A stretch of 64,000 nt of DNA from Bacteroidia bacterium (GTDB lineage Bacteria; Bacteroidota; Bacteroidia; NS11-12g; UBA9320), in the NCBI GenBank assembly GCA_018402155.1, contig JAGYJG010000001.1, positions 756,198 to 820,197 of the forward strand. The letters run 5' to 3'. The position numbers and the translations under genes were made by a program. The notes under the pieces are model-generated. The model was not told the origin of the DNA and ran no database searches. It was given only the letters and a program-made list of their open reading frames with translations. This document shows positions 1-64,000 of the stretch, one piece after another. Numbering within the stretch: position 1 is the first letter of the stretch; every line of letters begins with the position of its first letter.

Positions 1-1485
1 GACAGCCACTTACCAAAACTGAGTAATGAAACATCTGTTTTTGGAGCAAAGCACCCGCTATTGCAAGAGCGATTAATAAAGGAGCAAAAGGATATTGTGC
101 CACTAGATTATTTGTTCAATTATGCTCAACGGTTAATAGTAATCTCTGGGCCAAATGCTGGTGGAAAATCCGTTGCTCTAAAAACTATTGGCTTACTTCA
201 GTTTATGTTACAGTCGGGTTTTTTAGTACCTTGCAAGTCAGAAAGTACTTTTGTTATTTTTGATAATATATTTGTGGATATGGGCGATAATCAGAGTATT
301 GAGTCAGATTTGAGTACCTATTCCAGCCATCTAAAAGCAGCTAAGCATATTATTAATTTTTGTAATGAACAAACGATGGTGCTAATGGACGAAATAGGAA
401 CAGGAACTGATCCTATGTTTGGTGGACCTATGGCAGAGGCGATACTCGAAGAAATTCACCGTAAAAATGCTTTTGGTGTTATTACAACTCACTTTAGTAA
501 TATTAAAACAAAAGCTGATAAACTAGAGGGAGTATCGAATGCGGCTATGCTTTTTGACTTAGATAAACTAATCCCGCTTTACAAGTTACAAATAGGTCAA
601 CCCGGAAGTTCTTTTGTGTATGAAGTGGCAAGTAATATTGGTTTGAATAAAACACTTATAAAACGTGCCAAACAACTTACAAATACTAAACAGTACGACT
701 TGGATGCGTTACTAGCCGAAGTGCAATCTCAAAAAGAAAAGTTACGATTGGAGCAACAGTTAATAAATAAAAAAGCCGAAGAAGCAGCCTTGATGGAAAA
801 GGAATATCGTCTGTTAAAAGAAGATTTAGAAGCCCAAAAGAACGAAATTATTTTGCAAGCCAACAAAGAAGCTCGAAATGCGATACTAAACGCGAATAAA
901 GATATAGAAAAAACCATACGTCTCATCCAAGAAAATAAAGCAGATAAACTAAAAACAAAGCAAGCCAGACAAGATTTACAAAGTAAAGCTAACAGTAGTA
1001 ATGTTTTGCACCAACGTGAAGATGAGCTAAAACTTAATTTTGAAGTGGGTGATTTAGTACAAATACGTGCAACGAATACATCAGGCGAAATAGTTGCGCT
1101 GCAAAAGGATAAGGCTACACTTCAGGTGGGTACTATTACTACAAAAACCAGCATTAAAAACTTGGAGAAAATAGGTAAGAGTTCGACAAAAAAAATAAAA
1201 AAATATATAAGTAATACCTCATACTCTGAAAAGCAAGGCTCGTTTAGAATAGAAAAAGATATACGGGGTATGCGCACATTTGAGGCTCTGAAAGAGATAG
1301 ATGTATGGATAGACAATGCTATTATTTTAGGGGTGAGCACCCTACGTCTGCTGCATGGGAAAGGTAATGGCATACTAAAGGCAGAAGTTCGGAGGCATCT
1401 AAAACCTAATACAGCTATACACAGCATAACCTATGAGCGTGTAGACTTGGGAGGAGAGGGAATCAGTATTATTGAATTAAAATAA
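1..1485 (+). CDS. mutS2: Endonuclease MutS2, C-terminal part (5' end outside window)
   Basis: The frame is open from base 1, so the N-terminal core is missing; about 494 residues remain of a family usually near 780-800. The ATPase P-loop GPNAGGKS is at residues 50-57 of the fragment and the Walker B segment LMDEIGTGTDP follows. A long charged coiled coil comes next, and a C-terminal Smr nuclease domain starts near residue 420 with DIRGMR and HGKGNG. MutS2 proteins bind branched DNA or collided ribosomes and lack mismatch-recognition domains. The Smr domain is the putative nuclease. Not preceded here by any visible start codon, because the gene enters from the left edge. Confidence 0.96.
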   Translation, partial: DSHLPKLSNETSVFGAKHPLLQERLIKEQKDIVPLDYLFNYAQRLIVISGPNAGGKSVALKTIGLLQFMLQSGFLVPCKSESTFVIFDNIFVDMGDNQSIESDLSTYSSHLKAAKHIINFCNEQTMVLMDEIGTGTDPMFGGPMAEAILEEIHRKNAFGVITTHFSNIKTKADKLEGVSNAAMLFDLDKLIPLYKLQIGQPGSSFVYEVASNIGLNKTLIKRAKQLTNTKQYDLDALLAEVQSQKEKLRLEQQLINKKAEEAALMEKEYRLLKEDLEAQKNEIILQANKEARNAILNANKDIEKTIRLIQENKADKLKTKQARQDLQSKANSSNVLHQREDELKLNFEVGDLVQIRATNTSGEIVALQKDKATLQVGTITTKTSIKNLEKIGKSSTKKIKKYISNTSYSEKQGSFRIEKDIRGMRTFEALKEIDVWIDNAIILGVSTLRLLHGKGNGILKAEVRRHLKPNTAIHSITYERVDLGGEGISIIELK

Positions 1486-1659
1486 GAATAATAGAAGATT
1501 AGATATTTTATGATTAGAGTTTTTTGTATACTGAATAGAGGATTTTTTTTGAAACCTATCGTAAATTTGAACGAGAATTGCTAAAGTTGTGTGATATAAT
1601 GTGTTCTTTGCCCAAAAATTTCCACTAAACGTCGACAACACTGTGCTTCAACATAAAAA

Positions 1660-2058
1660 ATGAAACAATTATTCAAATACGGAGATACAAAAGAATTTTA
1701 TAAAAAAGTGGGCAAAAAAGACGCTGCTATTTTTAATGGTGTAATGGTGCACCCATATTATAGTACGTACGCTTTGGCTAGAGATGCAGAGTGGACCAGC
1801 AGGCTTTTTGTCCTAGATATGAAAGAGGCAGAAGAGGAAGGAATAGGTACATTTGTAAATGTGAAACATGTATCGCCGGCCAAAATAGGCGATGAAGTAC
1901 GTTTTATTGCTGTAATACAAAGTGTAGTAAATAACGAAATAAATTGTACAATTACGGCAAGAGTAGGTATGAGGCTTATTGCAAATATAGAAACTGGGCA
2001 GAAAATTTTGAGCGAAGACGAATTAGAATCAGTAGCGAGAGTAGCAAACAGTGGCTAA
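1660..2058 (+). CDS. Hot-dog fold thioesterase family protein (FlK-like)
   Basis: 132 residues, the size of a single hot-dog domain. The pattern GMRLIANIETGQKILSEDEL near the C-terminus is like acyl-CoA thioesterases related to fluoroacetyl-CoA thioesterase and similar proteins. The substrate cannot be told from sequence. The 3' end overlaps the GTG start of smpB by 8 nt, so the two are probably co-transcribed. The 174-bp gap upstream holds no other gene and no clear promoter box. Confidence 0.7.
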   Translation: MKQLFKYGDTKEFYKKVGKKDAAIFNGVMVHPYYSTYALARDAEWTSRLFVLDMKEAEEEGIGTFVNVKHVSPAKIGDEVRFIAVIQSVVNNEINCTITARVGMRLIANIETGQKILSEDELESVARVANSG

Positions 2059-2515
2059 GAAAAAAAAACGGGAACATAGTATTTCCACCAACAAAAAAGC
2101 ATATTTTGAATATGCGATAGAAGAGAAGTATGAGGCAGGTATAGTTCTAACTGGTGCCGAGATAAAATCTGTACGAGACAAAAAGGTAAGTATTAGCGAA
2201 GGGTATTGCTATTTTGACGGCGATAATGTATTTAAAATACGTGGAATGCGCATCAATGAGTTTAAGAACGCAGGGTACGTAGGGCAAAATCCAGATAGAG
2301 AAAAGCTTTTGTTACTCACCAAACATGAGTTAAAAAAAATACAGAATAAGCTAAAAGATCAAGGTATGACCGTTGTACCTTTAGAGGTTTTTATATCTCC
2401 CAAGGGTTTTGCAAAGCTAGAAGTAGGGGTAGGAAAAGGAAAAAAATACCATGACAAACGCGAATCGCTTAAGGACAAAGATATAAAGAGAGAGATAGAT
2501 CGCTATATTTCTTAG
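2051..2515 (+). CDS. smpB: SsrA-binding protein SmpB
   Basis: 154 residues, the normal family length. The OB-fold core is recognisable (TNKKAYFEYAIEEKYEAG, LTGAEIKSVRDKKVSISEGY) and the basic C-terminal tail KKYHDKRESLKDKDIKRE, which becomes helical in the ribosomal mRNA channel, is complete. SmpB carries tmRNA into stalled ribosomes for trans-translation. The start is GTG, inside the end of the thioesterase gene; no ATG fits the conserved N-terminus. tRNA-Leu follows 79 bp downstream. No ssrA gene is visible in the window. Confidence 0.97.
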   Translation: MAKKKKREHSISTNKKAYFEYAIEEKYEAGIVLTGAEIKSVRDKKVSISEGYCYFDGDNVFKIRGMRINEFKNAGYVGQNPDREKLLLLTKHELKKIQNKLKDQGMTVVPLEVFISPKGFAKLEVGVGKGKKYHDKRESLKDKDIKREIDRYIS

Positions 2516-2594
2516 AAAATTTTGTGGTAGTGGTTATTTCATAAAAATACCCACGTATATTCGCATTTTGTTTCCAAAATAGTCATCATAATAT

Positions 2595-2680
2595 GCTCAC
2601 GTGGTGAAATTGGTAGACACGCCAGCTTGAGGGGCTGGTGTCCGCTTTTGGACGTGCTGGTTCGAATCCAGTCGTGAGCA
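2595..2680 (+). tRNA. tRNA-Leu (anticodon GAG)
   Basis: An 86-nt class II tRNA. The acceptor stem GCTCACG pairs with CGTGAGC, with A as discriminator. The anticodon stem CCAGC/GCTGG closes a 7-nt loop with GAG at 2629-2631, and a long variable arm lies between it and the T arm. CCA is not encoded. A possible promoter lies upstream (TTA at 2534-2536, 19 nt, TATATTCG at 2556-2563, one mismatch to the -7 consensus). Its last 15 nt begin the 85-bp tandem repeat annotated separately. Confidence 0.95.
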
Positions 2681-2899
2681 CGATGTGACCAAGTCAAAGC
2701 CCGCTAGGGATTTGAAATTTGGTCCACTCACCGGTAAGGCTGGATCAATCATCCAGTCGTGAGCACGATGTGACCAAGTCAAAGCCCGCTAGGGATTTGA
2801 AATTTGGTCCACTCACCGGTAAGGCTGGATCAATCATCCAGTCGTGAGCACGATGTGACCAAGTCAAAGCCCGCTAGGGATTTGAAATTTGGTCCACTC
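2666..2899 (+). repeat. 85-bp tandem repeat (2.75 copies) containing the tRNA-Leu 3' end
   Basis: Copies run 2666-2750, 2751-2835 and 2836-2899 with an exact 85-bp period; the third stops after GGTCCACTC. Each copy begins with ATCCAGTCGTGAGCA, the 3' end of the tRNA gene (2666-2680). It then carries an imperfect inverted repeat (GACCAA ... TTGGTC enclosing CCC-GCTA-GGG) and, in full copies, a second hairpin CTGGAT/ATCCAG that spans the copy junction. Slippage duplication of the tRNA end plus its downstream hairpin, or remains of repeated site-specific recombination at the tRNA, would both give this pattern. Confidence 0.95.
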
Positions 2900-3033
2900 G
2901 GTAATTTTATATTTGTAAAGGCTAAAAATTAGACTCCACGATAAGATTTTTGCGGAGTAACAATGCAATAGTTTTAGCGTTAAAGTAACCAAACGGTGGA
3001 AAAACCACATAGTATTCTTCTCGATATATGCTA

Positions 3034-3041
3034 TAAATTTG
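3034..3041 (+). promoter_or_regulatory. -7 promoter box for the PLP enzyme gene
   Basis: TAAATTTG matches the Bacteroidota -7 consensus TAnnTTTG exactly. It lies 33 nt upstream of the ATG at 3075, giving a leader of roughly 25-30 nt. No convincing -33 TTG is present at the usual spacing. Confidence 0.55.
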
Positions 3042-3074
3042 AATACTATATTGAGACACGAATTAAACAGCACA

Positions 3075-4223
3075 ATGAAATTTGCAACTAAAACCATTCA
3101 TGCAGGGCTAGGTCCAGACCCAGCAACGGGAGCCATCATGACACCTATATACCAAACAAGTACCTATGTGCAAGAGGGCATAGGCCAGCACAAAGGATAT
3201 ACTTATAGCCGTTCTGGCAATCCTACTCGAAATGCGCTAGAGCAAAATATCGCGGCTTTAGAAAACGGAAAATTTGGAGCGTGTTTTGGTAGTGGAATGG
3301 CTGCTATCGATGCGGTCCTAAAAATGTTAAAACCTGGAGATGAGGTAATTGCTACCAATGACCTTTATGGTGGGTCATACCGCTTATTTACGTCTATTTT
3401 TGCCAATTTTGGCATTGTCTTTCATTTTGTAGATATGAGTGATATACAGTGTATTGCACAAACTATTAATACGAATACAAAACTGATTTGGGTCGAGACT
3501 CCTACTAACCCAATGCTAAATATAATAGACCTTCACGCCGTTGCAGATATTGCCCAATCAGCTGGTGCATTATTAGCAGTAGACAACACATTTGCTACGC
3601 CATACTTGCAAAATCCACTTGATTTGGGTGCTGATATTGTGATGCATTCGGCTACCAAGTACTTAGGTGGCCATAGTGATGTTATGATGGGTGTTTTAGT
3701 TTGCCAAGACCCGCAAATAGCCCAAAAAATATATCATATACAAAACAGTTCTGGCGCTATTGCTGGCCCTATGGATTCATTTTTGGTGTTGAGAGGTATT
3801 AAAACATTGCATGTGCGTATGCAACGGCACTGCGAAAACGGCGAAAAAATTGCCCGATGGCTTAGTTTGCATCCTAAGGTAGAGCACGTGTATTGGCCTG
3901 GACTTGAAACCCATCTAAATCACGACATAGCAAAAAAACAAATGCGAGGTTTTGGAGGAATGATATCTTTTTCGCTCAAAGAAAATAGACTGAAGGATGC
4001 TCAAAAACTAGTTTCAAATACAAAATTATTTGCTTTAGCAGAAAGCTTGGGAGGGGTAGAAAGTCTCATTGGACACCCCGCTTCTATGACCCACGCAAGT
4101 ATACCCCAAGTTGACCGCGAAAAACTTGGTATTGTTGATTCGTTGATTCGGCTTAGTGTAGGCATAGAAGACTCCGTTGATTTGATTGTAGATATGGATA
4201 AAGCCATGAACAGTATAGCGTAA
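3075..4223 (+). CDS. Cystathionine gamma-synthase/lyase family PLP enzyme
   Basis: 382 residues of the Cys/Met-metabolism fold-type I PLP family. Visible are the N-terminal TKTIHAG, PIYQTSTYVQ, the substrate/PLP region YSRSGNPTR, FGSGMAAI, and the Schiff-base lysine in SATKYLGGHSD. These enzymes do gamma-elimination or gamma-replacement in transsulfuration; synthase, lyase and related activities cannot be separated by motif alone. The start at 3075 is preferred over an in-frame codon at 3039, because the promoter -7 box overlaps that earlier codon. Stands alone between the tRNA-Leu repeat and a decayed Uma2 gene. Confidence 0.9.
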   Translation: MKFATKTIHAGLGPDPATGAIMTPIYQTSTYVQEGIGQHKGYTYSRSGNPTRNALEQNIAALENGKFGACFGSGMAAIDAVLKMLKPGDEVIATNDLYGGSYRLFTSIFANFGIVFHFVDMSDIQCIAQTINTNTKLIWVETPTNPMLNIIDLHAVADIAQSAGALLAVDNTFATPYLQNPLDLGADIVMHSATKYLGGHSDVMMGVLVCQDPQIAQKIYHIQNSSGAIAGPMDSFLVLRGIKTLHVRMQRHCENGEKIARWLSLHPKVEHVYWPGLETHLNHDIAKKQMRGFGGMISFSLKENRLKDAQKLVSNTKLFALAESLGGVESLIGHPASMTHASIPQVDREKLGIVDSLIRLSVGIEDSVDLIVDMDKAMNSIA

Positions 4224-4295
4224 AAAGAAATCTATGTCATTTTGATAAAAAAAATTGTTACGTATAAACTGATGGACACTTAGTCTGCTGCTCAC

Positions 4296-4325
4296 TTGAA
4301 ATAAAGCAATAAACACTTATCTTTG
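4296..4325 (+). promoter_or_regulatory. Consensus promoter (TTG-N19-TATCTTTG) before the Uma2 remnant
   Basis: TTG at 4296-4298, a 19-nt spacer, and TATCTTTG at 4318-4325. This is a full match to the Bacteroidota vegetative promoter. The first ATG follows only 5 nt later, at 4331, so the original mRNA would be nearly leaderless. Confidence 0.65.
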
Positions 4326-4330
4326 AAAAA

Positions 4331-4892
4331 ATGAAAATAGAGGAGTCCATAGTAAGCTATGCTAGATGATAGCAAGGAGTATAACTATGCGAAGTATCCC
4401 ATATGGGGCAAAATCAGAAAAATGTCTCCTGCTCTTAGTTGGAAGCACCGAAGAATTTCTCAAGAAGTACAGATGAAGTTTGCACGATATTTTGAACTTC
4501 ACGCTTGCAATGTTCTTTATGCACCACTTGATTTAGTCCTGCCTATAGCCTCTGAAAAGAGAAATGCCAATGTGGCGAAGTCTGATATTCGTATGCTTTG
4601 TGATGCAGCAAAACTTGATGACCACAGTATAGTGGGCGCAACTGACCTTGTAGTTGAAATACTGAGTCCTGGCAATGCCAGATATGATTTAGATACCGAA
4701 TTTATGCTATATCAAGAAGCTAAAGTGCCTGAATATGGGGTAGTGAATTCAATGGAAAGGTATGTATTAACCTATGCGGTGCTGGTAGATGCGTATGCTG
4801 GTTCTAAGTATTTTACTGAAGGGAAAAATGCTGTGAGTAAATATTTTGAAGGCTTTGAAGTAAGTGTATCTAAAATTTTTGACAATGTGTAA
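4331..4892 (+). pseudogene. Uma2 family (DUF820) endonuclease remnant, frameshifted
   Basis: From the ATG at 4331 the frame reads MKIEESIVSYAR and stops. The rest of the protein continues in another frame from 4359 (MLDDSKEYNYAKY ... IFDNV). The joined product looks like Uma2 proteins (KGKIxKMSPAPSxKH, VLPI, DLVVEILSPGN, LYQEAxVPEY). The segment between YAKY and GKIRKMSP also seems shortened by roughly a dozen residues, and the usual QPDI motif reads KSDI. Uma2 proteins are PD-(D/E)xK-like and of unclear role. Translation from 4359 alone would give 177 residues, so a shortened expressed protein is not excluded. Confidence 0.7.
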
Positions 4893-4933
4893 ATGGTTGA
4901 GCGACCAGCTAAAGTGATTTTTTTAGAAAAAAA

Positions 4934-5812
4934 ATGGATATAAAGACTGTAAAAGAGCAACTCGACACTATTTTACAAGAGCTGAGACAACAAGATTTTA
5001 TAGCCTCAGATCCCATTTCTATTCCAAAGCGATTTGCAAAAAAGGAAGACATCGAGATATCGGCATTTTTTGCGGCGACACTTGCTTGGGGCCAGCGTAA
5101 AACCATAATTGCCAATACTAATAAATTGATGCACTGGATGGGTCAGGAGCCTCACGCGTTTATAACTCAGCACTCGGCTACAGATCTTGTCGTATTCGAA
5201 CGATTTGTGCACCGCACGTTCAATGCTACCGATGTACTCTACTTTATAGAAGTATTAAAACGCTGGTATTTAAACCAAAAATCGTTGGAAGACTATTTTG
5301 TAGGGCCTACTATGAAGGATAAAATTAGTTATTTTCACCATGCTTTTTTTAATAATGAATTTGTCTCGGAGCGCACCCGAAAACACGTTGCCAATCCTGC
5401 CAAAAACTCGTCTGCCAAAAGACTAAACATGTATTTGCGTTGGATGGTTAGAGGCAACACTGTTTCTACTATTGATACTAGTCAAGGAGCTGTTCCAAAT
5501 CATACAAAGGAAAAAAGCGGTGAGAGTAACACCACAAGCAAGATAACAACAAATCAGCAAGATATAACTAATATAACGACACTAGACTTTGGTATATGGA
5601 ACTCCATAAAACCAGCAGAGTTAAAATGTCCGCTAGACGTTCATGTACAGCGTGCTGCTTTTCATTTTGGGCTGCTCACACGCACGCAGCAAGATTGGAA
5701 AGCAGTAGAGGAGCTGAGCAACAATCTCTTAAAGCTAGACGCCATAGACCCTATAAAGTATGACTTAGCACTCTTCAAATGGAGCGAAGCAAAAATGGGT
5801 GAGCAGGGGTAG
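4934..5812 (+). CDS. TIGR02757 family protein (DUF2400)
   Basis: 292 residues with the family landmarks SDPISIPKRFAKKEDIEI, AATLAWGQRKTI, FVHRTFN, NPAKNSSAKRLNMYLRWMVR, DFGIW, CPLDVH and DPIKYDLALF. The function of this conserved Bacteroidota family is not established. Residues about 174-216 are a Ser/Thr/Asn-rich stretch between RWMVR and DFGIW, where other members, as far as I recall, join almost directly. Likely a surface loop insertion. No close operon partner: the next gene begins 312 bp later. Confidence 0.85.
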   Translation: MDIKTVKEQLDTILQELRQQDFIASDPISIPKRFAKKEDIEISAFFAATLAWGQRKTIIANTNKLMHWMGQEPHAFITQHSATDLVVFERFVHRTFNATDVLYFIEVLKRWYLNQKSLEDYFVGPTMKDKISYFHHAFFNNEFVSERTRKHVANPAKNSSAKRLNMYLRWMVRGNTVSTIDTSQGAVPNHTKEKSGESNTTSKITTNQQDITNITTLDFGIWNSIKPAELKCPLDVHVQRAAFHFGLLTRTQQDWKAVEELSNNLLKLDAIDPIKYDLALFKWSEAKMGEQG

Positions 5813-6124
5813 TGCAAAGCAACGACAATAGTCAGTTAAATATGAGACATAAACTTATATAGAAATATAACCTTCTTACATTTGGATAAGATAATATTAT
5901 GAAAAGTCTGTTTTACCTTGTTTATGTTGAGCACAATGGGTAAGGGGGATGTTTCAAATAAATATGAAACATTACTCAAATAGTTAAGCCTTGGATTAAA
6001 TTTACAATTATATCATTACCAAAACTTCTTTTGGCAAAACCATAACTCTTTGTAAATTTGACCATTATATTTATATTATTTAATAAGAAAAATAAACTTT
6101 GAACCTACCAATATAAAACTAAAT
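5813..6124 (+). other. Intergenic region with a promoter
   Basis: No coding region is supported. A small hairpin CCAAAA-CTTC-TTTTGG occupies 6019-6034. A consensus promoter overlaps its end: TTG at 6031-6033, 19-nt spacer, TAAATTTG at 6053-6060. The leader to the ATG at 6125 would be about 60 nt. Confidence 0.6.
6029..6060 (+). promoter_or_regulatory. Consensus promoter for the 6125-8578 gene set
   Basis: TTTTG ending at 6033, a 19-nt spacer and TAAATTTG at 6053-6060 fit the Bacteroidota consensus fully. Its -33 element lies in the 3' arm of a short hairpin (6019-6034), which could be chance or an operator. Confidence 0.65.
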
Positions 6125-6847
6125 ATGGATAGTAAAAATTGGTTTCTAAAAAACACATGTACTGCAGTATTCTTTATAGTCTACATGGTTTTATTACCTA
6201 TGAAAGGAGCCGCCAAAAAAATCAGCTCACCAGTCACTTTTGACAATATGCAAGCGGTGATGTATGAGGTAAAAAAGTACAACTTTTTGTCTTCTACTCC
6301 GCTAGAAAAACTATCCGCAGCAAAAGATTCAGTTTTTTATCTTTTTCAAAATAGCGGAAATTCCAGCGATTTTAATCAATACCACAAGAGTATAGCGGAT
6401 TCTGTTTTGCGATTTGTTTTCCAAAAATACGAAGCTATTAGTAATGCTGATACCACTGTGAGCAATGCCTATGTGGAAGACTATATTTATTGTTTTCAAC
6501 GATTTGTGCAAGCTTATCATCAATTGACTGAGGTAGAAAATAAAATGAACCAAGTAGAAAAGGAGTATAGAAGCATGGTTTGGAATCCCTATTTATTTTT
6601 AGAAATGGAAGAAATACGAAAAGAGCGAATTTTTAGGGCATACAAAAAGACTATTATACCTTATTTGGAAAATGGTATGTTAAACTATATAACGTGCGAA
6701 AGAGTAGACTCTTTGGGGGGTGAATTTATAGTGCTGTATGACAAAATGATTTGGCTTAGAAAAACCAATACCAAATCGCTCGAAAAAAACTTAAAAAAAA
6801 CAAACGACACTGCAGCGATTATCAAATTATTTGAATTGCCGTTTTAG
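6125..6847 (+). CDS. Exported protein of unknown function
   Basis: 240 residues. The N-terminus has a basic start and a hydrophobic segment (about residues 12-26), like a signal peptide or anchor, ending before GAAKK. The rest is mainly charged and helical, with no domain I recognise. It is first in a tightly spaced set with a DUF2490 barrel (18 bp later) and a membrane-anchored MORN protein, so a cell-envelope role is an inference from context only. Confidence 0.75.
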   Translation: MDSKNWFLKNTCTAVFFIVYMVLLPMKGAAKKISSPVTFDNMQAVMYEVKKYNFLSSTPLEKLSAAKDSVFYLFQNSGNSSDFNQYHKSIADSVLRFVFQKYEAISNADTTVSNAYVEDYIYCFQRFVQAYHQLTEVENKMNQVEKEYRSMVWNPYLFLEMEEIRKERIFRAYKKTIIPYLENGMLNYITCERVDSLGGEFIVLYDKMIWLRKTNTKSLEKNLKKTNDTAAIIKLFELPF

Positions 6848-6864
6848 ACTGTAAGCGAAAAAGA

Positions 6865-7686
6865 ATGTTACATAAAGCAATAAGTATTTTTATAGTGCTC
6901 GTTTTGGGTTTTAGTGTAAAGGCGCAACAAAATGAAAACTATGACGGAGGCTATGATTTATATCGCAAACCAACCACCTCGGCGTGGATGGGTTCTTACC
7001 TGAATTTTAGACTCTCTAAACGACTGCTTTGGGCTGGAGAGATGCACTACCGAAGAACAGAATACAATGATGTGCCATACGTAGGTAGAATGGCTCAAAT
7101 CTATAATCGACATGGTGTGAAATATTTGTTTTCAAAAAATTTCAATGCTACGGTTGGAGGTGTACTTCGTTTAGATTTTACTCCAGAACCAGGAAATAAA
7201 ACACTAAAAAAAGTGGTTATAGAACCTCGGTTTTGGCATGAATATGTTTTTGCACAACCTTTTTTTCGTGGGATGGTCTACCACAGACTTCGTTTTGAAC
7301 ACCGGTGGAGTAAGGGAAATGAATTTGACGACACCTATGATTTTAGAAACAGATATCGATATAAGTTTTTGATGAAATACCCTTTAAATTCCAATGTTTT
7401 GAGAAGTAAAAGTATTTATTTTGCCCCTGACGTGGAAATTATTATGCAGACAGGAAAGACGGCCAGACTCTCGCCTCTAGAAGACCTACGAATCTATCCG
7501 CACATTGGCTATATAGTAAACTCACGTGTAGGATTTTCTACGGGAATGATGTACACTGTGGGTCAATCTTTTGAAAAAGGAAATTTGGACTATCGCCAAC
7601 GCTGGATATATCGAGTAAACGCTTACATTTCTCTAGATTGGCGAAAATTTGAAGATAAACTACTACCCGTAAATATGGCCGACTAA
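6865..7686 (+). CDS. DUF2490 domain-containing outer-membrane protein
   Basis: 273 residues: a signal peptide ending at VKAQ, then alternating aromatic/polar strands typical of an outer-membrane barrel (AWMGSYLNFRLSKRLLWAGEMHYRR, RFEHRW, DFRNRYRYKF, YRQRWIYRVNAYISLDW). This matches the DUF2490 family of Bacteroidota, whose function is unknown. Sits 17 nt after the preceding gene and 4 nt before the next, consistent with one transcript. Confidence 0.8.
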   Translation: MLHKAISIFIVLVLGFSVKAQQNENYDGGYDLYRKPTTSAWMGSYLNFRLSKRLLWAGEMHYRRTEYNDVPYVGRMAQIYNRHGVKYLFSKNFNATVGGVLRLDFTPEPGNKTLKKVVIEPRFWHEYVFAQPFFRGMVYHRLRFEHRWSKGNEFDDTYDFRNRYRYKFLMKYPLNSNVLRSKSIYFAPDVEIIMQTGKTARLSPLEDLRIYPHIGYIVNSRVGFSTGMMYTVGQSFEKGNLDYRQRWIYRVNAYISLDWRKFEDKLLPVNMAD

Positions 7687-7690
7687 GCGT

Positions 7691-8578
7691 ATGAGAAAAA
7701 AAACAATTTTACTTACACTGTTGATATTTTATATACTACTGTCGGGGATATGGATTTTGAGGGCAAACTACCAAAGACAAAAATCCGAAACACGCCTAAA
7801 TATTGTTCAAAAAACTGCACAAAGTACCAAAGACTCATTGATCAGTGAAGTGGCATTTTATGAAAAAATAGTAGCATTAGATAGTGTTTTTTTTACCGGA
7901 AACTTTGTAGAATCTCTCAATGGTTTTGAAAACTCATTGGCAGTCGATACATTTACTGAAGCGAAACATAGCACCTTGGTGCTACGAGTTACAGAAATAG
8001 CTAATTTGATACGTGGTAGAGATTCTACAAAAGATGCCGTCAATATATATAGAAGACAACTGACAACTGCACGTACTGCACTAAAACTTTTAGATGAAAA
8101 ACTAGATAGCACTTACAGCGTCTATAGCAGCCAGCAAACTATAAGTATTCACCGCATAGATAGTTTACAAATGCAAGTAAGCAAATTGACCACTAAACTG
8201 GAGGATAAAAATAGCATACAAACAATCTCTTTCAAAAACCCAAATAACAATGTGGTACACTACCTTGGCGAAACAAAGAATGGAGAAGCAAACGGAAAAG
8301 GCGTAGGTATATGGAGTACTGGCGGCAAATACGAAGGCACATGGCTAGCCAACAAGCGCCACGGTAAGGGTACCTATACCTGGAAAGACGGTGACATCTA
8401 TGTAGGAGATTTTTTGAATGACACGAGAGAGGGACAAGGTACGTACCACTGGCAAACAGGAGATAAGTACGTGGGCCAGTGGAAAAATAATAAACGCAAC
8501 GGCCTCGGTATACTCTCCAATAAAAGCGGTGTCATTCTGTTTGAAGGCAATTGGCAAGATGATAAAATTTTGCAGTAG
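7691..8578 (+). CDS. Membrane-anchored MORN-repeat protein
   Basis: 295 residues. An N-terminal transmembrane segment (residues about 5-22) is followed by a heptad-rich region (to about 180) that looks like a coiled coil. The C-terminal third has at least four MORN repeats of the form GxYEGxWxxxxRHGKGTYxWxDG (YLGETKNGEANGKG, KYEGTWLANKRHGKG, IYVGDFLNDTREGQG, KYVGQWKNNKRNGLG). MORN repeats form extended beta sheets that bind lipids or proteins. Partner unknown. Confidence 0.85.
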   Translation: MRKKTILLTLLIFYILLSGIWILRANYQRQKSETRLNIVQKTAQSTKDSLISEVAFYEKIVALDSVFFTGNFVESLNGFENSLAVDTFTEAKHSTLVLRVTEIANLIRGRDSTKDAVNIYRRQLTTARTALKLLDEKLDSTYSVYSSQQTISIHRIDSLQMQVSKLTTKLEDKNSIQTISFKNPNNNVVHYLGETKNGEANGKGVGIWSTGGKYEGTWLANKRHGKGTYTWKDGDIYVGDFLNDTREGQGTYHWQTGDKYVGQWKNNKRNGLGILSNKSGVILFEGNWQDDKILQ

Positions 8579-9183
8579 TGCCGTAGTGTAGTTGGCCATA
8601 AATGACCCTTAACTAAACTCATCAAAATGTCAGTTCTTTTTAATATCTGCGGCCAGTGCCGCTGCCAAACAACGATACCAATCAAGCGAAAAAAAGCTAA
8701 GAATGTGTGAAAAAAACGAGCCACTGATATAGCGTTTTAGTGCACAAAACAAAAGCGATGACCAAATTGTATAGCCTCTTCTCAGTGAAAGTAAAACCTA
8801 AAAGCGGAAACAACTAGCTAACGGATGTAAAGAAAATAAATCAATGGTTGAAATACAGTATTATGGTACTATGAAAATCTTGTATTTTTACGCAAAGCAG
8901 ACTAGCGCCTTGTGTATCAAACTATATTTTCTTAAAAAAGGCCACAGTAGTTTACGATAACTGTAAGGCAGTTTCTTCAACCGGTTTCTAGCTATGTTTT
9001 TAAGATTCGTAATTTCCGTATTTAGTAGTGTATTTTTTAGCCTCTACAGTTCAGTTTCTTTTAAAACATAAAATGTAAGACCTCTAATGACTTATTAGTT
9101 CTAGAAAAATAAATAGCCTTAGAACAGCACTAACAACTGATAGCGTGTAATGTGATATGAGTAACTTAAGCGAAGACTAGGAT
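8579..9183. other. About 600 bp without a recognisable gene
   Basis: Stops are frequent in all frames; the open frames that enter from 8345-8724 on the minus strand only mirror the MORN gene. No tRNA, long repeat or promoter with both boxes was found. The stretch ends in a plus-strand terminator (9184-9211), which is far from the last plus-strand gene; see findings. Confidence 0.6.
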
Positions 9184-9211
9184 ACCATAAAATGATTATT
9201 TATGGTTTTTT
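9184..9211 (+). terminator. Intrinsic terminator, plus strand
   Basis: Stem ACCATAAA (9184-9191) pairs with TTTATGGT (9199-9206), loop of 7 nt, followed by TTTTT on the plus strand only. It abuts the stop codon of the minus-strand gene at 9214, so it can shield that gene from plus-strand readthrough. Confidence 0.6.
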
Positions 9212-9213
9212 CA

Positions 9214-10284
9214 TTATTTTATTAATACACCATTGTCCCAATGTTCAGTTTTCCATTTTTTGCCATTGTGTCGCCAGTATTCCCACGTACCGTGTTTCAT
9301 ATTATTTACAAACTCACCTTTACATTTGCCAAAAAGATTGGTTGCCCCGAGTTCCCATTTCCCATTTTTCTTACCTTTGATGTAGCTACCGCGGTCTTCA
9401 CCACCCTCGTTAAACTTATGCTCCACCCATTCGCCTTCTTTTTCCCCGTTTACATATTGGCCGTATGTATCTAGGCCCTCTTGTTTGTATAACTCGTATT
9501 TGCCGTGTCGCTTGCCCTCTTTGTAAGTCATTATTTCTAGTGGCAGGCCGCTCATAGTGTAGAGTGTTTTTTCTCCGTTTAGCTTACCTAGTTTATAGGT
9601 TTCTAGTTGTATTATTTGCCCTTCTAGCGTATAGGTACGTTTTTCTCCAGACGCAAAACCATTTTCATACACAGCAGTTTCGGCTACTTTTCCGTTGATG
9701 TGGTACAGAGTGGAGGTGCCGTGTCTCAATCCCAAACTATAGGTTACTTCTTTTCGCTTATTGCCTTCTCGATCGTACGAAGTAATGAGCCCATGTGGTT
9801 TTCCATCCTTGAAACGTCCATCTTGTTCTTTTTCACCGTTGGAGTGATAGAGTATAAATGCTCCTTGCTCTTTTCCGTTTTCAAAAGTGGCTATTTTCTT
9901 AGTAGTTCCATTGACATGAAAAGATGAATAGCCTCCGTGAAGTATACCTTCTTTGTAATTACAATGTACTTCCGGCGAACCATTGCTTCTGAATGTTCTA
10001 AACTCACCGTGCCTAACTCCATCTTTGTATCTGATATCTTGGTCTTGTTTTCCGTTTTCATACCAGCTTTGAAATGTGCCATCAATTTTACCTTTTTTCC
10101 AAGTGACCCGTTGCATGGGTTTGTTCTCTATCGGCCATAAAATCAATGTTTCTCCTGTGTATAGGGTATCGTTATAGTAGTATAGCCCATCGGTTTCTTT
10201 TACGAGTTTTGTAAAAGCTACTTTTTGTTGACTGAACGCATTTAGCGTAAATAGGCTGAGAATTAATAGGAATATATTTTTCAT
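9214..10284 (-). CDS. Exported YwqK/MORN_2-type repeat protein
   Basis: 356 residues: signal peptide ending at NAFSQQ, then about a dozen repeats of the MORN_2 / YwqK type, each containing motifs such as YxNGKxxxxxxYKDGxRHGExxxY (ENGKQDQDIRYKDGVRHGE, SNGEKEQDGRFKDGKPHG, HNGKKWKTEHWDNGVLIK). The family is often annotated as a toxin-antitoxin antitoxin, but that label rests on weak evidence; no toxin gene is adjacent here. Probably a periplasmic or surface beta-solenoid-like scaffold. Confidence 0.85.
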   Translation of the reverse strand: MKNIFLLILSLFTLNAFSQQKVAFTKLVKETDGLYYYNDTLYTGETLILWPIENKPMQRVTWKKGKIDGTFQSWYENGKQDQDIRYKDGVRHGEFRTFRSNGSPEVHCNYKEGILHGGYSSFHVNGTTKKIATFENGKEQGAFILYHSNGEKEQDGRFKDGKPHGLITSYDREGNKRKEVTYSLGLRHGTSTLYHINGKVAETAVYENGFASGEKRTYTLEGQIIQLETYKLGKLNGEKTLYTMSGLPLEIMTYKEGKRHGKYELYKQEGLDTYGQYVNGEKEGEWVEHKFNEGGEDRGSYIKGKKNGKWELGATNLFGKCKGEFVNNMKHGTWEYWRHNGKKWKTEHWDNGVLIK

Positions 10285-10307
10285 TTATAGATACATAAAA
10301 ATTAAGG

Positions 10308-10315
10308 CAAAGATA
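10308..10315 (-). promoter_or_regulatory. -7 box for the YwqK-type gene
   Basis: On the minus strand TATCTTTG (10315 to 10308) matches TAnnTTTG exactly, 23 nt upstream of the ATG at 10284, next to the end of the upstream glycosyltransferase gene. No clear -33 TTG at 19-20 nt. Confidence 0.5.
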
Positions 10316-10316
10316 T

Positions 10317-11297
10317 TTATTGTGTCTGGTCTTTTAGTTGGCAGTTTTTTAAGATTAAGGCTACATTCTGTTTTTTCATACAGTTGAAATGTCCTCTTGG
10401 GCAAGAATGATTACCTAGCTTGCTACATGGATGGCAGGGTAGGTCTACGAGGTAATTGTGTATTGCTGCGTTTTTTTGACGGTAGGCATACATGCCCAAC
10501 GCTGGGTGGGTGTTACCCCAAATTGTGTGTACGGGCACTTCAAAAGCTGATGCGATGTGCATAAGTCCAGTGTCGCTAGTTATCACACCAGCGCTGTGTT
10601 TTATAACGTAGGCTGCCTCCGTTAGGGTGATTTTGTCTACCAAGTTTGATACAGAATCTGGTGCATTTTCCATAATTTTAGCAGCTTTGATGGAGTCTAG
10701 TTTTCCGCCCCCAAGCAATACGATAGGCTTATTTAAACGATTAATTAACGGCAAAATAATCTCTAAAGGTATTTGTTTGGTAGCATATGTACCGCCTATC
10801 ACGATAATTAGATACTCTTTTTTCTGTAGCTTGCATTGTGCCAAATCAAATGAGAAGTTTTGTGGAAAGTAATAATCTACAGCTCTATTGGCGGTGTCTA
10901 GATGTAGCGATTTTAATGCATCGGCGTACCTATCTATCAGGTGTTTTTTGGGGAGTAGGTTTATCTTAAAATTAACAAACAACCATTTTTGGATATTTAG
11001 TTTGTTGTAGGTGATATAGGAAGCCCCAATTGCTTTACTTACTTTTTTGCTTCGTATGTTTTTGTGAAGATCTATGACGGTATCAAAGTTCTCTTTTTTG
11101 AGTAAATCAATGGTAAGGTCTATATTTTTGTCTATTGCGTGGGTGGTATGTACGTGCGGATTGCTGCACACCAACTCTGTGTAATTTGATTTGGTGAGGT
11201 AGTGCACTTCAGCATCTAGCTGAGCAAGCCAGCGCAGCACAGGGGTGGTGAGTATCATGTCACCTATAGAGCTAAAACGAATAACAAGAATTTTCAT
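10317..11297 (-). CDS. Glycosyltransferase family 9 protein (heptosyltransferase-like)
   Basis: 326 residues. The N-terminal KILVIRFSSIGDMILTTPVLRWL is the hallmark of family 9 LPS heptosyltransferases; the C-terminal nucleotide-sugar domain shows TSDTGLMHIASAFEVPVHTIWGNTHP. The acceptor and sugar cannot be assigned. The ATG at 11297 overlaps the TGA of the upstream gene (ATGA), so translation is probably coupled. A second family 9 gene lies at 55559-56575. Confidence 0.9.
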   Translation of the reverse strand: MKILVIRFSSIGDMILTTPVLRWLAQLDAEVHYLTKSNYTELVCSNPHVHTTHAIDKNIDLTIDLLKKENFDTVIDLHKNIRSKKVSKAIGASYITYNKLNIQKWLFVNFKINLLPKKHLIDRYADALKSLHLDTANRAVDYYFPQNFSFDLAQCKLQKKEYLIIVIGGTYATKQIPLEIILPLINRLNKPIVLLGGGKLDSIKAAKIMENAPDSVSNLVDKITLTEAAYVIKHSAGVITSDTGLMHIASAFEVPVHTIWGNTHPALGMYAYRQKNAAIHNYLVDLPCHPCSKLGNHSCPRGHFNCMKKQNVALILKNCQLKDQTQ

Positions 11298-11725
11298 CGC
11301 GGAGTGGGAGACCATATTACTTCTGCTGCTGCAAAAGCGGGTTCTATAATGTAGGCAGCCGATTTACCTTTTTCTACTTCTGCTACAAAAACCATTTGCG
11401 ATGTATTATCTTGGAGTTGCATCATCATCATATGTTTTATAATACTGTATGTGCCACTTTTTTCGCAAGTCATTCGATTCACATCAAAATCTCCGGTATC
11501 AAAAAACGTGCTGTAATAGTTCCAACTTGTGGCAGTATCGCTTACTGGTTTATCCTCTTCAAAACGTGTTTTCTGAAAAAAATCAATATAGGTATAGTTT
11601 TCACCATTGCATGCCCCAAAATAAAGGGTGTCTCCAATTTCCACTACTACATCGGCTACTTGCCCATGAGCAGCTACAGCAAGTACTATGAAAGCTAGGG
11701 TTATCAGTTTATTTATTCTTTTCAT
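11294..11725 (-). CDS. Small exported protein of unknown function
   Basis: 143 residues with a signal peptide (KRINKLITLAFIVLAVAAHGQ). The mature part has two cysteines (ACNGENY and MTCEKSG) and no recognisable domain. It begins 1 bp after the NfeD gene stop and ends in an ATGA overlap with the glycosyltransferase, so it sits in the middle of a coupled three-gene operon. Confidence 0.75.
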   Translation of the reverse strand: MKRINKLITLAFIVLAVAAHGQVADVVVEIGDTLYFGACNGENYTYIDFFQKTRFEEDKPVSDTATSWNYYSTFFDTGDFDVNRMTCEKSGTYSIIKHMMMMQLQDNTSQMVFVAEVEKGKSAAYIIEPAFAAAEVIWSPTPR

Positions 11726-11726
11726 C

Positions 11727-13109
11727 TTATTGCTGAGAGACCACTATGTATTGATTTTCTATGCCTATTACACGTACATTTTTACCTTGACTTATCATTT
11801 CTCCATTGGTTTTTGCTTCGAAAGTAGTGCCATTGAGTATAATTTTACCCATTGGTCTTAGCGCTGTATGCGTAGTACCTAGGTCACCAATAGATACCGA
11901 TTCTGATTGTTTCTCTTGCTGTATGGGTACTTTAGCAGCTATCACATCATTGAGCACCAAGCGTTGAAATAATTTGGACTGTATAAAATAAGACCCAAAG
12001 AAATAGAATAACGCGCCCAAACCTATCATAGCAAAAAGCACACTTGCCATAGCATTGTCCCAATCGGTGTCAGACACATTATCAAAATTAAAATCTACAT
12101 TACGCACCATACTGAGTATCAAACTGGCAAAAACAAGTAAAATACCGCCTATTCCGGCAACACCAAAACCGGGTATTACAAAAATTTCGAGAGCAATAAG
12201 AATAACACCCAAAATAAAGAGTAAAATCTCCCAATTCTGTGCCAAACCATCTATATATAGAGGAGCAAAGTATGCAATAGCTGCTATAATAGAAGCGGCT
12301 AAAGGGAAACCTATGCCAGGACTTTGTAGCTCAAAATAAATGCCTCCTATCATTATTAAAATTAGGATGGAGCGTAGTGCCGGATTAGCAAAAAATGCGA
12401 CCAGCTTATCTACAGCTGTAGGATGTATGTGTATGATTTCCGCATTTTCCAAGCCATTTAGTTGAAGTATTTCATCTACGCTACTTACTAAGCCTTCGCA
12501 ATATCCCCATTTTATGGCTTCTACTGTAGTTAAAGTTATTACTTTTTCGGCATCGTCTAGCCCTTCTACTACCACACGCTCGTCTACCATACCTTCTGCT
12601 ATGTCAGGATTTCGATAGTAAATATAAGTGGTATCTCCATCTTTTATTACAGTATCTTTACCATGGCTTTCTGCAGTACTTCTCATTTGTTTGCGCATGT
12701 AGCTTTGGTACTTGTCTGGAGCTTTTTTTCCTTCTTCATTTACTACAGTGGTAGCACCTATACTCGCACCTTTAGTCATGTAAATTTTGTTACACGCTAT
12801 GGATATGAGCGAGCCAGCACTTGCAGCATTATTATCTATAAATACATATGTAGGTATTTTCGTATTCAGTATTCTAGTACGTATACTATCAGCATCCGTC
12901 ACATAGCCACCATAGGTATTCATATGTATAATTATAAGATCAGCTTGTATTCTTTCAGCTTCGTTTATTGCGCGCTGGGTTATGCGAGTAGCTTCTGGAG
13001 CAATTTCTTTTTTTAAGTCAAAAACAACAACCTTAGGCAGCACCTGCGCTTGAGCTAGCGCGCTTAGTGTCTGCATTACCAAAAGCGTTTGGAATACTAT
13101 TTGTTTCAT
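11727..13109 (-). CDS. NfeD family membrane serine protease (ClpP-like domain plus OB domain)
   Basis: 460 residues. After a signal peptide comes a ClpP/SppA-like protease domain (IIIHMNTYGGYVTDADSI; nucleophile Ser in NNAASAGSLIS; lysine partner not assigned). Then follow about five hydrophobic segments (residues about 240-385) and a soluble C-terminal NfeD OB-like domain (GKIILNGTTFEAKTNGEMISQGKNVRVIG). This is the full-length form that pairs with stomatin/SPFH proteins; a prohibitin homologue is in this window at 54639 but not adjacent. ATG at 13109 is chosen over the in-frame GTG three codons upstream. Confidence 0.9.
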   Translation of the reverse strand: MKQIVFQTLLVMQTLSALAQAQVLPKVVVFDLKKEIAPEATRITQRAINEAERIQADLIIIHMNTYGGYVTDADSIRTRILNTKIPTYVFIDNNAASAGSLISIACNKIYMTKGASIGATTVVNEEGKKAPDKYQSYMRKQMRSTAESHGKDTVIKDGDTTYIYYRNPDIAEGMVDERVVVEGLDDAEKVITLTTVEAIKWGYCEGLVSSVDEILQLNGLENAEIIHIHPTAVDKLVAFFANPALRSILILIMIGGIYFELQSPGIGFPLAASIIAAIAYFAPLYIDGLAQNWEILLFILGVILIALEIFVIPGFGVAGIGGILLVFASLILSMVRNVDFNFDNVSDTDWDNAMASVLFAMIGLGALFYFFGSYFIQSKLFQRLVLNDVIAAKVPIQQEKQSESVSIGDLGTTHTALRPMGKIILNGTTFEAKTNGEMISQGKNVRVIGIENQYIVVSQQ

Positions 13110-13179
13110 ATTTGCCACAATACTACAAAAGGAAACAATAAAGTGAATAACTATCTGTTAAATCATACTATTTACTCAA

Positions 13180-13187
13180 TAAATTTG
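13180..13187 (+). promoter_or_regulatory. -7 box 8 nt before the LysM gene start
   Basis: TAAATTTG fits the consensus exactly, with TTA (13158-13160) 19 nt upstream as a weak -33. The ATG at 13196 is 8 nt after the box, so the mRNA would start only a few nucleotides before the start codon. Confidence 0.55.
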
Positions 13188-13195
13188 CACTCGAG

Positions 13196-14149
13196 ATGAA
13201 AAAACAATTGATATTATTACTTACTCTTTGCTCCACAATGGCAGCCTTAGCACACAAAACAGACTCTGTAGGTACTAAAGTAAAAAACGGTAAAATGTAT
13301 ATTTTGCATGAAGTAAACGCAGGAGACGGGCTATATAGCATTAGTAAACGATACAATGTGAGCCTTAAAGATATAGTGGCAGAAAACCCTGGTACTGAAG
13401 AGGTAATACAAATTGGGCAGCAAATAATGATACCTACTACCCAAAAACCGGTTCTTCAAGATAAAGTGGTAACTAGTTTTTTTGAAGAAAAGGCCTTGCC
13501 TTATGGCAAATACGAGAAGACAAATTTTGCCAAGACGGAGGAGGTAAGCACATTTGCAAAGTCTCATGTGGTTACTAAAGGAGAAACCCTCTACGCCATA
13601 AGCAAACTTTACAGTACTAGTGTAGAAATGATTAAAACGTTGAATGATCTGCAAAGCGATGAACTAGCCGAAGGCCAAATACTCCTAGTACAAGATGGCG
13701 CAGCTCAAACAGAAATAGTAGATAAAGTGGTGGGGTCAGAAACCGAGTATATCAAAATGAAAAAACAAATGGACACCCAAAAATATAATGACTTAGGATA
13801 TGAAACGACTGTAGAAGCTAGAGAATCAGTTCCGTCTGCTACAGGTTATACTATTCGTGTAGAAAAACTAGTTGAATATAATATTGAAAAAATAGAAGAG
13901 CAAGGCACCGCTGTTGTTGGATCTAGTTTTTTGCCAGATGATAAGAATTTTGCTCTACATTTTGATGCACCTGTTGGCACCGTTATTATGGTTACCAATC
14001 CCGAAAATAAAAATACTGTGTTTGTGAAGGTAACGGGGAATTTTTCTAAAAAAGAAAACAGTGCTGAGATAATAAAGCTGTCAGAAAGCTCTGCAAAGCA
14101 GATTGGGATATCTGCCAAATCGAAGATACAACTCAGCTATGCGCGTTAA
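13196..14149 (+). CDS. LysM-domain exported protein
   Basis: 317 residues: signal peptide, then two LysM peptidoglycan-binding modules (HEVNAGDGLYSISKRYNVSLKDIVAENPG at about 41-80 and HVVTKGETLYAISKLYSTSVEMIKTLND at about 123-160). The C-terminal 90 residues (GSSFLPDDKNFALHFDAPVGTVIMVTNPENKNTVFVKVTG) resemble an RlpA/double-psi-barrel-like fold without obvious catalytic residues. Likely binds the cell wall. Its 3' end overlaps the next gene by 11 nt. Confidence 0.85.
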   Translation: MKKQLILLLTLCSTMAALAHKTDSVGTKVKNGKMYILHEVNAGDGLYSISKRYNVSLKDIVAENPGTEEVIQIGQQIMIPTTQKPVLQDKVVTSFFEEKALPYGKYEKTNFAKTEEVSTFAKSHVVTKGETLYAISKLYSTSVEMIKTLNDLQSDELAEGQILLVQDGAAQTEIVDKVVGSETEYIKMKKQMDTQKYNDLGYETTVEARESVPSATGYTIRVEKLVEYNIEKIEEQGTAVVGSSFLPDDKNFALHFDAPVGTVIMVTNPENKNTVFVKVTGNFSKKENSAEIIKLSESSAKQIGISAKSKIQLSYAR

Positions 14150-15383
14150 AAATTGGCTCACTACTGCTTCGTATAGCTACCTAATAATTGTTATTTTAGG
14201 TTTTATGGCGTTGTGGTTCTCCCCATTTTTGGTGAGCCTATCAACAGTCTTGGTCGGGTTGCTATTTTTACTAAACTGGCGCTCCTTTAGCTTTGGTAGC
14301 GTTCCTTTTGGTATACTACATTATAGCCTGTTGACCATCGTTTTACTAGTCGCAATAGATGGTTTTCGGAGTAGTTTTTATGGTATATCAGGAGCTAAAA
14401 TTGGCCTTGTAGTTGGATTTGTTTTTCTTATATTGGCTGGTTTTCTTTTTTTTAAACAGGTTCCTACCAAACTTGTATTTGTTGCACTTGTTTTTACTTC
14501 AGCAGTTGCAGTTGTTGATTGTATTGCGGTTTCAAATTATTTTGTAAATAAAGAAGAATTGGATTCCTTGCTTTTGCAAAGTAAGAGTATCCCTATTCCA
14601 AATATGCACCATATTCACTTTGGTATTTTAAATGCATGGTGCGTCATACTGCTAGTTGGTCTGCTAGTGCATAACTACCTCTCGTCGGGAGTATATCGTA
14701 CATTTGGCGTTGTATGCTTAGTTGTGATAATTATTAGTACTCATATTTTGAGTTCTCGAACTGGTTTGGTAGCATTATATTTGGCTAGTGCTTTTGGATC
14801 AATACACTATGCTTTCTACCACAAAAACTATAAGCAAATTCTGCTTCTTTTAGCGGGTCTCGCTGCTTTATCTCTGACCGCTTATTCGCTCAGTACATCC
14901 CTTCGCAATAAAGTAGCTAATAGTATAGAAGATGTGAATAGCTGGGGGGTCAGCGAAGAGATTAATCATAAAAGTATGGCTATGCGAATGGAGGCCTACA
15001 AGGCTAGTGCCTATACCCTTAGTAAAAATTTACTTGGTGTGGGAGCTAATAGACTACAGGTAAAAATGAATGAAGGATATAATCGAACCGGATCTCCACT
15101 TTGGCCCGAAAATAGGATAGACCCTCATAATCAGTTTTTAGAGTTTGGAGTGAAATATGGTCTTTTTGGCGTTGCTAGTTTATTGTTCTTTTTTTTTGGT
15201 TTAATACGTTTGGGGAGACATAATTCTGTTTTTCTTGCTGCGGTAATGCTTACGTTTATTTCTATGCAGTTTGAGTCGCTGCTAGAGCGGCAGACTAGTT
15301 TATATTTTCTGGCAGTTCTTATACCATTGTTTTTTCATCTTTTTACTTTTGTTAGACAAAGCAATAAATTTTCAGGTTCTTAA
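14139..15383 (+). CDS. O-antigen ligase-like membrane protein (Wzy_C family)
   Basis: 414 residues with about ten to twelve hydrophobic segments. A large loop contains GVGANRLQ and DPHNQFLEFGVKYGLFG, the HNxFL pattern of WaaL/Wzy ligases and polymerases. Such enzymes transfer or polymerise lipid-linked glycans in the periplasm; ligase versus polymerase cannot be told. The ATG at 14139 lies inside the end of the LysM gene and is preferred to an upstream in-frame codon at 14103. Confidence 0.82.
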   Translation: MRVKNWLTTASYSYLIIVILGFMALWFSPFLVSLSTVLVGLLFLLNWRSFSFGSVPFGILHYSLLTIVLLVAIDGFRSSFYGISGAKIGLVVGFVFLILAGFLFFKQVPTKLVFVALVFTSAVAVVDCIAVSNYFVNKEELDSLLLQSKSIPIPNMHHIHFGILNAWCVILLVGLLVHNYLSSGVYRTFGVVCLVVIIISTHILSSRTGLVALYLASAFGSIHYAFYHKNYKQILLLLAGLAALSLTAYSLSTSLRNKVANSIEDVNSWGVSEEINHKSMAMRMEAYKASAYTLSKNLLGVGANRLQVKMNEGYNRTGSPLWPENRIDPHNQFLEFGVKYGLFGVASLLFFFFGLIRLGRHNSVFLAAVMLTFISMQFESLLERQTSLYFLAVLIPLFFHLFTFVRQSNKFSGS

Positions 15384-15399
15384 AACGTAAGGATATTAG

Positions 15400-15407
15400 T
15401 ACTTTTG
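15400..15407 (+). promoter_or_regulatory. -7 box 10 nt before the gene at 15418
   Basis: TACTTTTG is an exact TAnnTTTG match. The start codon follows 10 nt later, implying a very short leader. Confidence 0.5.
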
Positions 15408-15417
15408 ACCATATAAT

Positions 15418-16227
15418 ATGAAATACATCGGTTTAATTTTTCTTCTTTTTTGGCTAAGCACAATAGGAGAGGCTCAGGTTGTATACTCTGAAGATTCAAA
15501 TAATGATACAGAAGAGCAAATCACAAAACCACTTATATCAGAATTTACATCTTTTAAAGACTATAAAAGACGGTTGTTTTTGGGATTTGGAAATACGTTA
15601 TTTCTAGATTTCATTACGAGCCCACTCACATATACCAACATTCAATATTTTGATCCTCCCATAAATCCTGGAGGACCCAATGTGCCTCGCTATGAAAAAG
15701 CAGCTGTGCAAACTAGCTATAGCTCTATCTACACATTAAGTTTAGAGCCACGATACAATTTAATAGAACCTTTGGTTGACCTTTCTTTTGCTGCGGTAGC
15801 ACCACTTTCTATTGGTCTAGGACAAACAGGGCCAACAGACGAATATGTAGTGCAGGGTGGCTTCGGCTTTGGCAATATACAATTTGCTCTACTAGCGGCG
15901 ATGTATTACGGATGTAATAGCACAAAAAATGCAGATAGAGACTTTGGTATTAATCTGGCAGCGGGATATGAAGTTAATAAAATTGGGGTAATAAATGTGA
16001 GTTCTGAGCCAAATACTGGTGTTTTTAATCAAATTTGGGGAATGCCTACGGCTCGAGTTGGCGTTCAGTTTTATAGAGGATACACCCCAGTAGAAATTTA
16101 TATAAAATACGGCTTTGGTAGAGTTCAAGATCAATTTATCGACGGTAATGGTAATAATCTCATCGCAGGAAAACTTGCTAAAAGAGCAACGTCACTAAAA
16201 TTGGCAATTGTTTACTCTTTAGACTAG
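15418..16227 (+). CDS. Exported, probably outer-membrane beta-barrel protein
   Basis: 269 residues: signal peptide ending at GEAQ, then an acidic spacer and alternating strands with Gly/aromatic patterns (RLFLGFGNTLFLDFI, SSIYTLSLEPRYNLIEPLVDLSFAAVAPLSIGLG, GVQFYRGYTPVEIYIKYGFG). No named family recognised. It has its own promoter and lies 25 bp before ppk1. Confidence 0.7.
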   Translation: MKYIGLIFLLFWLSTIGEAQVVYSEDSNNDTEEQITKPLISEFTSFKDYKRRLFLGFGNTLFLDFITSPLTYTNIQYFDPPINPGGPNVPRYEKAAVQTSYSSIYTLSLEPRYNLIEPLVDLSFAAVAPLSIGLGQTGPTDEYVVQGGFGFGNIQFALLAAMYYGCNSTKNADRDFGINLAAGYEVNKIGVINVSSEPNTGVFNQIWGMPTARVGVQFYRGYTPVEIYIKYGFGRVQDQFIDGNGNNLIAGKLAKRATSLKLAIVYSLD

Positions 16228-16252
16228 ACCGCATAAAACCTCTTTCAAATAG

Positions 16253-18265
16253 ATGAATAATATGATAAACAGAGACATAAGTTGGCTTTCATTTAATGAG
16301 AGGGTATTGCAAGAGGCTCAAGATAAAACTGTTCCTCTCATAGAACGTATGCGTTTTTTGGGTATTTACTCTAATAATTTAGACGAATTTTTTAGAGTTC
16401 GAGTGGCTACTTCCATAAGGCTAGTTGCAGCTATGAGCGGAAAAGACGATGATTTGGTAGATATAACAAACCAGATTTTAGCAGATATTCAAAAGAAAGT
16501 CTTGGAACTTCAAACCAAATTTTATGCCACATACCAAGAAATTTTTGATGAACTAAAAATTCAAAATGTTTTTATTAAAAATGAACAAGAACTTACAGAA
16601 AATGAACAAAGCTTTGTTCGTACGTATTTTTTAAATGAGGTAGAATCTCTGATTACCCCTATTATACTCAGTAATATAAAAAAATTCCCTTACCTAAAGG
16701 ATAAGTCGGTCTACCTCTATATTTCTGCGCTTAAGAAAAATGATAAGCAACTGCAAGCGCTTATTGAACTGCCCACAGACTATCTTTCGCGATTTGTAGT
16801 GCTGCCAAGTGAAGATCAATCACAGAATATTATATACCTAGATGATATCATACGGTATAATATGCCTTACATCTTGCGCATTTTCGAACCTCAAAACATT
16901 GAATCATACATCCTAAAACTGACCAGAGATGCAGAACTAGACTTGGATGACGACTTTAGCGAAAGCTACTATGACCGGCTTAACAGAAGCCTGAGTAATA
17001 GACGAAAAGGTAAAGTTGTTCGCTTAGTTTACGATAGGCAAATGTCAGCAGATCAATTGGAGCAGATACTACAAAATATAAAATTAAGTGCACAGAATCA
17101 CCTAATACCCGGAGGCAAATATCACAATTTTAGAGATTTTATGGGTTTTCCGAGCTTGGGCAGAGAAGGCTTATGCTACGACAATCTTCTGCCAGTGGAT
17201 CACCGCGATATAGATGAAGGTAAGCCTATTTTGAAACAGATACTGGAGGAAGACAAGTTGATTCAGTTTCCATATCATTCATTTGATTATGTCATAGATC
17301 TGATACGCGAGGCCGCCATAGACCCTAAAGTTATGGCCATACACATGTCGCTTTACCGTGTAGCGCCCAAAAGCAAAATAATAAAAGCATTGAAAAATGC
17401 AGCAAGAAATGGCAAGCAGGTAAATGTAGTTATAGAATTGCTTGCGCGTTTTGACGAGGAGGCAAATCTAGAATGGAGCAAGCAACTACAAGAGGAAAAC
17501 ATTCATATAGAGTTTGGGCTAAAAGGCCTTAAAGTACACAGTAAATTGCTACTCATTCAGCGTATGAGCAAAGGGGAACAACGAAATGTAGCCTTCATCA
17601 GTACCGGAAATTTTCACGAAAAAACTGCTAAATTCTATGGTGATACAGCGTTGCTGACAGCGGATAGCCGAATAACTGATGAGGTAGCTCACGTGTTTCA
17701 AATTTTTGATAAACCTTATTTACCCTATGTTTTTAATCACTTACTTGTGGCACCTATCAATCTGCGAAAAGCGCTGTACTCACTTATAGACGAGCAGATT
17801 GCTTTGGCTCAAAATGGAGGAGATGGACATATTTTTATAAAAATAAACAACCTCGTAGATGAAGGCATGATTCACAAACTCAAGGAGGCTGCAGATCTTG
17901 GAGTACAAATGAGGCTAATGATAAGGGGCGTTTGCAGTATGGTACCCACTAAAAATATGGAAGTTCGAAGTATTGTGGGGAGATACTTGGAACACTCCCG
18001 ATTTTTTTGGTTTGGTACACAAGAAAATGCTAAAATATACCTCGGGTCTGCTGATTTGATGACCCGAAATCTAGATGTACGCGTAGAAGTGCTTACGCCA
18101 CTTTACCAGACCAAAATACAAAAAGAAGCTATACAGTATTTAGAACTTCAATGGCGCGATAATCAAAATGCCAGAATAGTTGATGATGCTCTTTCTAACA
18201 AGATGTACAAAAACGACCAAGCACCTTGCGATGCCCAACTTGAACTGTATAAGCTATTAATGTAG
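16253..18265 (+). CDS. ppk1: Polyphosphate kinase 1
   Basis: 670 residues. The N-terminal NRDISWLSFNERVLQEA, the head-domain LPVDHRDIDEGKP-type region, and the two phospholipase-D-like catalytic parts are present: LKVHSKLLL with His429 (the position of the phosphorylated histidine of the family) and STGNFHEKTAKFYGD with His455. The C-terminal LGSADLMTRNLDVRVEVLTPL is also typical. It makes polyphosphate from ATP reversibly. Two in-frame ATGs (16253 and 16262) are possible starts. It converges on a PafA-like phosphatase gene with only 39 bp between. Confidence 0.96.
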   Translation: MNNMINRDISWLSFNERVLQEAQDKTVPLIERMRFLGIYSNNLDEFFRVRVATSIRLVAAMSGKDDDLVDITNQILADIQKKVLELQTKFYATYQEIFDELKIQNVFIKNEQELTENEQSFVRTYFLNEVESLITPIILSNIKKFPYLKDKSVYLYISALKKNDKQLQALIELPTDYLSRFVVLPSEDQSQNIIYLDDIIRYNMPYILRIFEPQNIESYILKLTRDAELDLDDDFSESYYDRLNRSLSNRRKGKVVRLVYDRQMSADQLEQILQNIKLSAQNHLIPGGKYHNFRDFMGFPSLGREGLCYDNLLPVDHRDIDEGKPILKQILEEDKLIQFPYHSFDYVIDLIREAAIDPKVMAIHMSLYRVAPKSKIIKALKNAARNGKQVNVVIELLARFDEEANLEWSKQLQEENIHIEFGLKGLKVHSKLLLIQRMSKGEQRNVAFISTGNFHEKTAKFYGDTALLTADSRITDEVAHVFQIFDKPYLPYVFNHLLVAPINLRKALYSLIDEQIALAQNGGDGHIFIKINNLVDEGMIHKLKEAADLGVQMRLMIRGVCSMVPTKNMEVRSIVGRYLEHSRFFWFGTQENAKIYLGSADLMTRNLDVRVEVLTPLYQTKIQKEAIQYLELQWRDNQNARIVDDALSNKMYKNDQAPCDAQLELYKLLM

Positions 18266-18304
18266 AGCATTTATATTTACCTCAAAAACAATACAGATAT
18301 TGAG

Positions 18305-19957
18305 CTAAAGTAGTGGCGACAAGCTATTACCATCAAAATTTTCTTCTGTAGAAATACCTAGCATCTGTAAGATGGTAGGTACGATATCTACGGTTTGAAC
18401 ATTTTGTGTTATCTTCTTTCCTATAACATTTGGTTGTTTTATTAGTAATGGGACATGTCTGTCATAGCTATACGGCGAACCGTGGGTAGTACCATTTGAG
18501 CCCATATCAATGAGATAATTTTCTTTGGGTACTAGTTTTATAAAATAACCAAACTCGTCGCGATGACTGTTTCGCATTAAGGCTATAAATTCTTTGGAGC
18601 AGCTTGAGTCTTTGATATCTAAAAAGCTGTAAGCGTTCTCAATGTAATCTAATTTTTCTAATTGATTTGTTAGTTCGTAAATAACATCTTCGGTATTTAG
18701 ATAGGCGCCGCCTAGAGCCTCAAAGTTTGGTTCAACTCCGCCATAGTCAGCTTTTAAAATAATGTTTTGGTCTAATGAAAATTGACTTTTTAAGGTCTTT
18801 TCAATAGCCGCCAAGTCAGTTTTAAATTGCTCAGCTCCTATGCGCCTTGCATCTATACCCTGCGCTGCTAAATACTCTGGCATAGCAGCCACACCATGGT
18901 CTGAGGTAAGTACCAATATATAGTTGTCTTTTCCTACTGTATCATCTAATTTTTCTATGAATTGAGCTAGGTAAATGTCCATTTTATTGTAATAGTCTAA
19001 AACTTCATAGCTATTAGGCCCAAAATGATGACCAATGATATCAGCAGCAGATAAGCCAATGGTCAGCACATCGGTATGCTTCCCTTTTCCTAGTTGTTCA
19101 CTTATGATAAGTTGATGGGCAAATTCGAGCACAAAAGCGTCGCCATACGGCGTATTCCATAAAAAGGTACCTGGTTTATTGGCGGGAACTTTTAGGGTAT
19201 CAAAACTTGCTATGGTGTGTGGAAACCAAGGTAGAAATCTTCCGTTTTCTCGTTCAAAACTATCTGAACTGATAGATGGCAGGGTAGTAAAGGATGACTC
19301 TAGAATCCACCCTTGTTCAATTTCCTTTTCCATTTTGACAGCACCTGTGAAGGTTTTTACCCACTCAGGAAAATCTTCTGTATATTGGTCTGTACTTACC
19401 ATTTGGGTACTTACTGCGTCAAACCAAAATGCTCTATTAGCGTTTTTCCCACCCATTAGTATTGATGCTCTGTCTTTGAGAGCTACGCTGTATGTTTTTG
19501 AAAATTCATCTGCCTTTTTTATATAGTCTCCTAGCGTATTTTTGAGCAGATACTTAGCACTTACTTTATTGAGCTGGCAGTCTTCTATGCCTACAAATTG
19601 CACTGACGTATCTTCTATACTATAGTGTTTGTAGCCTAGTTTTCGGTTGTATACGGTATTATCAATGATGCCATTATTGCTGGGAAAGTACCCCGTTGCT
19701 AACGTAGCGTGACCAGCAGCAGTAGTAGTAGTGGCGTGGTTGTGATAAGCATTACTGAATACATGTGCACTGTCTAGTAGGTATTTAAATCCAGCCTCTA
19801 ATTGTGGATTAAAACGGGTTAGATATTCACTCTTCATCTGGTCTATACTAATAAGAACTACTAACTTGGCTTTTTTGGATTTTTGTGGCTTGTTTTGGCA
19901 AGCGGTTATGGTCAGAATTAACAGTATCGAGCAAAGAAGTACAAATGATTTTTTCAT
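18305..19957 (-). CDS. PafA-like alkaline phosphatase family lipoprotein
   Basis: 550 residues from the ATG at 19957. An N-terminal lipobox-like segment ends at ITAC, so it is probably a lipoprotein. The metal site and nucleophile region VLISIDQMKSEYL and NHATTTTAAGHATLATG show the Thr nucleophile of PafA-type enzymes instead of Ser. DIIGHHFGP and TSDHGVAAMPEYL supply further metal ligands. It releases phosphate from organic esters in the periplasm. Convergent with ppk1, which fits a phosphate theme but not a shared transcript. Confidence 0.87.
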   Translation of the reverse strand: MKKSFVLLCSILLILTITACQNKPQKSKKAKLVVLISIDQMKSEYLTRFNPQLEAGFKYLLDSAHVFSNAYHNHATTTTAAGHATLATGYFPSNNGIIDNTVYNRKLGYKHYSIEDTSVQFVGIEDCQLNKVSAKYLLKNTLGDYIKKADEFSKTYSVALKDRASILMGGKNANRAFWFDAVSTQMVSTDQYTEDFPEWVKTFTGAVKMEKEIEQGWILESSFTTLPSISSDSFERENGRFLPWFPHTIASFDTLKVPANKPGTFLWNTPYGDAFVLEFAHQLIISEQLGKGKHTDVLTIGLSAADIIGHHFGPNSYEVLDYYNKMDIYLAQFIEKLDDTVGKDNYILVLTSDHGVAAMPEYLAAQGIDARRIGAEQFKTDLAAIEKTLKSQFSLDQNIILKADYGGVEPNFEALGGAYLNTEDVIYELTNQLEKLDYIENAYSFLDIKDSSCSKEFIALMRNSHRDEFGYFIKLVPKENYLIDMGSNGTTHGSPYSYDRHVPLLIKQPNVIGKKITQNVQTVDIVPTILQMLGISTEENFDGNSLSPLL

Positions 19958-20029
19958 TGTACAAATAAACGAATGCAATGTTGTGTTAATGTAAATTTAA
20001 CTAGAAATTTTATGGAATTGATTTGTTTC

Positions 20030-20060
20030 TTGTCTTAATAGAAATACTTCATCATATTTG
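20030..20060 (+). promoter_or_regulatory. Promoter of the first TonB-dependent receptor
   Basis: TTG at 20030-20032, a 20-nt spacer and CATATTTG at 20053-20060 (one mismatch, T to C at position 1). The ATG at 20064 follows 3 nt later, suggesting a leaderless message. Confidence 0.5.
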
Positions 20061-20063
20061 CGC

Positions 20064-22364
20064 ATGCTTAAAATATGCCTACTTGCAGTTGGGCTACTTA
20101 TATCCTTAAACTCTATAGCTCAGCGTATTGCCACTGGTAAAGTAGTAGATCAGCATGAGAATGCTGTGAGTAATGTACGCATACAGGAACGAGGTACGGC
20201 AAATGTGACATATAGTCAAGGTGATGGGACATACTTATTATCTTATTTTGATAGTGAAATACCCATAATTTTTTCTCACGAAGATTTTGATACGGTTGTG
20301 CTTAAACTCAATCCTCAAAGCACTACTACAGTTTTTTTATCGCTTAAGTGGAATTCAAATAGCTATAATCTTGGCTTCTTGGCGGGATTTACTGATTTTA
20401 CGCACAAGAACACAAATAAAAACTTACAAAATATGCCCTATTTCTTGGGTGAATCAGATGTAAATAGACAGCTGCAAATGTTGCCTGGTATAGAGCAAGG
20501 GCGTGAGGGATATAGCAATTTATTTGTGAGAGGCGGCGAGGCTGACCAAAACTTGATGCTTTATAATGGAACTCCGATATACAATAGCAATCATATTTAT
20601 GGTATATCTTCTGTTTTTCATCACCGAAGTATTAAAAATACTGCAGTTTATAAGGGTGTAGCACCGGCAAGATACGGAGGTAGAGCGTCTTCTTATATTG
20701 ATTTATCAAGCGAAAAAAATGCAAAATTTAGCAGTTTTAGTGGAGAGTTTGAGATGACCCCGCTCAATGCAGGTATATATCTTTCGAATATTCAAAAAGA
20801 TAAAAAGTATTTTACGATTTCAGCGCGTCGATCATGGATAGATCTGTTGCTACCTACCGAAACACGAGAAAATTCCATCAATACTAATATTTATGATTTG
20901 CAACTGAATATGGGCAAAACGTTAAAAAATAAAGATAAAGTAGATTTTAGCTTTATGTCTACTAGAGATTTGTATTTTATTGCTTTTGCTGGCCAAGACA
21001 GCAACAATATAGTTACCTCGCAAGCTGGATTTAAACAAAAATGGTCGAATATATTGGCGTCTGTAAAATATTCCTCTCAGCTAAACACTAAAACAACTGT
21101 GGAGAATACAGCATATTATAGTGGATATAGAGCCTCTACTGCCATTGAGCAACAATTGTTCACTTTGAGGGCGCAGGGAGCTACATCTCTTCCCACCCAA
21201 AAAGAAGAAAGTGTTAGCGGTATACGCGACATAGGACTTCAAAGTCACTTCACTTATTTGTTTGAAAATAAGCATCAACTTAGTTTTGGAATACAAAGTG
21301 CTACTCGCCTTTTTCAGGTGGGAAGACGGGAGTACAGCTCTGTAAATTATCCCTCAATAAGTGATGTTTTTGTTTTAACGGGTACACCCAAATACGATGC
21401 TACTCAGGAAATAGCGCTCTATGCCGAAGATGATTTTAGAGTGAATGATAATACTATCTTAAATATGGGAGTACGCCAAGTGTTTTTTGTAAATGACAAA
21501 AAAGTATTTGTTGGCTTTGAACCTCGTATACACGGCACGTTTTATTTGAAAAACAGTGATGTTTTTAAGCTCGGTTACAATAGACACAATCAGTATGTAA
21601 GCCAACTAAATTTGGGTACTATAGGCTCCCCTTCAAATATTTGGGTGCCTGCTACAAAACTCATTTTACCTCAGAAAATGGATATTCTTGAAGCTGCATA
21701 TGAGCGCAAATTAGGTAAATTTTTTGCAGGTACTATAAATGGTTTTTACAAGAGATTGCAAAATCTTAATTTGGTAAATAACCTGAGTGATGCCAGCGAT
21801 CCTAGCATAGATTGGCAGTCTAGTGTGACTCAAGGCACAGGTCAAGTCTATGGAGTAGAGCTCATGTTGCAACGATCAAGTGGCTATTTTAATGGATGGA
21901 TAAGCTACGCCTACAGTAAGAGTACTAGAAATTTTCAGGAACTATTTGCCCAAGATTTTGACTTTACTTACGACAGGCCGCACATGCTAAAAATTCATGC
22001 AAACTATACTGATGAAAATGCGGATTGGAATTTTGGATTTAATATAGTAGTTGGCAGTGGTCAGCTGTTTACATTGCCTATAGGTAAGTTTAGAGATATA
22101 AATGATGAAATACAATTGGAATACAATACGCTGAACAATTATAGAAGTCCGTTGTATACGCGCCTAGATCTTAGTTTGGTTCGGCTAAAACCTAATTTCG
22201 GTCTAAATCAAGAATGGAGATTTTATCTCTATAACGCCCTAGGAAATAGAAACCCACTAAACATTTCTGTAGATTTTGAAGGCAATAGTAATTTTAATGC
22301 GTTACAAATAAATAGAGCTTACCTAGCTTATGTACCAGGTATAGCATATATCGTAAAATTTTAG
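20064..22364 (+). CDS. TonB-dependent receptor with carboxypeptidase-like N-domain
   Basis: 766 residues: signal peptide (AQRIATG follows), a carboxypeptidase D regulatory-like domain (GKVVDQHENAVSNVRIQERG, residues about 22-95), then a plug (LLPGIEQGREGYSNLFVRGGEADQNLMLYNGTPIYN) and a C-terminal 22-strand-type barrel ending in an aromatic-rich strand and terminal Phe. These receptors import substrates across the outer membrane using TonB energy. The substrate is unknown. The ATG at 20064 is preferred to TTG at 20058, which is inside the -7 box. Confidence 0.92.
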   Translation: MLKICLLAVGLLISLNSIAQRIATGKVVDQHENAVSNVRIQERGTANVTYSQGDGTYLLSYFDSEIPIIFSHEDFDTVVLKLNPQSTTTVFLSLKWNSNSYNLGFLAGFTDFTHKNTNKNLQNMPYFLGESDVNRQLQMLPGIEQGREGYSNLFVRGGEADQNLMLYNGTPIYNSNHIYGISSVFHHRSIKNTAVYKGVAPARYGGRASSYIDLSSEKNAKFSSFSGEFEMTPLNAGIYLSNIQKDKKYFTISARRSWIDLLLPTETRENSINTNIYDLQLNMGKTLKNKDKVDFSFMSTRDLYFIAFAGQDSNNIVTSQAGFKQKWSNILASVKYSSQLNTKTTVENTAYYSGYRASTAIEQQLFTLRAQGATSLPTQKEESVSGIRDIGLQSHFTYLFENKHQLSFGIQSATRLFQVGRREYSSVNYPSISDVFVLTGTPKYDATQEIALYAEDDFRVNDNTILNMGVRQVFFVNDKKVFVGFEPRIHGTFYLKNSDVFKLGYNRHNQYVSQLNLGTIGSPSNIWVPATKLILPQKMDILEAAYERKLGKFFAGTINGFYKRLQNLNLVNNLSDASDPSIDWQSSVTQGTGQVYGVELMLQRSSGYFNGWISYAYSKSTRNFQELFAQDFDFTYDRPHMLKIHANYTDENADWNFGFNIVVGSGQLFTLPIGKFRDINDEIQLEYNTLNNYRSPLYTRLDLSLVRLKPNFGLNQEWRFYLYNALGNRNPLNISVDFEGNSNFNALQINRAYLAYVPGIAYIVKF

Positions 22365-22373
22365 GACACGAAA

Positions 22374-23279
22374 ATGAGAATAAGACAAATATATAATACG
22401 AAAATAATGGGACTTGTCTTAATGTGCAGCTTGCTAGCCTTAAACTCTTGCTTGCAAGATACCATACGTCCTAATATTTTGCAGGACTATAATCCCAAAC
22501 TTGTGCTAAATGGTACGTTCAGCGCAGATTCTGAACTTTTTATAACTGCAAGACCTAGCGTTTCTATTCTTGATAGTACTTTTCCTGGAGGATTGAATAA
22601 TGTGAAAATTACCTATACTACCAGCAAAGATGATAGAGGGTCTTTTATTTATGATCTATTTTCTGAGGGATACACTAGCAGTTTGACCTTAAAACCTGGA
22701 GATATTTTGAGAGTTCGCGGCGAGCATCCTGATTTTCCAACGGTGTTTTGTGAGGTGAGAATTCCTGATGCTGTGCCGAGTAGTGCAATCTTAGTGCCAA
22801 ATGGGGGTATAGATACCAGTGGATTGGAAGGAGATTTAATTTCGCTGACTTTTACTGATAAACCTGGGCAAAAAAATTACTATAGATTACAAGTACTTTA
22901 TTGGAACGGATTTGCGTTTATTCCGATTTTAAATCCTCGTACAGATCCTAGTCTTGCGGAGTTCAATTCTTTGCGATTGCAAGATAACTCGATTTTATTT
23001 ACGGATGATTTATTTGATGGTAAAGAGAAAACGACAGCTATCGTAGCTACTAACGGGCTTACTTTTGGGTTACCTCAAAATCAAGATAAATACAAGATAG
23101 AATTTGCTTCAGTATCATCTGATTACTACGAGTATTTTGCATCACTTGATAGAGCAGTTGAGGCCAAAGAGGTTACTTTTCAAGGGGGATTCAATAATGC
23201 CGTAGTAATACATAGCAACGTCAATAACGGCTTGGGAATATTGGCCACAGAATGGCGCTCAGATTTTACATTGAAATAA
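22374..23279 (+). CDS. DUF4249 domain-containing lipoprotein
   Basis: 301 residues with a lipobox (SLLALNSCLQD). It has the DUF4249 layout: an N-terminal beta domain (KLVLNGTFSADSELFITARPSVSILDS) and a C-terminal region with SSDYYEYFASLDRAVEA. This family is almost always encoded beside a TonB-dependent receptor in Bacteroidota and probably caps or feeds it at the outer membrane. It lies 9 bp after one receptor and 32 bp before a second. Confidence 0.88.
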   Translation: MRIRQIYNTKIMGLVLMCSLLALNSCLQDTIRPNILQDYNPKLVLNGTFSADSELFITARPSVSILDSTFPGGLNNVKITYTTSKDDRGSFIYDLFSEGYTSSLTLKPGDILRVRGEHPDFPTVFCEVRIPDAVPSSAILVPNGGIDTSGLEGDLISLTFTDKPGQKNYYRLQVLYWNGFAFIPILNPRTDPSLAEFNSLRLQDNSILFTDDLFDGKEKTTAIVATNGLTFGLPQNQDKYKIEFASVSSDYYEYFASLDRAVEAKEVTFQGGFNNAVVIHSNVNNGLGILATEWRSDFTLK

Positions 23280-23311
23280 TAAACGGTTTCTAAAACCAAA
23301 AAAAGAATTAA

Positions 23312-25627
23312 ATGGTAAAAAAAATATCCCTCTTAGCCTTGTTATGTTTGACTATACTCAGCGCAAACGCACAGATGTCAACGTTGCGTGGATTTGTTTA
23401 CAATAAGGAAACAGGAGAACCAATTGTATCAGCACAAGTTACTTTCACCTCTATAAAACAAGGAGCTTATACAGATGACCGCGGTTTGTTTTCCATTGTC
23501 AACATACCTCCAGGAAAATATACAGCAATTGCAACATTGGTGGGGTACGACAGCTCAGTAGCTCAGATTGAGCTGAGAGAAAATGAAGTACTGGCACAAA
23601 ATTTTTATCTCAATATAGCCAGTAATACTTTAGGTACTGTTCAGGTATCTGGAGAGAGATTACGAAAATCTAAAGAAATAAATATTTCTAAAACTACTAT
23701 AAAACCAAAGCAACTTACTAAATTCCCTTCAGTAGGAGGTGAGCCGGACTTAGTACAATATCTGCAGGTATTGCCTGGAGTTGTTTTTTCGGGAGATCAA
23801 GGCGGACAGTTGTACATACGGGGTGGAAGCCCCGTGATGAATCGAGTAATGCTAGATGGACTTACTATTTATAATCCGTTTCATAGCATTGGACTATTCT
23901 CGGTTTTTGATAGTGATATATTAAAATCAGTAGATGTATATTCTGCAGGTTTTAATGCGGAGTACGGAGGAAGAATATCTGCTATAGTAGATGTTAAAAC
24001 AAGGGATGGAAATAAAAATGAACTTGCAGGAAAGGTTAATGCTAGCCCATTTAGCTCAAAATTACTACTTGAAGGTCCACTAAAAAAATACCAACAAGAC
24101 AAGGGTAGCAGTAGTTTTATTTTGTCTTATAAAAACTCTTACCTTAATAGAACTTCGCCCACACTATATTCCTATGCTGCAGATGGTAATTTGCCTTATT
24201 CATTTAGCGATTTGTATGGCAAAATATCAGTAAACTCATCTAAAGGAAGTAATATTAGCTTTTATGGATTTGACTTTACAGATGATGTAGCCTTTGAGCA
24301 GTCAGCGGCGTACCGCTGGAAGTCTAGTGGATTGGGAACCAAATTTTTATTAATACCAGGGGGTAGTCAAACGATAATAGATGGAAGTGTGACGTATAGC
24401 GGCTATGAAATAACCCAAACAGAACTCGATCAAAAACCAAGACGCTCATCGATAGACGGGTTTAATGTGAATCTCAACTTCTCTCGGTTTTTAGGAGAAT
24501 CAGACAGACTGAAATACGGAATAGAAATGAATGGATTTTCTACTGATTTTGAAATTTTCAATAGCCTGAATCGTAAAATTTCGCAAAAAGAAAATACCAG
24601 TGAAGTCAGTGCTTTTGTCAACTACCTCAAAAATTTTAATAAAAGGTTTTTGCTCGAAACAGGCCTTCGATTGCAACGTTATGCCAGTCTTTCTGAAACC
24701 AGCCTTGAGCCGCGCGTTGGTATGAAGTACAATATAAATACCCGGTGGAGGCTTAAAGGCAGTGCAGGTATGTACTCTCAAAACCTGATGAGTGCCGTGA
24801 GCGATAGAGACGTAGTTAATTTATTTTATGGTTTTTTAAGTGGGCCAGCAGATCTACCAAGTACTTTTTTAGGTGAGCCAGTTACTTCTAAACTCCAAAA
24901 AGCTAGGCACGCAGTATTTGGAGTGGAGTTTGATATAAATGCATCCTCTGAAGTTAACGTAGAGGGATACATAAAACAATTTACACAGATAACGAACATC
25001 AATCGGGATAAAATTTTTGATGATGTTAAGCAGAATGAAGAAAGACCAGAATACCTCAAAGGTAACTATGTTGTAGAAAACGGGGAAGCATATGGTTTTG
25101 ATGTAACGTATAGGTACGAGACTAAAAAACTCTATGTGTGGACGGTATATTCATTTAATATTGTAAATAGGTTTGACGGTATACGCCAGTATCAGCCACA
25201 CTTTGATAGGCGCCACAATATGAATGTTGTAACGTCTTATGATTTTGGAAAAAATAGCCAATGGTCTTCTAGTATACGATGGAATTTTGGTTCTGGCTTT
25301 CCATTTACGCTCACCCAAGGGTTTTATGAACAGTTAGACTTTAGTGGTGGAGCAAGTACAGATTTTCTGTCAGAAAATGGTGATTTGGGCATAAACTATG
25401 CTGAAATAAATCAAGGAAGATTGCCCTATTATCATCGCCTAGATGCATCTGCTACTAGAAAGTTTGAATGGAAAAATAAAAAAGAAAAGGTGCGAAAAGC
25501 TGAGCTTATTTTCTCGATTACTAATGTGTACAATAGAGAAAACATATTCTATTTTGACCGTGTCAATTACAGGCGCGAAAACCAATTACCAATTTTGCCT
25601 AGCATTAGCGCCAGTTACTCGTTTTAG
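23312..25627 (+). CDS. TonB-dependent receptor with carboxypeptidase-like N-domain
   Basis: 771 residues: signal peptide ending at ANAQ, a regulatory-like beta domain (LRGFVYNKETGEPIVSAQVTF, IPPGKYTAIATLVGYDSS), the plug (LQVLPGVVFSGDQGGQLYIRGGSPVMNRVMLDGLTIYNP) and a barrel that ends ILPSISASYSF with the terminal Phe typical of outer-membrane proteins. It is clearly a relative of the receptor at 20064, and the DUF4249 lipoprotein lies between them. Substrate unknown. Confidence 0.93.
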   Translation: MVKKISLLALLCLTILSANAQMSTLRGFVYNKETGEPIVSAQVTFTSIKQGAYTDDRGLFSIVNIPPGKYTAIATLVGYDSSVAQIELRENEVLAQNFYLNIASNTLGTVQVSGERLRKSKEINISKTTIKPKQLTKFPSVGGEPDLVQYLQVLPGVVFSGDQGGQLYIRGGSPVMNRVMLDGLTIYNPFHSIGLFSVFDSDILKSVDVYSAGFNAEYGGRISAIVDVKTRDGNKNELAGKVNASPFSSKLLLEGPLKKYQQDKGSSSFILSYKNSYLNRTSPTLYSYAADGNLPYSFSDLYGKISVNSSKGSNISFYGFDFTDDVAFEQSAAYRWKSSGLGTKFLLIPGGSQTIIDGSVTYSGYEITQTELDQKPRRSSIDGFNVNLNFSRFLGESDRLKYGIEMNGFSTDFEIFNSLNRKISQKENTSEVSAFVNYLKNFNKRFLLETGLRLQRYASLSETSLEPRVGMKYNINTRWRLKGSAGMYSQNLMSAVSDRDVVNLFYGFLSGPADLPSTFLGEPVTSKLQKARHAVFGVEFDINASSEVNVEGYIKQFTQITNINRDKIFDDVKQNEERPEYLKGNYVVENGEAYGFDVTYRYETKKLYVWTVYSFNIVNRFDGIRQYQPHFDRRHNMNVVTSYDFGKNSQWSSSIRWNFGSGFPFTLTQGFYEQLDFSGGASTDFLSENGDLGINYAEINQGRLPYYHRLDASATRKFEWKNKKEKVRKAELIFSITNVYNRENIFYFDRVNYRRENQLPILPSISASYSF

Positions 25628-25737
25628 TTATGCTAATGCAAGTAGAGCTTCTCTGTCATAACGTACCAAAAAAAATACAAAAATACTTCAGTCTTGGTCT
25701 ATTCCGATTTTTTTATGGAAACGCTATTTGATTTGTT

Positions 25738-25974
25738 TCAAATCATTTCCATCGGAGAGGAAGAGCAGGACTCTTCCATAATTATTTGTACCGAAGTAGG
25801 ATTTGGTTTTTCTAAAACTGTATCTAAAAGCAATAATTGAGAGATTATATCTTTAAATGCTTTACTTAGTTTTGGGTCAGCTTTTACGGTATTCATCAAT
25901 TGCCTATGCCGGTCTGGGGGCAATTCGTTGTAGGCTAGAAGTATAAGGTCGTTTTGAGTAATGTCTTTTATCAT
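25738..25974 (-). CDS. Small acidic protein of unknown function
   Basis: 78 residues (IKDITQNDLILLAYNELPPDRHRQLMNTVKADPKLSKAFKDI). The sequence DLILLAYNELPPDRHRQL looks like the N-terminal helix pair of anti-sigma-factor-like proteins, but the zinc ligands are missing. Similar short proteins seem common in Bacteroidota; their role is unknown. It stands alone, with 110 bp and 167 bp non-coding on either side and no promoter box recognised. Confidence 0.6.
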   Translation of the reverse strand: MIKDITQNDLILLAYNELPPDRHRQLMNTVKADPKLSKAFKDIISQLLLLDTVLEKPNPTSVQIIMEESCSSSPMEMI

Positions 25975-26141
25975 ATTCTGTCTTTCTGATATTTTAACGG
26001 TATATTATATCTCTGTAGTATTAGTTTATATAAGTTTTTTTGGAAAAAAAATAGGATGAACTATTACAGATTTATTAGCTATTTTTTGGGTCTATTGATA
26101 CAGATATTTTGAAAAATTTTCGAAAAAATTCTATTGGATCA

Positions 26142-26930
26142 CTAATACCTGAGTGTAAAATGCTGTTTACTAAGTGAGGGATTGATATAAACTATACCCA
26201 TAAAAAAGAGATCAATAGTACTGTAAACCCTAGGATGATTCTTTATGGTTTCCCAAGCTTTTTCCATTTCTCTAGAATAATGTATGTCGTCAAAAACAAA
26301 AAGTGTTTGATTATGTGACGATGGAAGTAATAGGTCAAAATATCGCAAAGTAGGTTCTTGTCTGTGATTTCCATCGATATAAATAATGTCAAAAGATTGG
26401 TTTACTACGTTGTCTAATGTTTTCTCAAACTGTCCAATAATACAAGTAATATTTGTATGGCCTAGTTGATTCCAAACAGACTGAGCAATAGCAGCAACCG
26501 AAGGATCACCTTCTAGCGTAGTCACACGAGTATTCTTTTGGCGAGCGAGATAAGCAGTGGTAATACCAAGCGATGTGCCTAGTTCTAATATGGTTTTAGC
26601 TTCTCTATGATCGACGATAGCACCGAGTAATCTTGCGTATTTCGGTGATTTCAGACTTCTTTTTGCTATTTCAGCTACAGATTTTTGTAGTAATGCACCG
26701 TTTTTACCGTAGTCCACAAAATCAAGGATTTGCTTACTTTTTTTTGCGCGTTTTCTTTCCTGCTCAGCGGTTTTATAGTACATTTTTTTTGCACTATAAA
26801 ACACTTCGTTAGCAAATGAAAATATAGTAGGAGAATGTACTTTATGCTTGTTGTTCGCCCTTATCCTGTAAATAATATATCTCCAAAATAAGCGTGTAGC
26901 AGAGTAAGGTTTGGAACGTGTGTTATGCAT
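26142..26930 (-). CDS. Class I SAM-dependent methyltransferase
   Basis: 262 residues. The SAM motif ILELGTSLGITTAYLA is at about residues 115-130, the acidic second strand TTLEGDPS follows, and FDIIYIDGNH marks motif IV, a pattern of O-methyltransferases (FDxIYIDGxH). The N-terminus is basic. The ATG at 26930 overlaps the TGA of the DUF349 gene by one base (TGATG), indicating translational coupling. Substrate unknown. Confidence 0.85.
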   Translation of the reverse strand: MHNTRSKPYSATRLFWRYIIYRIRANNKHKVHSPTIFSFANEVFYSAKKMYYKTAEQERKRAKKSKQILDFVDYGKNGALLQKSVAEIAKRSLKSPKYARLLGAIVDHREAKTILELGTSLGITTAYLARQKNTRVTTLEGDPSVAAIAQSVWNQLGHTNITCIIGQFEKTLDNVVNQSFDIIYIDGNHRQEPTLRYFDLLLPSSHNQTLFVFDDIHYSREMEKAWETIKNHPRVYSTIDLFFMGIVYINPSLSKQHFTLRY

Positions 26931-28852
26931 CAACTCTCACTACTCGGCTCTGAGCTAGCAGACTCTTCCGAAGAATTATCTGGTCGTTTTACAGTTTTTA
27001 TTACACCTAATTCTTTTTTAAGTCTATCTATTTGTTTTTTAGCCTTTTCTATTTTACCGTTAAAATCTTTGAGCATTTTGTCTGCTGTTTTAGACCTAGC
27101 AAAAAACGACATGTTACGCTCTATACTGCTTATTTCTTCATTTAGCAGTGTTATTTTTCGTTTTATGTTCTGCTCTTCAAGTTCCAACTCTTTTATTCCG
27201 TTTGGGCTAGTTTCCTTAATTTGCTTATAGTGTTCACCTAGATTAGCAGCTTTGGCAGCCTCTATTTGGCTACTATATTTAGTGTATACAGCTCCATTAG
27301 CCTCTTCATATGCCTTATTTATGCGTTTCACATCCTTATGAGGTACAAAGCCTATAGTACGCCACTCTCCATTGATCTTCTTAAGTTCTTCAAATGCCTT
27401 TTTGTGTTCTTTATCACTTGTCGCAAGTTGTTTCAATGATTCTATAATTGACTCTTTTTGCTTCAAATTTCCTAATTCTTCTTCACGTTTATCTGAGTAT
27501 ACAGCATTTTTAGCAGAGAAGAAATGATCACAAGCTGCTCTAAATCTTTTCCAAATTGCTTGATTTAATTTTTCGGGGACAGGACCTACTTTTTTCCAAT
27601 TAGCTTGCAAATTAATAATTGCTTTCCCTGTGGTTGCCCAATCTGTGCTGTCTTTCAAAGCTTCCACTTGTTCGCATAGCAATTGTTTAGCTTTTAAATT
27701 TTCATTCCTTCCGGCATTGAGTTCTTTGAAAAAAGCTTTTCTACGAGTATAAAAATCATTTCTAACCCCATTAAACTGAATCCATACTGCATCCTTGTTG
27801 GTTTTTGGTATAGCACCTATTTTTTTCCATTCCGAAAATAAGTCATCAAATGCTTTTGCCTTCTCATTCCACCCTTTTAAATCTTTTGGGTATACCGCAT
27901 TGAGTAGGTCTGCCTTTTCACAAAGAATTTGTTTTTTCTGAAGGTTGGTTTCTTTTTCAGACTCTAAAGCTTCATATATTTTTCGCTTATTTTCATATAC
28001 TGCATCGCTTGCAGACTTAAAAGCATTCCAAATGGGCTCTCGACTTTCTTGAGGTACAGGACCGATGTTTTTGAACTCTTCGTGCAGCTTATTTAGTAAA
28101 ATAAAGCTGCGCTTCAGCGATTTCTCTTCCAAAATAGTCTCCATTTTTTTGGTTAATTCTATTTTGGCTTCTAAATTCTTTTGACGGTCTAGCTCCTTTA
28201 GTTCTAAATTTATACTATGATTATCATAAAAGGTATTTAGCAATTGGTTGTATCGCTCCCAAAGGCCGTTTATTGCCTCCTTTGGTAATACTCTTATTCC
28301 TTTCCACTCTTTTTGTATTTCTTTTACTTCAGCTATAGTATCTAAGGTTTCGTCAGCAGAAACTATAGTTTCTAGCTTAGCAATTAAAGCTTCTTTGCGG
28401 GCTAAATTCTTTTGTTTTTCCTTAATTATTCGCTTTTTTTCTTCCTCTCGAGCCTGTTTTATTTCTCCTTCTATTTCTTTAATGAGGTGAATTAACGGTT
28501 CTTTATCAAATATAAATGGCAGAGATTCTTCAGTTTTCTTTGACTCAAATGCTTCTCTGGCTTCGTCTTTGGCAATAGCATATTTTTCCGTAAATATATC
28601 ACGTATTACTTTTAAACGTACCGAAGCTACTTTCGGGGTTTGTATTAACAAATTGCGGGCTTCTTCTATTAGTTCCTCCAACGTCTTGTCTTGCAATGTA
28701 CCTGCATCAAAATCATGCTCGTGATCCTCTCTAATGACATCTTTATGCAGTTGCTCATTTTTTAAATCGGTTTCACTTGCTTGGTTTGGGATTTTAGACT
28801 CACCAGTTACTTCGGTTACTTCGGTATTTTTTACCTCTAGTTCTTCGTTCAT
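26930..28852 (-). CDS. DUF349 repeat protein
   Basis: 640 residues, almost entirely charged and helical, with about six DUF349 repeats. Each has a conserved core of the form WKxIGPVPxxxxxxIWxRF (EWKGIRVLPKEAINGLWERY, EFKNIGPVPQESREPIWNAF, EWKKIGAIPKTNKDAVWIQF, NWKKVGPVPEKLNQAIWKRF, EWRTIGFVPHKDVKRINKAY). The last 90 residues form a coiled coil. Function unknown; cytoplasmic. It is transcribed divergently from the HMG-CoA lyase gene through a 45-bp gap; CATTTTTG (28881 to 28874, minus) may be its -7 box. Confidence 0.88.
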   Translation of the reverse strand: MNEELEVKNTEVTEVTGESKIPNQASETDLKNEQLHKDVIREDHEHDFDAGTLQDKTLEELIEEARNLLIQTPKVASVRLKVIRDIFTEKYAIAKDEAREAFESKKTEESLPFIFDKEPLIHLIKEIEGEIKQAREEEKKRIIKEKQKNLARKEALIAKLETIVSADETLDTIAEVKEIQKEWKGIRVLPKEAINGLWERYNQLLNTFYDNHSINLELKELDRQKNLEAKIELTKKMETILEEKSLKRSFILLNKLHEEFKNIGPVPQESREPIWNAFKSASDAVYENKRKIYEALESEKETNLQKKQILCEKADLLNAVYPKDLKGWNEKAKAFDDLFSEWKKIGAIPKTNKDAVWIQFNGVRNDFYTRRKAFFKELNAGRNENLKAKQLLCEQVEALKDSTDWATTGKAIINLQANWKKVGPVPEKLNQAIWKRFRAACDHFFSAKNAVYSDKREEELGNLKQKESIIESLKQLATSDKEHKKAFEELKKINGEWRTIGFVPHKDVKRINKAYEEANGAVYTKYSSQIEAAKAANLGEHYKQIKETSPNGIKELELEEQNIKRKITLLNEEISSIERNMSFFARSKTADKMLKDFNGKIEKAKKQIDRLKKELGVIKTVKRPDNSSEESASSEPSSES

Positions 28853-28882
28853 TTATGCTTTTAAAAATGGTTGCAAAAATGG

Positions 28883-28890
28883 TACTTTTG
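28883..28890 (+). promoter_or_regulatory. -7 box for the HMG-CoA lyase gene
   Basis: TACTTTTG, an exact consensus, 7 nt before the ATG at 28898 and 16 nt before a second in-frame ATG at 28907. It is interleaved with the divergent promoter of the DUF349 gene. Confidence 0.5.
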
Positions 28891-28897
28891 AACCGTA

Positions 28898-29773
28898 ATG
28901 CCAACTATGCGTGAAGAACCTGAAATAAAGATTGTAGAATGCCCAAGAGACGCAATGCAAGGTATACTAGATTTTATTCCAACTGCACAGAAAATAGCCT
29001 ATGTAAATAAATTACTTTCAGTAGGTTTTCATACTTTGGACTGTGGTAGTTTCGTATCTCCAAATGCTATTCCCCAAATGAGAGATACCCAAGAAGTATT
29101 AGAATCGCTAAACTTGGATCATACATCTACAAAACTATCTGTTATAGTAGCAAATAAAAGAGGTGCAGATGATGCGATAAAATACCCGCAAGTGGATTTT
29201 CTTGGTTTTCCATTTAGTATTTCTGAAACTTTTCAGCAACGGAATACACGTAAAAGTATTTTAGAATCCTTTGATTCCGTTCGATACATTTTAGATAAAT
29301 GTATTTCTTCAGGTAAAGAAATGGTGGTTTATATCAGTATGGGTTTTGGAAATCCGTATGGAGATGAGTGGAGCCCAAATGTAGTTAGTGACTGGGTGGG
29401 AAAGCTAGAAGATATCGGTATTCGTCATTTTTCGCTTTCTGATACAGTGGGGTTGAGTAATACAGAGAGTATATCAGCCGTGTACCGAGCTGTGAATCGA
29501 CATAATAACGACAGTCAGTATGGTGGCCACTTTCATACTAAACCACACGAGTGGAAAGAGAAGATTAAAAGTGCCTACAACAATGGATGTACACAGTTTG
29601 ATGGAGCAATAAAGGGGTATGGAGGATGCCCAATGGCTAAAGATGATTTGGTTGGGAATATGCCAACCGAACACCTCATAGATTATTTTGGCGTAAAAAA
29701 ACTTCAACTAAAAAAAGCACAATTTGATGAGGCTTTCCTCTTAGCTGAAAGTATCTTTAATCGTTATTTGTGA
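28898..29773 (+). CDS. Hydroxymethylglutaryl-CoA lyase family protein
   Basis: 291 residues, TIM-barrel DRE family. Motifs: IVECPRDAMQGI at the first strand (the usual VEVGPRDGLQ form, with Cys-Pro and Ala variants), LDCGSFVSPNAIPQMRDT, FSLSDTVGLS, GGHFHTK (metal histidines) and IKGYGGCPMAKDDLVGN, which holds the active-site Cys. It would split HMG-CoA to acetyl-CoA and acetoacetate in leucine degradation. The changed first motif leaves room for a related substrate. The 3' end overlaps the convergent gene by 10 nt. Confidence 0.85.
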   Translation: MPTMREEPEIKIVECPRDAMQGILDFIPTAQKIAYVNKLLSVGFHTLDCGSFVSPNAIPQMRDTQEVLESLNLDHTSTKLSVIVANKRGADDAIKYPQVDFLGFPFSISETFQQRNTRKSILESFDSVRYILDKCISSGKEMVVYISMGFGNPYGDEWSPNVVSDWVGKLEDIGIRHFSLSDTVGLSNTESISAVYRAVNRHNNDSQYGGHFHTKPHEWKEKIKSAYNNGCTQFDGAIKGYGGCPMAKDDLVGNMPTEHLIDYFGVKKLQLKKAQFDEAFLLAESIFNRYL

Positions 29774-31428
29774 GCCACTATAACTCGTTTCACGATGTGC
29801 TGTAGCTCTGAAGTAAACATCAGAAAATACGTGCCATTTTGTAGTTGGGAAACATCTACATCGTCTGTCGCTGAAAATTCATTGATTTTTTCTCCTGTAC
29901 TAGCAAAAAGTTGAATTTGTCCAGTACTCATATTCAAAGAAGGATCTAATTCAATAGAAAAGAAACTGTTTGAAGGATTTGGATAAACTTTAATAAGAGG
30001 ACTATCGCTGTACTTGGGTAGGTTACTCGTAGTAGAAACTGCAAAGTAATTTTCGCTTATTTTTGTATTTGTCCCATATTCATTGGTTACACTTAGACGA
30101 ACTTCATAAAATCCAGCTCTACCAAATGCTATTTTTAAAACTTCACTACTAAGGTTTCCTTCACTTATTGTGTAATTACTCGGAGAGATTGTCCAGCTTC
30201 GCGATGAAGCCGGCTGTCCTTGAGAGATGTCCGTCAATGTAACGACTTCATTAACAATTAAACTGCGTTTTGTGGCCTCAAAATTGGCAAGTGGTGCCAA
30301 AGAATCAATTGTTATTTTTCGTATGATATGACTGCTTACTGCTAAGCTATTTTCTGTAGCATATAAATTTCCCGCTCCATCACTAACCAAATCATCTATC
30401 TCTGTAAAAGAAGCACTAGATCCAAATCCGTCCTTTATGGCAAATTCGGAAATATTGCCTGCAAAAGTGGTGACAGAGTTGTTTTCCTCATTTATAGCAC
30501 GAATTACGTTTTGGTCTGCCACATATATAATACCATCTACTACAGCTATTCCTTTTGGAGCTTTAAATCTAGACTGTGCTAATGTACCGTTTACAATCCG
30601 AGAATCTGGTCCAGTTGTAGAGCCTGCAAGAGTTGTCGTAGCCCCAGAAAATATGTTTATTTTCCGAATATTTCCATTCCATGGATCTGAAACCACGATG
30701 GTATTATCAGTGTATAATGCAACACCCCAAGGGCGTCCAAAATTAGCTGAGGATCCTGTACCGTCTGAAGATCCTTGTATATTTGCAGTCCCTGCGAGGG
30801 TAGTGACTAATCCGGCAGGAGTTATTTTTCGTATGGTATAATTGCCGTGATCTGTTACATACAAATTACCATCGGCGTCTATAGCTATATCTTTAGGTTG
30901 TTTAAATCGTGATACAGTACCTTGACCATCTGAAGCTCCAGCTGATCCGTTGCCAGGCAAGCCCGCAGTAGGAGCAGCCCCAGCAAAGGTTGATACTACT
31001 TGTCCATTGCCTAGGTTTACGTACCTAGCTAGCTTTCTAATACAATGATTGTCTTGATCAGCAATATAAATGTTACCTTGCTCATCTGAAGCCATACCAC
31101 TAGGGTTTCGGTAAGTACTCTGAGTGCCTGTACCGTTTTTGTATCCTTCAGAAAATGTGGGCTGTTGAAGACTACCGCTACGTATGTGCAGCTGGTTATT
31201 TACCACTATACGTACTTTATTTTTTTCTGAAATATACAGCGTTCCATTCGGGTCAAAACAAAGTCCCATTGGGTTACTAAAGTAAGTGTCCAATAGACCC
31301 TTACTTGATGCAGATTCGTAGTTATTGTCTGGGTTGTCATTTGCTTTTCCGGCATAGGTCATCACATTCTGTGCAACGCCAATATGTCCACAATAAATAA
31401 CGAGTAATATCAGCAGTAAATTTTTCAT
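29764..31428 (-). CDS. NHL-repeat exported protein with type IX sorting tail
   Basis: 554 residues: signal peptide ending at VAQN, about six NHL repeats (residues about 40-345; e.g. PSGMASDEQGNIYIADQDNHCIRKL, PKDIAIDADGNLYVTDHGNYTIRKI) forming a beta propeller, a PKD-like domain (LANFEATKRSLIVNEVVTLTDIS), and a C-terminal sorting domain with IKVYPNPSNSFFSIEL and QNGTYFLMFTS. The tail directs secretion through the type IX system to the surface. Ligand unknown. It starts 11 bp after purC and probably shares its transcript. Confidence 0.9.
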   Translation of the reverse strand: MKNLLLILLVIYCGHIGVAQNVMTYAGKANDNPDNNYESASSKGLLDTYFSNPMGLCFDPNGTLYISEKNKVRIVVNNQLHIRSGSLQQPTFSEGYKNGTGTQSTYRNPSGMASDEQGNIYIADQDNHCIRKLARYVNLGNGQVVSTFAGAAPTAGLPGNGSAGASDGQGTVSRFKQPKDIAIDADGNLYVTDHGNYTIRKITPAGLVTTLAGTANIQGSSDGTGSSANFGRPWGVALYTDNTIVVSDPWNGNIRKINIFSGATTTLAGSTTGPDSRIVNGTLAQSRFKAPKGIAVVDGIIYVADQNVIRAINEENNSVTTFAGNISEFAIKDGFGSSASFTEIDDLVSDGAGNLYATENSLAVSSHIIRKITIDSLAPLANFEATKRSLIVNEVVTLTDISQGQPASSRSWTISPSNYTISEGNLSSEVLKIAFGRAGFYEVRLSVTNEYGTNTKISENYFAVSTTSNLPKYSDSPLIKVYPNPSNSFFSIELDPSLNMSTGQIQLFASTGEKINEFSATDDVDVSQLQNGTYFLMFTSELQHIVKRVIVAHK

Positions 31429-31439
31429 AATTGACTCTT

Positions 31440-32402
31440 TTAATGTTGATTTGAAAAAAAATGATTCACTTTATCTTCGATTGTTTTATCTATGTCAGAA
31501 TAGCTACGAGGTATGAAAACATCTCCCGTAATACTTTCATAAAGTTCAATATAGCGCTGGCTAATTGCCTCTACAAACTCAGGATTCATGGTGGGTATTG
31601 ATTGCCCTTCTTTACCCTGAAACCCTTCAGATATGAGCCATTGACGTACAAATTCTTTACTCAATTGTTTCTGTTGTTGGTCTTTTCCTTGAATCTCTTG
31701 GTAAGTATCTGTGTAGAAATAACGAGAACTGTCAGGCGTGTGAATTTCATCAATTAGAATAATTTCCTCATCTCTTTTCCCAAATTCATATTTTGTATCT
31801 ACTAATATAAGACCTCGTGTAGATGCGTGTGCCGAACCGTGTGCAAAAAGCGCTAAGGCATATTCTTTTAGTTTTTGAAGTTCTTTTTTCTTAATGATAC
31901 GTTGTGCTATTATTTCATCGTAGCTGATATCTAGGTCATGTCCACTTTCAGCTTTGGTACTAGGTGTTAGTATAGGCTGCGGTAATTTATCATTTTCTTT
32001 TAAACCATCTGGCAATACTTCTCCGCAGATTATTCTCTTTCCTGCGCTGTATTCTCGCCATGCGTGCCCTGCAAGGTATCCCCGCACTACAAATTCAACA
32101 GCATATGGCTGGCATTTATAGCCAATGGTTACGTGTGGGTCTACTTCATTTATTTTCCAATTAGCAAGTATATGCTGGGTATCATCCAAAAATTTGGAAG
32201 CTATTTGGTTCAAAACCTGACCTTTGTAAGGTATCGCATTGGTAAGTACGTGGTCAAAAGCGGAAATTCTATCACTAGCTACCATTACCACATAATCTTC
32301 TTTCACAGTGTAGACGTCGCGCACTTTTCCGCGCACAAAGTTTGTTTGGTCTCTAAAGAAAAAATTAGTAGATACTAAAGTCTTATCTTGTTCTTGTCTC
32401 AT
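31440..32402 (-). CDS. purC: Phosphoribosylaminoimidazole-succinocarboxamide synthase
   Basis: 320 residues, the longer form typical of Bacteroidota and of fungi. Motifs: GKVRDVYTV (nucleotide loop), ASDRISAFDHVL, EFVVRGYLAGHAWREY, STKAESGHD and the signature LVDTKYEFG followed by LIDEIHTPDSSRYF. It condenses CAIR with aspartate in purine synthesis. A perfect -7 box lies just upstream at 32429-32422. Confidence 0.96.
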   Translation of the reverse strand: MRQEQDKTLVSTNFFFRDQTNFVRGKVRDVYTVKEDYVVMVASDRISAFDHVLTNAIPYKGQVLNQIASKFLDDTQHILANWKINEVDPHVTIGYKCQPYAVEFVVRGYLAGHAWREYSAGKRIICGEVLPDGLKENDKLPQPILTPSTKAESGHDLDISYDEIIAQRIIKKKELQKLKEYALALFAHGSAHASTRGLILVDTKYEFGKRDEEIILIDEIHTPDSSRYFYTDTYQEIQGKDQQQKQLSKEFVRQWLISEGFQGKEGQSIPTMNPEFVEAISQRYIELYESITGDVFIPRSYSDIDKTIEDKVNHFFSNQH

Positions 32403-32421
32403 TGTTGCCTTAATAGAGATT

Positions 32422-32429
32422 CAAAAATA
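32422..32429 (-). promoter_or_regulatory. -7 box for purC
   Basis: TATTTTTG on the minus strand (32429 to 32422) matches TAnnTTTG exactly, 19 nt upstream of the purC ATG. No clear -33 at the standard distance. No purine riboswitch-like structure fits in the 53-bp gap. Confidence 0.5.
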
Positions 32430-32455
32430 TTAATTCCTTCGGATATGGCTTAAGG

Positions 32456-33472
32456 TCAACTGTTATTATTAATTGTCATCAAAAACTGAAGAGTATTTTC
32501 ATTATCTGCAAAGTCTTGTAGGTCAGGTTTTTGTGATTGTCCGAAAGGGATAGTTGTGCCTATAGAATAGTTACCCACAACACATTGAATATCACGTTTA
32601 TTTTCTTCTATAAATCTACTTACTTCTTGTATATCACTATAATAATAATAGTGTAAACAAGCTAGAGGGGCGTGCAAATTTTTACGCTCTTTAGGGAGTA
32701 CAAAGCCTGTATCTAAGTGTTGCTCAGTGTTCATGAGTAATAGCGCTCTGTGATAGGTATAGTTATTTGCATACTTATTGTGGTTGGCTAAGTCTTTATA
32801 TTTCATAAAAGCGTCTAGCACCACTGTGATAGGCATAGTACGTGGCAGAAATATAAAACTCACATTGCGGCATCCTAAACCAAAATACTGAAATACATCA
32901 TCGGCTAAATTGCTGAGATCTTCGTTTGATTCACTTCCATCTAATACAGCTAATGATTTACGGTTTTTTCGGAGCAGTCGAGGTATTTCCTTAAAATAAG
33001 CTTCAAAATAGCGAAAACTATTATTACTTCCAGTCGCTATTACAGCATCAATTAGGTTTACACGCTCCACAATTTTGATTTTATCCAAAAGCTGAGGCTC
33101 CAGTTCCTGAAGCCAAGTGATGAGCACAGTAATTACGTATTTATCTTCACTGCTCGGTTTTATAACTGCACAATGTCCGCTTAGTAATACACAGAGCAAG
33201 TCATGAAAGCCAACAGAAGGAATATTTCCTGCCATAATTATACCTACGTTCTTTGCATCATTAGTTGATGGGTATTTAACGACGAAAGCACTAATTTTTT
33301 CATTGGTTAGTGCATTTTTCCAATGATATAAAGCATGCCAATAGTTCTCTTTGGTCAACCAATTATTTTCAATAAACGTCCTATTTACTGCAAAACTCAA
33401 TGCATCATTAGTGCGATCTATTTTTGCTGCTAGCCTTACAAATGCTTTGATTATGGCTGTTTGATATAACAT
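32456..33472 (-). CDS. Acyl-CoA reductase family protein (LuxC-like)
   Basis: 338 residues. The nucleotide-binding region VGIIMAGNIPSVGFHDLLCVLLSGHCAVIKPSS and the catalytic-cysteine region YFGLGCRNVSFIFLP match the Bacteroidota acyl-CoA reductase group related to LuxC and aldehyde dehydrogenases. It would reduce an acyl-CoA to the aldehyde with NADPH; the physiological substrate is unknown. It precedes purC by 53 bp on the same strand. A one-mismatch -7 box (CACCTTTG) lies at 33490-33483. Confidence 0.85.
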   Translation of the reverse strand: MLYQTAIIKAFVRLAAKIDRTNDALSFAVNRTFIENNWLTKENYWHALYHWKNALTNEKISAFVVKYPSTNDAKNVGIIMAGNIPSVGFHDLLCVLLSGHCAVIKPSSEDKYVITVLITWLQELEPQLLDKIKIVERVNLIDAVIATGSNNSFRYFEAYFKEIPRLLRKNRKSLAVLDGSESNEDLSNLADDVFQYFGLGCRNVSFIFLPRTMPITVVLDAFMKYKDLANHNKYANNYTYHRALLLMNTEQHLDTGFVLPKERKNLHAPLACLHYYYYSDIQEVSRFIEENKRDIQCVVGNYSIGTTIPFGQSQKPDLQDFADNENTLQFLMTINNNS

Positions 33473-33585
33473 ATTTCAAGTGCAAAGGTGCTATTTATTC
33501 ATAATATGTTAATATACAGCCTATATTCTTATCAATTTTATTTGGCATCTTTGAAAAATTAAATGTTAGAGCAACGAGAAATACT

Positions 33586-34053
33586 ATGGCCTGGAGAAAA
33601 TTAGAAGGAGAATTATTGCAACAAGACATTATGATAGAAGTTGAGAACGCGCTAAAAAGTGAACGAGGAAATCATATTAAAGTCTGTATAGGTTCAGATT
33701 CGCAAGTGAAAGGAGATATTACTGAGTTTGCTACTGCAATAGTTTTTTTGAGAGAGGGTAGAGGTGGGTTTGCATTTGTAAACAAGTATGCTAGTGAACA
33801 TAAATTCAGTATAAAGGAGCGAATGATACAAGAAGTAAGTGACAGTGTTCAATTTGCTTACAAAGTCTGTCCCTTATTAGATAAATTTAAAACAGAACTA
33901 GAAGTGCATGCAGATATTAATACCGATCCCAATTTTAAAAGCAATGTAGCTTTTAAAGAAGCTATGGGATATATTTTAGGTATGGGATATACGTTTAAGG
34001 CTAAGCCAGATGCCTTCGCAAGTACATACTGTGCAGGCAAGGTGGTAAGTTAG
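33586..34053 (+). CDS. YkuK family RNase H-like protein (DUF458)
   Basis: 155 residues. The first strand VCIGSDSQVKG, with an RNase H-fold acidic residue, and LEVHADINTDPNFKSNVAFKEAMGYILGMGYTFKAKPDAFASTYCA match the YkuK family, whose activity is unproven. Divergent from the acyl-CoA reductase gene across a 113-bp gap that carries a weak -7 box (CATCTTTG at 33546-33553). Confidence 0.85.
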   Translation: MAWRKLEGELLQQDIMIEVENALKSERGNHIKVCIGSDSQVKGDITEFATAIVFLREGRGGFAFVNKYASEHKFSIKERMIQEVSDSVQFAYKVCPLLDKFKTELEVHADINTDPNFKSNVAFKEAMGYILGMGYTFKAKPDAFASTYCAGKVVS

Positions 34054-34453
34054 TTTCGACATTTGTTTGTGGTAAAGAAATATACCTCATTAATTCTATG
34101 CTCAGTACTAGATAATTTGAAAAGTGTAAGCATATCCTTTTTGTTCTTTTTTTTTATCGTTTAGGGATTCTAACTTATTATCAATCTTATCAAGTTCAAT
34201 TTAACAGATTATAACATACTTAAGGTCGTCCTTAAAATGTAATCTTTAATTGAAATAAATGGGTGCGACTTGGATAGCAGTATTGTACTTTATTTTTTTT
34301 GAAGTATGAGATACATTAGCTACGTTTGTATCATTAAATTAAGTGCTATTATTTGTGCGTTTTAAAGTAGTCAATTGTGTACAAAGCCACAAATAATGTG
34401 TGGTTCTATAAAGGTTGAGTCAGGAGTCTAACACGCAATTAAACGTTTATAAA
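34054..34453 (+). other. 400-bp intergenic region with the ruvX operon promoter
   Basis: No gene is supported. It holds a perfect hairpin TTAAGG-TCGT-CCTTAA at 34220-34235 and a consensus promoter (34299-34328). The predicted 120-nt leader contains a small hairpin CCACA/TGTGG near 34386-34402. No riboswitch class recognised. Confidence 0.6.
34299..34328 (+). promoter_or_regulatory. Consensus promoter of the ruvX-def-ubiA-maf operon
   Basis: TTG at 34299-34301, a 19-nt spacer and TACGTTTG at 34321-34328, a full match to the Bacteroidota consensus. The leader to the ruvX ATG at 34454 would be about 120 nt, long compared with the near-leaderless genes elsewhere in the window. Confidence 0.65.
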
Positions 34454-34864
34454 ATGTCAAGAATACTAGCTTTAGACTACGGTGGTAAGCGAACTGGAAT
34501 AGCCACAACAGACCCTTTGCAAATTATTGCAACACCACTTATCACGGTGCAAACAGAAAATTTGATGAACTACCTTAGTGACTATATAGCAAAAGAAGAA
34601 GTTACGGATATGGTAGTGGGGCAACCTACTAGGCATGATGGTTCTTTTTCCACTATAGAAAAATACATATTGGAATTTATAGAGGAATTTAAACTGAAAT
34701 TCCCCTCCATAAACATTCATCGTGTAAATGAGATGTATACTTCCAAAGAGGCCATGCAAGCACTTATAGCTAGTGGGGTAAAAAAGAAAGCAAGACGCGA
34801 TAAGAATTTGTTGGATAGCACAGCTGCTACATTAATTTTGCAAGAATTTTTATACGAAAAATGA
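34454..34864 (+). CDS. ruvX: Putative Holliday junction resolvase / pre-16S rRNA nuclease YqgF
   Basis: 136 residues, the normal length. RILALDYGGKRTGIATTD is the RNase H-fold first strand with the catalytic Asp, VVGQPTRHDGS the second motif, and LLDSTAATLILQEFL the third with an acidic residue. Start at 34454 places the conserved first strand at residue 3; an in-frame TTG at 34415 only adds unconserved sequence. The TGA overlaps the def ATG (ATGA). Confidence 0.93.
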   Translation: MSRILALDYGGKRTGIATTDPLQIIATPLITVQTENLMNYLSDYIAKEEVTDMVVGQPTRHDGSFSTIEKYILEFIEEFKLKFPSINIHRVNEMYTSKEAMQALIASGVKKKARRDKNLLDSTAATLILQEFLYEK

Positions 34865-35415
34865 TACATCCAATTCGAGCATACGGAGACCCAGTTTTGC
34901 GCATAAAGTGCCAAGATATTAAGAATTTTGATGATGAATTTAGAAAATTGGTAGAGGATATGTACGAAACGATGGATGCAAGTGACGGTGTTGGTTTGGC
35001 TGCTCCGCAAATTGGAAAGCCCTTACGTCTTTTTATGATAGACAGTACTCTTTTTGATAAACAAGAGAAAAAAGGGGTGCGTATGGCTTTTGTTAACCCA
35101 ATTATAATTCAGGAGAAAGGAGAAAAATGGACTTTTGAGGAAGGCTGTCTGAGTATTCCTGACGTGCGCGAAGATGTAGCACGTTGTCCAACTATTACGC
35201 TAAAATACCAAACCGTGACAGGAGAACATAAAGAAGAAACCTTCGATGGTATGACAGCACGTGTTATTCAGCACGAGTATGATCATATTGAAGGTATTTT
35301 ATTTACAGATCATATTTCTGCTTTCAAAAGACAATTACTAAAAAGTAAGCTAGCTAAAATAAGTAGCGGGAAAGTTAATGTGCATTACCGCATGAAATTT
35401 CCAAAAAGAAAATAA
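34861..35415 (+). CDS. def: Peptide deformylase
   Basis: 184 residues. All three motifs are intact: GVGLAAPQ (43-50), EGCLS (94-98, metal Cys) and QHEYDH (137-142, two metal His and the catalytic Glu). It removes the formyl group from nascent proteins. It is coupled to ruvX by a 4-nt overlap and to the next gene by a 1-nt overlap (TAATG). Confidence 0.97.
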   Translation: MIHPIRAYGDPVLRIKCQDIKNFDDEFRKLVEDMYETMDASDGVGLAAPQIGKPLRLFMIDSTLFDKQEKKGVRMAFVNPIIIQEKGEKWTFEEGCLSIPDVREDVARCPTITLKYQTVTGEHKEETFDGMTARVIQHEYDHIEGILFTDHISAFKRQLLKSKLAKISSGKVNVHYRMKFPKRK

Positions 35416-36272
35416 TGAAGGAATACCTCCTTATTTATCGACCATTTAACTTGCTATTTATAGCTTTAGCGCAGTTATTATGTGCTTATTTTTTAGACGC
35501 TAACGCTCAATTTTATTCGATAACTACTGGGGGTATCTTTTGGCTTGTAGCAGGCACGGCGGCTTGTGCTGCTTTTGGCTACTGGATAAATGATATGTAC
35601 GATGGCGATCGTGATATTATCAATCACGGGAAATCTTCCTTCTTGCACCAGTTGCATCCGATGCTTGTTTATACCCACCTATTTATATTTATTTTTATAG
35701 CGCTTATGGCGGGTAATGAACTTGGTCTTTGGTTTGTGGGTCTGTTCTTGGTTACTATGTTGATTCTATTTTTGTATAGCAAATGGCTAAAAAATATTGC
35801 AGTGATTGGGAATATTGTTATCGCTATTTTATGCTTTTATAGCATATTTTCTGTCTACATACTTTTTAAAAATGTAGAATTTTTACTTATCATACATTTT
35901 GCGCTACTCGCAGCTGGAATTACGCTAAGCAGAGAAATTGTAAAAGATGCTGAAGATATGGATGGAGATAGACAAACAGGAGCCAAAACTCTACCTATTA
36001 TTTGGGGACTAAATAGCTCTAATATAACCGTTTATGCCATTATTTTGACTATTATCCCCATCGCTATCGTGACCTTGTATGCTCAGAAGTCATATTTTAG
36101 TGGTGCCTTGTTGTACCTATATTACACCTACTTTACACTTTTTATCATTGTCCCACTTTTTAAAGTAGCAGTCGATGTACGTTATGCCACGGAAAAAAAT
36201 GAGTATACGAGACTTAGCTTGTGGTTGAAGTATGTCTTTTTTACAGGTATTTTATCACTTTTATTTTTTTAA
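35415..36272 (+). CDS. UbiA family prenyltransferase
   Basis: 285 residues with about eight hydrophobic segments. The two aspartate-rich motifs are NDMYDGDRDI (about residues 58-67) and REIVKDAEDMDGDRQTGAKTLPI (about 175-197), both expected to bind Mg-diphosphate. Bacteroidota homologues are often called geranylgeranylglycerol-phosphate geranylgeranyltransferases, but the acceptor is not set by sequence. Its position in the ruvX-def operon is not informative about substrate. Confidence 0.87.
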   Translation: MKEYLLIYRPFNLLFIALAQLLCAYFLDANAQFYSITTGGIFWLVAGTAACAAFGYWINDMYDGDRDIINHGKSSFLHQLHPMLVYTHLFIFIFIALMAGNELGLWFVGLFLVTMLILFLYSKWLKNIAVIGNIVIAILCFYSIFSVYILFKNVEFLLIIHFALLAAGITLSREIVKDAEDMDGDRQTGAKTLPIIWGLNSSNITVYAIILTIIPIAIVTLYAQKSYFSGALLYLYYTYFTLFIIVPLFKVAVDVRYATEKNEYTRLSLWLKYVFFTGILSLLFF

Positions 36273-36280
36273 TAACAGAT

Positions 36281-36844
36281 ATGAACGTTTTGCTTGGATC
36301 AAATTCCCCTAGAAGAAACGAGTTGCTCACTCAAATGGCGATTCCATTTATCAAAGTTGGAATAATGTGCGAAGAAGACTTTGATAAAAGTATGGAGCTA
36401 ACTCAGGTACCTCTTTATTTATCAAAAAAGAAATCCCATGCCTATACCAAACTACAAGAAAATGAGTTGCTGATAACAGCAGATACCGTTGTGATAAAGG
36501 GAGATACTATTTTAAATAAGCCTGCTAACAATAAAGAAGCAGCGGAGATGCTTGGTCTACTGAGCAATGATGCTCACGAGGTGGTAACGGGGGTTACCCT
36601 ACGTACGCTACAAAATGAGGTAAGTTTTAATGCTACAACAAAAGTATGGCTAAACCCAATATCACCCAAGGACATTTCATATTATATTGACATGTATAAA
36701 CCGTATGACAAAGCAGGCGCTTATGGTATTCAAGAGTGGTTTGGTATCACCCAAGTAAACCGTATAGAAGGTTGTTTTTATAATGTGATTGGCCTTCCTT
36801 GTAGTTTACTATATAATCATATAAACAAATATTTTAACCTATGA
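36281..36844 (+). CDS. maf: Maf-like nucleoside triphosphate pyrophosphatase
   Basis: 187 residues. The signature LLGSNSPRRNELL is at the N-terminus; ITADTVV, LNKP and YDKAGAYGIQEWFG are typical Maf motifs. Maf proteins hydrolyse non-canonical or canonical NTPs. The start at 36281 puts the signature at residue 3; the earlier in-frame codon at 36221 would lie inside ubiA. The TGA overlaps the next ATG (ATGA). Confidence 0.94.
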   Translation: MNVLLGSNSPRRNELLTQMAIPFIKVGIMCEEDFDKSMELTQVPLYLSKKKSHAYTKLQENELLITADTVVIKGDTILNKPANNKEAAEMLGLLSNDAHEVVTGVTLRTLQNEVSFNATTKVWLNPISPKDISYYIDMYKPYDKAGAYGIQEWFGITQVNRIEGCFYNVIGLPCSLLYNHINKYFNL

Positions 36845-37341
36845 ATAGATTGGTAACTTTGCTAGTAGTGCTTTGTTCTATTGTAAACTCATCTTTCTGT
36901 CAAGAAAAAAAAGATAGTAAATGGTCCTTATTGTCAGGTTACGAGGCTACCTATACGGGCAATAATGCTGTTTTGCATGCAGCCTATATTTCCCGAGATA
37001 ATCACGTGCTAGAGGCAGGATTAAATTATAATTTTTCAGATGGTTTTGCCTCAAATCCAGTAATAGGTTTTGGTATTTCTTATGGATACAATATTTTAAA
37101 CTACTCAAAATGGCAAACCTCAATAGGAGCTGACTATAGACGCCAAAAACCGGTAGATATTGTTAACATTCAAACACTCATGTACACTACTAAAGTACAG
37201 TTCAACTGGCATCCCCGTTGGAGCATATATACAAGGATTGGCTACGGAGTTGCAGTAGAGCGAGCACGTTCATCGGGTTCGTTTACCCAGCAAAATAGTG
37301 TCTCAGGTTCATTTAGTACAGGATGCGCATATCGATTGTAA
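36841..37341 (+). CDS. Small exported beta-barrel-like protein
   Basis: 166 residues: signal peptide ending near SSFCQ, then about eight alternating strands (HAAYISRDNHVLEAGLNYNF, GFGISYGYNILN, QTSIGADYRR, WSIYTRIGYGVAVE) that suggest a small outer-membrane barrel. No family recognised. It overlaps maf by 4 nt and the next gene by 19 nt. Confidence 0.72.
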   Translation: MNRLVTLLVVLCSIVNSSFCQEKKDSKWSLLSGYEATYTGNNAVLHAAYISRDNHVLEAGLNYNFSDGFASNPVIGFGISYGYNILNYSKWQTSIGADYRRQKPVDIVNIQTLMYTTKVQFNWHPRWSIYTRIGYGVAVERARSSGSFTQQNSVSGSFSTGCAYRL

Positions 37342-38147
37342 TTATTTTGGCTGTGCTGCTAGCTGCAAGCTGTGGTAGGGAAACTCTGCCACAGAGCTCT
37401 ATAAAAATAATAGGACATGGAGGCGAGGGTTTTAGCAATAGAAGTGCATTGTACGCCCCAAATACTGTGGGAAGTTTGAGTAGGGCACTAGATTTTTATA
37501 ACCTTGATGGTGTAGAAGTAGATGTTCGGTTTTTGGCAGATACTAGCCTCATTGTTTTTCACGATGCACATCTGGAAACAGCTACTCAATGTAAAGGATT
37601 GGTGAGTAGAGCAAAGCCAACCGATGTCGTGGGATGTAACTATCGAAAACAATTTAAAAATGAGTATCAACAGCAAATTATATCATTAGATAGTTTGATA
37701 TGGTTACTTAATACTACTTGGCAATATCAGTTGATTCATATTCAAGTACATTTTGAAGATAGGGAAAATAAAGTAATAGAGAAGTTGGCAAATCGATATT
37801 CTCAAATTATTTCAACTATGAAGGACCTTTCTCGACTAACAACGGAATGCTCTAATGCCAATTTTTTGTTTTATCTCAGAAATAAGGGGGATTTTGACTG
37901 CCATTTAGTAGCTAATATAAATCCCGATGGAGCAAAAGATGTTTTTCGATTCGGTCTGCAAGGGATAGTCTCTCGGTTTGACAGTAGGAATAATCTTTTA
38001 GAAAAACAGTTGAAAGATAGCGGGATATACATCACCCTTTACGGACAAAAGCTTACTAAAGATTTTTCAAAATGGAAATACGAGTATGTGGATGCAGTAC
38101 AAATAGACAACCCGATACAAGCGTTAAATTTTTTTCGTAATGAGTAA
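37323..38147 (+). CDS. Glycerophosphodiester phosphodiesterase-like lipoprotein
   Basis: 274 residues with a lipobox (LLAASCG). IIGHGGEGF, APNTVGSLSRALDFYNLDGVEVDVRFLADTSLIVFHD follow the GDPD TIM-barrel pattern (HRG, PEN/T, ExDV, HD). The Arg of the HRG motif is Gly here, and the Glu of PEN is missing, so activity may be altered. The C-terminal half is divergent. It closes the ruvX operon and nearly meets the convergent sigma factor gene. Confidence 0.75.
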   Translation: MRISIVIILAVLLAASCGRETLPQSSIKIIGHGGEGFSNRSALYAPNTVGSLSRALDFYNLDGVEVDVRFLADTSLIVFHDAHLETATQCKGLVSRAKPTDVVGCNYRKQFKNEYQQQIISLDSLIWLLNTTWQYQLIHIQVHFEDRENKVIEKLANRYSQIISTMKDLSRLTTECSNANFLFYLRNKGDFDCHLVANINPDGAKDVFRFGLQGIVSRFDSRNNLLEKQLKDSGIYITLYGQKLTKDFSKWKYEYVDAVQIDNPIQALNFFRNE

Positions 38148-38160
38148 AGATGTGAAAATC

Positions 38161-38694
38161 TTAACTTGCGTTTAGATTAAACAAATGCTCATATTCTGCT
38201 AGATGGGTTCTTAACTTTCTGCGAGCGACAAAAATTCTTGTTTTTACTGTCCCAATAGGAATGTTTATCTTCTCTGCTATCTCGTGGTATTTATATCCTA
38301 ACGTATTCATTTCAAAGGTAATGCGCAAATCATCGGGAAGTTTATCGATGGCATCGGCCAAGTCTTGACGAACAAATTTAGACTCTCCATCATTAAATGT
38401 ATTGAAACTTTTTGCACTATCTATGATAAACTGCTCTTCCTGGGTGTCCATAAATGTACTACGCTTAGTGATACGTCTGTAATTATTTATAAAACTATTG
38501 CGCATTATAGTAAAAAGCCAACCCTTAAGATTGGTCCCTTTTTTAAACTTACTAGAATACATCATAGCTTTCAAAAAAGTTTCTTGAACTAGGTCATTGG
38601 CATCGTCCATATTTTGGGTAAGCTGCAATGCATAATTACGTAACATAGGTTGGAAAGTCTGCATGCTTTGTTCGAAAGTAAGTTCGTTTTTCAT
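38161..38694 (-). CDS. ECF-type RNA polymerase sigma factor
   Basis: 177 residues. Region 2 shows DANDLVQETFLKAMMYSSKF and GWLFTIMRNSFINNYRR; region 4 shows LPDDLRITFEMNTLGYKYHEIAEKINIPIGTVKTRIFVARRKLR with a helix-turn-helix. No anti-sigma gene is next to it. The ATG at 38694 is preferred to TTG at 38721, which overlaps a perfect -7 box (TACTTTTG, 38726 to 38719). Confidence 0.9.
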   Translation of the reverse strand: MKNELTFEQSMQTFQPMLRNYALQLTQNMDDANDLVQETFLKAMMYSSKFKKGTNLKGWLFTIMRNSFINNYRRITKRSTFMDTQEEQFIIDSAKSFNTFNDGESKFVRQDLADAIDKLPDDLRITFEMNTLGYKYHEIAEKINIPIGTVKTRIFVARRKLRTHLAEYEHLFNLNAS

Positions 38695-38718
38695 CTTATT
38701 ATTTAATAGGTTAGGCTT

Positions 38719-38726
38719 CAAAAGTA
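38719..38726 (-). promoter_or_regulatory. -7 box for the sigma factor gene
   Basis: TACTTTTG on the minus strand is an exact consensus, 24 nt before the ATG at 38694. The -33 position has no TTG. Confidence 0.45.
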
Positions 38727-38929
38727 AGTTTAGTATTTGTATCTACATCTAGTTTTGTTTAATTTTTTTTACAAAAAGTTAAACAAAATCATAAACTATT
38801 AGTAAACAAGCATTTAGGCTCATATCAGAAAAACTTATGGTCTTATTTTACTTATACTACCGGTGAATAAAGATCAAAAATGAAGGGTCAAATTGAAACA
38901 AAAAAAGAAAAGCAGATGTTTGATGACTG

Positions 38930-39340
38930 ATGATAGTAACTGCAAGTAGAGTAGAACGCTTTAATGCGGCTCACCGCCTTCACAATCCAGAGTGGAGTGA
39001 CGCTAAAAATGCCGAGTTTTTTGGTTTGTGTAACAACAAGAACTTTCACGGCCACAATTACACGTTAATAGTAAAAGTAACAGGAGAAGTAGATCCGGAA
39101 TCTGGATATCTTATAGACCTTAAAGTACTAAAAAATATAATTCGGAAGCAGGTCACTGATAGATTTGACCACAAAAATCTTAGTCTCGATGTAGAAGATT
39201 TTCACAAATTAAATCCTACTGCAGAGCACATAGCATATGTGGCTTGGCATCGAATAAAAAAACATCTAGACCCAAAATTTGCGCTTCACGTCACGCTTTA
39301 TGAAACCGAAAGAAACTTTGTAGAATATGAAGGACGATAA
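38930..39340 (+). CDS. 6-pyruvoyl-tetrahydropterin synthase / QueD family protein
   Basis: 136 residues. Zinc ligands are His15 (FNAAHRL) and His40/His42 (HGHNY). The catalytic Cys34 lies in FGLCNNKNFHGHNY, with the CNNxNxHGHNY spacing of pyruvoyl-tetrahydropterin synthases rather than the CxxxHGH of E. coli QueD. It acts on dihydroneopterin triphosphate. It overlaps folE, which makes that substrate, by 14 nt. Biopterin-like cofactor, queuosine and folate branch roles remain open. Confidence 0.88.
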   Translation: MIVTASRVERFNAAHRLHNPEWSDAKNAEFFGLCNNKNFHGHNYTLIVKVTGEVDPESGYLIDLKVLKNIIRKQVTDRFDHKNLSLDVEDFHKLNPTAEHIAYVAWHRIKKHLDPKFALHVTLYETERNFVEYEGR

Positions 39341-39980
39341 TAAAACACATAAAATTCACAGCATAAATGCTGCACTTGATACACCAATGCGCCCGGATGC
39401 TTTTGACCTCACAGATGAGGAGAAAATTGTAAAGATAGAAGGCTACTTTAGAGGTATTATGGAAACTTTGGGTCTGGATCTTACCGATGACAGCTTGCAG
39501 AACACGCCAAGACGTGTCGCCAAAATGTACGTTAAAGAAATATTCAGTGGATTAAATCCTAAAAATAAGCCAGCAGTTACCTTGTTTGAAAATAAGTATG
39601 GCTACAATCAAATGTTGCTCGAAAAAAATATTTCGGTTTATTCGCAATGTGAGCACCATTTTGTTCCAATTATTGGAAAAGCACATGTGGCGTATATCGC
39701 AAATGGTAAAGTGATAGGACTAAGTAAAATACACCGTTTGGTAAAGTACTATGCCAAGCGTCCTCAAGTGCAAGAGCGACTTACAAAGCAGGTTGCTGAA
39801 GCCTTGAAAAGCACGCTGGGTATTGAGGATGTAGCTGTTGCCATTGATGCACGTCATATGTGTGTAGAGTGTCGAGGTGTAGAAGATGTGACTTCTAGTA
39901 CTATTACCTCAGCACTAAGCGGTCAGTTTTTGAACGAAGCTACACGAAGTGAATTTTTACGCTATATAAATATGGCTTAA
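39327..39980 (+). CDS. folE: GTP cyclohydrolase I
   Basis: 217 residues. The zinc site SQCEHHFVP (Cys108, His111) and ARHMCVECRGV are complete, as are GLSKIHRLVKYYAKRPQVQERLT. It converts GTP to dihydroneopterin triphosphate. The ATG is inside the end of the PTPS gene, so the two enzymes are made together. Confidence 0.97.
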   Translation: MKDDNKTHKIHSINAALDTPMRPDAFDLTDEEKIVKIEGYFRGIMETLGLDLTDDSLQNTPRRVAKMYVKEIFSGLNPKNKPAVTLFENKYGYNQMLLEKNISVYSQCEHHFVPIIGKAHVAYIANGKVIGLSKIHRLVKYYAKRPQVQERLTKQVAEALKSTLGIEDVAVAIDARHMCVECRGVEDVTSSTITSALSGQFLNEATRSEFLRYINMA

Positions 39981-40089
39981 AAAATTAGCGGTCATTAACT
40001 TAATCATATTGTCTTAGATACACTTTTTATTTTTTTTGTATGCTTTGTGTAGCATGGCATAAGAATATTGATTTGATTTGCTGTACAGA

Positions 40090-40743
40090 ATGATCAAAGG
40101 GAAAAATTTAAGTAAAAAGTACGGTGATTTAGAAGTGCTAAAATCTGTAGATGTTCAGATTGATCAGGGAGAGATTGTATCTATAACCGGGCCAAGCGGA
40201 GCTGGAAAATCGACTCTACTTCAACTTTTAGGGACCTTAGACACGCCACAAAGTGGCTCAGTGTTATACCACGATGTTGAAGTTTCGGCATTAAAAGCAA
40301 AAGATATTGCAGACTTTAGAAACAAGAATATTGGTTTTATATTCCAATTTCATCATTTACTTCCAGAGTTTACGGCCCTAGAAAATGTATGCATGCCTGC
40401 TTTTATCAATAATGTGAGCCGAAAAGAATCTGCTGAAAGGGCAAAAGAACTTTTACACACCCTGGGTCTAGCGCAACGCTTTGAGCATAAGCCAAATGAG
40501 CTAAGTGGAGGAGAGCAACAGCGTGTGGCTGTAGCGCGGGCATTAATGAATAGTCCGAAAGTGATATTTGCTGACGAACCAAGCGGAAATCTTGATACTG
40601 AAAATGCGAATGACTTGCACCGACTATTTTTAAAGTTGAGAAAGGACTTTGACCAAACTTTTGTTATAGTCACTCACAATCAAGACTTAGCAGCTGTAGG
40701 CGACCGTGTTATACAAATGAAAGATGGTATAATAGTTGGTTAA
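40090..40743 (+). CDS. ABC transporter ATP-binding protein, LolD-like
   Basis: 217 residues. Walker A GPSGAGKST is at 34-42, signature LSGGEQQR at 138-145, Walker B VIFADEP at 158-164, with the short length and IGFIFQFHHLLPEFTALENV of LolD/MacB-type ATPases. It likely energises release of lipoproteins from the inner membrane. No permease gene is adjacent. The ATG at 40090 fits better than TTG at 40078. Confidence 0.88.
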   Translation: MIKGKNLSKKYGDLEVLKSVDVQIDQGEIVSITGPSGAGKSTLLQLLGTLDTPQSGSVLYHDVEVSALKAKDIADFRNKNIGFIFQFHHLLPEFTALENVCMPAFINNVSRKESAERAKELLHTLGLAQRFEHKPNELSGGEQQRVAVARALMNSPKVIFADEPSGNLDTENANDLHRLFLKLRKDFDQTFVIVTHNQDLAAVGDRVIQMKDGIIVG

Positions 40744-40782
40744 TTTTGAGAGTTCACATACGTAATATTTCACCATAGTGCC

Positions 40783-40790
40783 TATTTTTG
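40783..40790 (+). promoter_or_regulatory. -7 box 4 nt before the RRM gene
   Basis: TATTTTTG, an exact consensus, with the ATG only 4 nt downstream. A transcript from here would begin at or next to the start codon. Confidence 0.55.
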
Positions 40791-40794
40791 TAGC

Positions 40795-41055
40795 ATGAAT
40801 CTTGTAGTTAAAAACTTACCAACTTCCTATAACGCCCACTACCTTGAGATGCTTTTTGCAAAGTACGGTGAAGTAGAGTATGCTAAAGTAGTGTATGACC
40901 GAGTGACTAAAGAACCCACCGGTACGGGATTCGTAGAGTTTGTTAAAGAAGAAGATGGAAATAAGGCTATTGCTGAGATGCACGACAAAGAATTTCACGG
41001 TAAAAATCTTATTGTGGAAAAAGCGCGCCCACGTAAGGTAAATATTTGGTCTTGA
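40795..41055 (+). CDS. RRM-domain RNA-binding protein
   Basis: 86 residues forming one RNA recognition motif. RNP2 is LVVKNLP (3-9) and RNP1 is GTGFVEFV (about 41-48), followed by a short basic tail. Small single-RRM proteins occur in Bacteroidota and cyanobacteria and may act as RNA chaperones. Monocistronic, with its own promoter. Confidence 0.9.
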   Translation: MNLVVKNLPTSYNAHYLEMLFAKYGEVEYAKVVYDRVTKEPTGTGFVEFVKEEDGNKAIAEMHDKEFHGKNLIVEKARPRKVNIWS

Positions 41056-41115
41056 TTTTTTTACGAAATAACTGCAGTAATTTTCTCAGGTTTTTTGATA
41101 ATCGGGGTGTAAAAA

Positions 41116-42018
41116 TTAATAAAAACCTGAACCTCCCGTGCTAATAGCACCTGTAGGTTTCGGGTTGATGCACATCACGGGTGTTTTTGAGGAGCTGTTT
41201 ACGATTTGTTCAGCGTAGCTCCCGACAAATAGTTGCGAGAGTCTGGCGCTTTCGGACTTGGTCATAATCATCATCAAATCGGCATCTATTTCTTCAGCGT
41301 ACTGAATAGTGTCTTTACCCAAGTTATCTGGATATTTTCTGTCATCGAGTAACCTTGACTCAAATTTCACATTATTCTTAGAAAAAATACCTTCCGCTTG
41401 TAGCAAGTTTGCTTTGATTTTTTTCATAGCTAACTCATCCTTGTCTAGTTCCATAATAATGTGGATAGTACTATTATATTTCTGTGCCAACTTTACTGCC
41501 CAATCAATCTTTTGGCGACTAGTTTTGGTAAGGTCAATCGGTAAAACTATTTTATTAAATTTAGGGTTTGTCTGCTTCTCTTTAACAGCTATTACTGGTA
41601 TTTCGGAGCTTTTTATGACTCTCGTCGTTGTGCTTCCGGTGAATTGCTCTATGCCATTAGCACCATTAGTACCCATTACTATTGTATCACACTTATTTTC
41701 AGTAGCTACTCTATTTATTGCTTTGTACGGTTTGCCTTCTTCTACAATGGTCCGAACTCTCATATTTGGCCACTTATCCAAGAGTTCTTCTTTTACTTTT
41801 TCTAGTTCTTCTTTCACTCGGCTTCTAAGAAGTGCTACTTCACTTTCGTTGGTAAATAGTGATTTTAAAGCACTATTTGAAATCACGTGAAGGAGACCTA
41901 TTTCACTGTCAAAAAGATTGGCCATTTCTACCGCATAGTATACTGCATTTTTAGAAGTATCAGAAAAGTCAAGAGGTACCAAAATCATATGATCTTTCGG
42001 TGTAATTATATCTATCAT
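41116..42018 (-). CDS. Universal stress protein with two UspA domains
   Basis: 300 residues. The first domain begins MILVPLDFSDTSKNAVYYAVEMANLF and has the nucleotide motif GTNGANGIEQFTGSTTTRVI. The second begins KIVLPIDLTKTSRQKIDWAVKLAQKY and ends VGSYAEQIVNSSSKTPVMCI, with a weaker glycine loop. The ATG at 42018 lies 22 nt downstream of a consensus promoter, so the longer open frame to 42153 is not used. Confidence 0.9.
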   Translation of the reverse strand: MIDIITPKDHMILVPLDFSDTSKNAVYYAVEMANLFDSEIGLLHVISNSALKSLFTNESEVALLRSRVKEELEKVKEELLDKWPNMRVRTIVEEGKPYKAINRVATENKCDTIVMGTNGANGIEQFTGSTTTRVIKSSEIPVIAVKEKQTNPKFNKIVLPIDLTKTSRQKIDWAVKLAQKYNSTIHIIMELDKDELAMKKIKANLLQAEGIFSKNNVKFESRLLDDRKYPDNLGKDTIQYAEEIDADLMMIMTKSESARLSQLFVGSYAEQIVNSSSKTPVMCINPKPTGAISTGGSGFY

Positions 42019-42040
42019 AAAAAAATGTATAAACTTGCCG

Positions 42041-42070
42041 CAAAGATAATAACCTTTTACCGTGAAACAA
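42041..42070 (-). promoter_or_regulatory. Consensus promoter of the universal stress protein gene
   Basis: On the minus strand, TTG (42070-42068), a 19-nt spacer and TATCTTTG (42048-42041). It overlaps the GTG start of the divergent phosphorylase gene at 42062, so the two genes share a compact regulatory space. Confidence 0.65.
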
Positions 42071-42883
42071 TTAACTAAAGCTGAACTTATCGTTAATAAT
42101 GATGGTTCTGTATACCATCTTGGACTCAAGCCAGAACATTTGTACAAAACCATAGTAACGGTTGGCGATTTAGACCGTGTATCCAGTATTGCTCATCATT
42201 TTGATGAAATACACTATACCATACAGAACCGAGAATTCAAAACAATTGGAGGCAAACTGAGGGGTAAAAATCTGATGGTAATTTCTACGGGCATTGGCAC
42301 TGATAATGTAGATATTGTTTTTAATGAATTGGCTTTTTTGCTCAATTATGACCTAAAATCTGGCATATGTAACGAAAAATTAGATGCACTAGACATAGTG
42401 AGGTTAGGAACATCAGGCAGTGTGAGTCCCAATTTTGAATTAGACTCTATTGTATATTCCGAAGCTGCAATCTCTTTTGATGATCTTTTCCTGTTTTACA
42501 ATCATACTTTTTCTACGGTTACTTTCGACAAAAGAGAATACCCTGTCATAGAAGCTTGTTCAAATTTAATGAACAGTTTTAGGCATTATCAGTCTAGCCT
42601 TACACTTACCGCAAAAGGTTTTTATGGGCCACAGTTTCGCCACGCACAGCTGGCACCCAAATATACCTTAGAGCAATTAGACTCCATTAGTTTTAAGGGC
42701 AAGAAAATAGGCAATATAGAAATGGAAACAGCAGGAATTTACGGCCTTGCTAAGCTTTTAGGATTTAATGCTATATCCATAAATGCTCTTTTAGCAAATA
42801 GGCTCACTGGAGAATTTAGTGCAAATACTTCAAAAGTGATAGACAAAATGATATGTGAATGCTTGGAAGTATTATGTCCTTAG
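42062..42883 (+). CDS. Nucleoside phosphorylase (uridine phosphorylase-like)
   Basis: 273 residues. TVGDLDRVSSIA is the phosphate-binding GDxxRV loop; VISTGIGTDNVDIVFNEL and IGNIEMETAGIYGLAKLLG (ribose-binding MExE-type motif) follow. It cleaves nucleosides with phosphate. The start is GTG. The 3' end overlaps the next gene by 10 nt. Confidence 0.87.
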   Translation: MKQLTKAELIVNNDGSVYHLGLKPEHLYKTIVTVGDLDRVSSIAHHFDEIHYTIQNREFKTIGGKLRGKNLMVISTGIGTDNVDIVFNELAFLLNYDLKSGICNEKLDALDIVRLGTSGSVSPNFELDSIVYSEAAISFDDLFLFYNHTFSTVTFDKREYPVIEACSNLMNSFRHYQSSLTLTAKGFYGPQFRHAQLAPKYTLEQLDSISFKGKKIGNIEMETAGIYGLAKLLGFNAISINALLANRLTGEFSANTSKVIDKMICECLEVLCP

Positions 42884-43980
42884 AAATAATCGAAATAAAA
42901 ACGAAAAAAGAACGAAAGAAGTTTCACAACTTTACACGGGAATTGTATAAATCTAATGCAAATTTCATTTCGCACATCGACCAAGATATTGATGCTATTT
43001 TCGACCCGACAAAAAATTCTGAATTTCAAAATGGGGATGCAAAACGATGGATCGCACTCCATAACGGTAAAATAGTCGGAAAGGTTGCGGCATTCTATAA
43101 CAAAAATAATGCTAAGGCTGGTATCGGTTTTTTCGATTGTATAAACAGTCAGTCGGTGGCAAATTTACTTTTTGATACGGGAATAAATTGGCTTAAAGAT
43201 AATGGATTTAATAGGGTAGAGGCACCCATTAATTTTGGGGAGCGAGATAAATATTGGGGTTTATTAGTAGAAGGTTTTATACAGCCAGCCTATCAGGAAA
43301 ATTTTAATTATCCTTACTACCGATTGCTTTATGAGACTTATGGTTTTTCTAAAACTATAGAACAAACCACGAGTGAGGCACGCCCGGAGGCCTTAAACTT
43401 ACAAAAATACAAACAGTTTACCGATAAGCTTCAACAGCAAACTAATTTGAGAGCAGAATGCCTCAGAGTAGCCGAAATAGACCGATTTATAGCCGATTTT
43501 ATAACTATATATAATCAGGCTTGGCAGCAACACAACCATTTTGTACCGTTTACTTTAGAAAGAGTGCGTGCACTATTCTATACAATGAAACCCATAATAC
43601 GTGAAGATTTGCTTTGGTTTTTGTACGATGGAGAAAGGCCTATTGGATTTTATCTCAGTGTTATAGATTTAAATCAGATTTTTAAAAAAGTTGGTAGTAG
43701 TATGAATTGGTGGGGAAAAATTAAATTCTTTTATTTTCTAAAAACAACTAGAGTAAACAAAATTCGTGGGATTATTTTTGGTGTAATACCAACGTATCAA
43801 AATAAAGGAGTTTATAGCTTGATGATAATGAAAATGTACGAAGTAATGAGTAAAGACAAAGATATAATGAGTACGGAGTTGGCTTGGATTGGAGATTTTA
43901 ATCCCAAAATGCACGCGCTATTTACTAGTTTAAAAGCTAAGAAAGTTAAGATGCATTACACTTTTGAAAAACTTTTTTAA
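42874..43980 (+). CDS. GNAT-like N-acetyltransferase family protein
   Basis: 368 residues. The pattern WIALHNGKIVGKVAAFYN, APINFGERDKYWGLLVEGF and YGFSKTIEQTTSE match a Bacteroidota family with two GNAT-like halves; the C-terminal half has RPIGFYLSVIDLNQ and IPTYQNKGVYSLMI. Acetyl-acceptor unknown. The ATG at 42874 is inside the phosphorylase end, so translation is likely coupled. Confidence 0.75.
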   Translation: MSLEIIEIKTKKERKKFHNFTRELYKSNANFISHIDQDIDAIFDPTKNSEFQNGDAKRWIALHNGKIVGKVAAFYNKNNAKAGIGFFDCINSQSVANLLFDTGINWLKDNGFNRVEAPINFGERDKYWGLLVEGFIQPAYQENFNYPYYRLLYETYGFSKTIEQTTSEARPEALNLQKYKQFTDKLQQQTNLRAECLRVAEIDRFIADFITIYNQAWQQHNHFVPFTLERVRALFYTMKPIIREDLLWFLYDGERPIGFYLSVIDLNQIFKKVGSSMNWWGKIKFFYFLKTTRVNKIRGIIFGVIPTYQNKGVYSLMIMKMYEVMSKDKDIMSTELAWIGDFNPKMHALFTSLKAKKVKMHYTFEKLF

Positions 43981-43986
43981 AAGTAT

Positions 43987-44016
43987 TTGTTTGATTAAGA
44001 TATAGTTCTAAGTTTG
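43987..44016 (+). promoter_or_regulatory. Consensus promoter of tRNA-Lys
   Basis: TTG at 43987-43989, a 19-nt spacer and TAAGTTTG at 44009-44016: a full match. Transcription should begin about 20 nt before the tRNA. Confidence 0.7.
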
Positions 44017-44042
44017 CAGCCGCTTTAGCAATAATAGAAATT

Positions 44043-44115
44043 GATTCCTTAGCTCAGCTGGTAGAGCATTACACTTTTAATGTAGTGGTCCTGGGTTCGA
44101 GTCCCAGAGGGATCA
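44043..44115 (+). tRNA. tRNA-Lys (anticodon TTT), integration target
   Basis: 73 nt. Acceptor GATTCCT pairs with AGGGATC; discriminator A. The anticodon stem TTACA/TGTAG closes loop CTTTTAA with TTT in the middle. CCA is not encoded. Its last 16 nt (44100-44115) are part of a 58-bp direct repeat found again at 49612, marking it as the attachment site of the adjacent element. Confidence 0.96.
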
Positions 44116-44157
44116 CAATTCAGCCTTGACTTTCAATAAGTTAAGGCTTTTTTATTT
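44100..44157 (+). repeat. attL (58-bp direct repeat, left)
   Basis: Starts with the tRNA 3' end AGTCCCAGAGGGATCA and continues through a terminator hairpin to 44157. It matches 49612-49669 at 56 of 58 positions; the differences are C/A at 44121 and A/G at 44136. Both are outside the hairpin stem. Confidence 0.93.
44122..44153 (+). terminator. tRNA-Lys terminator (element-supplied copy)
   Basis: Stem AGCCTTGACTT (44122-44132) with AAGTTAAGGCT (44138-44148), one G-T pair, a 5-nt loop, then a T run. Duplicated at 49634-49665. Confidence 0.85.
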
Positions 44158-44161
44158 TATC

Positions 44162-44184
44162 GTTGTCGGTTTGGTTGTCGGTTT
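44162..44184 (+). repeat. Left 23-bp tandem dyad (candidate arm-type site)
   Basis: GTTGTCGGTTTG followed by GTTGTCGGTTT, 5 bp inside attL. The identical 23 bp occurs in the same orientation at 49477-49499 near the other end. Such end-specific repeats are typical arm-type binding sites of tyrosine integrases or excisionases. Confidence 0.8.
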
Positions 44185-44218
44185 AGTTTGTTTTACTCAA
44201 ATTATTACCTTTACCGCT

Positions 44219-44467
44219 ATGATCTCAAAAGACAAATTCAATTCTTTGACGTTGGATCACAAAGCGAATTTGATTTATCAAAAAAGAAATTTTATTTCAT
44301 TAAGGAAGTATTTTGATTTTGAAATTAGTTTGTATTCGTTCGGTGGATTATTTATCGAGGTATGGTTCTTCCCAGCAACAAATAACATACAACGAATTGA
44401 AACGGCTGCTTATAGTAACCTAGAATTGTACGTTAATCATTTAGATTTAGAAAATCTCATTTTTTAA
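44219..44467 (+). CDS. Small protein of unknown function at the element's left edge
   Basis: 82 residues from the ATG at 44219 (MISKDKFNSLTLDHKANLIYQKRNFI). The composition is normal for a real protein (FEISLYSFGGLFIEVWFFPATNNIQRIE), and I recall similar short proteins in Bacteroidota mobile elements, but no function. The longer open frame from 44126 would start inside the attL terminator and is rejected. It is the only plus-strand gene of the element. Confidence 0.6.
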   Translation: MISKDKFNSLTLDHKANLIYQKRNFISLRKYFDFEISLYSFGGLFIEVWFFPATNNIQRIETAAYSNLELYVNHLDLENLIF

Positions 44468-44528
44468 GTTGAAACTATACACGCGTGTCAGATAGTAATG
44501 AAGTCGTCAGAAGTTGTTTAAATAGCAT

Positions 44529-45005
44529 TTAAATCCCCTCAGAATAAATGTCGGTATTTGTTTCGGGCTGTTGCTGTAGTTGTATTCTGGTACGTGCAGA
44601 GGGGCTAAATCCAAACTCCTGTGATAACCTTAGAAAATCCTTTCTAAGTTTGTTTAGTTCGGTGTATAGTGGCTCTACTCTTATCGTCCCTTTGTCGTCC
44701 GTATAAGTTCTACTCTTTACGTTTTCTTTGAGCCATTCTATTTCTGCGTATACGTAGCAATACTCTTTAAATAGTGCTAAATCAATGAGCGAAATGTAAC
44801 CGTACATTTTTTGAGCTTGTAATAATTGAGCGTTCCAGACGTTTTTAGCTACTTCGGTTAAATCTTCGGGCGGTGTCGGTATTGTTTGGTGTACCCAGTC
44901 TAAAACGTTTACTTCCGCTATTTGATCACCGTGCTTCGACGGTCTGTAATAACCTCTTTGTTTTGCTATTGCCTTTGGTGGTGGTAAAATTCCTCTTCTT
45001 CCCAT
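44529..45005 (-). CDS. terS: Phage terminase small subunit, P27 family-like
   Basis: 158 residues. The N-terminal GRRGILPPPKAIAKQRGYYRPS and IPTPPEDLTEVAKNVWNAQLLQAQKMYGYISLIDLALFKEYCYVYAEIEWLKENV follow the P27-like small terminase pattern (P-rich start, W..L..L...G.L...D...L...C...). The C-terminal half has NKLRKDFLRLSQEFGFSPSARTRI, also typical. Small terminases choose DNA for packaging. With no large subunit or capsid genes nearby, its likely use is redirecting a helper phage. It has its own promoter. Confidence 0.82.
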   Translation of the reverse strand: MGRRGILPPPKAIAKQRGYYRPSKHGDQIAEVNVLDWVHQTIPTPPEDLTEVAKNVWNAQLLQAQKMYGYISLIDLALFKEYCYVYAEIEWLKENVKSRTYTDDKGTIRVEPLYTELNKLRKDFLRLSQEFGFSPSARTRIQLQQQPETNTDIYSEGI

Positions 45006-45018
45006 AGTTTTCAATTTT

Positions 45019-45060
45019 CAAAAGTAGACCATAGAAGAAAAAAGTGCAACGAACGTACGT
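45019..45060 (-). promoter_or_regulatory. terS promoter with ACGTACGT palindrome
   Basis: Minus strand: TACTTTTG (45026-45019) with TTG (45049-45047) 20 nt upstream, and the perfect palindrome ACGTACGT at 45053-45060 just beyond the -33. A similar palindrome (GTACGTAC, 47161-47168) lies upstream of the HTH gene. Position suggests an activator or shared operator. Confidence 0.6.
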
Positions 45061-45151
45061 CATTGTTTAAAAATAATCTTTTTACCCCCCTTAGGGTGTA
45101 TTTTCTATGTACGACTACATTCATAGTTTTAGTGGCTTGTATGCACGTTGT

Positions 45152-45430
45152 TCAATCTACAAGGCTACTATTACCAAACATCGGTTGGGGCTTTGTATAA
45201 GTAGTTTCTTTTATTTCGGCTTTCGGTTTCGGCAAAACAAATTCGCTCATTTTTAAAATCAATTCTATTGCCTTTGTCGGGTTTTCAGCTGCAACTCTAT
45301 CAAATAAGCTTTGTAGCTTTTCAATGTTGTTACTAAGTAGGTGTTCAAATTGTTGCCTTACTTCTTTTGTGGCGTGGTTGGGTGTTCCTTTCGGTCTTCC
45401 AGCGTTTGGTCTTTTACCTCCTTTAGTCAT
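45152..45430 (-). CDS. Small phage-type GRPxG protein
   Basis: 92 residues. The N-terminal KGGKRPNAGRPKGTPNHATKEVRQ is the GRPxG (AT-hook-like) start seen in DUF5681-like and small-terminase-associated phage proteins; the rest is helical (LLSNNIEKLQSLFDRVAAENPTKAIELILKMSEFVLPKP). It may bind DNA or be a second packaging-related protein. The 146-bp gap downstream, before terS, contains the terS promoter and a CCCTTAGGG palindrome at 45088-45096. Confidence 0.7.
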   Translation of the reverse strand: MTKGGKRPNAGRPKGTPNHATKEVRQQFEHLLSNNIEKLQSLFDRVAAENPTKAIELILKMSEFVLPKPKAEIKETTYTKPQPMFGNSSLVD

Positions 45431-45490
45431 TGATTTTTATTGATTGTTTATTGAACACTATTCACCCTATACTTAAATGATGAAAAGCGT

Positions 45491-46447
45491 TCACTTTTTA
45501 TAATTACTAAGAAAGAATTTTGCTTGCTTTATGGTCTCACAATTTAGCTGCAAAAGTTCCTTTTCTTTGATGTGTATTGCCTTTTTAATTTGATTTAGTG
45601 TTGATGTATCTATTTGCGAAGATAGTTCTTTAAATCGTCTTCTTTGCCTTCTGTATCGTTGTGAATTAGTTTTCATTAAGGTTGCAATTTCTTTCGGGTT
45701 CTTCCATTGGATAATAAGCTTTTTGTCGGGTGTGCTTAGTGGTTGCTTTTGAAGTTGTGGTTCAAAATAAACAAGGTCTTCCAGCGTGGAAAGTATTAGT
45801 TTAGACAACTTATAAACTTTTGTGTGGTCCAATAAGTCAGCAAGGCAATAAATACTGCAATCATTTACTTTTCGCATTACGTTAAAATGGATTTCGTACC
45901 TTAAAATTTCCTTTTTTAGTAGAATAGTATTTTGAAGTTGGCTTCGCTTATTGTAGCATTTTATTACATAATCACATAGTGTTGCTTCAATACCGACTTT
46001 AAACCTAAACTTGTTTTTCATTTCTGTAAATGGTACGGTTTTAAAGCAATACAAGCCATTTAAAAACGTGTCGGTTCGTATTGGCGGTGTTACATTAAAA
46101 CCAGCTTCTAAATTCAACAAAACGGCTTTAATAGGGTTTATTTCGTAAATCATACAAATTGAAGCTATACTGTTAAAAAGGTCCTTAAATTGAAAGTCTG
46201 AATAATTGAAACCTTCTGCAAAATACTTGTGCAAAGAAACTTGCATTTCTACTCTTTTAATGTTCCCGCTCTCGTTGTATCGGACCACAAAAACTAAACT
46301 ATTTCCCATTTCGAAAATCTCTTTTTGTATTTGTCCATTTCGGTCGGTTTTAAGACTTGCATTGTATTTGTTCGCATTAATAAACGAATAAAAGCTTTGC
46401 AAGTCAATAACCGCCTTTGTGATGTTGGTTTTTGTCCAGTCAATCAC
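45491..46447 (-). CDS. Replication-protein-like gene of the element
   Basis: 318 residues. The stretch LLNLEAGFNVTPPIRTDTFLNGLYCFKTVPF ... GIEATLCDYVIKCYNKRSQLQ ... KEILRYEIHFNVMRKVN ... LADLLD resembles phage/plasmid replication proteins of the gene II/X (Phage_CRI) type found on Bacteroidota elements. I do not see a clear HUH motif, so this is tentative. A very basic helix (QRYRRQRRRFKEL) near residue 270 suggests nucleic-acid binding. The start is GTG, or possibly a rarer codon upstream, as the frame is open to 46486 without ATG. Confidence 0.6.
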   Translation of the reverse strand: MIDWTKTNITKAVIDLQSFYSFINANKYNASLKTDRNGQIQKEIFEMGNSLVFVVRYNESGNIKRVEMQVSLHKYFAEGFNYSDFQFKDLFNSIASICMIYEINPIKAVLLNLEAGFNVTPPIRTDTFLNGLYCFKTVPFTEMKNKFRFKVGIEATLCDYVIKCYNKRSQLQNTILLKKEILRYEIHFNVMRKVNDCSIYCLADLLDHTKVYKLSKLILSTLEDLVYFEPQLQKQPLSTPDKKLIIQWKNPKEIATLMKTNSQRYRRQRRRFKELSSQIDTSTLNQIKKAIHIKEKELLQLNCETIKQAKFFLSNYKK

Positions 46448-46455
46448 TATCTTTG
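46425..46455 (+). promoter_or_regulatory. Antisense promoter at the start of the replication-like gene
   Basis: Plus strand: TTG (46425-46427), 20-nt spacer, TATCTTTG (46448-46455). The -7 box adjoins the GTG start codon (46447-46445) of the opposite-strand gene. It could drive the short antisense RNA listed next, or be a chance match in AT-rich DNA. Confidence 0.4.
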
Positions 46456-46459
46456 TACC

Positions 46460-46527
46460 AATTGTTTGAATGGAAGTTTCAAATAATTAAATTGCTTAAA
46501 AGAGTAACTCTTGTTGCTCTTTTTTTT
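46460..46527 (+). ncRNA. Candidate antisense RNA (about 65-70 nt) over the rep-like leader
   Basis: From the promoter just upstream, transcription would run for about 40 nt and end at a terminator: stem AGAGTAAC (46501-46508), loop TCTT, GTTGCTCT (46513-46520), then seven T. The RNA would be complementary to the leader of the replication-like gene, the usual arrangement of copy-number-controlling countertranscripts. Entirely a sequence prediction. Confidence 0.3.
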
Positions 46528-46828
46528 GTTCCATTGGTACGACAATTTCAACTTTATTTCCTGAAATTTTGCACTTACCAGTTGACACGTGAAGAACTCT
46601 TTTTTCAATCATTCTTTTTATTGGACTTGTAACGCAATTAATCGGAATGTGAAGTTCTTCTGAAATCATTCGCCTTGAATAAGGTTTTTTGACATCTTCT
46701 AAAAATTTGAGTATTTGCTTTTGGTATGTCAAATGTTTAAGAGATAGTATAAACATTTGAAAAGCAACTTTTGAATTTTCGTGAACGACGTGGTTCGGGT
46801 GTACGATGTTTCTGCCAGAATTAACCAT
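46496..46828 (-). CDS. Winged-helix-like regulator of the element
   Basis: 110 residues. The region LKHLTYQKQILKFLEDVKKPYSRRMISEELHIPINCVTSPIKRMIEKRVLHVS has the helix-helix-turn-helix-wing order of small DNA-binding regulators. The ATG at 46828 is preceded by a perfect Shine-Dalgarno AGGAGG (46841-46836) with 7-nt spacing, unusual in this genome. It overlaps the upstream HTH gene by 8 nt. Confidence 0.65.
   Translation of the reverse strand: MVNSGRNIVHPNHVVHENSKVAFQMFILSLKHLTYQKQILKFLEDVKKPYSRRMISEELHIPINCVTSPIKRMIEKRVLHVSTGKCKISGNKVEIVVPMEQKKEQQELLF
46501..46527 (+). terminator. Hairpin terminator, plus strand (possibly bidirectional)
   Basis: An 8-bp stem with one G-T pair and a 4-nt loop followed by TTTTTTT on the plus strand. 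On the minus strand the same stem is followed by TTT, so it may also weakly separate the regulator gene from the replication-like gene. It overlaps the last codons of the regulator gene. Confidence 0.5.
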
Positions 46829-47114
46829 TTGTAAACCTCCTTTCTTGAAGTGTTGCTTCCACTTCATTATGATCAAATAATACACGTCTTCCAATTCGGT
46901 AAGATTTTAGAACTCCTTTCTTTTCCAGTTTTAGAATGGTTGGAAAACTAATGTGAAATTCATCTTTTAGTTGTTGCCTTGTTAGCTTCTGCTTTGTAGG
47001 ACTTGTTTTGCTTTCGGCTCGTAGACTTTCTAAGGCTTCTGCAACACTCGAGCGAATAAGGTTTCTTAATTCCGTTCTCGTGGTTTGCTCTAATACTATG
47101 CTTGTTGTTTGCAT
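46821..47114 (-). CDS. Excisionase-like helix-turn-helix protein
   Basis: 97 residues. The C-terminal half LTRQQLKDEFHISFPTILKLEKKGVLKSYRIGRRVLFDHNEVEATL is the MerR-like HTH_17 fold of excisionases and AlpA-like activators; the first 45 residues look like a coiled coil. It probably controls element excision or its promoters. The -7-like TGCCTTTG (47126-47119) ends 4 nt before the ATG. Confidence 0.82.
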   Translation of the reverse strand: MQTTSIVLEQTTRTELRNLIRSSVAEALESLRAESKTSPTKQKLTRQQLKDEFHISFPTILKLEKKGVLKSYRIGRRVLFDHNEVEATLQERRFTNG

Positions 47115-47118
47115 AGTT

Positions 47119-47168
47119 CAAAGGCACTAAAAAAGTCAATGCAAGATAAACACGGTATTCGTACGTAC
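47119..47168 (-). promoter_or_regulatory. Promoter region of the HTH gene with palindrome
   Basis: TGCCTTTG (47126-47119, one mismatch) as -7 and the palindrome GTACGTAC at 47161-47168, overlapping the stop codon region of the upstream gene. The CGTACGT core is shared with the site at 45053-45060. Confidence 0.4.
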
Positions 47169-48082
47169 TAACTTGTTTTGTTTAACTTTGGCAAATTTAC
47201 AAGTGCTTCAAATAGGTTATCAATACCAGTTTCAAGGGTTGTTGTAATTACTGATTCCTTAAACGCTTTTTTCAAAGTTTCAAAACTTACTTCTTGTCCT
47301 TTGGTTTTTCCTTTTTGCGAAATAATTTTAAAATGCTTTTGGCAAAGTTTTGCGGTTTCTTCACCATTATAGTAATTTGTATTGAAGTCAAAATAAGCAA
47401 GGTCGAAAACTCCTTTAGTTGATAGTATGTACAATAAGGCTGCAAATCTTTCAGCCTTTATGTTTACCTCAATACGGTTGTCTTTAGTTGGTCCAGCTTC
47501 TTCACTTTTATTATAAGTCTTTATTTCACTTACCAGTTCAGCAAGTAAATAACCTTCATAAATGTGTTTAAAAAATAAACGGTCTTTTAAGCCTATTGAA
47601 AAGCTTTGTAAATCTTCAACTTTACTTTCTATACTTCGACCACCGTTGTAAGCATAAAAGCCTTTAAGCTTGTATTCTGTATAGATGTCGGGAAACTCTT
47701 TGGTGTTGATGTGCTTTTCAATCTTTTCAATAAACTTAGTTTTGGTAAGTTCGATGTCGTTTGTTTCTGCTACACGGCTATGAAATTGTTTTTTTAACCA
47801 TACACTTAGAAAGTCTTTATTCGTTTCATCTAAGCGGCTTATTTCGGCTTTTACAACTTCTAAACGGTCATTTCTATTCGTTGCACCTTCCAGCAAATTA
47901 AGTATTTCTTTACCTTTTCCAATTCCTCTAAATAAGCTTCGATGTTTTAAGTAGGTGGTCCAGTATTCAAGCTTTTCTTCTAAGGTTTCAAGCGTGCTTA
48001 TTTCTTTAACTTGCTTCTGAATTTGGGCTTCCTTTTCTGCTTCAATTCGAAGGCGTTCTTCTTTATTCTTATACACCTCCAT
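47168..48082 (-). CDS. Element protein of unknown function
   Basis: 304 residues from the ATG at 48082. The first 35 residues are a charged coiled coil (EVYKNKEERLRIEAEKEAQ); the middle is helical and the C-terminal part has RFAALLYILSTKGVFDLAYFDFNTNYYNGEETAKLCQKHFKI, which looks like a conserved core I cannot assign. It begins 1 bp after the integrase stop, so it is likely made with it. Possible roles are excision, replication or phage interference, none supported by motif. Confidence 0.75.
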   Translation of the reverse strand: MEVYKNKEERLRIEAEKEAQIQKQVKEISTLETLEEKLEYWTTYLKHRSLFRGIGKGKEILNLLEGATNRNDRLEVVKAEISRLDETNKDFLSVWLKKQFHSRVAETNDIELTKTKFIEKIEKHINTKEFPDIYTEYKLKGFYAYNGGRSIESKVEDLQSFSIGLKDRLFFKHIYEGYLLAELVSEIKTYNKSEEAGPTKDNRIEVNIKAERFAALLYILSTKGVFDLAYFDFNTNYYNGEETAKLCQKHFKIISQKGKTKGQEVSFETLKKAFKESVITTTLETGIDNLFEALVNLPKLNKTS

Positions 48083-48083
48083 A

Positions 48084-49436
48084 CTAAGCAAGCTTTAAAT
48101 GTTGTTTTGCAGCTCTTTTTTCTTCTTCCAGCTTGTAGTAATGTTTCGCAATTGTTTTGGCGTGTTCATTCGCGTCTAAAACAACGTAATTCTTAAAGTC
48201 TTTAACAGTAGAATGTCCAGTAATTGCCATAATTGAAAGAATAGGAAAGCCTTGTTTGTAGTGATTTGTTGCCCAGCTTCTTCTTCCCGTATGGCTTGAA
48301 ATCAGTTCGTATTTAGGTTTTTCAATTCTCAATTTTAAACCGCCTTTTGTTTGGTTGTAAGTACATAGATTATCTATTCCAGCCAGTTGGCAAACTTCTT
48401 TTATGTACTCATTAAATTTTTGATCGGTTATCTTAGGAAGATTAAATTCATAATTTTTCAGAATTTCAATAACATTTGAATGAAGTGGAACATCAACTTC
48501 CTTGTTAGTCTTTTGCGTTGTTATTCGAATGAAATCTTTTTTAATTTCGATTGTGGAATTGTCTTCATTCACATTAAATGATGTCGTAAAAATGTGGTCC
48601 TTATTTATTCGCTTTAAGTCTGAAACTCTTAAACCAGTTCTGCAAGCTATTACAAATAAATCTTTAACCTTAGCAAGCCTTTCTTCAAAACATTCAAATT
48701 CATACAAAGCTTGTATTTCTTCTTCATTTAAATAAACGTGAAAAGTTTGTTCCTGAACTTTTTTAAATAATTTGTTTTTGTGGCTTTGATTATTTGTTAT
48801 TCCTTTTTCATTTGCAAGGTTCATTATTGTTTTGATGTCCTTAATAATTCGCCCTTTTGTATTAGTACTGAAATTTTCTTTGTTTAAAAAATCAATAAAT
48901 TCATTATACCAAACAATTGAAATCACCTCAAAATCGACGTTAAATGAACGCTCTTTTTCGAATTGACGTAATAGGCTGCTTAGTCTTGAATAGTGGTTTA
49001 TAATGCTTCTTTTCGGGTTCTTTCCTTCATTAATAAGCCTTTGTTCTTCTAGCCTAATCTTATAGTCAATTAACTCGTAGAAATTATACGTTTTTTCTTC
49101 TTTTTGTGGTTCGTTGGCTTTATCAATGGTATGTATGATGTAGTCTTTAAATTGCTTTGCGTTGGGTGTACGGTTGTATTCATTTTGATACTTATTAAAA
49201 GCGTTTTCAATGTCACTTTTTTGGTTACCTAATTGAGTGTTAAACTCTAAACTGTTTTCATAGGTCTTTTTTGCTTTTTGGTTGTTTGCGTTCCAAAATT
49301 TTGGGTGTATAGTCTTTCCAGTAGGGTGAACTATTTTTTGATTAGACCAACGAATTACCAAATTAATCGGTGTTGTGTTTTGTTCAGAAGCCTTTAAACC
49401 TTTTTGTGGTTGTCGAAGATTGAAATTGATTTTCAT
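48084..49436 (-). CDS. Tyrosine recombinase (integrase)
   Basis: 450 residues in the usual Bacteroidota order: arm-binding N-domain (about 1-90), SAM-like core-binding domain (about 115-225) and catalytic domain. Catalytic residues visible are Arg270 (TGLRVSDL), His382 and Arg385 (HTGRR), His408 (TGHS) and Tyr417 (FKNY). It should integrate the element at tRNA-Lys. The gene sits at the end far from the intact tRNA, near attR, and its promoter region overlaps a tandem dyad. Confidence 0.95.
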   Translation of the reverse strand: MKINFNLRQPQKGLKASEQNTTPINLVIRWSNQKIVHPTGKTIHPKFWNANNQKAKKTYENSLEFNTQLGNQKSDIENAFNKYQNEYNRTPNAKQFKDYIIHTIDKANEPQKEEKTYNFYELIDYKIRLEEQRLINEGKNPKRSIINHYSRLSSLLRQFEKERSFNVDFEVISIVWYNEFIDFLNKENFSTNTKGRIIKDIKTIMNLANEKGITNNQSHKNKLFKKVQEQTFHVYLNEEEIQALYEFECFEERLAKVKDLFVIACRTGLRVSDLKRINKDHIFTTSFNVNEDNSTIEIKKDFIRITTQKTNKEVDVPLHSNVIEILKNYEFNLPKITDQKFNEYIKEVCQLAGIDNLCTYNQTKGGLKLRIEKPKYELISSHTGRRSWATNHYKQGFPILSIMAITGHSTVKDFKNYVVLDANEHAKTIAKHYYKLEEEKRAAKQHLKLA

Positions 49437-49455
49437 TATAATTAAATTGCTTCTA

Positions 49456-49463
49456 CAAATTTA
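49456..49463 (-). promoter_or_regulatory. -7 box of the integrase gene
   Basis: TAAATTTG on the minus strand (49463 to 49456) is an exact consensus, 19 nt before the ATG. The -33 position falls inside the tandem dyad at 49477-49499, so protein bound there would compete with RNA polymerase. Confidence 0.55.
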
Positions 49464-49476
49464 CTTTTAATTTTCG

Positions 49477-49499
49477 GTTGTCGGTTTGGTTGTCGGTTT
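49477..49499 (+). repeat. Right 23-bp tandem dyad (candidate arm-type site)
   Basis: Same 23 bp and same orientation as 44162-44184. It lies 41 bp upstream of the integrase start and 112 bp before attR. Confidence 0.8.
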
Positions 49500-49611
49500 T
49501 TCTTTCCTTTATTTTTTCACAATTTGTCTTATTTTGTTTTATAGTATTAGTTTTTAAGTAGTTATGACCTATTTTAAAGCAAAGTAAAAGTTCAATAAAA
49601 CAATAAAATGC

Positions 49612-49669
49612 AGTCCCAGAGGGATCACAATTAAGCCTTGACTTTCAGTAAGTTAAGGCTTTTTTATTT
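49612..49669 (+). repeat. attR (58-bp direct repeat, right), with terminator copy
   Basis: The partial tRNA end plus terminator hairpin (stem 49634-49660, T run to 49665). This copy is presumably the chromosomal original, displaced from the tRNA by integration. Confidence 0.93.
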
Positions 49670-49800
49670 GTTTAAAGGCACAAAAAAATCTTTACGTAAA
49701 TACGTTTCAATCAATGATTTATCCGATATCATAAACGGAATACTACTAAAAAATAGCTTAATTTGCTGACAACCTTTTTTACTCATCTTGTCCAAAACGA

Positions 49801-49836
49801 AAAATGCCTTTCACCACTAAAGCGAAAGGCATTTTT
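49801..49836 (-). terminator. Terminator downstream of tRNA-Arg (bidirectional stem)
   Basis: AAAATGCCTTTC (49801-49812) pairs with GAAAGGCATTTT (49824-49835) over a loop of 11 nt. It sits 7 nt past the 3' end of the minus-strand tRNA. Both strands end in T-rich stretches. Confidence 0.75.
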
Positions 49837-49842
49837 AAAAAG

Positions 49843-49916
49843 TGCACTCGAGAGGATTCGAACCCCTAACCCTCGGAGCCGAAATCCGATATTCTATCCA
49901 GTTGAACTACGAGTGC
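49843..49916 (-). tRNA. tRNA-Arg (anticodon TCG)
   Basis: 74 nt on the minus strand. Acceptor GCACTCG pairs with CGAGTGC; discriminator A. Anticodon stem TCGGA/TCCGA closes loop TTTCGGC, giving TCG. CCA not encoded. A perfect -7 box TATATTTG (49933 to 49926) lies just upstream. Confidence 0.95.
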
Positions 49917-49925
49917 CAAAGACCG

Positions 49926-49933
49926 CAAATATA
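49926..49933 (-). promoter_or_regulatory. -7 box of tRNA-Arg
   Basis: TATATTTG on the minus strand, exact consensus, 9 nt before the mature 5' end. The precursor leader would be very short. Confidence 0.55.
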
Positions 49934-49962
49934 AAATCTATTATGAACGTACATATTTTCTT

Positions 49963-49991
49963 TTGCATTTAATTATAAACTGCTACTTTTA
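49963..49991 (+). promoter_or_regulatory. Promoter of the acyl-CoA ligase gene
   Basis: TTG at 49963-49965, an 18-nt spacer and TACTTTTA at 49984-49991 (last base differs). The ATG follows 4 nt later. Confidence 0.5.
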
Positions 49992-49995
49992 CGCC

Positions 49996-51657
49996 ATGAA
50001 TGAACAATACGCTTGGTTGAGTAGCTACCCAGAAAACGTTCCTAAATCTGTAGATAATAATAAATATACATCCTTGGCTCAGATTTTTGATGATGTAGTT
50101 ACACGTTATAAGGATAAGGTGGCATTCCAAAATATGGATAAAGAACTTACATTCAATCAGCTGAAAGTCGATGTAGACGCATTTGCTTGGTTTTTGCAAA
50201 ATAAAACAAACTTAAAACCTGGCGATAGGGTAGCTATACAAATGCCCAACTTATTGCAGTTTCCGGTAGCCATGTTTGCTGTAATAAAATGTGGGTTTGT
50301 TGCTGTTAATACCAATCCTCTATATACTCCCGAGGAGATGAAACACCAATATAAAGATAGCGGGGCGAAAGCACTTATTATTTTAGAAAACTTTGCAAAT
50401 AACTATGAGCAAATACAAGCGGATACTGATATAGAAACAGTAATTGTGACTCGAATAGGCGATATGCTGGGCGGGCTCAAAGGGGGCATTGTTAATTTGG
50501 TCGTAAAATATGCGAAAAAAATGGTTCCATCATATTATTTGCCCAATGCTATTACATATAAAACTGTTTTATTAGAAGGAAAAGACAAGCGACCAACAGC
50601 TGTGAGCATAACTCACAAAGATCTTGCATTTTTGCAGTATACAGGGGGTACTACAGGCCTGAGTAAAGGAGCAATTTTGACCCATGGAAATATATGCGCA
50701 CAGCTCTCTCAAATAGATGGATGGCTTACTGGATTATTTAATAAGGACGGAGATACTGTAGTAATTACCGCATTGCCGTTGTACCATATTTTTGCACTTA
50801 CGGCAAATTGTCTAACTTTTTTCAATTATGGTGCACGAAATGTATTGATAACCAACCCACGAGATATGCCTGCTTTTATAAAGGATTTGAAGAAAAATCC
50901 ATTCTCTCTTATCACGGGGGTCAATACCTTGTTCAATGGTTTACTCAATCAGCCAGAGTTTAAAAACGTAGACTTCTCACATCTAAAAATAGCGTTGGGT
51001 GGAGGAATGGCAGTTCAAGATTCTGTAGCTACGAGATGGCAAGAGGTTACCAAATCACCACTCTTAGAAGCTTATGGTTTGTCAGAAACTTCTCCCGCAG
51101 CTACCATTAATCCTACAGATGGTTCTCATAGAATGGGTACTATAGGGTTACCAATACCTAACACTGAATTGAAAATATTTGATGACGAACGCAACGAAGT
51201 TCCTATTGGTCAGCGCGGTGAAATAGGCATAAAAGGACCGCAAGTGATGGCAGGCTACTGGAACAACCCTGAGGCTACCAAAGAAGTAATGCACGGCAAC
51301 TATTTCCTTTCTGGTGATATTGGGATAATGGACGAAGACGGATTTTTCAGAATAGTAGATCGTAAAAAGGAAATGGTTTGTGTTTCTGGGTTTAATGTGT
51401 ATCCAAGTGAGGTAGAAGCCGTAATTAGTAGCCATCCAAAGGTTCTTGAGGTAGGGGTGAGGAGCGAGCCGGATGCTAAGACTACAGAATGTGTTATGGC
51501 TTTTGTCGTAAAAAAAGATGTTAGCCTTACCGAAGATGAAGTGCGCGAATATTGTCGTAAAAAACTAACCAACTATAAAATACCAAAAAAAGTTGTGTTT
51601 CGAGATGAATTACCCAAAAGTAATGTGGGCAAAATATTGAGAAGAAAAATGATTTAA
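49996..51657 (+). CDS. fadD: Long-chain fatty acid-CoA ligase
   Basis: 553 residues of the AMP-binding superfamily. The P-loop LQYTGGTTGLSKGAILTHGN is at about 208-227, the A8 region is GDIGIMDEDGFFRIVDRKKEMV, and the catalytic lysine is in LPKSNVGKILRR at the C-terminus. It activates fatty acids to acyl-CoA. The order FNVYPSEVE and chain-length features match long-chain ligases. The ATG at 49996 sits right after the promoter. A terminator follows. Confidence 0.93.
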   Translation: MNEQYAWLSSYPENVPKSVDNNKYTSLAQIFDDVVTRYKDKVAFQNMDKELTFNQLKVDVDAFAWFLQNKTNLKPGDRVAIQMPNLLQFPVAMFAVIKCGFVAVNTNPLYTPEEMKHQYKDSGAKALIILENFANNYEQIQADTDIETVIVTRIGDMLGGLKGGIVNLVVKYAKKMVPSYYLPNAITYKTVLLEGKDKRPTAVSITHKDLAFLQYTGGTTGLSKGAILTHGNICAQLSQIDGWLTGLFNKDGDTVVITALPLYHIFALTANCLTFFNYGARNVLITNPRDMPAFIKDLKKNPFSLITGVNTLFNGLLNQPEFKNVDFSHLKIALGGGMAVQDSVATRWQEVTKSPLLEAYGLSETSPAATINPTDGSHRMGTIGLPIPNTELKIFDDERNEVPIGQRGEIGIKGPQVMAGYWNNPEATKEVMHGNYFLSGDIGIMDEDGFFRIVDRKKEMVCVSGFNVYPSEVEAVISSHPKVLEVGVRSEPDAKTTECVMAFVVKKDVSLTEDEVREYCRKKLTNYKIPKKVVFRDELPKSNVGKILRRKMI

Positions 51658-51700
51658 TTCCTGAAGATTATAGCTATTTAGTCACCATTTGATAGTAATA

Positions 51701-51740
51701 AAAAAGACGAAGACTTGGGTGATTTTACTCGCGTCTTTTT
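51701..51740 (+). terminator. Terminator of the acyl-CoA ligase gene
   Basis: AAAAAGACG (51701-51709) pairs with CGTCTTTTT (51732-51740); an inner pairing GGGT/ACTC shortens the loop. The A-run/T-run ends make it usable in both directions. Confidence 0.65.
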
Positions 51741-52134
51741 AGGCTCAAAAAAAGGTGGGATAATTAAATTTACAAAACAAGGTATCTCTAAAAGGCCACT
51801 TCAAATTTTTCATCTAAGTTATATTATTTTTTTCGGTGCACGCGGAGAACTCGTTTCACTTTTACAAAAGATTAGAAATGTCTTCCTACATGTTCTACAT
51901 CGTGATTAATTGTCAATTCCACCAACTTCAGCTCGTATTCCTTCATCATTAATCAGATGTCACAATCCTAAATTATACATCAATCATTTTTTAATAAATC
52001 TTTAATCCACAGTGTAAATATAGTTTGTCTTTCTAGTCTTCTATCACTCGATATTATTAGTGAGGAAAAATCAATTTTTTATCTATTTTTGTGAAGTGAG
52101 TCCTAAAATTTCCGGTGCGTCTTATTTTATCGTC
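51741..52134 (+). other. Intergenic region before the S8 peptidase
   Basis: No gene is supported. A possible inverted repeat TCACT/AGTGA lies at 52043-52062. A perfect -7 box, TATTTTTG, is at 52084-52091. The region is noticeably AT-rich. Confidence 0.5.
52084..52091 (+). promoter_or_regulatory. -7 box of the S8 peptidase gene
   Basis: TATTTTTG, exact consensus. It lies inside the longest open frame (from GTG 52060), which argues that translation starts downstream, probably at TTG 52135. Confidence 0.45.
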
Positions 52135-54318
52135 TTGAAGATAATTTTATTCGCTATTTTCAATTATTGTTTTTGTTTTTTTTCATTTGCTCAAAATCAA
52201 CTGTCACCGGCGACCAAGAGGTTTTTATATGATTTTGAAAAAGAATTACTTGTAAAAAACAAAACAGATTTTACATTGTCAGCGTCTTTTATTCAACAGT
52301 ATGACTTATATCCAAGAAATGGTGACTTTTATGTGGGCGCTTTGATATTAAACCCTCAAAAATTTTCAACAGATATTTTAAATACCTATCAGATGACTTA
52401 CTCCGGTAGAGCAGGCGATATTCATTCTTGCAGGATTCCGGTGTCACAGTTTAAATCCTTCATATCAAACGAAACATTTATAGTATTAGATATAGGCGAT
52501 CCTGTAGATTTAGATTTGAAATTGCTTTTGCCGAGTATGCGAGTGGACAGTGTGCATCAAGGATTAGGAAATTTAAGGAGGTCATATAGTGGTAAGGGTA
52601 CCATTATAGGTATTATAGATTGGGGTTTTGACTACACCCATCCTATGTTTTATGATTCTACATTGAGAAATTATCGATTGATTGCAGCTTGGGATCAAAA
52701 TAAACTCTCTGGGCCTCCGCCACCTAATTTTGATTTTGGAACTGCTTATGAAACTAAAGATGATTTATTGGCGGCTGGTTCAGATACGCTTTACGCCTTT
52801 GGTCCTACCTCACACGGTACACACGTAGCCGGTATAGCAGGAGGAGGCGGTGGAGGTACAAAAAACACAGGTGTTGCGCCCGATTCTGATTTGATCTTTA
52901 TTTCTTTAAGAAGGGATGCATCTTCATTGATGGATGCCTATTTATATATTCAACAAGTGGCTAAAAAACAAAATAAACCATTTGTTGTAAATATGAGCTT
53001 TGGATCGCATTTAGGTCCTCATGATGGAATGGATTTAAAAAATAAAGCAATTGATGAAATTGTAGGTAGAGGGAAAATTTCTGTGGGCTCCGCTGGAAAT
53101 AATGGTAGAAATACTTTCCATATTTTACATACTTTTAAAACTGAAGAGGATACCTTAAAAACAGTGGTTGGGTTTAATACCATTGCGGGTAGTTTTGGCC
53201 AAACACTTTCTATGTGGGGTTCTGAAAACAGTACTTTTAAAATGCGTTTTAAATTACTTAATGCCAATAATACCATAGCATTTACTTCGCCTTGGGTCAG
53301 TACTTCAAGTGATTCCGTATTTGATATAAATTATAGCGGATCAGGTTTTGATTCACTTTTTGTGAGATACACCATCACCCAATCGTTTGCTACAAATCAA
53401 AAGCCTAACATCAGAGCAGAGGTTCGAAAACTAAGCAATTTACGTTTACTACTTGAAGTGGGGGGAGAGGCTCAAGAGCATATTCACATCTGGAATAATG
53501 TACGGTTGTATCCAAGATATACAAATTGGGGGGTAGCATTGACAGATAATTATCCTAATGCAATAGCCGGTGATGATGCATACGGTGTGGGTGAGCCCGG
53601 GGGTGTTGGAAAAAGTGTTTTAACCGTTGGCTCGTATCGACCTGAAAGACTTCTCTCTAATGGTATTCCTGTTTTTGGTTGGATTTCAGATTTTAGTAGT
53701 TTTGGACCTACTACTGATAATCGGAGAAAACCTGACATTTCTGGACCTGGACATTTTATTACTTCATCTGTTAATTCTTACGATGAAACTGCCACTTATT
53801 CAGAGACAGTCGAATTCAATGGAAAAACCTACGGTTTTGCAATTTATTCTGGTACGTCAATGAGTGGACCAGCTGTGGCAGGGATGGTGGCCTTACTTTT
53901 AGAAAAAAATCCCACGTTAGATCATCATCAAATCAAACAAATTATTACAAAATCCGCTAGATTGGATGATTTTACTGGAGACTTAAACGACACATCATCT
54001 CTTGTTTGGGGTTTTGGTAAGGCTAATGCTTATGCAGCCTTAATAGCATCGGATGATTATCCTGTTTTTGTCGAGAAATCTGGAATCAAAATATATCCAA
54101 ATCCTGCCAAGGAGTATTGGGAAATTGAAATCTCTGAACCTCATGATTTGAAACTATATAATTCCGAAGGGAAATTGGTTTATAGCAAACAAATAATGGA
54201 TAATTTTGAAAAATTTAGATTGGATAATACTTGGCTTGTAAATGGATTATACATTTTGCATTTATCTAATAAAGAATCACAATCGTATTTTAAATTGATA
54301 AAAACAGGCGAATTTTAA
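52135..54318 (+). CDS. Secreted S8 (subtilisin-like) peptidase with type IX sorting tail
   Basis: 727 residues if read from TTG at 52135, which gives a compact signal peptide ending at FSFAQ; the open frame extends to GTG 52060. The triad is Asp162 (GIIDWGFD), His227 (SHGTHVAG) and Ser575 (SGTSMSGP). A large insertion of about 300 residues lies between His and Ser. The C-terminus has IKIYPNPAKEYWEIEI and a sorting domain for the type IX system. An extracellular protease. Codon choice (TTA/ATT over CTA/ATA) looks different from neighbours. Confidence 0.9.
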   Translation: MKIILFAIFNYCFCFFSFAQNQLSPATKRFLYDFEKELLVKNKTDFTLSASFIQQYDLYPRNGDFYVGALILNPQKFSTDILNTYQMTYSGRAGDIHSCRIPVSQFKSFISNETFIVLDIGDPVDLDLKLLLPSMRVDSVHQGLGNLRRSYSGKGTIIGIIDWGFDYTHPMFYDSTLRNYRLIAAWDQNKLSGPPPPNFDFGTAYETKDDLLAAGSDTLYAFGPTSHGTHVAGIAGGGGGGTKNTGVAPDSDLIFISLRRDASSLMDAYLYIQQVAKKQNKPFVVNMSFGSHLGPHDGMDLKNKAIDEIVGRGKISVGSAGNNGRNTFHILHTFKTEEDTLKTVVGFNTIAGSFGQTLSMWGSENSTFKMRFKLLNANNTIAFTSPWVSTSSDSVFDINYSGSGFDSLFVRYTITQSFATNQKPNIRAEVRKLSNLRLLLEVGGEAQEHIHIWNNVRLYPRYTNWGVALTDNYPNAIAGDDAYGVGEPGGVGKSVLTVGSYRPERLLSNGIPVFGWISDFSSFGPTTDNRRKPDISGPGHFITSSVNSYDETATYSETVEFNGKTYGFAIYSGTSMSGPAVAGMVALLLEKNPTLDHHQIKQIITKSARLDDFTGDLNDTSSLVWGFGKANAYAALIASDDYPVFVEKSGIKIYPNPAKEYWEIEISEPHDLKLYNSEGKLVYSKQIMDNFEKFRLDNTWLVNGLYILHLSNKESQSYFKLIKTGEF

Positions 54319-54638
54319 GTAAGATATAATTTATTTTTTTACCAGTATCTATACGTGTAAATTAATTTTCTATTTCATTAAATTACTTAATAGGTCTGCT
54401 ATTTGTTTACTCGAATAGATTTAAACATATCTATTGAAAATTATAATCCAGTTTTCTATGTCACACCAAAATGCGGTAAGAAGGCAAATAGAGTTAACAA
54501 TGAGGTAAATATATTAGAATGCTAGATATCGACGACAAGTTCTAGTAATCAAAACAACTGCACGATGAGCAGAGCAGATTTTCCGAAAATAATTTCTGGG
54601 TATAGTGTATCCTAGCTTTCTTTTAGCTTGAAACTAGT
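54319..54638. other. Intergenic region between convergent genes
   Basis: 320 bp without a supported gene. I see no clear terminator for either the peptidase or the prohibitin gene, only short AT-rich inverted repeats such as ATTTTC/GAAAAT near 54581. Confidence 0.5.
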
Positions 54639-55484
54639 TTATTGACCACCTAGAATGAGTGGTAGCCCGTCTTTTCCACTGCCTACAACGACTACTTTAG
54701 TATTTGGAGATTTAGCCAGTTCTAAGGTGGCTTCTATTCCTTTTTCTTTGAGTATTTTGTCTGTAAGCGATGCACTTAATATTTTGTTTGCTACTGCTTT
54801 ACCCTCGGCATCTATTTTTTGACGCGCAGCCTCTTTAGTTGCTTTTGCCAATCGAAACTCGTACTCTAACGCCTCTTGTTCTTGTTTTAGCTTTCGCTCT
54901 ATGGCATCTTTTAGTGTAGGGGGTAGTACAACATCGCGCACTAATATTTCATTGAGCTGTATGTACTCGTCTTTCACAATTTTGCTAGATTCTTCAAAAA
55001 TTTCTTTCTGTATGGCATCTCGTTTACTGCTATACAGTTGTTCTGGGGTGTATCTTCCTACCACGCTTCGTGCAGCGGTTCGTATGGTGGGTAGCAGTAT
55101 ACGCTCTACATAGTCTTCCCCTTTTTCTTGGTGTAGTTTACCCAAACTCTCGTAGGCTGGTTGAAACCAAGCGGATGCGTCCAATTTAATTTCTAAACCG
55201 TTGCTACTTAACACCGACATTTTTTCAAAAACCTCTTGTTGTCTGACAGTATACACTGTCATCTTATTCCATGGTGCCACAAAGTGAAATCCTTCTCCAA
55301 AGGTTTGGTCTGTAACCACACCATTACTAAATGTCTTATACAAAACACCAGCTTTTCCTGCGGGTATCGTTATGGTCGATTTTACAATGAGTATCAATAA
55401 AAATATTCCTAGTATTAAAATTGATAGTCCTTTGCCTGCTAATTTTGGAAACTGAGGTCTGTTGATATTAAAGTTTTGTGCCAT
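54639..55484 (-). CDS. Prohibitin family (SPFH/Band 7) membrane protein
   Basis: 281 residues from the ATG at 55484. One N-terminal transmembrane segment (about residues 19-40), then the SPFH domain (AGKAGVLYKTFSNGVVTDQTFGEGFHFVAPWNKMTVYTVRQQ) and a long helical region (LKDAIERKLKQEQEALEYEFRLAKATKEAARQKIDAEGKA) typical of prohibitins. Forms membrane-associated ring scaffolds. The longer open frame to 55553 is not conserved-looking. Confidence 0.9.
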   Translation of the reverse strand: MAQNFNINRPQFPKLAGKGLSILILGIFLLILIVKSTITIPAGKAGVLYKTFSNGVVTDQTFGEGFHFVAPWNKMTVYTVRQQEVFEKMSVLSSNGLEIKLDASAWFQPAYESLGKLHQEKGEDYVERILLPTIRTAARSVVGRYTPEQLYSSKRDAIQKEIFEESSKIVKDEYIQLNEILVRDVVLPPTLKDAIERKLKQEQEALEYEFRLAKATKEAARQKIDAEGKAVANKILSASLTDKILKEKGIEATLELAKSPNTKVVVVGSGKDGLPLILGGQ

Positions 55485-55558
55485 TTTTATGTTTTTATTA
55501 ATTGCTCGCAAGATAGGCCTAATAAAAACAATAGCACCAAAAAAGGCGTACAAATAAC

Positions 55559-56575
55559 CTATTCTGTAAAGTTATCGAGCATTTTATTTACACTTGTCAG
55601 TACTTCGCTTACTTTTATACTAAAAATAGTCGAATTTTGGAGTGTCTGCTTTTTGTGCCCTCTAGCTAAAAAATAATGATGCACAATGCTTTTATCGTTT
55701 TTTGGATAAAATACGTTTTTTACTCCAGGACCAAAAAGAGCAATCGTTGGTGTATTTTGAGCAGCGGCTATGTGCAGAGGTCCACTTTCATTGCCTATAA
55801 ATAATGTTGATTTTTCGCACAGTGCTGCATACTCAAGTAAGTTAAATTCCCCCACTACATTGTAGTTGTGTTTACTCATTACGTATTCTAAGCATTGGTC
55901 ATTGAGCTGTTTGTCATCTGGCCCACCCACTAGCAGGCAAGGCATAGAGTAAGTTTCGTTTATGTAGTTGATTACCTCAGCAAACCGATCTACAGGCCAT
56001 CTTCGCGCCTTATCTCGCGCACCTACGTGTAAAATGACCATGTTGGAAATACCTTGATGAGCAAGGTAGTCTGTTATTTTGGCGTGTTCTATTTGCTCGG
56101 TTACTATTTTGTTTTTCCTAATAATGTTTTCATTTAGTAGTGGTTTTATGACTTCTAAATTGGTATCTATTTCGTTTTTTTGGCCTCCTGCAAATTTATT
56201 TTTGAACCGAATACTTCCTCTGTCTAGCCTAAGTTTTGGTTTATTTTTCCATGCAAAATTTAGGGTTTGTTGGTTTCCTCGTAAGTCTACAATTAGGTCA
56301 TAGAAGTGATTTGTAGTTTGGTTTAAGTCAGTAATGCACGAGACATAGTTCAAATGCTTAAAAAAAATAGTATTGAAGTTTTTGCACAGCAGAGTTTGTT
56401 TGGCATTTGGGTATTTTTGATGCAAGTTGTAGAATACGGGCAGGGCAGTTACCAAATCTCCAATCTCATCAAGTTTGATTATCAATATTGATTTGAAATC
56501 GGTTGTGGCATCACCGCAGAGGTTTATCCATTTACTGGCAAGCCAAGACTTGAAATAGAGTAATTTTTCGTTCAC
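55559..56575 (-). CDS. Glycosyltransferase family 9 protein
   Basis: 338 residues. ILIIKLDEIGDLVTALPVFYNL is the N-terminal family 9 motif; VILHVGARDKARRWPVDRFAEVI and FIGNESGPLHIAAAQNTPTIALFGPG form the donor site. Likely transfers heptose or another sugar in LPS/core synthesis. Start GTG overlaps the TGA of the upstream cyclase gene (GTGA), so the two are coupled. Confidence 0.9.
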   Translation of the reverse strand: MNEKLLYFKSWLASKWINLCGDATTDFKSILIIKLDEIGDLVTALPVFYNLHQKYPNAKQTLLCKNFNTIFFKHLNYVSCITDLNQTTNHFYDLIVDLRGNQQTLNFAWKNKPKLRLDRGSIRFKNKFAGGQKNEIDTNLEVIKPLLNENIIRKNKIVTEQIEHAKITDYLAHQGISNMVILHVGARDKARRWPVDRFAEVINYINETYSMPCLLVGGPDDKQLNDQCLEYVMSKHNYNVVGEFNLLEYAALCEKSTLFIGNESGPLHIAAAQNTPTIALFGPGVKNVFYPKNDKSIVHHYFLARGHKKQTLQNSTIFSIKVSEVLTSVNKMLDNFTE

Positions 56576-57324
56576 GTAGGTGATTCTACTATGGGATAAA
56601 TTATGGGTTTACTAGGTGCGGCATCTGATTGAAAATTGGCAATATTCAGACGCAGAAGATACTCCCCATCTTCAGCACTATTGGGAATGTATACAAACTC
56701 TGTGATGCTACACGCCGTGCGAGGCATCTCGGGATAGTCCCAAAAAATATGGTGTGCAGCTAATTTTCCGCCATCTCTTTCTGGATCTACGCTGGGTACG
56801 TCTACCAAAAGATGCTGAATGCCTGCATCTACAATTCGCTGCATATCTTTAGCAGCGATGTATGGTGCATATTTATCTGAGTAGTTTCTTGTTTTTTTGC
56901 CATCATTGTTGGGTATTGTTCTTACAATGAGAGAATCGCACTGTTCTATGGCTTGCCAGTTTACGGTTCTAAAATCCAAAATGCTATTTTTTTTGGTACC
57001 CTTAATACCTACTGAAACCAATTGACAAGGCTTAAAATCGTCAGTTATGCAATCATTTATAAGAAATGGTTTTAAACTGATATGCCCGACGCACTCAGTA
57101 TGGGTACTGTTGCCATGGGGGGTGAATGTAATAGTTTCTAAATTGCAAGGACCGCCATTATTTTTATTACCAATAAAATCTCCATCACGATAGGTTTTAT
57201 AAATTGCTTGAGCAATGCCAAAGCTAGTAGCGCCAGTGCCTCGCTGCACGGGGATACCTATTTCTATTCCATTAGATAAATCGGCATATATCGTTTTATT
57301 ATGTTGCTGCCACTGTGCTATCAC
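56572..57324 (-). CDS. Cyclase family protein (kynurenine formamidase-like)
   Basis: 250 residues. FTPHGNSTHTECVGHI is the metal-binding HxxxTHxE/D motif of the cyclase/KynB family, spaced one residue longer than the usual HxGTHxD. IVRTIPNN, LLVDVPSVDPERDGGKLAAHHIFW are also family-like. The reaction is probably hydrolysis of an amide or lactone; kynurenine is not assured. Start GTG; coupled to the GT9 gene. Confidence 0.8.
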   Translation of the reverse strand: MIAQWQQHNKTIYADLSNGIEIGIPVQRGTGATSFGIAQAIYKTYRDGDFIGNKNNGGPCNLETITFTPHGNSTHTECVGHISLKPFLINDCITDDFKPCQLVSVGIKGTKKNSILDFRTVNWQAIEQCDSLIVRTIPNNDGKKTRNYSDKYAPYIAAKDMQRIVDAGIQHLLVDVPSVDPERDGGKLAAHHIFWDYPEMPRTACSITEFVYIPNSAEDGEYLLRLNIANFQSDAAPSKPIIYPIVESPT

Positions 57325-57415
57325 TCTGCGAAAATATTGCTTTCCAACTTTTTATGAACTTTATACATGATTTTATGCAGTAAATTAAAAAAAAAGCTGT
57401 TTTTTTGGTAGCGTT

Positions 57416-58588
57416 TTGAAAAAATTAAATACCTACGAACTCAAAAGAGTGCTAAAAATTGTACTACTAGTATTTGCATTTTTAATAGGTTTTTTCTCTT
57501 TGTGGTATACGCACAATTTAGTTGAAAAACTAGAGCACCAAGAGCGTGAAAAAATTGCTACTTGGGCTGACGCAACACAGCTGATTGCTTCACCAGATTT
57601 TGATGGGGATATTAATTTTTTATTTAAAATAATAGAGGCCAATACGACTATACCCGTTATACTAACTAATGGAGATGGTGAAGTAAAAGGGCATCGAAAT
57701 TTGGACTCTACTGGGTATCGGGGTGATAAATTTATGGATGAAAAAATTGCCCATATGAAGAAACAAAATAAACCCATAGAAATAGAGTATAGTGAAAATC
57801 AAGTAGGAATAATATACTATGAAAACAGCACGCTTCTTAGCCAACTTCGTATTTATCCATATTTTCAATTGGGTATAATTGGTTTGTTTCTAGCTATTAG
57901 TTATTTTGCTTTTAGCTATAGCCGAAATAGTGAGCAGAATAAGGTATGGGCGGGTATGAGTAAAGAGACAGCTCATCAGTTGGGTACACCTATTTCATCG
58001 CTAATGGGTTGGATAGACTACATAAAAGAGAGCGAAAGTGTGGTATCTGAAAACGTGATAAAAGAGATGGAACATGATATGAGCAGGCTAGAGCTTATTA
58101 CGGAGCGTTTCTCAAAAATAGGTTCTGAGCCAGCGCTAACATCTTACAATCTTTATGAAGTATTGTATGAGAGTGTCTCATACATTGATTCGCGCACCTC
58201 AGAGAAAGTTAGTATCACTATAAAAAATCAAGAAGAATTTAAAAATATAGATGTCGCAGTAAACAAACCACTCTTTGCTTGGGTGGTAGAAAACCTCTGC
58301 AAAAATGCTGTAGATGCCATGGAAGGAGCCGGAAAAATCTGGTTTGAGCTAGCAGCAGAAGGAGATGGGCTCATTCAATTTGATGTGGTAGATACCGGAA
58401 AAGGGGTACCAAATAACAAGCTTAAAAGAATTTTTAAACCAGGATATACCACAAAGAAGCGAGGCTGGGGACTTGGTTTGTCATTGGTAAAGCGAATTGT
58501 AGAAAACTACCACAAAGGAAAAATATATGTACAATCCAGCGAAATAGGTAAAGGTACCCGTATTCGGATAGAAATGCGCAAGGCCTAG
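57416..58588 (+). CDS. Membrane sensor histidine kinase
   Basis: 390 residues: two transmembrane segments (about 14-31 and 146-164) flanking a periplasmic sensor region, then the H box KETAHQLGTPISSLMGW and the ATPase domain with VENLCKNAVDAM (N box), DTGKGVP (G1) and KRGWGLGLSLVKRIV (G2). No response regulator is adjacent, so it is an orphan kinase. The start is TTG at 57416; no ATG fits before the first membrane segment. Confidence 0.9.
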   Translation: MKKLNTYELKRVLKIVLLVFAFLIGFFSLWYTHNLVEKLEHQEREKIATWADATQLIASPDFDGDINFLFKIIEANTTIPVILTNGDGEVKGHRNLDSTGYRGDKFMDEKIAHMKKQNKPIEIEYSENQVGIIYYENSTLLSQLRIYPYFQLGIIGLFLAISYFAFSYSRNSEQNKVWAGMSKETAHQLGTPISSLMGWIDYIKESESVVSENVIKEMEHDMSRLELITERFSKIGSEPALTSYNLYEVLYESVSYIDSRTSEKVSITIKNQEEFKNIDVAVNKPLFAWVVENLCKNAVDAMEGAGKIWFELAAEGDGLIQFDVVDTGKGVPNNKLKRIFKPGYTTKKRGWGLGLSLVKRIVENYHKGKIYVQSSEIGKGTRIRIEMRKA

Positions 58589-58691
58589 GTGTAAATATTC
58601 AGTATCTTTACAGAATGTTTATAGCTATATCAACTTTGCTTATGTATAGCCAAAGAATGAAGCCTTACCTTCGCACAATATATTTTAAATT

Positions 58692-59015
58692 ATGGCATTA
58701 GAATTTTTAGATTCAAATTTTGAACAAGAGGTATTAAACAGTGGAGACACTCCAGTATTAGTAGATTTTTGGGCCGAGTGGTGTGGCCCTTGTAGAATGA
58801 TAGGACCCATCGTAGAGGAACTTTCTGCTGAGTATGATGGTAAGGCCAAAATCGGTAAAATGAATATTGACAACAATCCGAGTACACCAATGAAGTACGG
58901 AGTAAGAAGTATTCCAACACTTTTGGTGTTTAAAAATGGCGAAGTAGTAGACAAAATAGTAGGTGCAGTACCAAAATCTACTATTTCTAGTAAACTTGAC
59001 GGTCAATTGGCCTAA
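58692..59015 (+). CDS. trxA: Thioredoxin
   Basis: 107 residues with active site WCGPC (30-34), the conserved FWAEW before it and the cis-proline loop [13 protein letters not shown]. Cytoplasmic disulfide reductant. A one-mismatch -7 box TACCTTCG lies at 58666-58673. A terminator follows. Confidence 0.97.
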
Positions 59016-59083
59016 AGGACCTAAACAATTTATTTTATTTGTTTTATCAACATAGAGCAAGCAAAAAAATAATCGTACCATTG

Positions 59084-59122
59084 AGCGGTGTATTTCGAGA
59101 AAGAGCTACACCGCTTTATTTT
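59084..59122 (+). terminator. Terminator of trxA
   Basis: AGCGGTGTA (59084-59092) pairs with TACACCGCT (59107-59115), then TTATTTT. It ends only 2 nt before the ATG of the DUF58 gene (59125), so that gene's mRNA must arise by readthrough or start almost at its ATG. Confidence 0.75.
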
Positions 59123-59124
59123 GT

Positions 59125-60045
59125 ATGAAAAATAGCACCATACGACCGGAAGATTTGCTAAACACCGGAAATCTTGATTTGCTTGCCAAAAAAGCAGTAG
59201 AGGGATTTATTACCGGCTTTCATAAAAGTCCATTTCATGGATTTTCAGTAGAATTTGCAGAGCATAGGCAGTATAATGCTGGTGAGAGTACAAAAAATAT
59301 TGATTGGAAACTCTACGGACGAACTGATAAATTATACAACAAGCGGTTTGAGGAGGAGACAAACCTTCGTTGCCAAATTTTGATAGATGTATCAACTAGT
59401 ATGCAGATTACACATCAAAATGAGCTTAGTAAATTACAGTTTTCGGTATGGACTGCAGCTATATTTTTGCAACTTCTCAAAAAACAACGCGATGCAAGTG
59501 GACTGTGTTTTTTTGACCAAGAAATAAAAGACTATACCAAAATAGCCTCATCTGGAAGACACTACAGAGAACTCACTCACCAGCTGGAGCACTATCTTAC
59601 CTATACTTCTCAGCAAAAAAACACAGATATAGCTAATGCACTGCACACCATAGCTGCGCAGGTACATCGCAGAAGTATGGTAGTTTTATTCACTGATTTT
59701 TTTGAAAAAGGTAGGGATTTACATCAACTCTTTGATGCTATAAAACACCTAAAGCACAACAAACACGAGGTTATAATATTCCATACGCTTCATTATTCTA
59801 GTGAGGTAAAATTCGATTATAGCAATGTCCCAATGACTTTTGAGGATGCAGAGACTGGCGAAAAAATAAAGCTACAACCAGCCGAAGTAAAAGAACATTA
59901 TATAGATGCAATATCTAGCTATCAGGCTGAAATAAAGTCGAAGTTGAACCAATATAAAATAGACTATGTAGCAGCTAATACTACAGCTGGGGTAGAGAGC
60001 GCCTTAGTTCCTTTTTTGCTAAAACGGAAGCGAATGACCCGCTAA
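59125..60045 (+). CDS. DUF58 domain-containing protein
   Basis: 306 residues. GFSVEFAEHRQYNAGESTKNIDWKLYGRTDKLYNKRFEEETN is the DUF58 core, followed by a vWA-like part (LIDVSTSMQI with a MIDAS-like DxSxS, and VVLFTDFFE). Usually next to a MoxR AAA ATPase, which is not seen here. Function is unclear; possibly chaperone-like complex assembly. Confidence 0.88.
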   Translation: MKNSTIRPEDLLNTGNLDLLAKKAVEGFITGFHKSPFHGFSVEFAEHRQYNAGESTKNIDWKLYGRTDKLYNKRFEEETNLRCQILIDVSTSMQITHQNELSKLQFSVWTAAIFLQLLKKQRDASGLCFFDQEIKDYTKIASSGRHYRELTHQLEHYLTYTSQQKNTDIANALHTIAAQVHRRSMVVLFTDFFEKGRDLHQLFDAIKHLKHNKHEVIIFHTLHYSSEVKFDYSNVPMTFEDAETGEKIKLQPAEVKEHYIDAISSYQAEIKSKLNQYKIDYVAANTTAGVESALVPFLLKRKRMTR

Positions 60046-60650
60046 AAGCTACACAGATATACTACTCATCTTTCATTATTAAGTATAAACTTCTGCTTGT
60101 CGATTCACAGCTGCAGATTCACTCATTTTGGTAACCCCTAGACTAATAACGTAGAGAGTCCAATTGGCGGTATGCGGAGGCAACAGTTTGGCCACAAAAG
60201 TCTGGATAAGTGATATTTTAGCGAAAAAAGTACGAAATCATTGAGGGAAAATGCGAGTAATAGGCCATAGTAAAAACACCTAATAGTCAATCTTGTGTCA
60301 ATTAAATTTTTCCAAATACAGATATGATACAATTAGTCAATCGCACATTAAGCAAAGCAGGCGCATCATAAAATAATAATAGAATATGTGAGTAAACAGA
60401 ACATTTAGTCTTACCCGACAAACAAACCGAAACTTTGTAAAATACAAAGAGCCAATTTATTGTAATTATTTCTGGGACTCTTGGAAGGGGACTCACCGAT
60501 GTTTTAAAGTTGTGCCAAAGGTAAAAGGAGACAATGTGAAGCAAGGTTTAAATTATTTTTTAGGTGCAATTGATATCAGATACCATTTTTGTGAGTAAAT
60601 GCGGCAAAAGCTTGGCTTTTAACCTTATAAGAGCGTTTTTCAGTTTTTTG
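60046..60650. other. About 600 bp with no recognisable gene
   Basis: Stops are frequent in all frames. No long repeat, tRNA or hairpin with a T run is evident. Short stretches on the plus strand have purine-rich motifs (AAAGGAGA at 60524-60531, followed by an ATG), but the frame is short. Confidence 0.5.
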
Positions 60651-60680
60651 TTTGTTGTAATGATAAACCGATTATTTTTG
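60651..60680 (+). promoter_or_regulatory. Promoter of tRNA-Ser
   Basis: TTTG at 60651-60654, an 18-nt spacer and TATTTTTG at 60673-60680. The tRNA begins 49 nt later; the leader contains a hairpin TATCTT/AAGATA. Confidence 0.6.
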
Positions 60681-60729
60681 CAGCCGATTTATGGGGAAAG
60701 ATTCTATCTTTAACCAAGATAAAGACTAC

Positions 60730-60814
60730 GGAGAAATGGCAGAGTGGTCGAATGCACTGGTCTTGAAAACCAGCGTACCGCAAGGTACCGGGGGTTCGAA
60801 TCCCTCTTTCTCCG
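60730..60814 (+). tRNA. tRNA-Ser (anticodon TGA)
   Basis: 85-nt class II tRNA. Acceptor GGAGAAA pairs with TTTCTCC; discriminator G. Anticodon stem CTGGT/ACCAG closes CTTGAAA with TGA. Long variable arm GTACCGCAAGGTAC. Not CCA-encoded. Confidence 0.95.
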
Positions 60815-60821
60815 CATAATT

Positions 60822-60865
60822 AAAGTCTTAACAACTGAAATTCAGTCTGTTAAGACTTTTTTAAT
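60822..60865 (+). terminator. Very strong terminator of tRNA-Ser
   Basis: Two stacked stems: AAAGTCTTAACA (60822-60833) with TGTTAAGACTTT (60848-60859), and inside it ACTGAA/TTCAGT with a single-base centre; one bulged C at 60847. A T run follows. Confidence 0.9.
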
Positions 60866-61059
60866 TTAATCTTAGTCCATATTTAGTCTTCATTATTTGT
60901 AAAAAAATACTTCCTGCCAGTATGTTAATTATCTTGGGTTATTTCAGCTCATAACACTTGTAAGCTCCCCCAAAAATAGTACGGAATAAAAGTAGAAAAA
61001 ATAATAATTTTAGACCGTAAAAAAAGTATAGTATACAAAGCTGAATTGGCGATGAGATG

Positions 61060-62001
61060 CTACTCAATTTCTAAGTGCGAGTGAAATTTATCTGCTTTGT
61101 CTATGCTTTTATTTAATTCAAAACCTATTAATACAACAAAACAGTTGACATAAATTAGTATCATAAGAACCAGAAGCGTACCTACAGAGCCATAAAGTTT
61201 ATTGTACGAATTGAAATTTTCTACATACACTCTAAATCCATATGTGCTTACTATGCTGAGAATGGTAGCTACCGTACTTCCCGCCGAAAAAAAACGCCAC
61301 TCTGTACCCTTATTGCTTCCAAAGTAATACAACGAACTGAATATGAAATAAACCAAAGACAAAGTAAGAGTATACTCAGCTGCAGTTAGCACTATTTTGG
61401 TAAATCCATCTGTTATTGCCACTTGGTCGTCTAACATACGTATACCATAGTTGAACGTAAGCGAAAGTAAGATGGTGGTTATAAGAAGTAAAATAACTAA
61501 GAAAAGTAGTATCACACTTTTGAACCGAATATCGAGCCAATTGCGCTGCAACTTGGAATCTACACCAGAATCGAAGGCCGCAAGCATGCTTGCAAAACCA
61601 TTGCTAGAAAAATATAAAGCCGCTATAAAACCAAAAGACAATAAGCCTGCATTCTGATTTGTCACTATGTCGGTTATAGTTTCGTTCACAAATTCAAATG
61701 CTTTTGCGGGCAAAAACTTTTGAATGAAATCAGTAATGAGTACTTCTAAATTGGCAATAGGAATATACGGAATAAGTGTGAATAGAAATATAATCAGCGG
61801 AAAAATAGCAATAAAGAAGTTGAAAGCTAGGGAAGACGCACGCAAATTCAAGTCTTCTTCAAACAGACCGTTGACAAAAAACTTTCCAACTTGGTAAATA
61901 GATTTGCCTTTGAAACCTGGCAAGGTTACCTGAGCAAGCTTCTGGTCTAAAAACTGATCTGTGCTATTAAGCGTCGTTATAATTTTTCTTTTAATTTTCA
62001 C
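61060..62001 (-). CDS. YihY/BrkB family membrane protein
   Basis: 313 residues if begun at GTG 62001; the open frame extends to TTG 62025. Six hydrophobic segments and LRASSLAFNFFIAIFPLIIFLFTLIPYIP match the YihY/virulence factor BrkB family, whose function is unknown; it is not an RNase. Divergent from serC through about 55 bp. Confidence 0.87.
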   Translation of the reverse strand: MKIKRKIITTLNSTDQFLDQKLAQVTLPGFKGKSIYQVGKFFVNGLFEEDLNLRASSLAFNFFIAIFPLIIFLFTLIPYIPIANLEVLITDFIQKFLPAKAFEFVNETITDIVTNQNAGLLSFGFIAALYFSSNGFASMLAAFDSGVDSKLQRNWLDIRFKSVILLFLVILLLITTILLSLTFNYGIRMLDDQVAITDGFTKIVLTAAEYTLTLSLVYFIFSSLYYFGSNKGTEWRFFSAGSTVATILSIVSTYGFRVYVENFNSYNKLYGSVGTLLVLMILIYVNCFVVLIGFELNKSIDKADKFHSHLEIE

Positions 62002-62033
62002 TAAAGTTAACACTGCAAATAACAAGATTTAAA

Positions 62034-62041
62034 TAGATTTG
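62034..62041 (+). promoter_or_regulatory. -7 box of serC
   Basis: TAGATTTG, exact TAnnTTTG consensus, 16 nt before the serC ATG at 62058. Confidence 0.5.
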
Positions 62042-62057
62042 CCACAATTAAAATTTT

Positions 62058-63107
62058 ATGAGCAAAGTACATAATTTTTCCGCCGGCCCAGCTATACTTC
62101 CTCAGGAAGTTATTCAAAACTGTGCGGATGCACTGTTAAATTTTTCGGGAACTAATCTTTCTTTGATAGAAGTATCGCACCGAAGCAAGGAATATGTTGC
62201 AGTAATGGATGAAGCGCGCAGCCTAGTAAAAAAAATAATGAAGCTTGGAGATGACTACGATGTTGTATACCTGCAAGGAGGAGCTAGTACCCAATTTCTG
62301 ATGACAGCTATGAATCTACTAGAAACAAAAGCCGCGTACACTAACACCGGAACATGGGCTAAAAATGCTATAAAAGAGGCTAGACCATTTGGCACGGTAG
62401 ATGTGCTGGGCTCTTCCGAAGACACTAATTTCAATTATATCCCCAAAAATTATACCGTAGCGGCTGACTATGATTACTTTCATTGCACCTCCAACAACAC
62501 TATTTTTGGCACTCAGATGCATAGTTTTCCAGAGTGTCCAACTTCTTTAGTGTGCGATATGAGCTCTGATATCTTTAGTCGCCAATTGGATTTTTCTAAA
62601 TTTGATCTGATCTATGCAGGGGCTCAAAAAAATATGGGACCTGCTGGAACAACGTTGGTAGTGCTCAAAAAAAGTATTCTTGGAAAAGTGACTAGATATT
62701 TACCTACTATGCTAGATTATCGCACACACATTGATAAGGAATCTATGTTTAACACTCCCTCTGTTTTTGCTATATATGGATGTCTTCAAACATTGAAATG
62801 GATAGATGCTCTTGGTTTAGAAACAATAGAAAAACAAAATAATGCGAAAGCAGAATTACTGTATAGTGAAATTGATAAAAATCCATTGTTTATCGGGACT
62901 GCTGCCATAGAAGATAGGTCTAAAATGAATGCAACTTTCGCTCTGAAAGATGAAGCAAGAAACGATGAGTTTTTGCAAGCTTGTGCAGCTGCTAGTATAA
63001 ATGGTTTGAAAGGACACCGCAGTGTAGGTGGTTTTAGGGCAAGTATGTACAATGCACTTACTATAGACAGTGTACAAGTACTAGTAGATGTGATGAAAAA
63101 TTTTTAA
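62058..63107 (+). CDS. serC: Phosphoserine aminotransferase
   Basis: 349 residues. NFSAGPAILPQEVI is the family N-terminus; VVYLQGGASTQFLMTAMNL binds phosphate/PLP; the Schiff-base lysine is in YAGAQKNMGPAGTTLVV; HRSVGGFRASMYNAL closes the protein. It transaminates 3-phosphohydroxypyruvate, the product of the next gene. Confidence 0.96.
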   Translation: MSKVHNFSAGPAILPQEVIQNCADALLNFSGTNLSLIEVSHRSKEYVAVMDEARSLVKKIMKLGDDYDVVYLQGGASTQFLMTAMNLLETKAAYTNTGTWAKNAIKEARPFGTVDVLGSSEDTNFNYIPKNYTVAADYDYFHCTSNNTIFGTQMHSFPECPTSLVCDMSSDIFSRQLDFSKFDLIYAGAQKNMGPAGTTLVVLKKSILGKVTRYLPTMLDYRTHIDKESMFNTPSVFAIYGCLQTLKWIDALGLETIEKQNNAKAELLYSEIDKNPLFIGTAAIEDRSKMNATFALKDEARNDEFLQACAAASINGLKGHRSVGGFRASMYNALTIDSVQVLVDVMKNF

Positions 63108-63118
63108 GTAAAAAAAGT

Positions 63119-64000
63119 ATGAAAATATTAATAAACGATGGTCTGCACGAAGCAGGTATAGCTCTACTGGAGCAGGCCGGACACGAAGTAGACACTACAA
63201 GCATTCCACAAGATGAGCTACTTACCAAACTAAGTAACTATGATGCTATAGTGGTGAGAAGCGCGACTACCGTAAGAAAAGAACTGATGAATGCGGCACC
63301 TAACCTAAAATTGATTGGTAGAGGTGGTGTAGGTCTAGACAATATAGATGTGGACGTGGCAAAAGAAAAAGATATTGCCGTTTTTAATACTCCTGCAGCT
63401 TCGTCTCGTTCAGTTGCAGAATTAGCCTTAGGTCATTTGTTTGGAATTGTTAGATCATTGCCTATGGTCAACAAAGCAATGAACAAAGACGGTGTTTCAG
63501 ATTTTAAAGACTTAAAAAAAGCAGCGAGTAAGGGGATAGAATTGCAAGGCAAAACACTAGGATTGATAGGTTTTGGCAGAATCGGACGCGAAACAGCAAG
63601 CATTGCAATAGGCTGCGGAATGAAGGTGATTGCCTACGATCCTTATATTACCGAAGAAGAAGTAGTTGTAAATGTGCATCCTGATTACGATGTTAACCTT
63701 AAAATAAACGTTAAAACAACACCTAAAGATCAGCTTCTTGCTGAATCAGATTTTATTAGTCTGCATATTCCCGGTGGTCAAGGATATGTCTTAGATACCG
63801 AAGATTTTGCAAAAATGAAAGACGGTGTTGGTATAGTAAATTGCTCTCGGGGCGGGACAATAAGTGAAGAAGCCTTGCTAGCAGCAATGGACAGCGGGAA
63901 GGTAAAATACGTAGCCACAGATGTATTTGAAAAAGAGCCACCCATAGATCAAAGATTATTACGCTCAGTTTCTGTAGGTTTGAGCCCCCATATAGGCGCT
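63119..64000 (+). CDS. serA: D-3-phosphoglycerate dehydrogenase (3' end outside window)
   Basis: 294 codons remain open to the window edge. The substrate region VVRSATTVRKEL, GRGGVGLDNIDV, the NAD loop GLIGFGRIGRETASIA, INCSRGG-type IVNCSRGGTISEEAL and the start of LSPHIGA (catalytic His) are visible. It oxidises 3-phosphoglycerate, the first step to serine. It begins 11 bp after serC, so the two form an operon. Confidence 0.94.
   Translation, partial: MKILINDGLHEAGIALLEQAGHEVDTTSIPQDELLTKLSNYDAIVVRSATTVRKELMNAAPNLKLIGRGGVGLDNIDVDVAKEKDIAVFNTPAASSRSVAELALGHLFGIVRSLPMVNKAMNKDGVSDFKDLKKAASKGIELQGKTLGLIGFGRIGRETASIAIGCGMKVIAYDPYITEEEVVVNVHPDYDVNLKINVKTTPKDQLLAESDFISLHIPGGQGYVLDTEDFAKMKDGVGIVNCSRGGTISEEALLAAMDSGKVKYVATDVFEKEPPIDQRLLRSVSVGLSPHIGA

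Follow-up and report, generated by a model that had tools for sequence, protein, structure and literature searches.

Within a 64,000-nt stretch of a Bacteroidota chromosome, referred to here as the window, we have found at positions 44100-49669 a small integrated element that is likely a phage satellite (probability of roughly 0.78), inferred to excise, to replicate by a rolling-circle mode and to enter the capsids of a helper phage by means of its own small terminase (TerS) and cos site. Mobilisation, packaging and the identity of the helper have been inferred and not observed. The element has the gene content of a phage satellite: it has att sites and an integrase, is devoid of structural genes, and carries a TerS together with a cos-like site as means for entry into particles. 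Since it combines its own excision and replication genes with two packaging proteins and a copy of a phage cos site, the element can probably be packed into phage particles.

Borders and Gene Content of the Element

The element of 5,512 bp is integrated in a tRNA-Lys gene and flanked by 58-bp direct repeats of 97% identity (44100-44157 and 49612-49669, spaced by 5,512 bp), the first 17 nt of which are the 3' end of the tRNA. The features have been located as follows.

44043-44116, plus strand: tRNA-Lys(ttt), the attachment gene, kept intact (ARAGORN; the same tRNA-Lys occurs in congeners, some of them without the element)
44100-44157: attL, 58-bp direct repeat comprising 17 nt of tRNA and a terminator-like tail (repeat search)
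44163-44184: arm-type repeats TTGTCGGTTTGGTTGTCGGTTT, left arm, inside the left end
44219-44467, plus strand: orf82, function unknown, with a homologue behind the same tRNA-Lys in a congener (G030)
44529-45005, minus strand: TerS, a Terminase_4/P27 small terminase (PF05119, PHROG 83)
45036-45092, minus strand: predicted cos-like site upstream of terS, made up of the motif AGGGGGGT, a spacer, the predicted 10-nt cohesive end CGTTCGTTGC (45046-45055) and a T-run
45152-45430, minus strand: GRPxG protein (DUF5681-like, PHROG 15261), which is very probably a small terminase as well; its phage homologues lie directly 5' of the large terminase gene (TerL)
45491-46447, minus strand: Rep, rolling-circle initiator fold of Rep_trans/G2P type (AlphaFold model and PDB fold matches)
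about 46496-46831, minus strand: HTH protein, probable regulator (PHROG 1123, 6.4e-6; relative in L106)
46821-47114, minus strand: Xis-like protein of the HTH_17/excisionase family (weak matches; position conserved in the family)
47168-48082, minus strand: orf304, of unknown function, a variable gene that separates int from xis (2 of 29 relatives have an RteC-like gene here)
48084-49436, minus strand: tyrosine integrase with arm-binding, SAM-like and catalytic domains (PF17293, PF13102, PF00589 at 52.2 bits)
49478-49499: arm-type repeats, right arm, inside the right end
49612-49669: attR, 58-bp repeat with a 17-nt remnant of the tRNA end (repeat search)

The att repeats, the integrase, which has RHR-type motifs, and all main reading frames are intact, and the main genes lie on the minus strand with only orf82 on the plus strand. 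Searches with Pfam, PHROGs and NCBIfam profiles have returned no structural genes in the element, and no gene for setting the capsid size has been recognised. An initial annotation, made from the sequence alone, had described 58-bp repeats in tRNA-Lys about 5.5 kb apart that enclose integrase, Xis-like, regulator, replication-like, GRPxG and TerS genes without structural genes, and this description has held. Its list did not contain the conserved plus-strand gene orf82, the arm repeats or the cos-like site. The arm unit also flanks the attP core of a circular relative (L242) and lies behind tRNA-Lys in G030. Some assignments are weaker: the start codon of the HTH gene is uncertain due to alternative starts upstream, and the Xis-like protein matches TIGR01764 (1.1e-4) and PF12728 (1.7e-4) only weakly, both below the cut-off. 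For orf304, orf82 and the genes in the middle position of relatives, searches have given no function, and the RteC matches in 2 of 29 of these middle genes are regarded as a hint only.

A P27-Type Small Terminase with a Predicted, Phage-Like cos Site

The TerS passes the curated cut-off of PF05119 (52.9 against 24.7 bits), matches PHROG 83 at 1.2e-17 and just misses the NCBIfam equivalog TIGR01558 (44.3 bits, cut-off 45.6). Rejection of TerS by a profile search, which the initial annotation had named as a possible refutation, has thereby not occurred. Relatives have been found in 50 IMG/VR loci, the full-length ones being mostly 61-80% identical and one 50%, and none in the genome-contig scan with TerS; a PDB sequence search has returned nothing meaningful. 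The phages bearing these homologues (L002-L051) are cos phages of roughly 29-30 kb, and where the flanks are long enough, nearly all loci show genes in the order TerS-TerL(532 aa)-portal-protease-MCP, assigned by size pattern. Int, Xis, Rep and the other element proteins are absent from the inspected stretches of these phages, so that a further proposed refutation, homologues occurring only as parts of larger phages, is not borne out. The closest phage protein, that of L002, is 75% identical over residues 1-52 and up to 90% at the C-terminus (residues 111-158), while synonymous sites between the two terS genes are saturated at a Ka of 0.13. In lambda TerS, TerL is bound by the C-terminus (PMC9026076), and high conservation of this part is what would be expected of a protein that engages the motor of a helper. 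A 72-bp relic of a terS 3' end is present elsewhere in the host genome.

Many IMG/VR contigs with TerS start 29-65 nt upstream of terS, and the ends of nearly full-length linear phage contigs abut just upstream of this gene with about 10 nt missing between them. One contig of 28.6 kb (G488) ends in ...GGGAACTA and starts with CACTTTATT, and a locus that is continuous at this place (L016) reads GGGAACTA-CGCATGGCAT-CACTTTATT; the same pattern of ends has been seen for a contig of 29.8 kb (G492) compared with G494. Ends that abut save for about 10 nt point to linear virion DNA with cohesive ends of about 10 nt. Upstream of its terS the element has AAGGGGGGT, a distance of 35 nt to the cohesive end, then TACGTTCGTTGCACTTTTTT, and the corresponding spacing in the phages is 35-36 nt. 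The motif AGGGGGGT and the spacing of 35-36 nt are accordingly common to element and phages, and the cos core of the element (TACGTTCGTTGCACTTTTTT) is identical to that of L002 (TACGTTCGTGGCACTTTTTT) at 19 of 20 bases. The number of chance matches expected in the window is 0.03 for the core (at most three mismatches) and 0.01 for the two-part motif. We predict that 45036-45092 is a cos site with a 10-nt cohesive end, an assignment inferred from sequence alone. As synonymous sites of terS are saturated and Ka is 0.13, the shared cos is more likely to have been kept by selection than to have been copied recently, and selection has likely retained both the TerS protein and the short noncoding cos-like site. 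Among 2.9 million viral contigs the exact cos core has been found only in L002 and L258; the latter has been rejected as a second carrier, being a chance match in a coding frame of unrelated DNA.

The GRPxG Protein as a Probable Second Small Terminase

A tblastn search against phages has placed homologues of the GRPxG protein in three records of freshwater-spring phages, and in the two records that were opened the reading frame directly precedes and overlaps that of TerL, the identity of which has been established in a spring phage by PHROG 3717 (3.5e-65). An IMG/VR scan has returned 80 loci; TerL lies within three genes in 61 of the 65 that have a called reading frame, nearly always as the next gene. 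One of the homologues (L157) reaches 48% identity in the part that could be aligned. Based on this adjacency to TerL in phages, we infer that GRPxG proteins are small terminases, very likely so for that of the element and of a type unrelated to P27 TerS; binding to a packaging site and to TerL is presumed. It follows from this inference that the element carries two unrelated small terminases. The initial annotation, which had listed the gene merely as a GRPxG protein, is to be corrected in this respect. In the AlphaFold model, which is of intermediate confidence (pLDDT 73, pTM 0.45), the protein consists of three helices; a single-sequence scan of viral contigs has revealed no relatives, a PDB sequence search nothing meaningful, and PHROGs lists the GRPxG families as of unknown function. 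Both small terminases may redirect packaging, or one of them may interfere.

Rep Has the Fold of a Rolling-Circle Initiator

Rep comprises 318 aa and has been modelled by AlphaFold on 23 aligned sequences with a pLDDT of 91.2. Comparison of this predicted model with the PDB shows the fold of the RepD/RepDE rolling-circle initiators: RepD/RepDE and a Geobacillus initiator are matched with Z-scores of 13.1, 12.1 and 11.3, the next unrelated row being at 6.6, and the top match covers 242 aligned residues at an rmsd of 4.2 (Foldseek 2.3e-6). Among viral models the best match is the inovirus G2P, and a weak Phage_CRI match of one Rep relative is in line with this. A PDB sequence search with Rep has given nothing meaningful. 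The alignment contains invariant Tyr, Lys, Arg and Glu columns, of which the catalytic Tyr has not been assigned, and nicking at a dso is inferred. The gene that the initial annotation had termed replication-like is corrected to one with a rolling-circle initiator fold, distinct from a PICI primase/rep module. MOBT relaxases share the Rep_trans fold. The fold thus does not discriminate between the two functions, and a conjugative explanation stays alive.

A Family of Related Elements in Bacteroidota

Rep profile matches occur in 40 of 395 Bacteroidia genomes (about 10% of those sampled), mostly together with Int and Xis, and the neighbourhoods define a family core of Int, a variable gene (X), Xis and Rep; behind this core, many loci have cargo and a tRNA or tmRNA gene. 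Judged from the direct repeats at such tRNA and tmRNA genes, the elements measure about 5 to 9 kb (tRNA-Phe 7.1 kb, tmRNA 5.7, Cys 5.1, Asp 6.0, Met 7.8-8.7, and others), and Runella, Mucilaginibacter, Emticicia, Dyadobacter, Tenacibaculum, Flammeovirga and Pedobacter are among the named hosts. Cargo in relatives comprises parts of type I and III restriction-modification systems, mad5, a KAP NTPase and a YhcG nuclease; the borders of some loci are unfixed, and some of this defence cargo may lie outside the elements. Structural genes in other copies had been named by the initial annotation as another possible refutation, and none of the profiled phage head genes has been found in the copies in other genomes, the one exception being L252, where a TerL-like match lies downstream of Rep. 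A recognisable GRPxG TerS is present in about 11 of some 57 family loci and the P27 TerS only in the element of the window, so that packaging cannot be demonstrated as the ancestral mode of the family.

One relative (L242) is a contig of 4,601 bp with a 53-bp terminal repeat, which indicates a circle. The tRNA-Asp-like core of this contig lies between arm repeats identical in unit to those of the window element, which identifies the contig as an excised form with joined attP. The tRNA-Lys region has been searched in 18 other genomes of the genus. Among the regions inspected, four (L260, L263, L264, L268) have plain sequence downstream of tRNA-Lys without an element; in G030, the arm repeats and an orf82 homologue follow tRNA-Lys and are cut by the contig end, and the remaining element genes have not been found in that draft genome. 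A complete element has not been found in a second genome, only this left end. Viral-contig scans with the window Rep and Int have returned no relatives and no excised or packaged element, and a scan with the Rep alignment has returned one relative (L090).

Proposed Mode of Mobilisation

The intact ends, the integrase, the initiator fold, the TerS, the cos-like site, the family and one circular relative have been established from the sequence; the rest of the mechanism is inferred. The helper would probably be a cos siphophage of roughly 29-30 kb of the L002-L051 type. Upon its entry, integrase and Xis (the function of the latter being inferred) would act at the arm repeats and the tRNA-Lys core to release the element as a circle, and Rep would amplify the satellite, probably giving multimers in the infected cell. 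The P27-type TerS of the satellite may then bind its own cos-like site and recruit the TerL of the helper, which would cut the 10-nt cohesive end and fill helper heads with the DNA of the satellite. As the heads of the helper take up 28.6-29.9 kb, five units (27.6 kb) would come close to a full load. For the GRPxG protein, a putative second small terminase from another phage class, two roles are conceivable: that of the original packaging adaptor of the family, giving access to a second class of helpers, or that of an interference protein. No virome contig shows the element excised or packaged, and neither read data nor an experiment stands behind this reading. The check for a co-resident prophage proposed in the initial annotation has revealed none of the helper type, and no P27-type TerL, in the host genome, in a search without a positive control. 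A virulent helper would leave no TerL in a host genome.

Alternative Explanations

The strongest alternative, which we nevertheless hold to be unlikely, is an integrative mobilisable element (IME), in which Rep would be a MOBT-type relaxase of Rep_trans fold, like NicK of ICEBs1, conjugation would depend on a helper ICE, and the TerS genes would be cargo or defence. In its favour are the fold that Rep shares with such relaxases, the lack of a recognised TerS in most family members, and the RteC matches of the middle genes of two relatives, RteC being a regulator of excision in Bacteroides conjugative elements. Against it stand a small terminase under purifying selection with a matching cos site, the second terminase homologue, and the absence of any recognised coupling or second Mob protein.

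That the element serves only defence, with TerS and a decoy cos sabotaging the packaging of P27-type phages and the element itself remaining unpackaged, is very unlikely. Relatives do carry defence cargo, and TerS with cos could titrate TerL; however, the integrase, Xis, arm sites and replication initiator have been kept, a family member circularises, and known satellites also combine interference with hitchhiking. Least probable of all is that the element is what decay has left of a prophage from the P27-terminase group. This would account for terS and cos occurring together as in phages and for the 72-bp terS relic, but neither the att repeats nor the integrase nor any of the main frames is damaged, Rep recurs in about one tenth of sampled Bacteroidia genomes, in most cases accompanied by Int and Xis and hardly ever by profiled head genes, one relative is a circle, and the phages with TerS homologues lack the other element genes.

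Significance and Relation to Known Satellites

Under the preferred satellite reading, a phylum that is dominant in seas, lakes and guts offers here a concrete case that can be put to the test, with both the helper type and the cohesive end predicted. The literature searched contains no phage satellite described from Bacteroidota and no description of an Int-X-Xis-Rep family, with the marine VEIME satellites outside the comparison; the initial proposal of a Bacteroidota satellite with its own TerS, possibly of an undescribed family, is supported. VEIMEs (Eppley et al. 2022, PNAS) and tycheposons are reportedly small integrative elements that occur as concatemers in ocean virions, and an overlap of the family with VEIMEs is possible, their gene content not having been compared. 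A bolder reading, to which we give slightly less than even credence, would see here an undescribed Bacteroidota-wide group of minimal rolling-circle satellites (Int-X-Xis-Rep, often plus GRPxG), with the GRPxG/DUF5681-like proteins as an unrecognised TerS class and two small terminases addressing two helper classes. If it were true, a 5.5-kb satellite would use a cos phage via P27 TerS and cos, and in addition a phage with a GRPxG TerS. The element would show how little DNA can suffice for a satellite to have a packaging specificity of its own, and in which way satellites may spread their risk over several helpers; it also gives a search handle for the family, and a functional assignment, inferred as above, for DUF5681-like proteins, which are unknown in PHROGs and Pfam.

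SaPIs and Gram-positive PICIs (SaPI1, SaPIbov5, EfCIV583), which are helper-packaged, likewise have an integrase and Xis without structural genes; pac SaPIs share the possession of their own TerS and SaPIbov4/5 that of a helper-like cos, for which SaPIbov5 is the precedent in a satellite (PMC5052747). In contrast to these, the element is 5.5 kb instead of about 14 kb, resides in a Bacteroidota host, has no recognised Stl-type master repressor, divergent regulator pair or primase/rep module, and possesses a P27 TerS with its own cos plus a second TerS-like protein. Gram-negative PICIs with cos-rpp (EcCICFT073 type, PMC9026076) resemble it in a packaging gene beside a cos that copies the cosN of the helper, but they encode Rpp, which rides on the helper TerS, whereas the element encodes a full TerS with a conserved C-terminus. 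The PICMIs of Vibrionaceae (PMC10803314) are similarly small (6.1 kb), replicate by rolling circle and have a defence gene in the satellite or family; with them, the packing of a 6-kb rolling-circle satellite in the form of concatemers has a tested precedent. They reside at fis, form headful-like concatemers and have neither terS nor an identified cos, unlike the element with its tRNA-Lys site, terS, cos and initiator of Rep_trans fold. The P27-type cos phages (IMG/VR L002-L051), as the probable helper type, share terS and the cos site, yet they are full phages by the size of their TerL-portal-protease-MCP genes and have no such integrase, Xis or Rep in the stretches inspected.

Membership in the PICIs is not met, as a divergent regulator pair (stl/str or alpA) and a primase match are missing and Rep is a rolling-circle initiator by fold; nor is that in the PICMIs, given the tRNA-Lys site in place of fis and the presence of terS; nor that in P4-like satellites, as there are no matches to psu, delta, sid or alpha primase in Pfam, PHROG and NCBIfam. 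The element hence lies outside PICIs, PICMIs and P4 by gene content and site, and its resemblance to PICIs and PICMIs concerns an inferred way of working, for which the initial label of PICI-type has partly held.

Terminase genes outside the element

GRPxG/DUF5681-like proteins have been found to adjoin the large terminase (TerL) in many viral contigs (L155-L234), and they probably constitute a small terminase class that has so far remained without annotation. Elsewhere in the genome that carries the window (G000), a 72-bp fragment with 90% identity to the terS 3'-end (SARTRIQLQQQPETNTDVYSEGI) is located outside the window at G000:C1:9360-9431 (locus L094), and a GRPxG-like remnant (GTKEGKPTGRPKLAHN) lies ∼400 bp from it on the opposite strand; together, they are likely the relic of another element of the same sort. 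In several P27-type phages, an ORF of ∼242 aa has been inserted exactly between cos and terS, while others are devoid of it. One may tentatively regard this ORF as a homing endonuclease aimed at the packaging region.

Extra ORF between cos and terS
L002:3543-4271
L005:39-767
L009:40-768

Variation within the Bacteroidota element family

The gene between int and xis differs in nearly all family members (180-576 aa), with two of these genes matching RteC, and its position is conceivably a hotspot of genes that serve defence or regulation.

Gene between int and xis (examples, among others)
L058:9794-11524
L059:10536-11207

A Tenacibaculum MAG has shown two Int-Xis-Rep modules in succession (L253:5745-13075), which could represent a tandem array of elements. 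A circular 4.5-kb member with joined attP (L242:1-4601, RXKB01000048.1) has been assigned to a Candidatus Dependentiae bin, which is likely contaminated.
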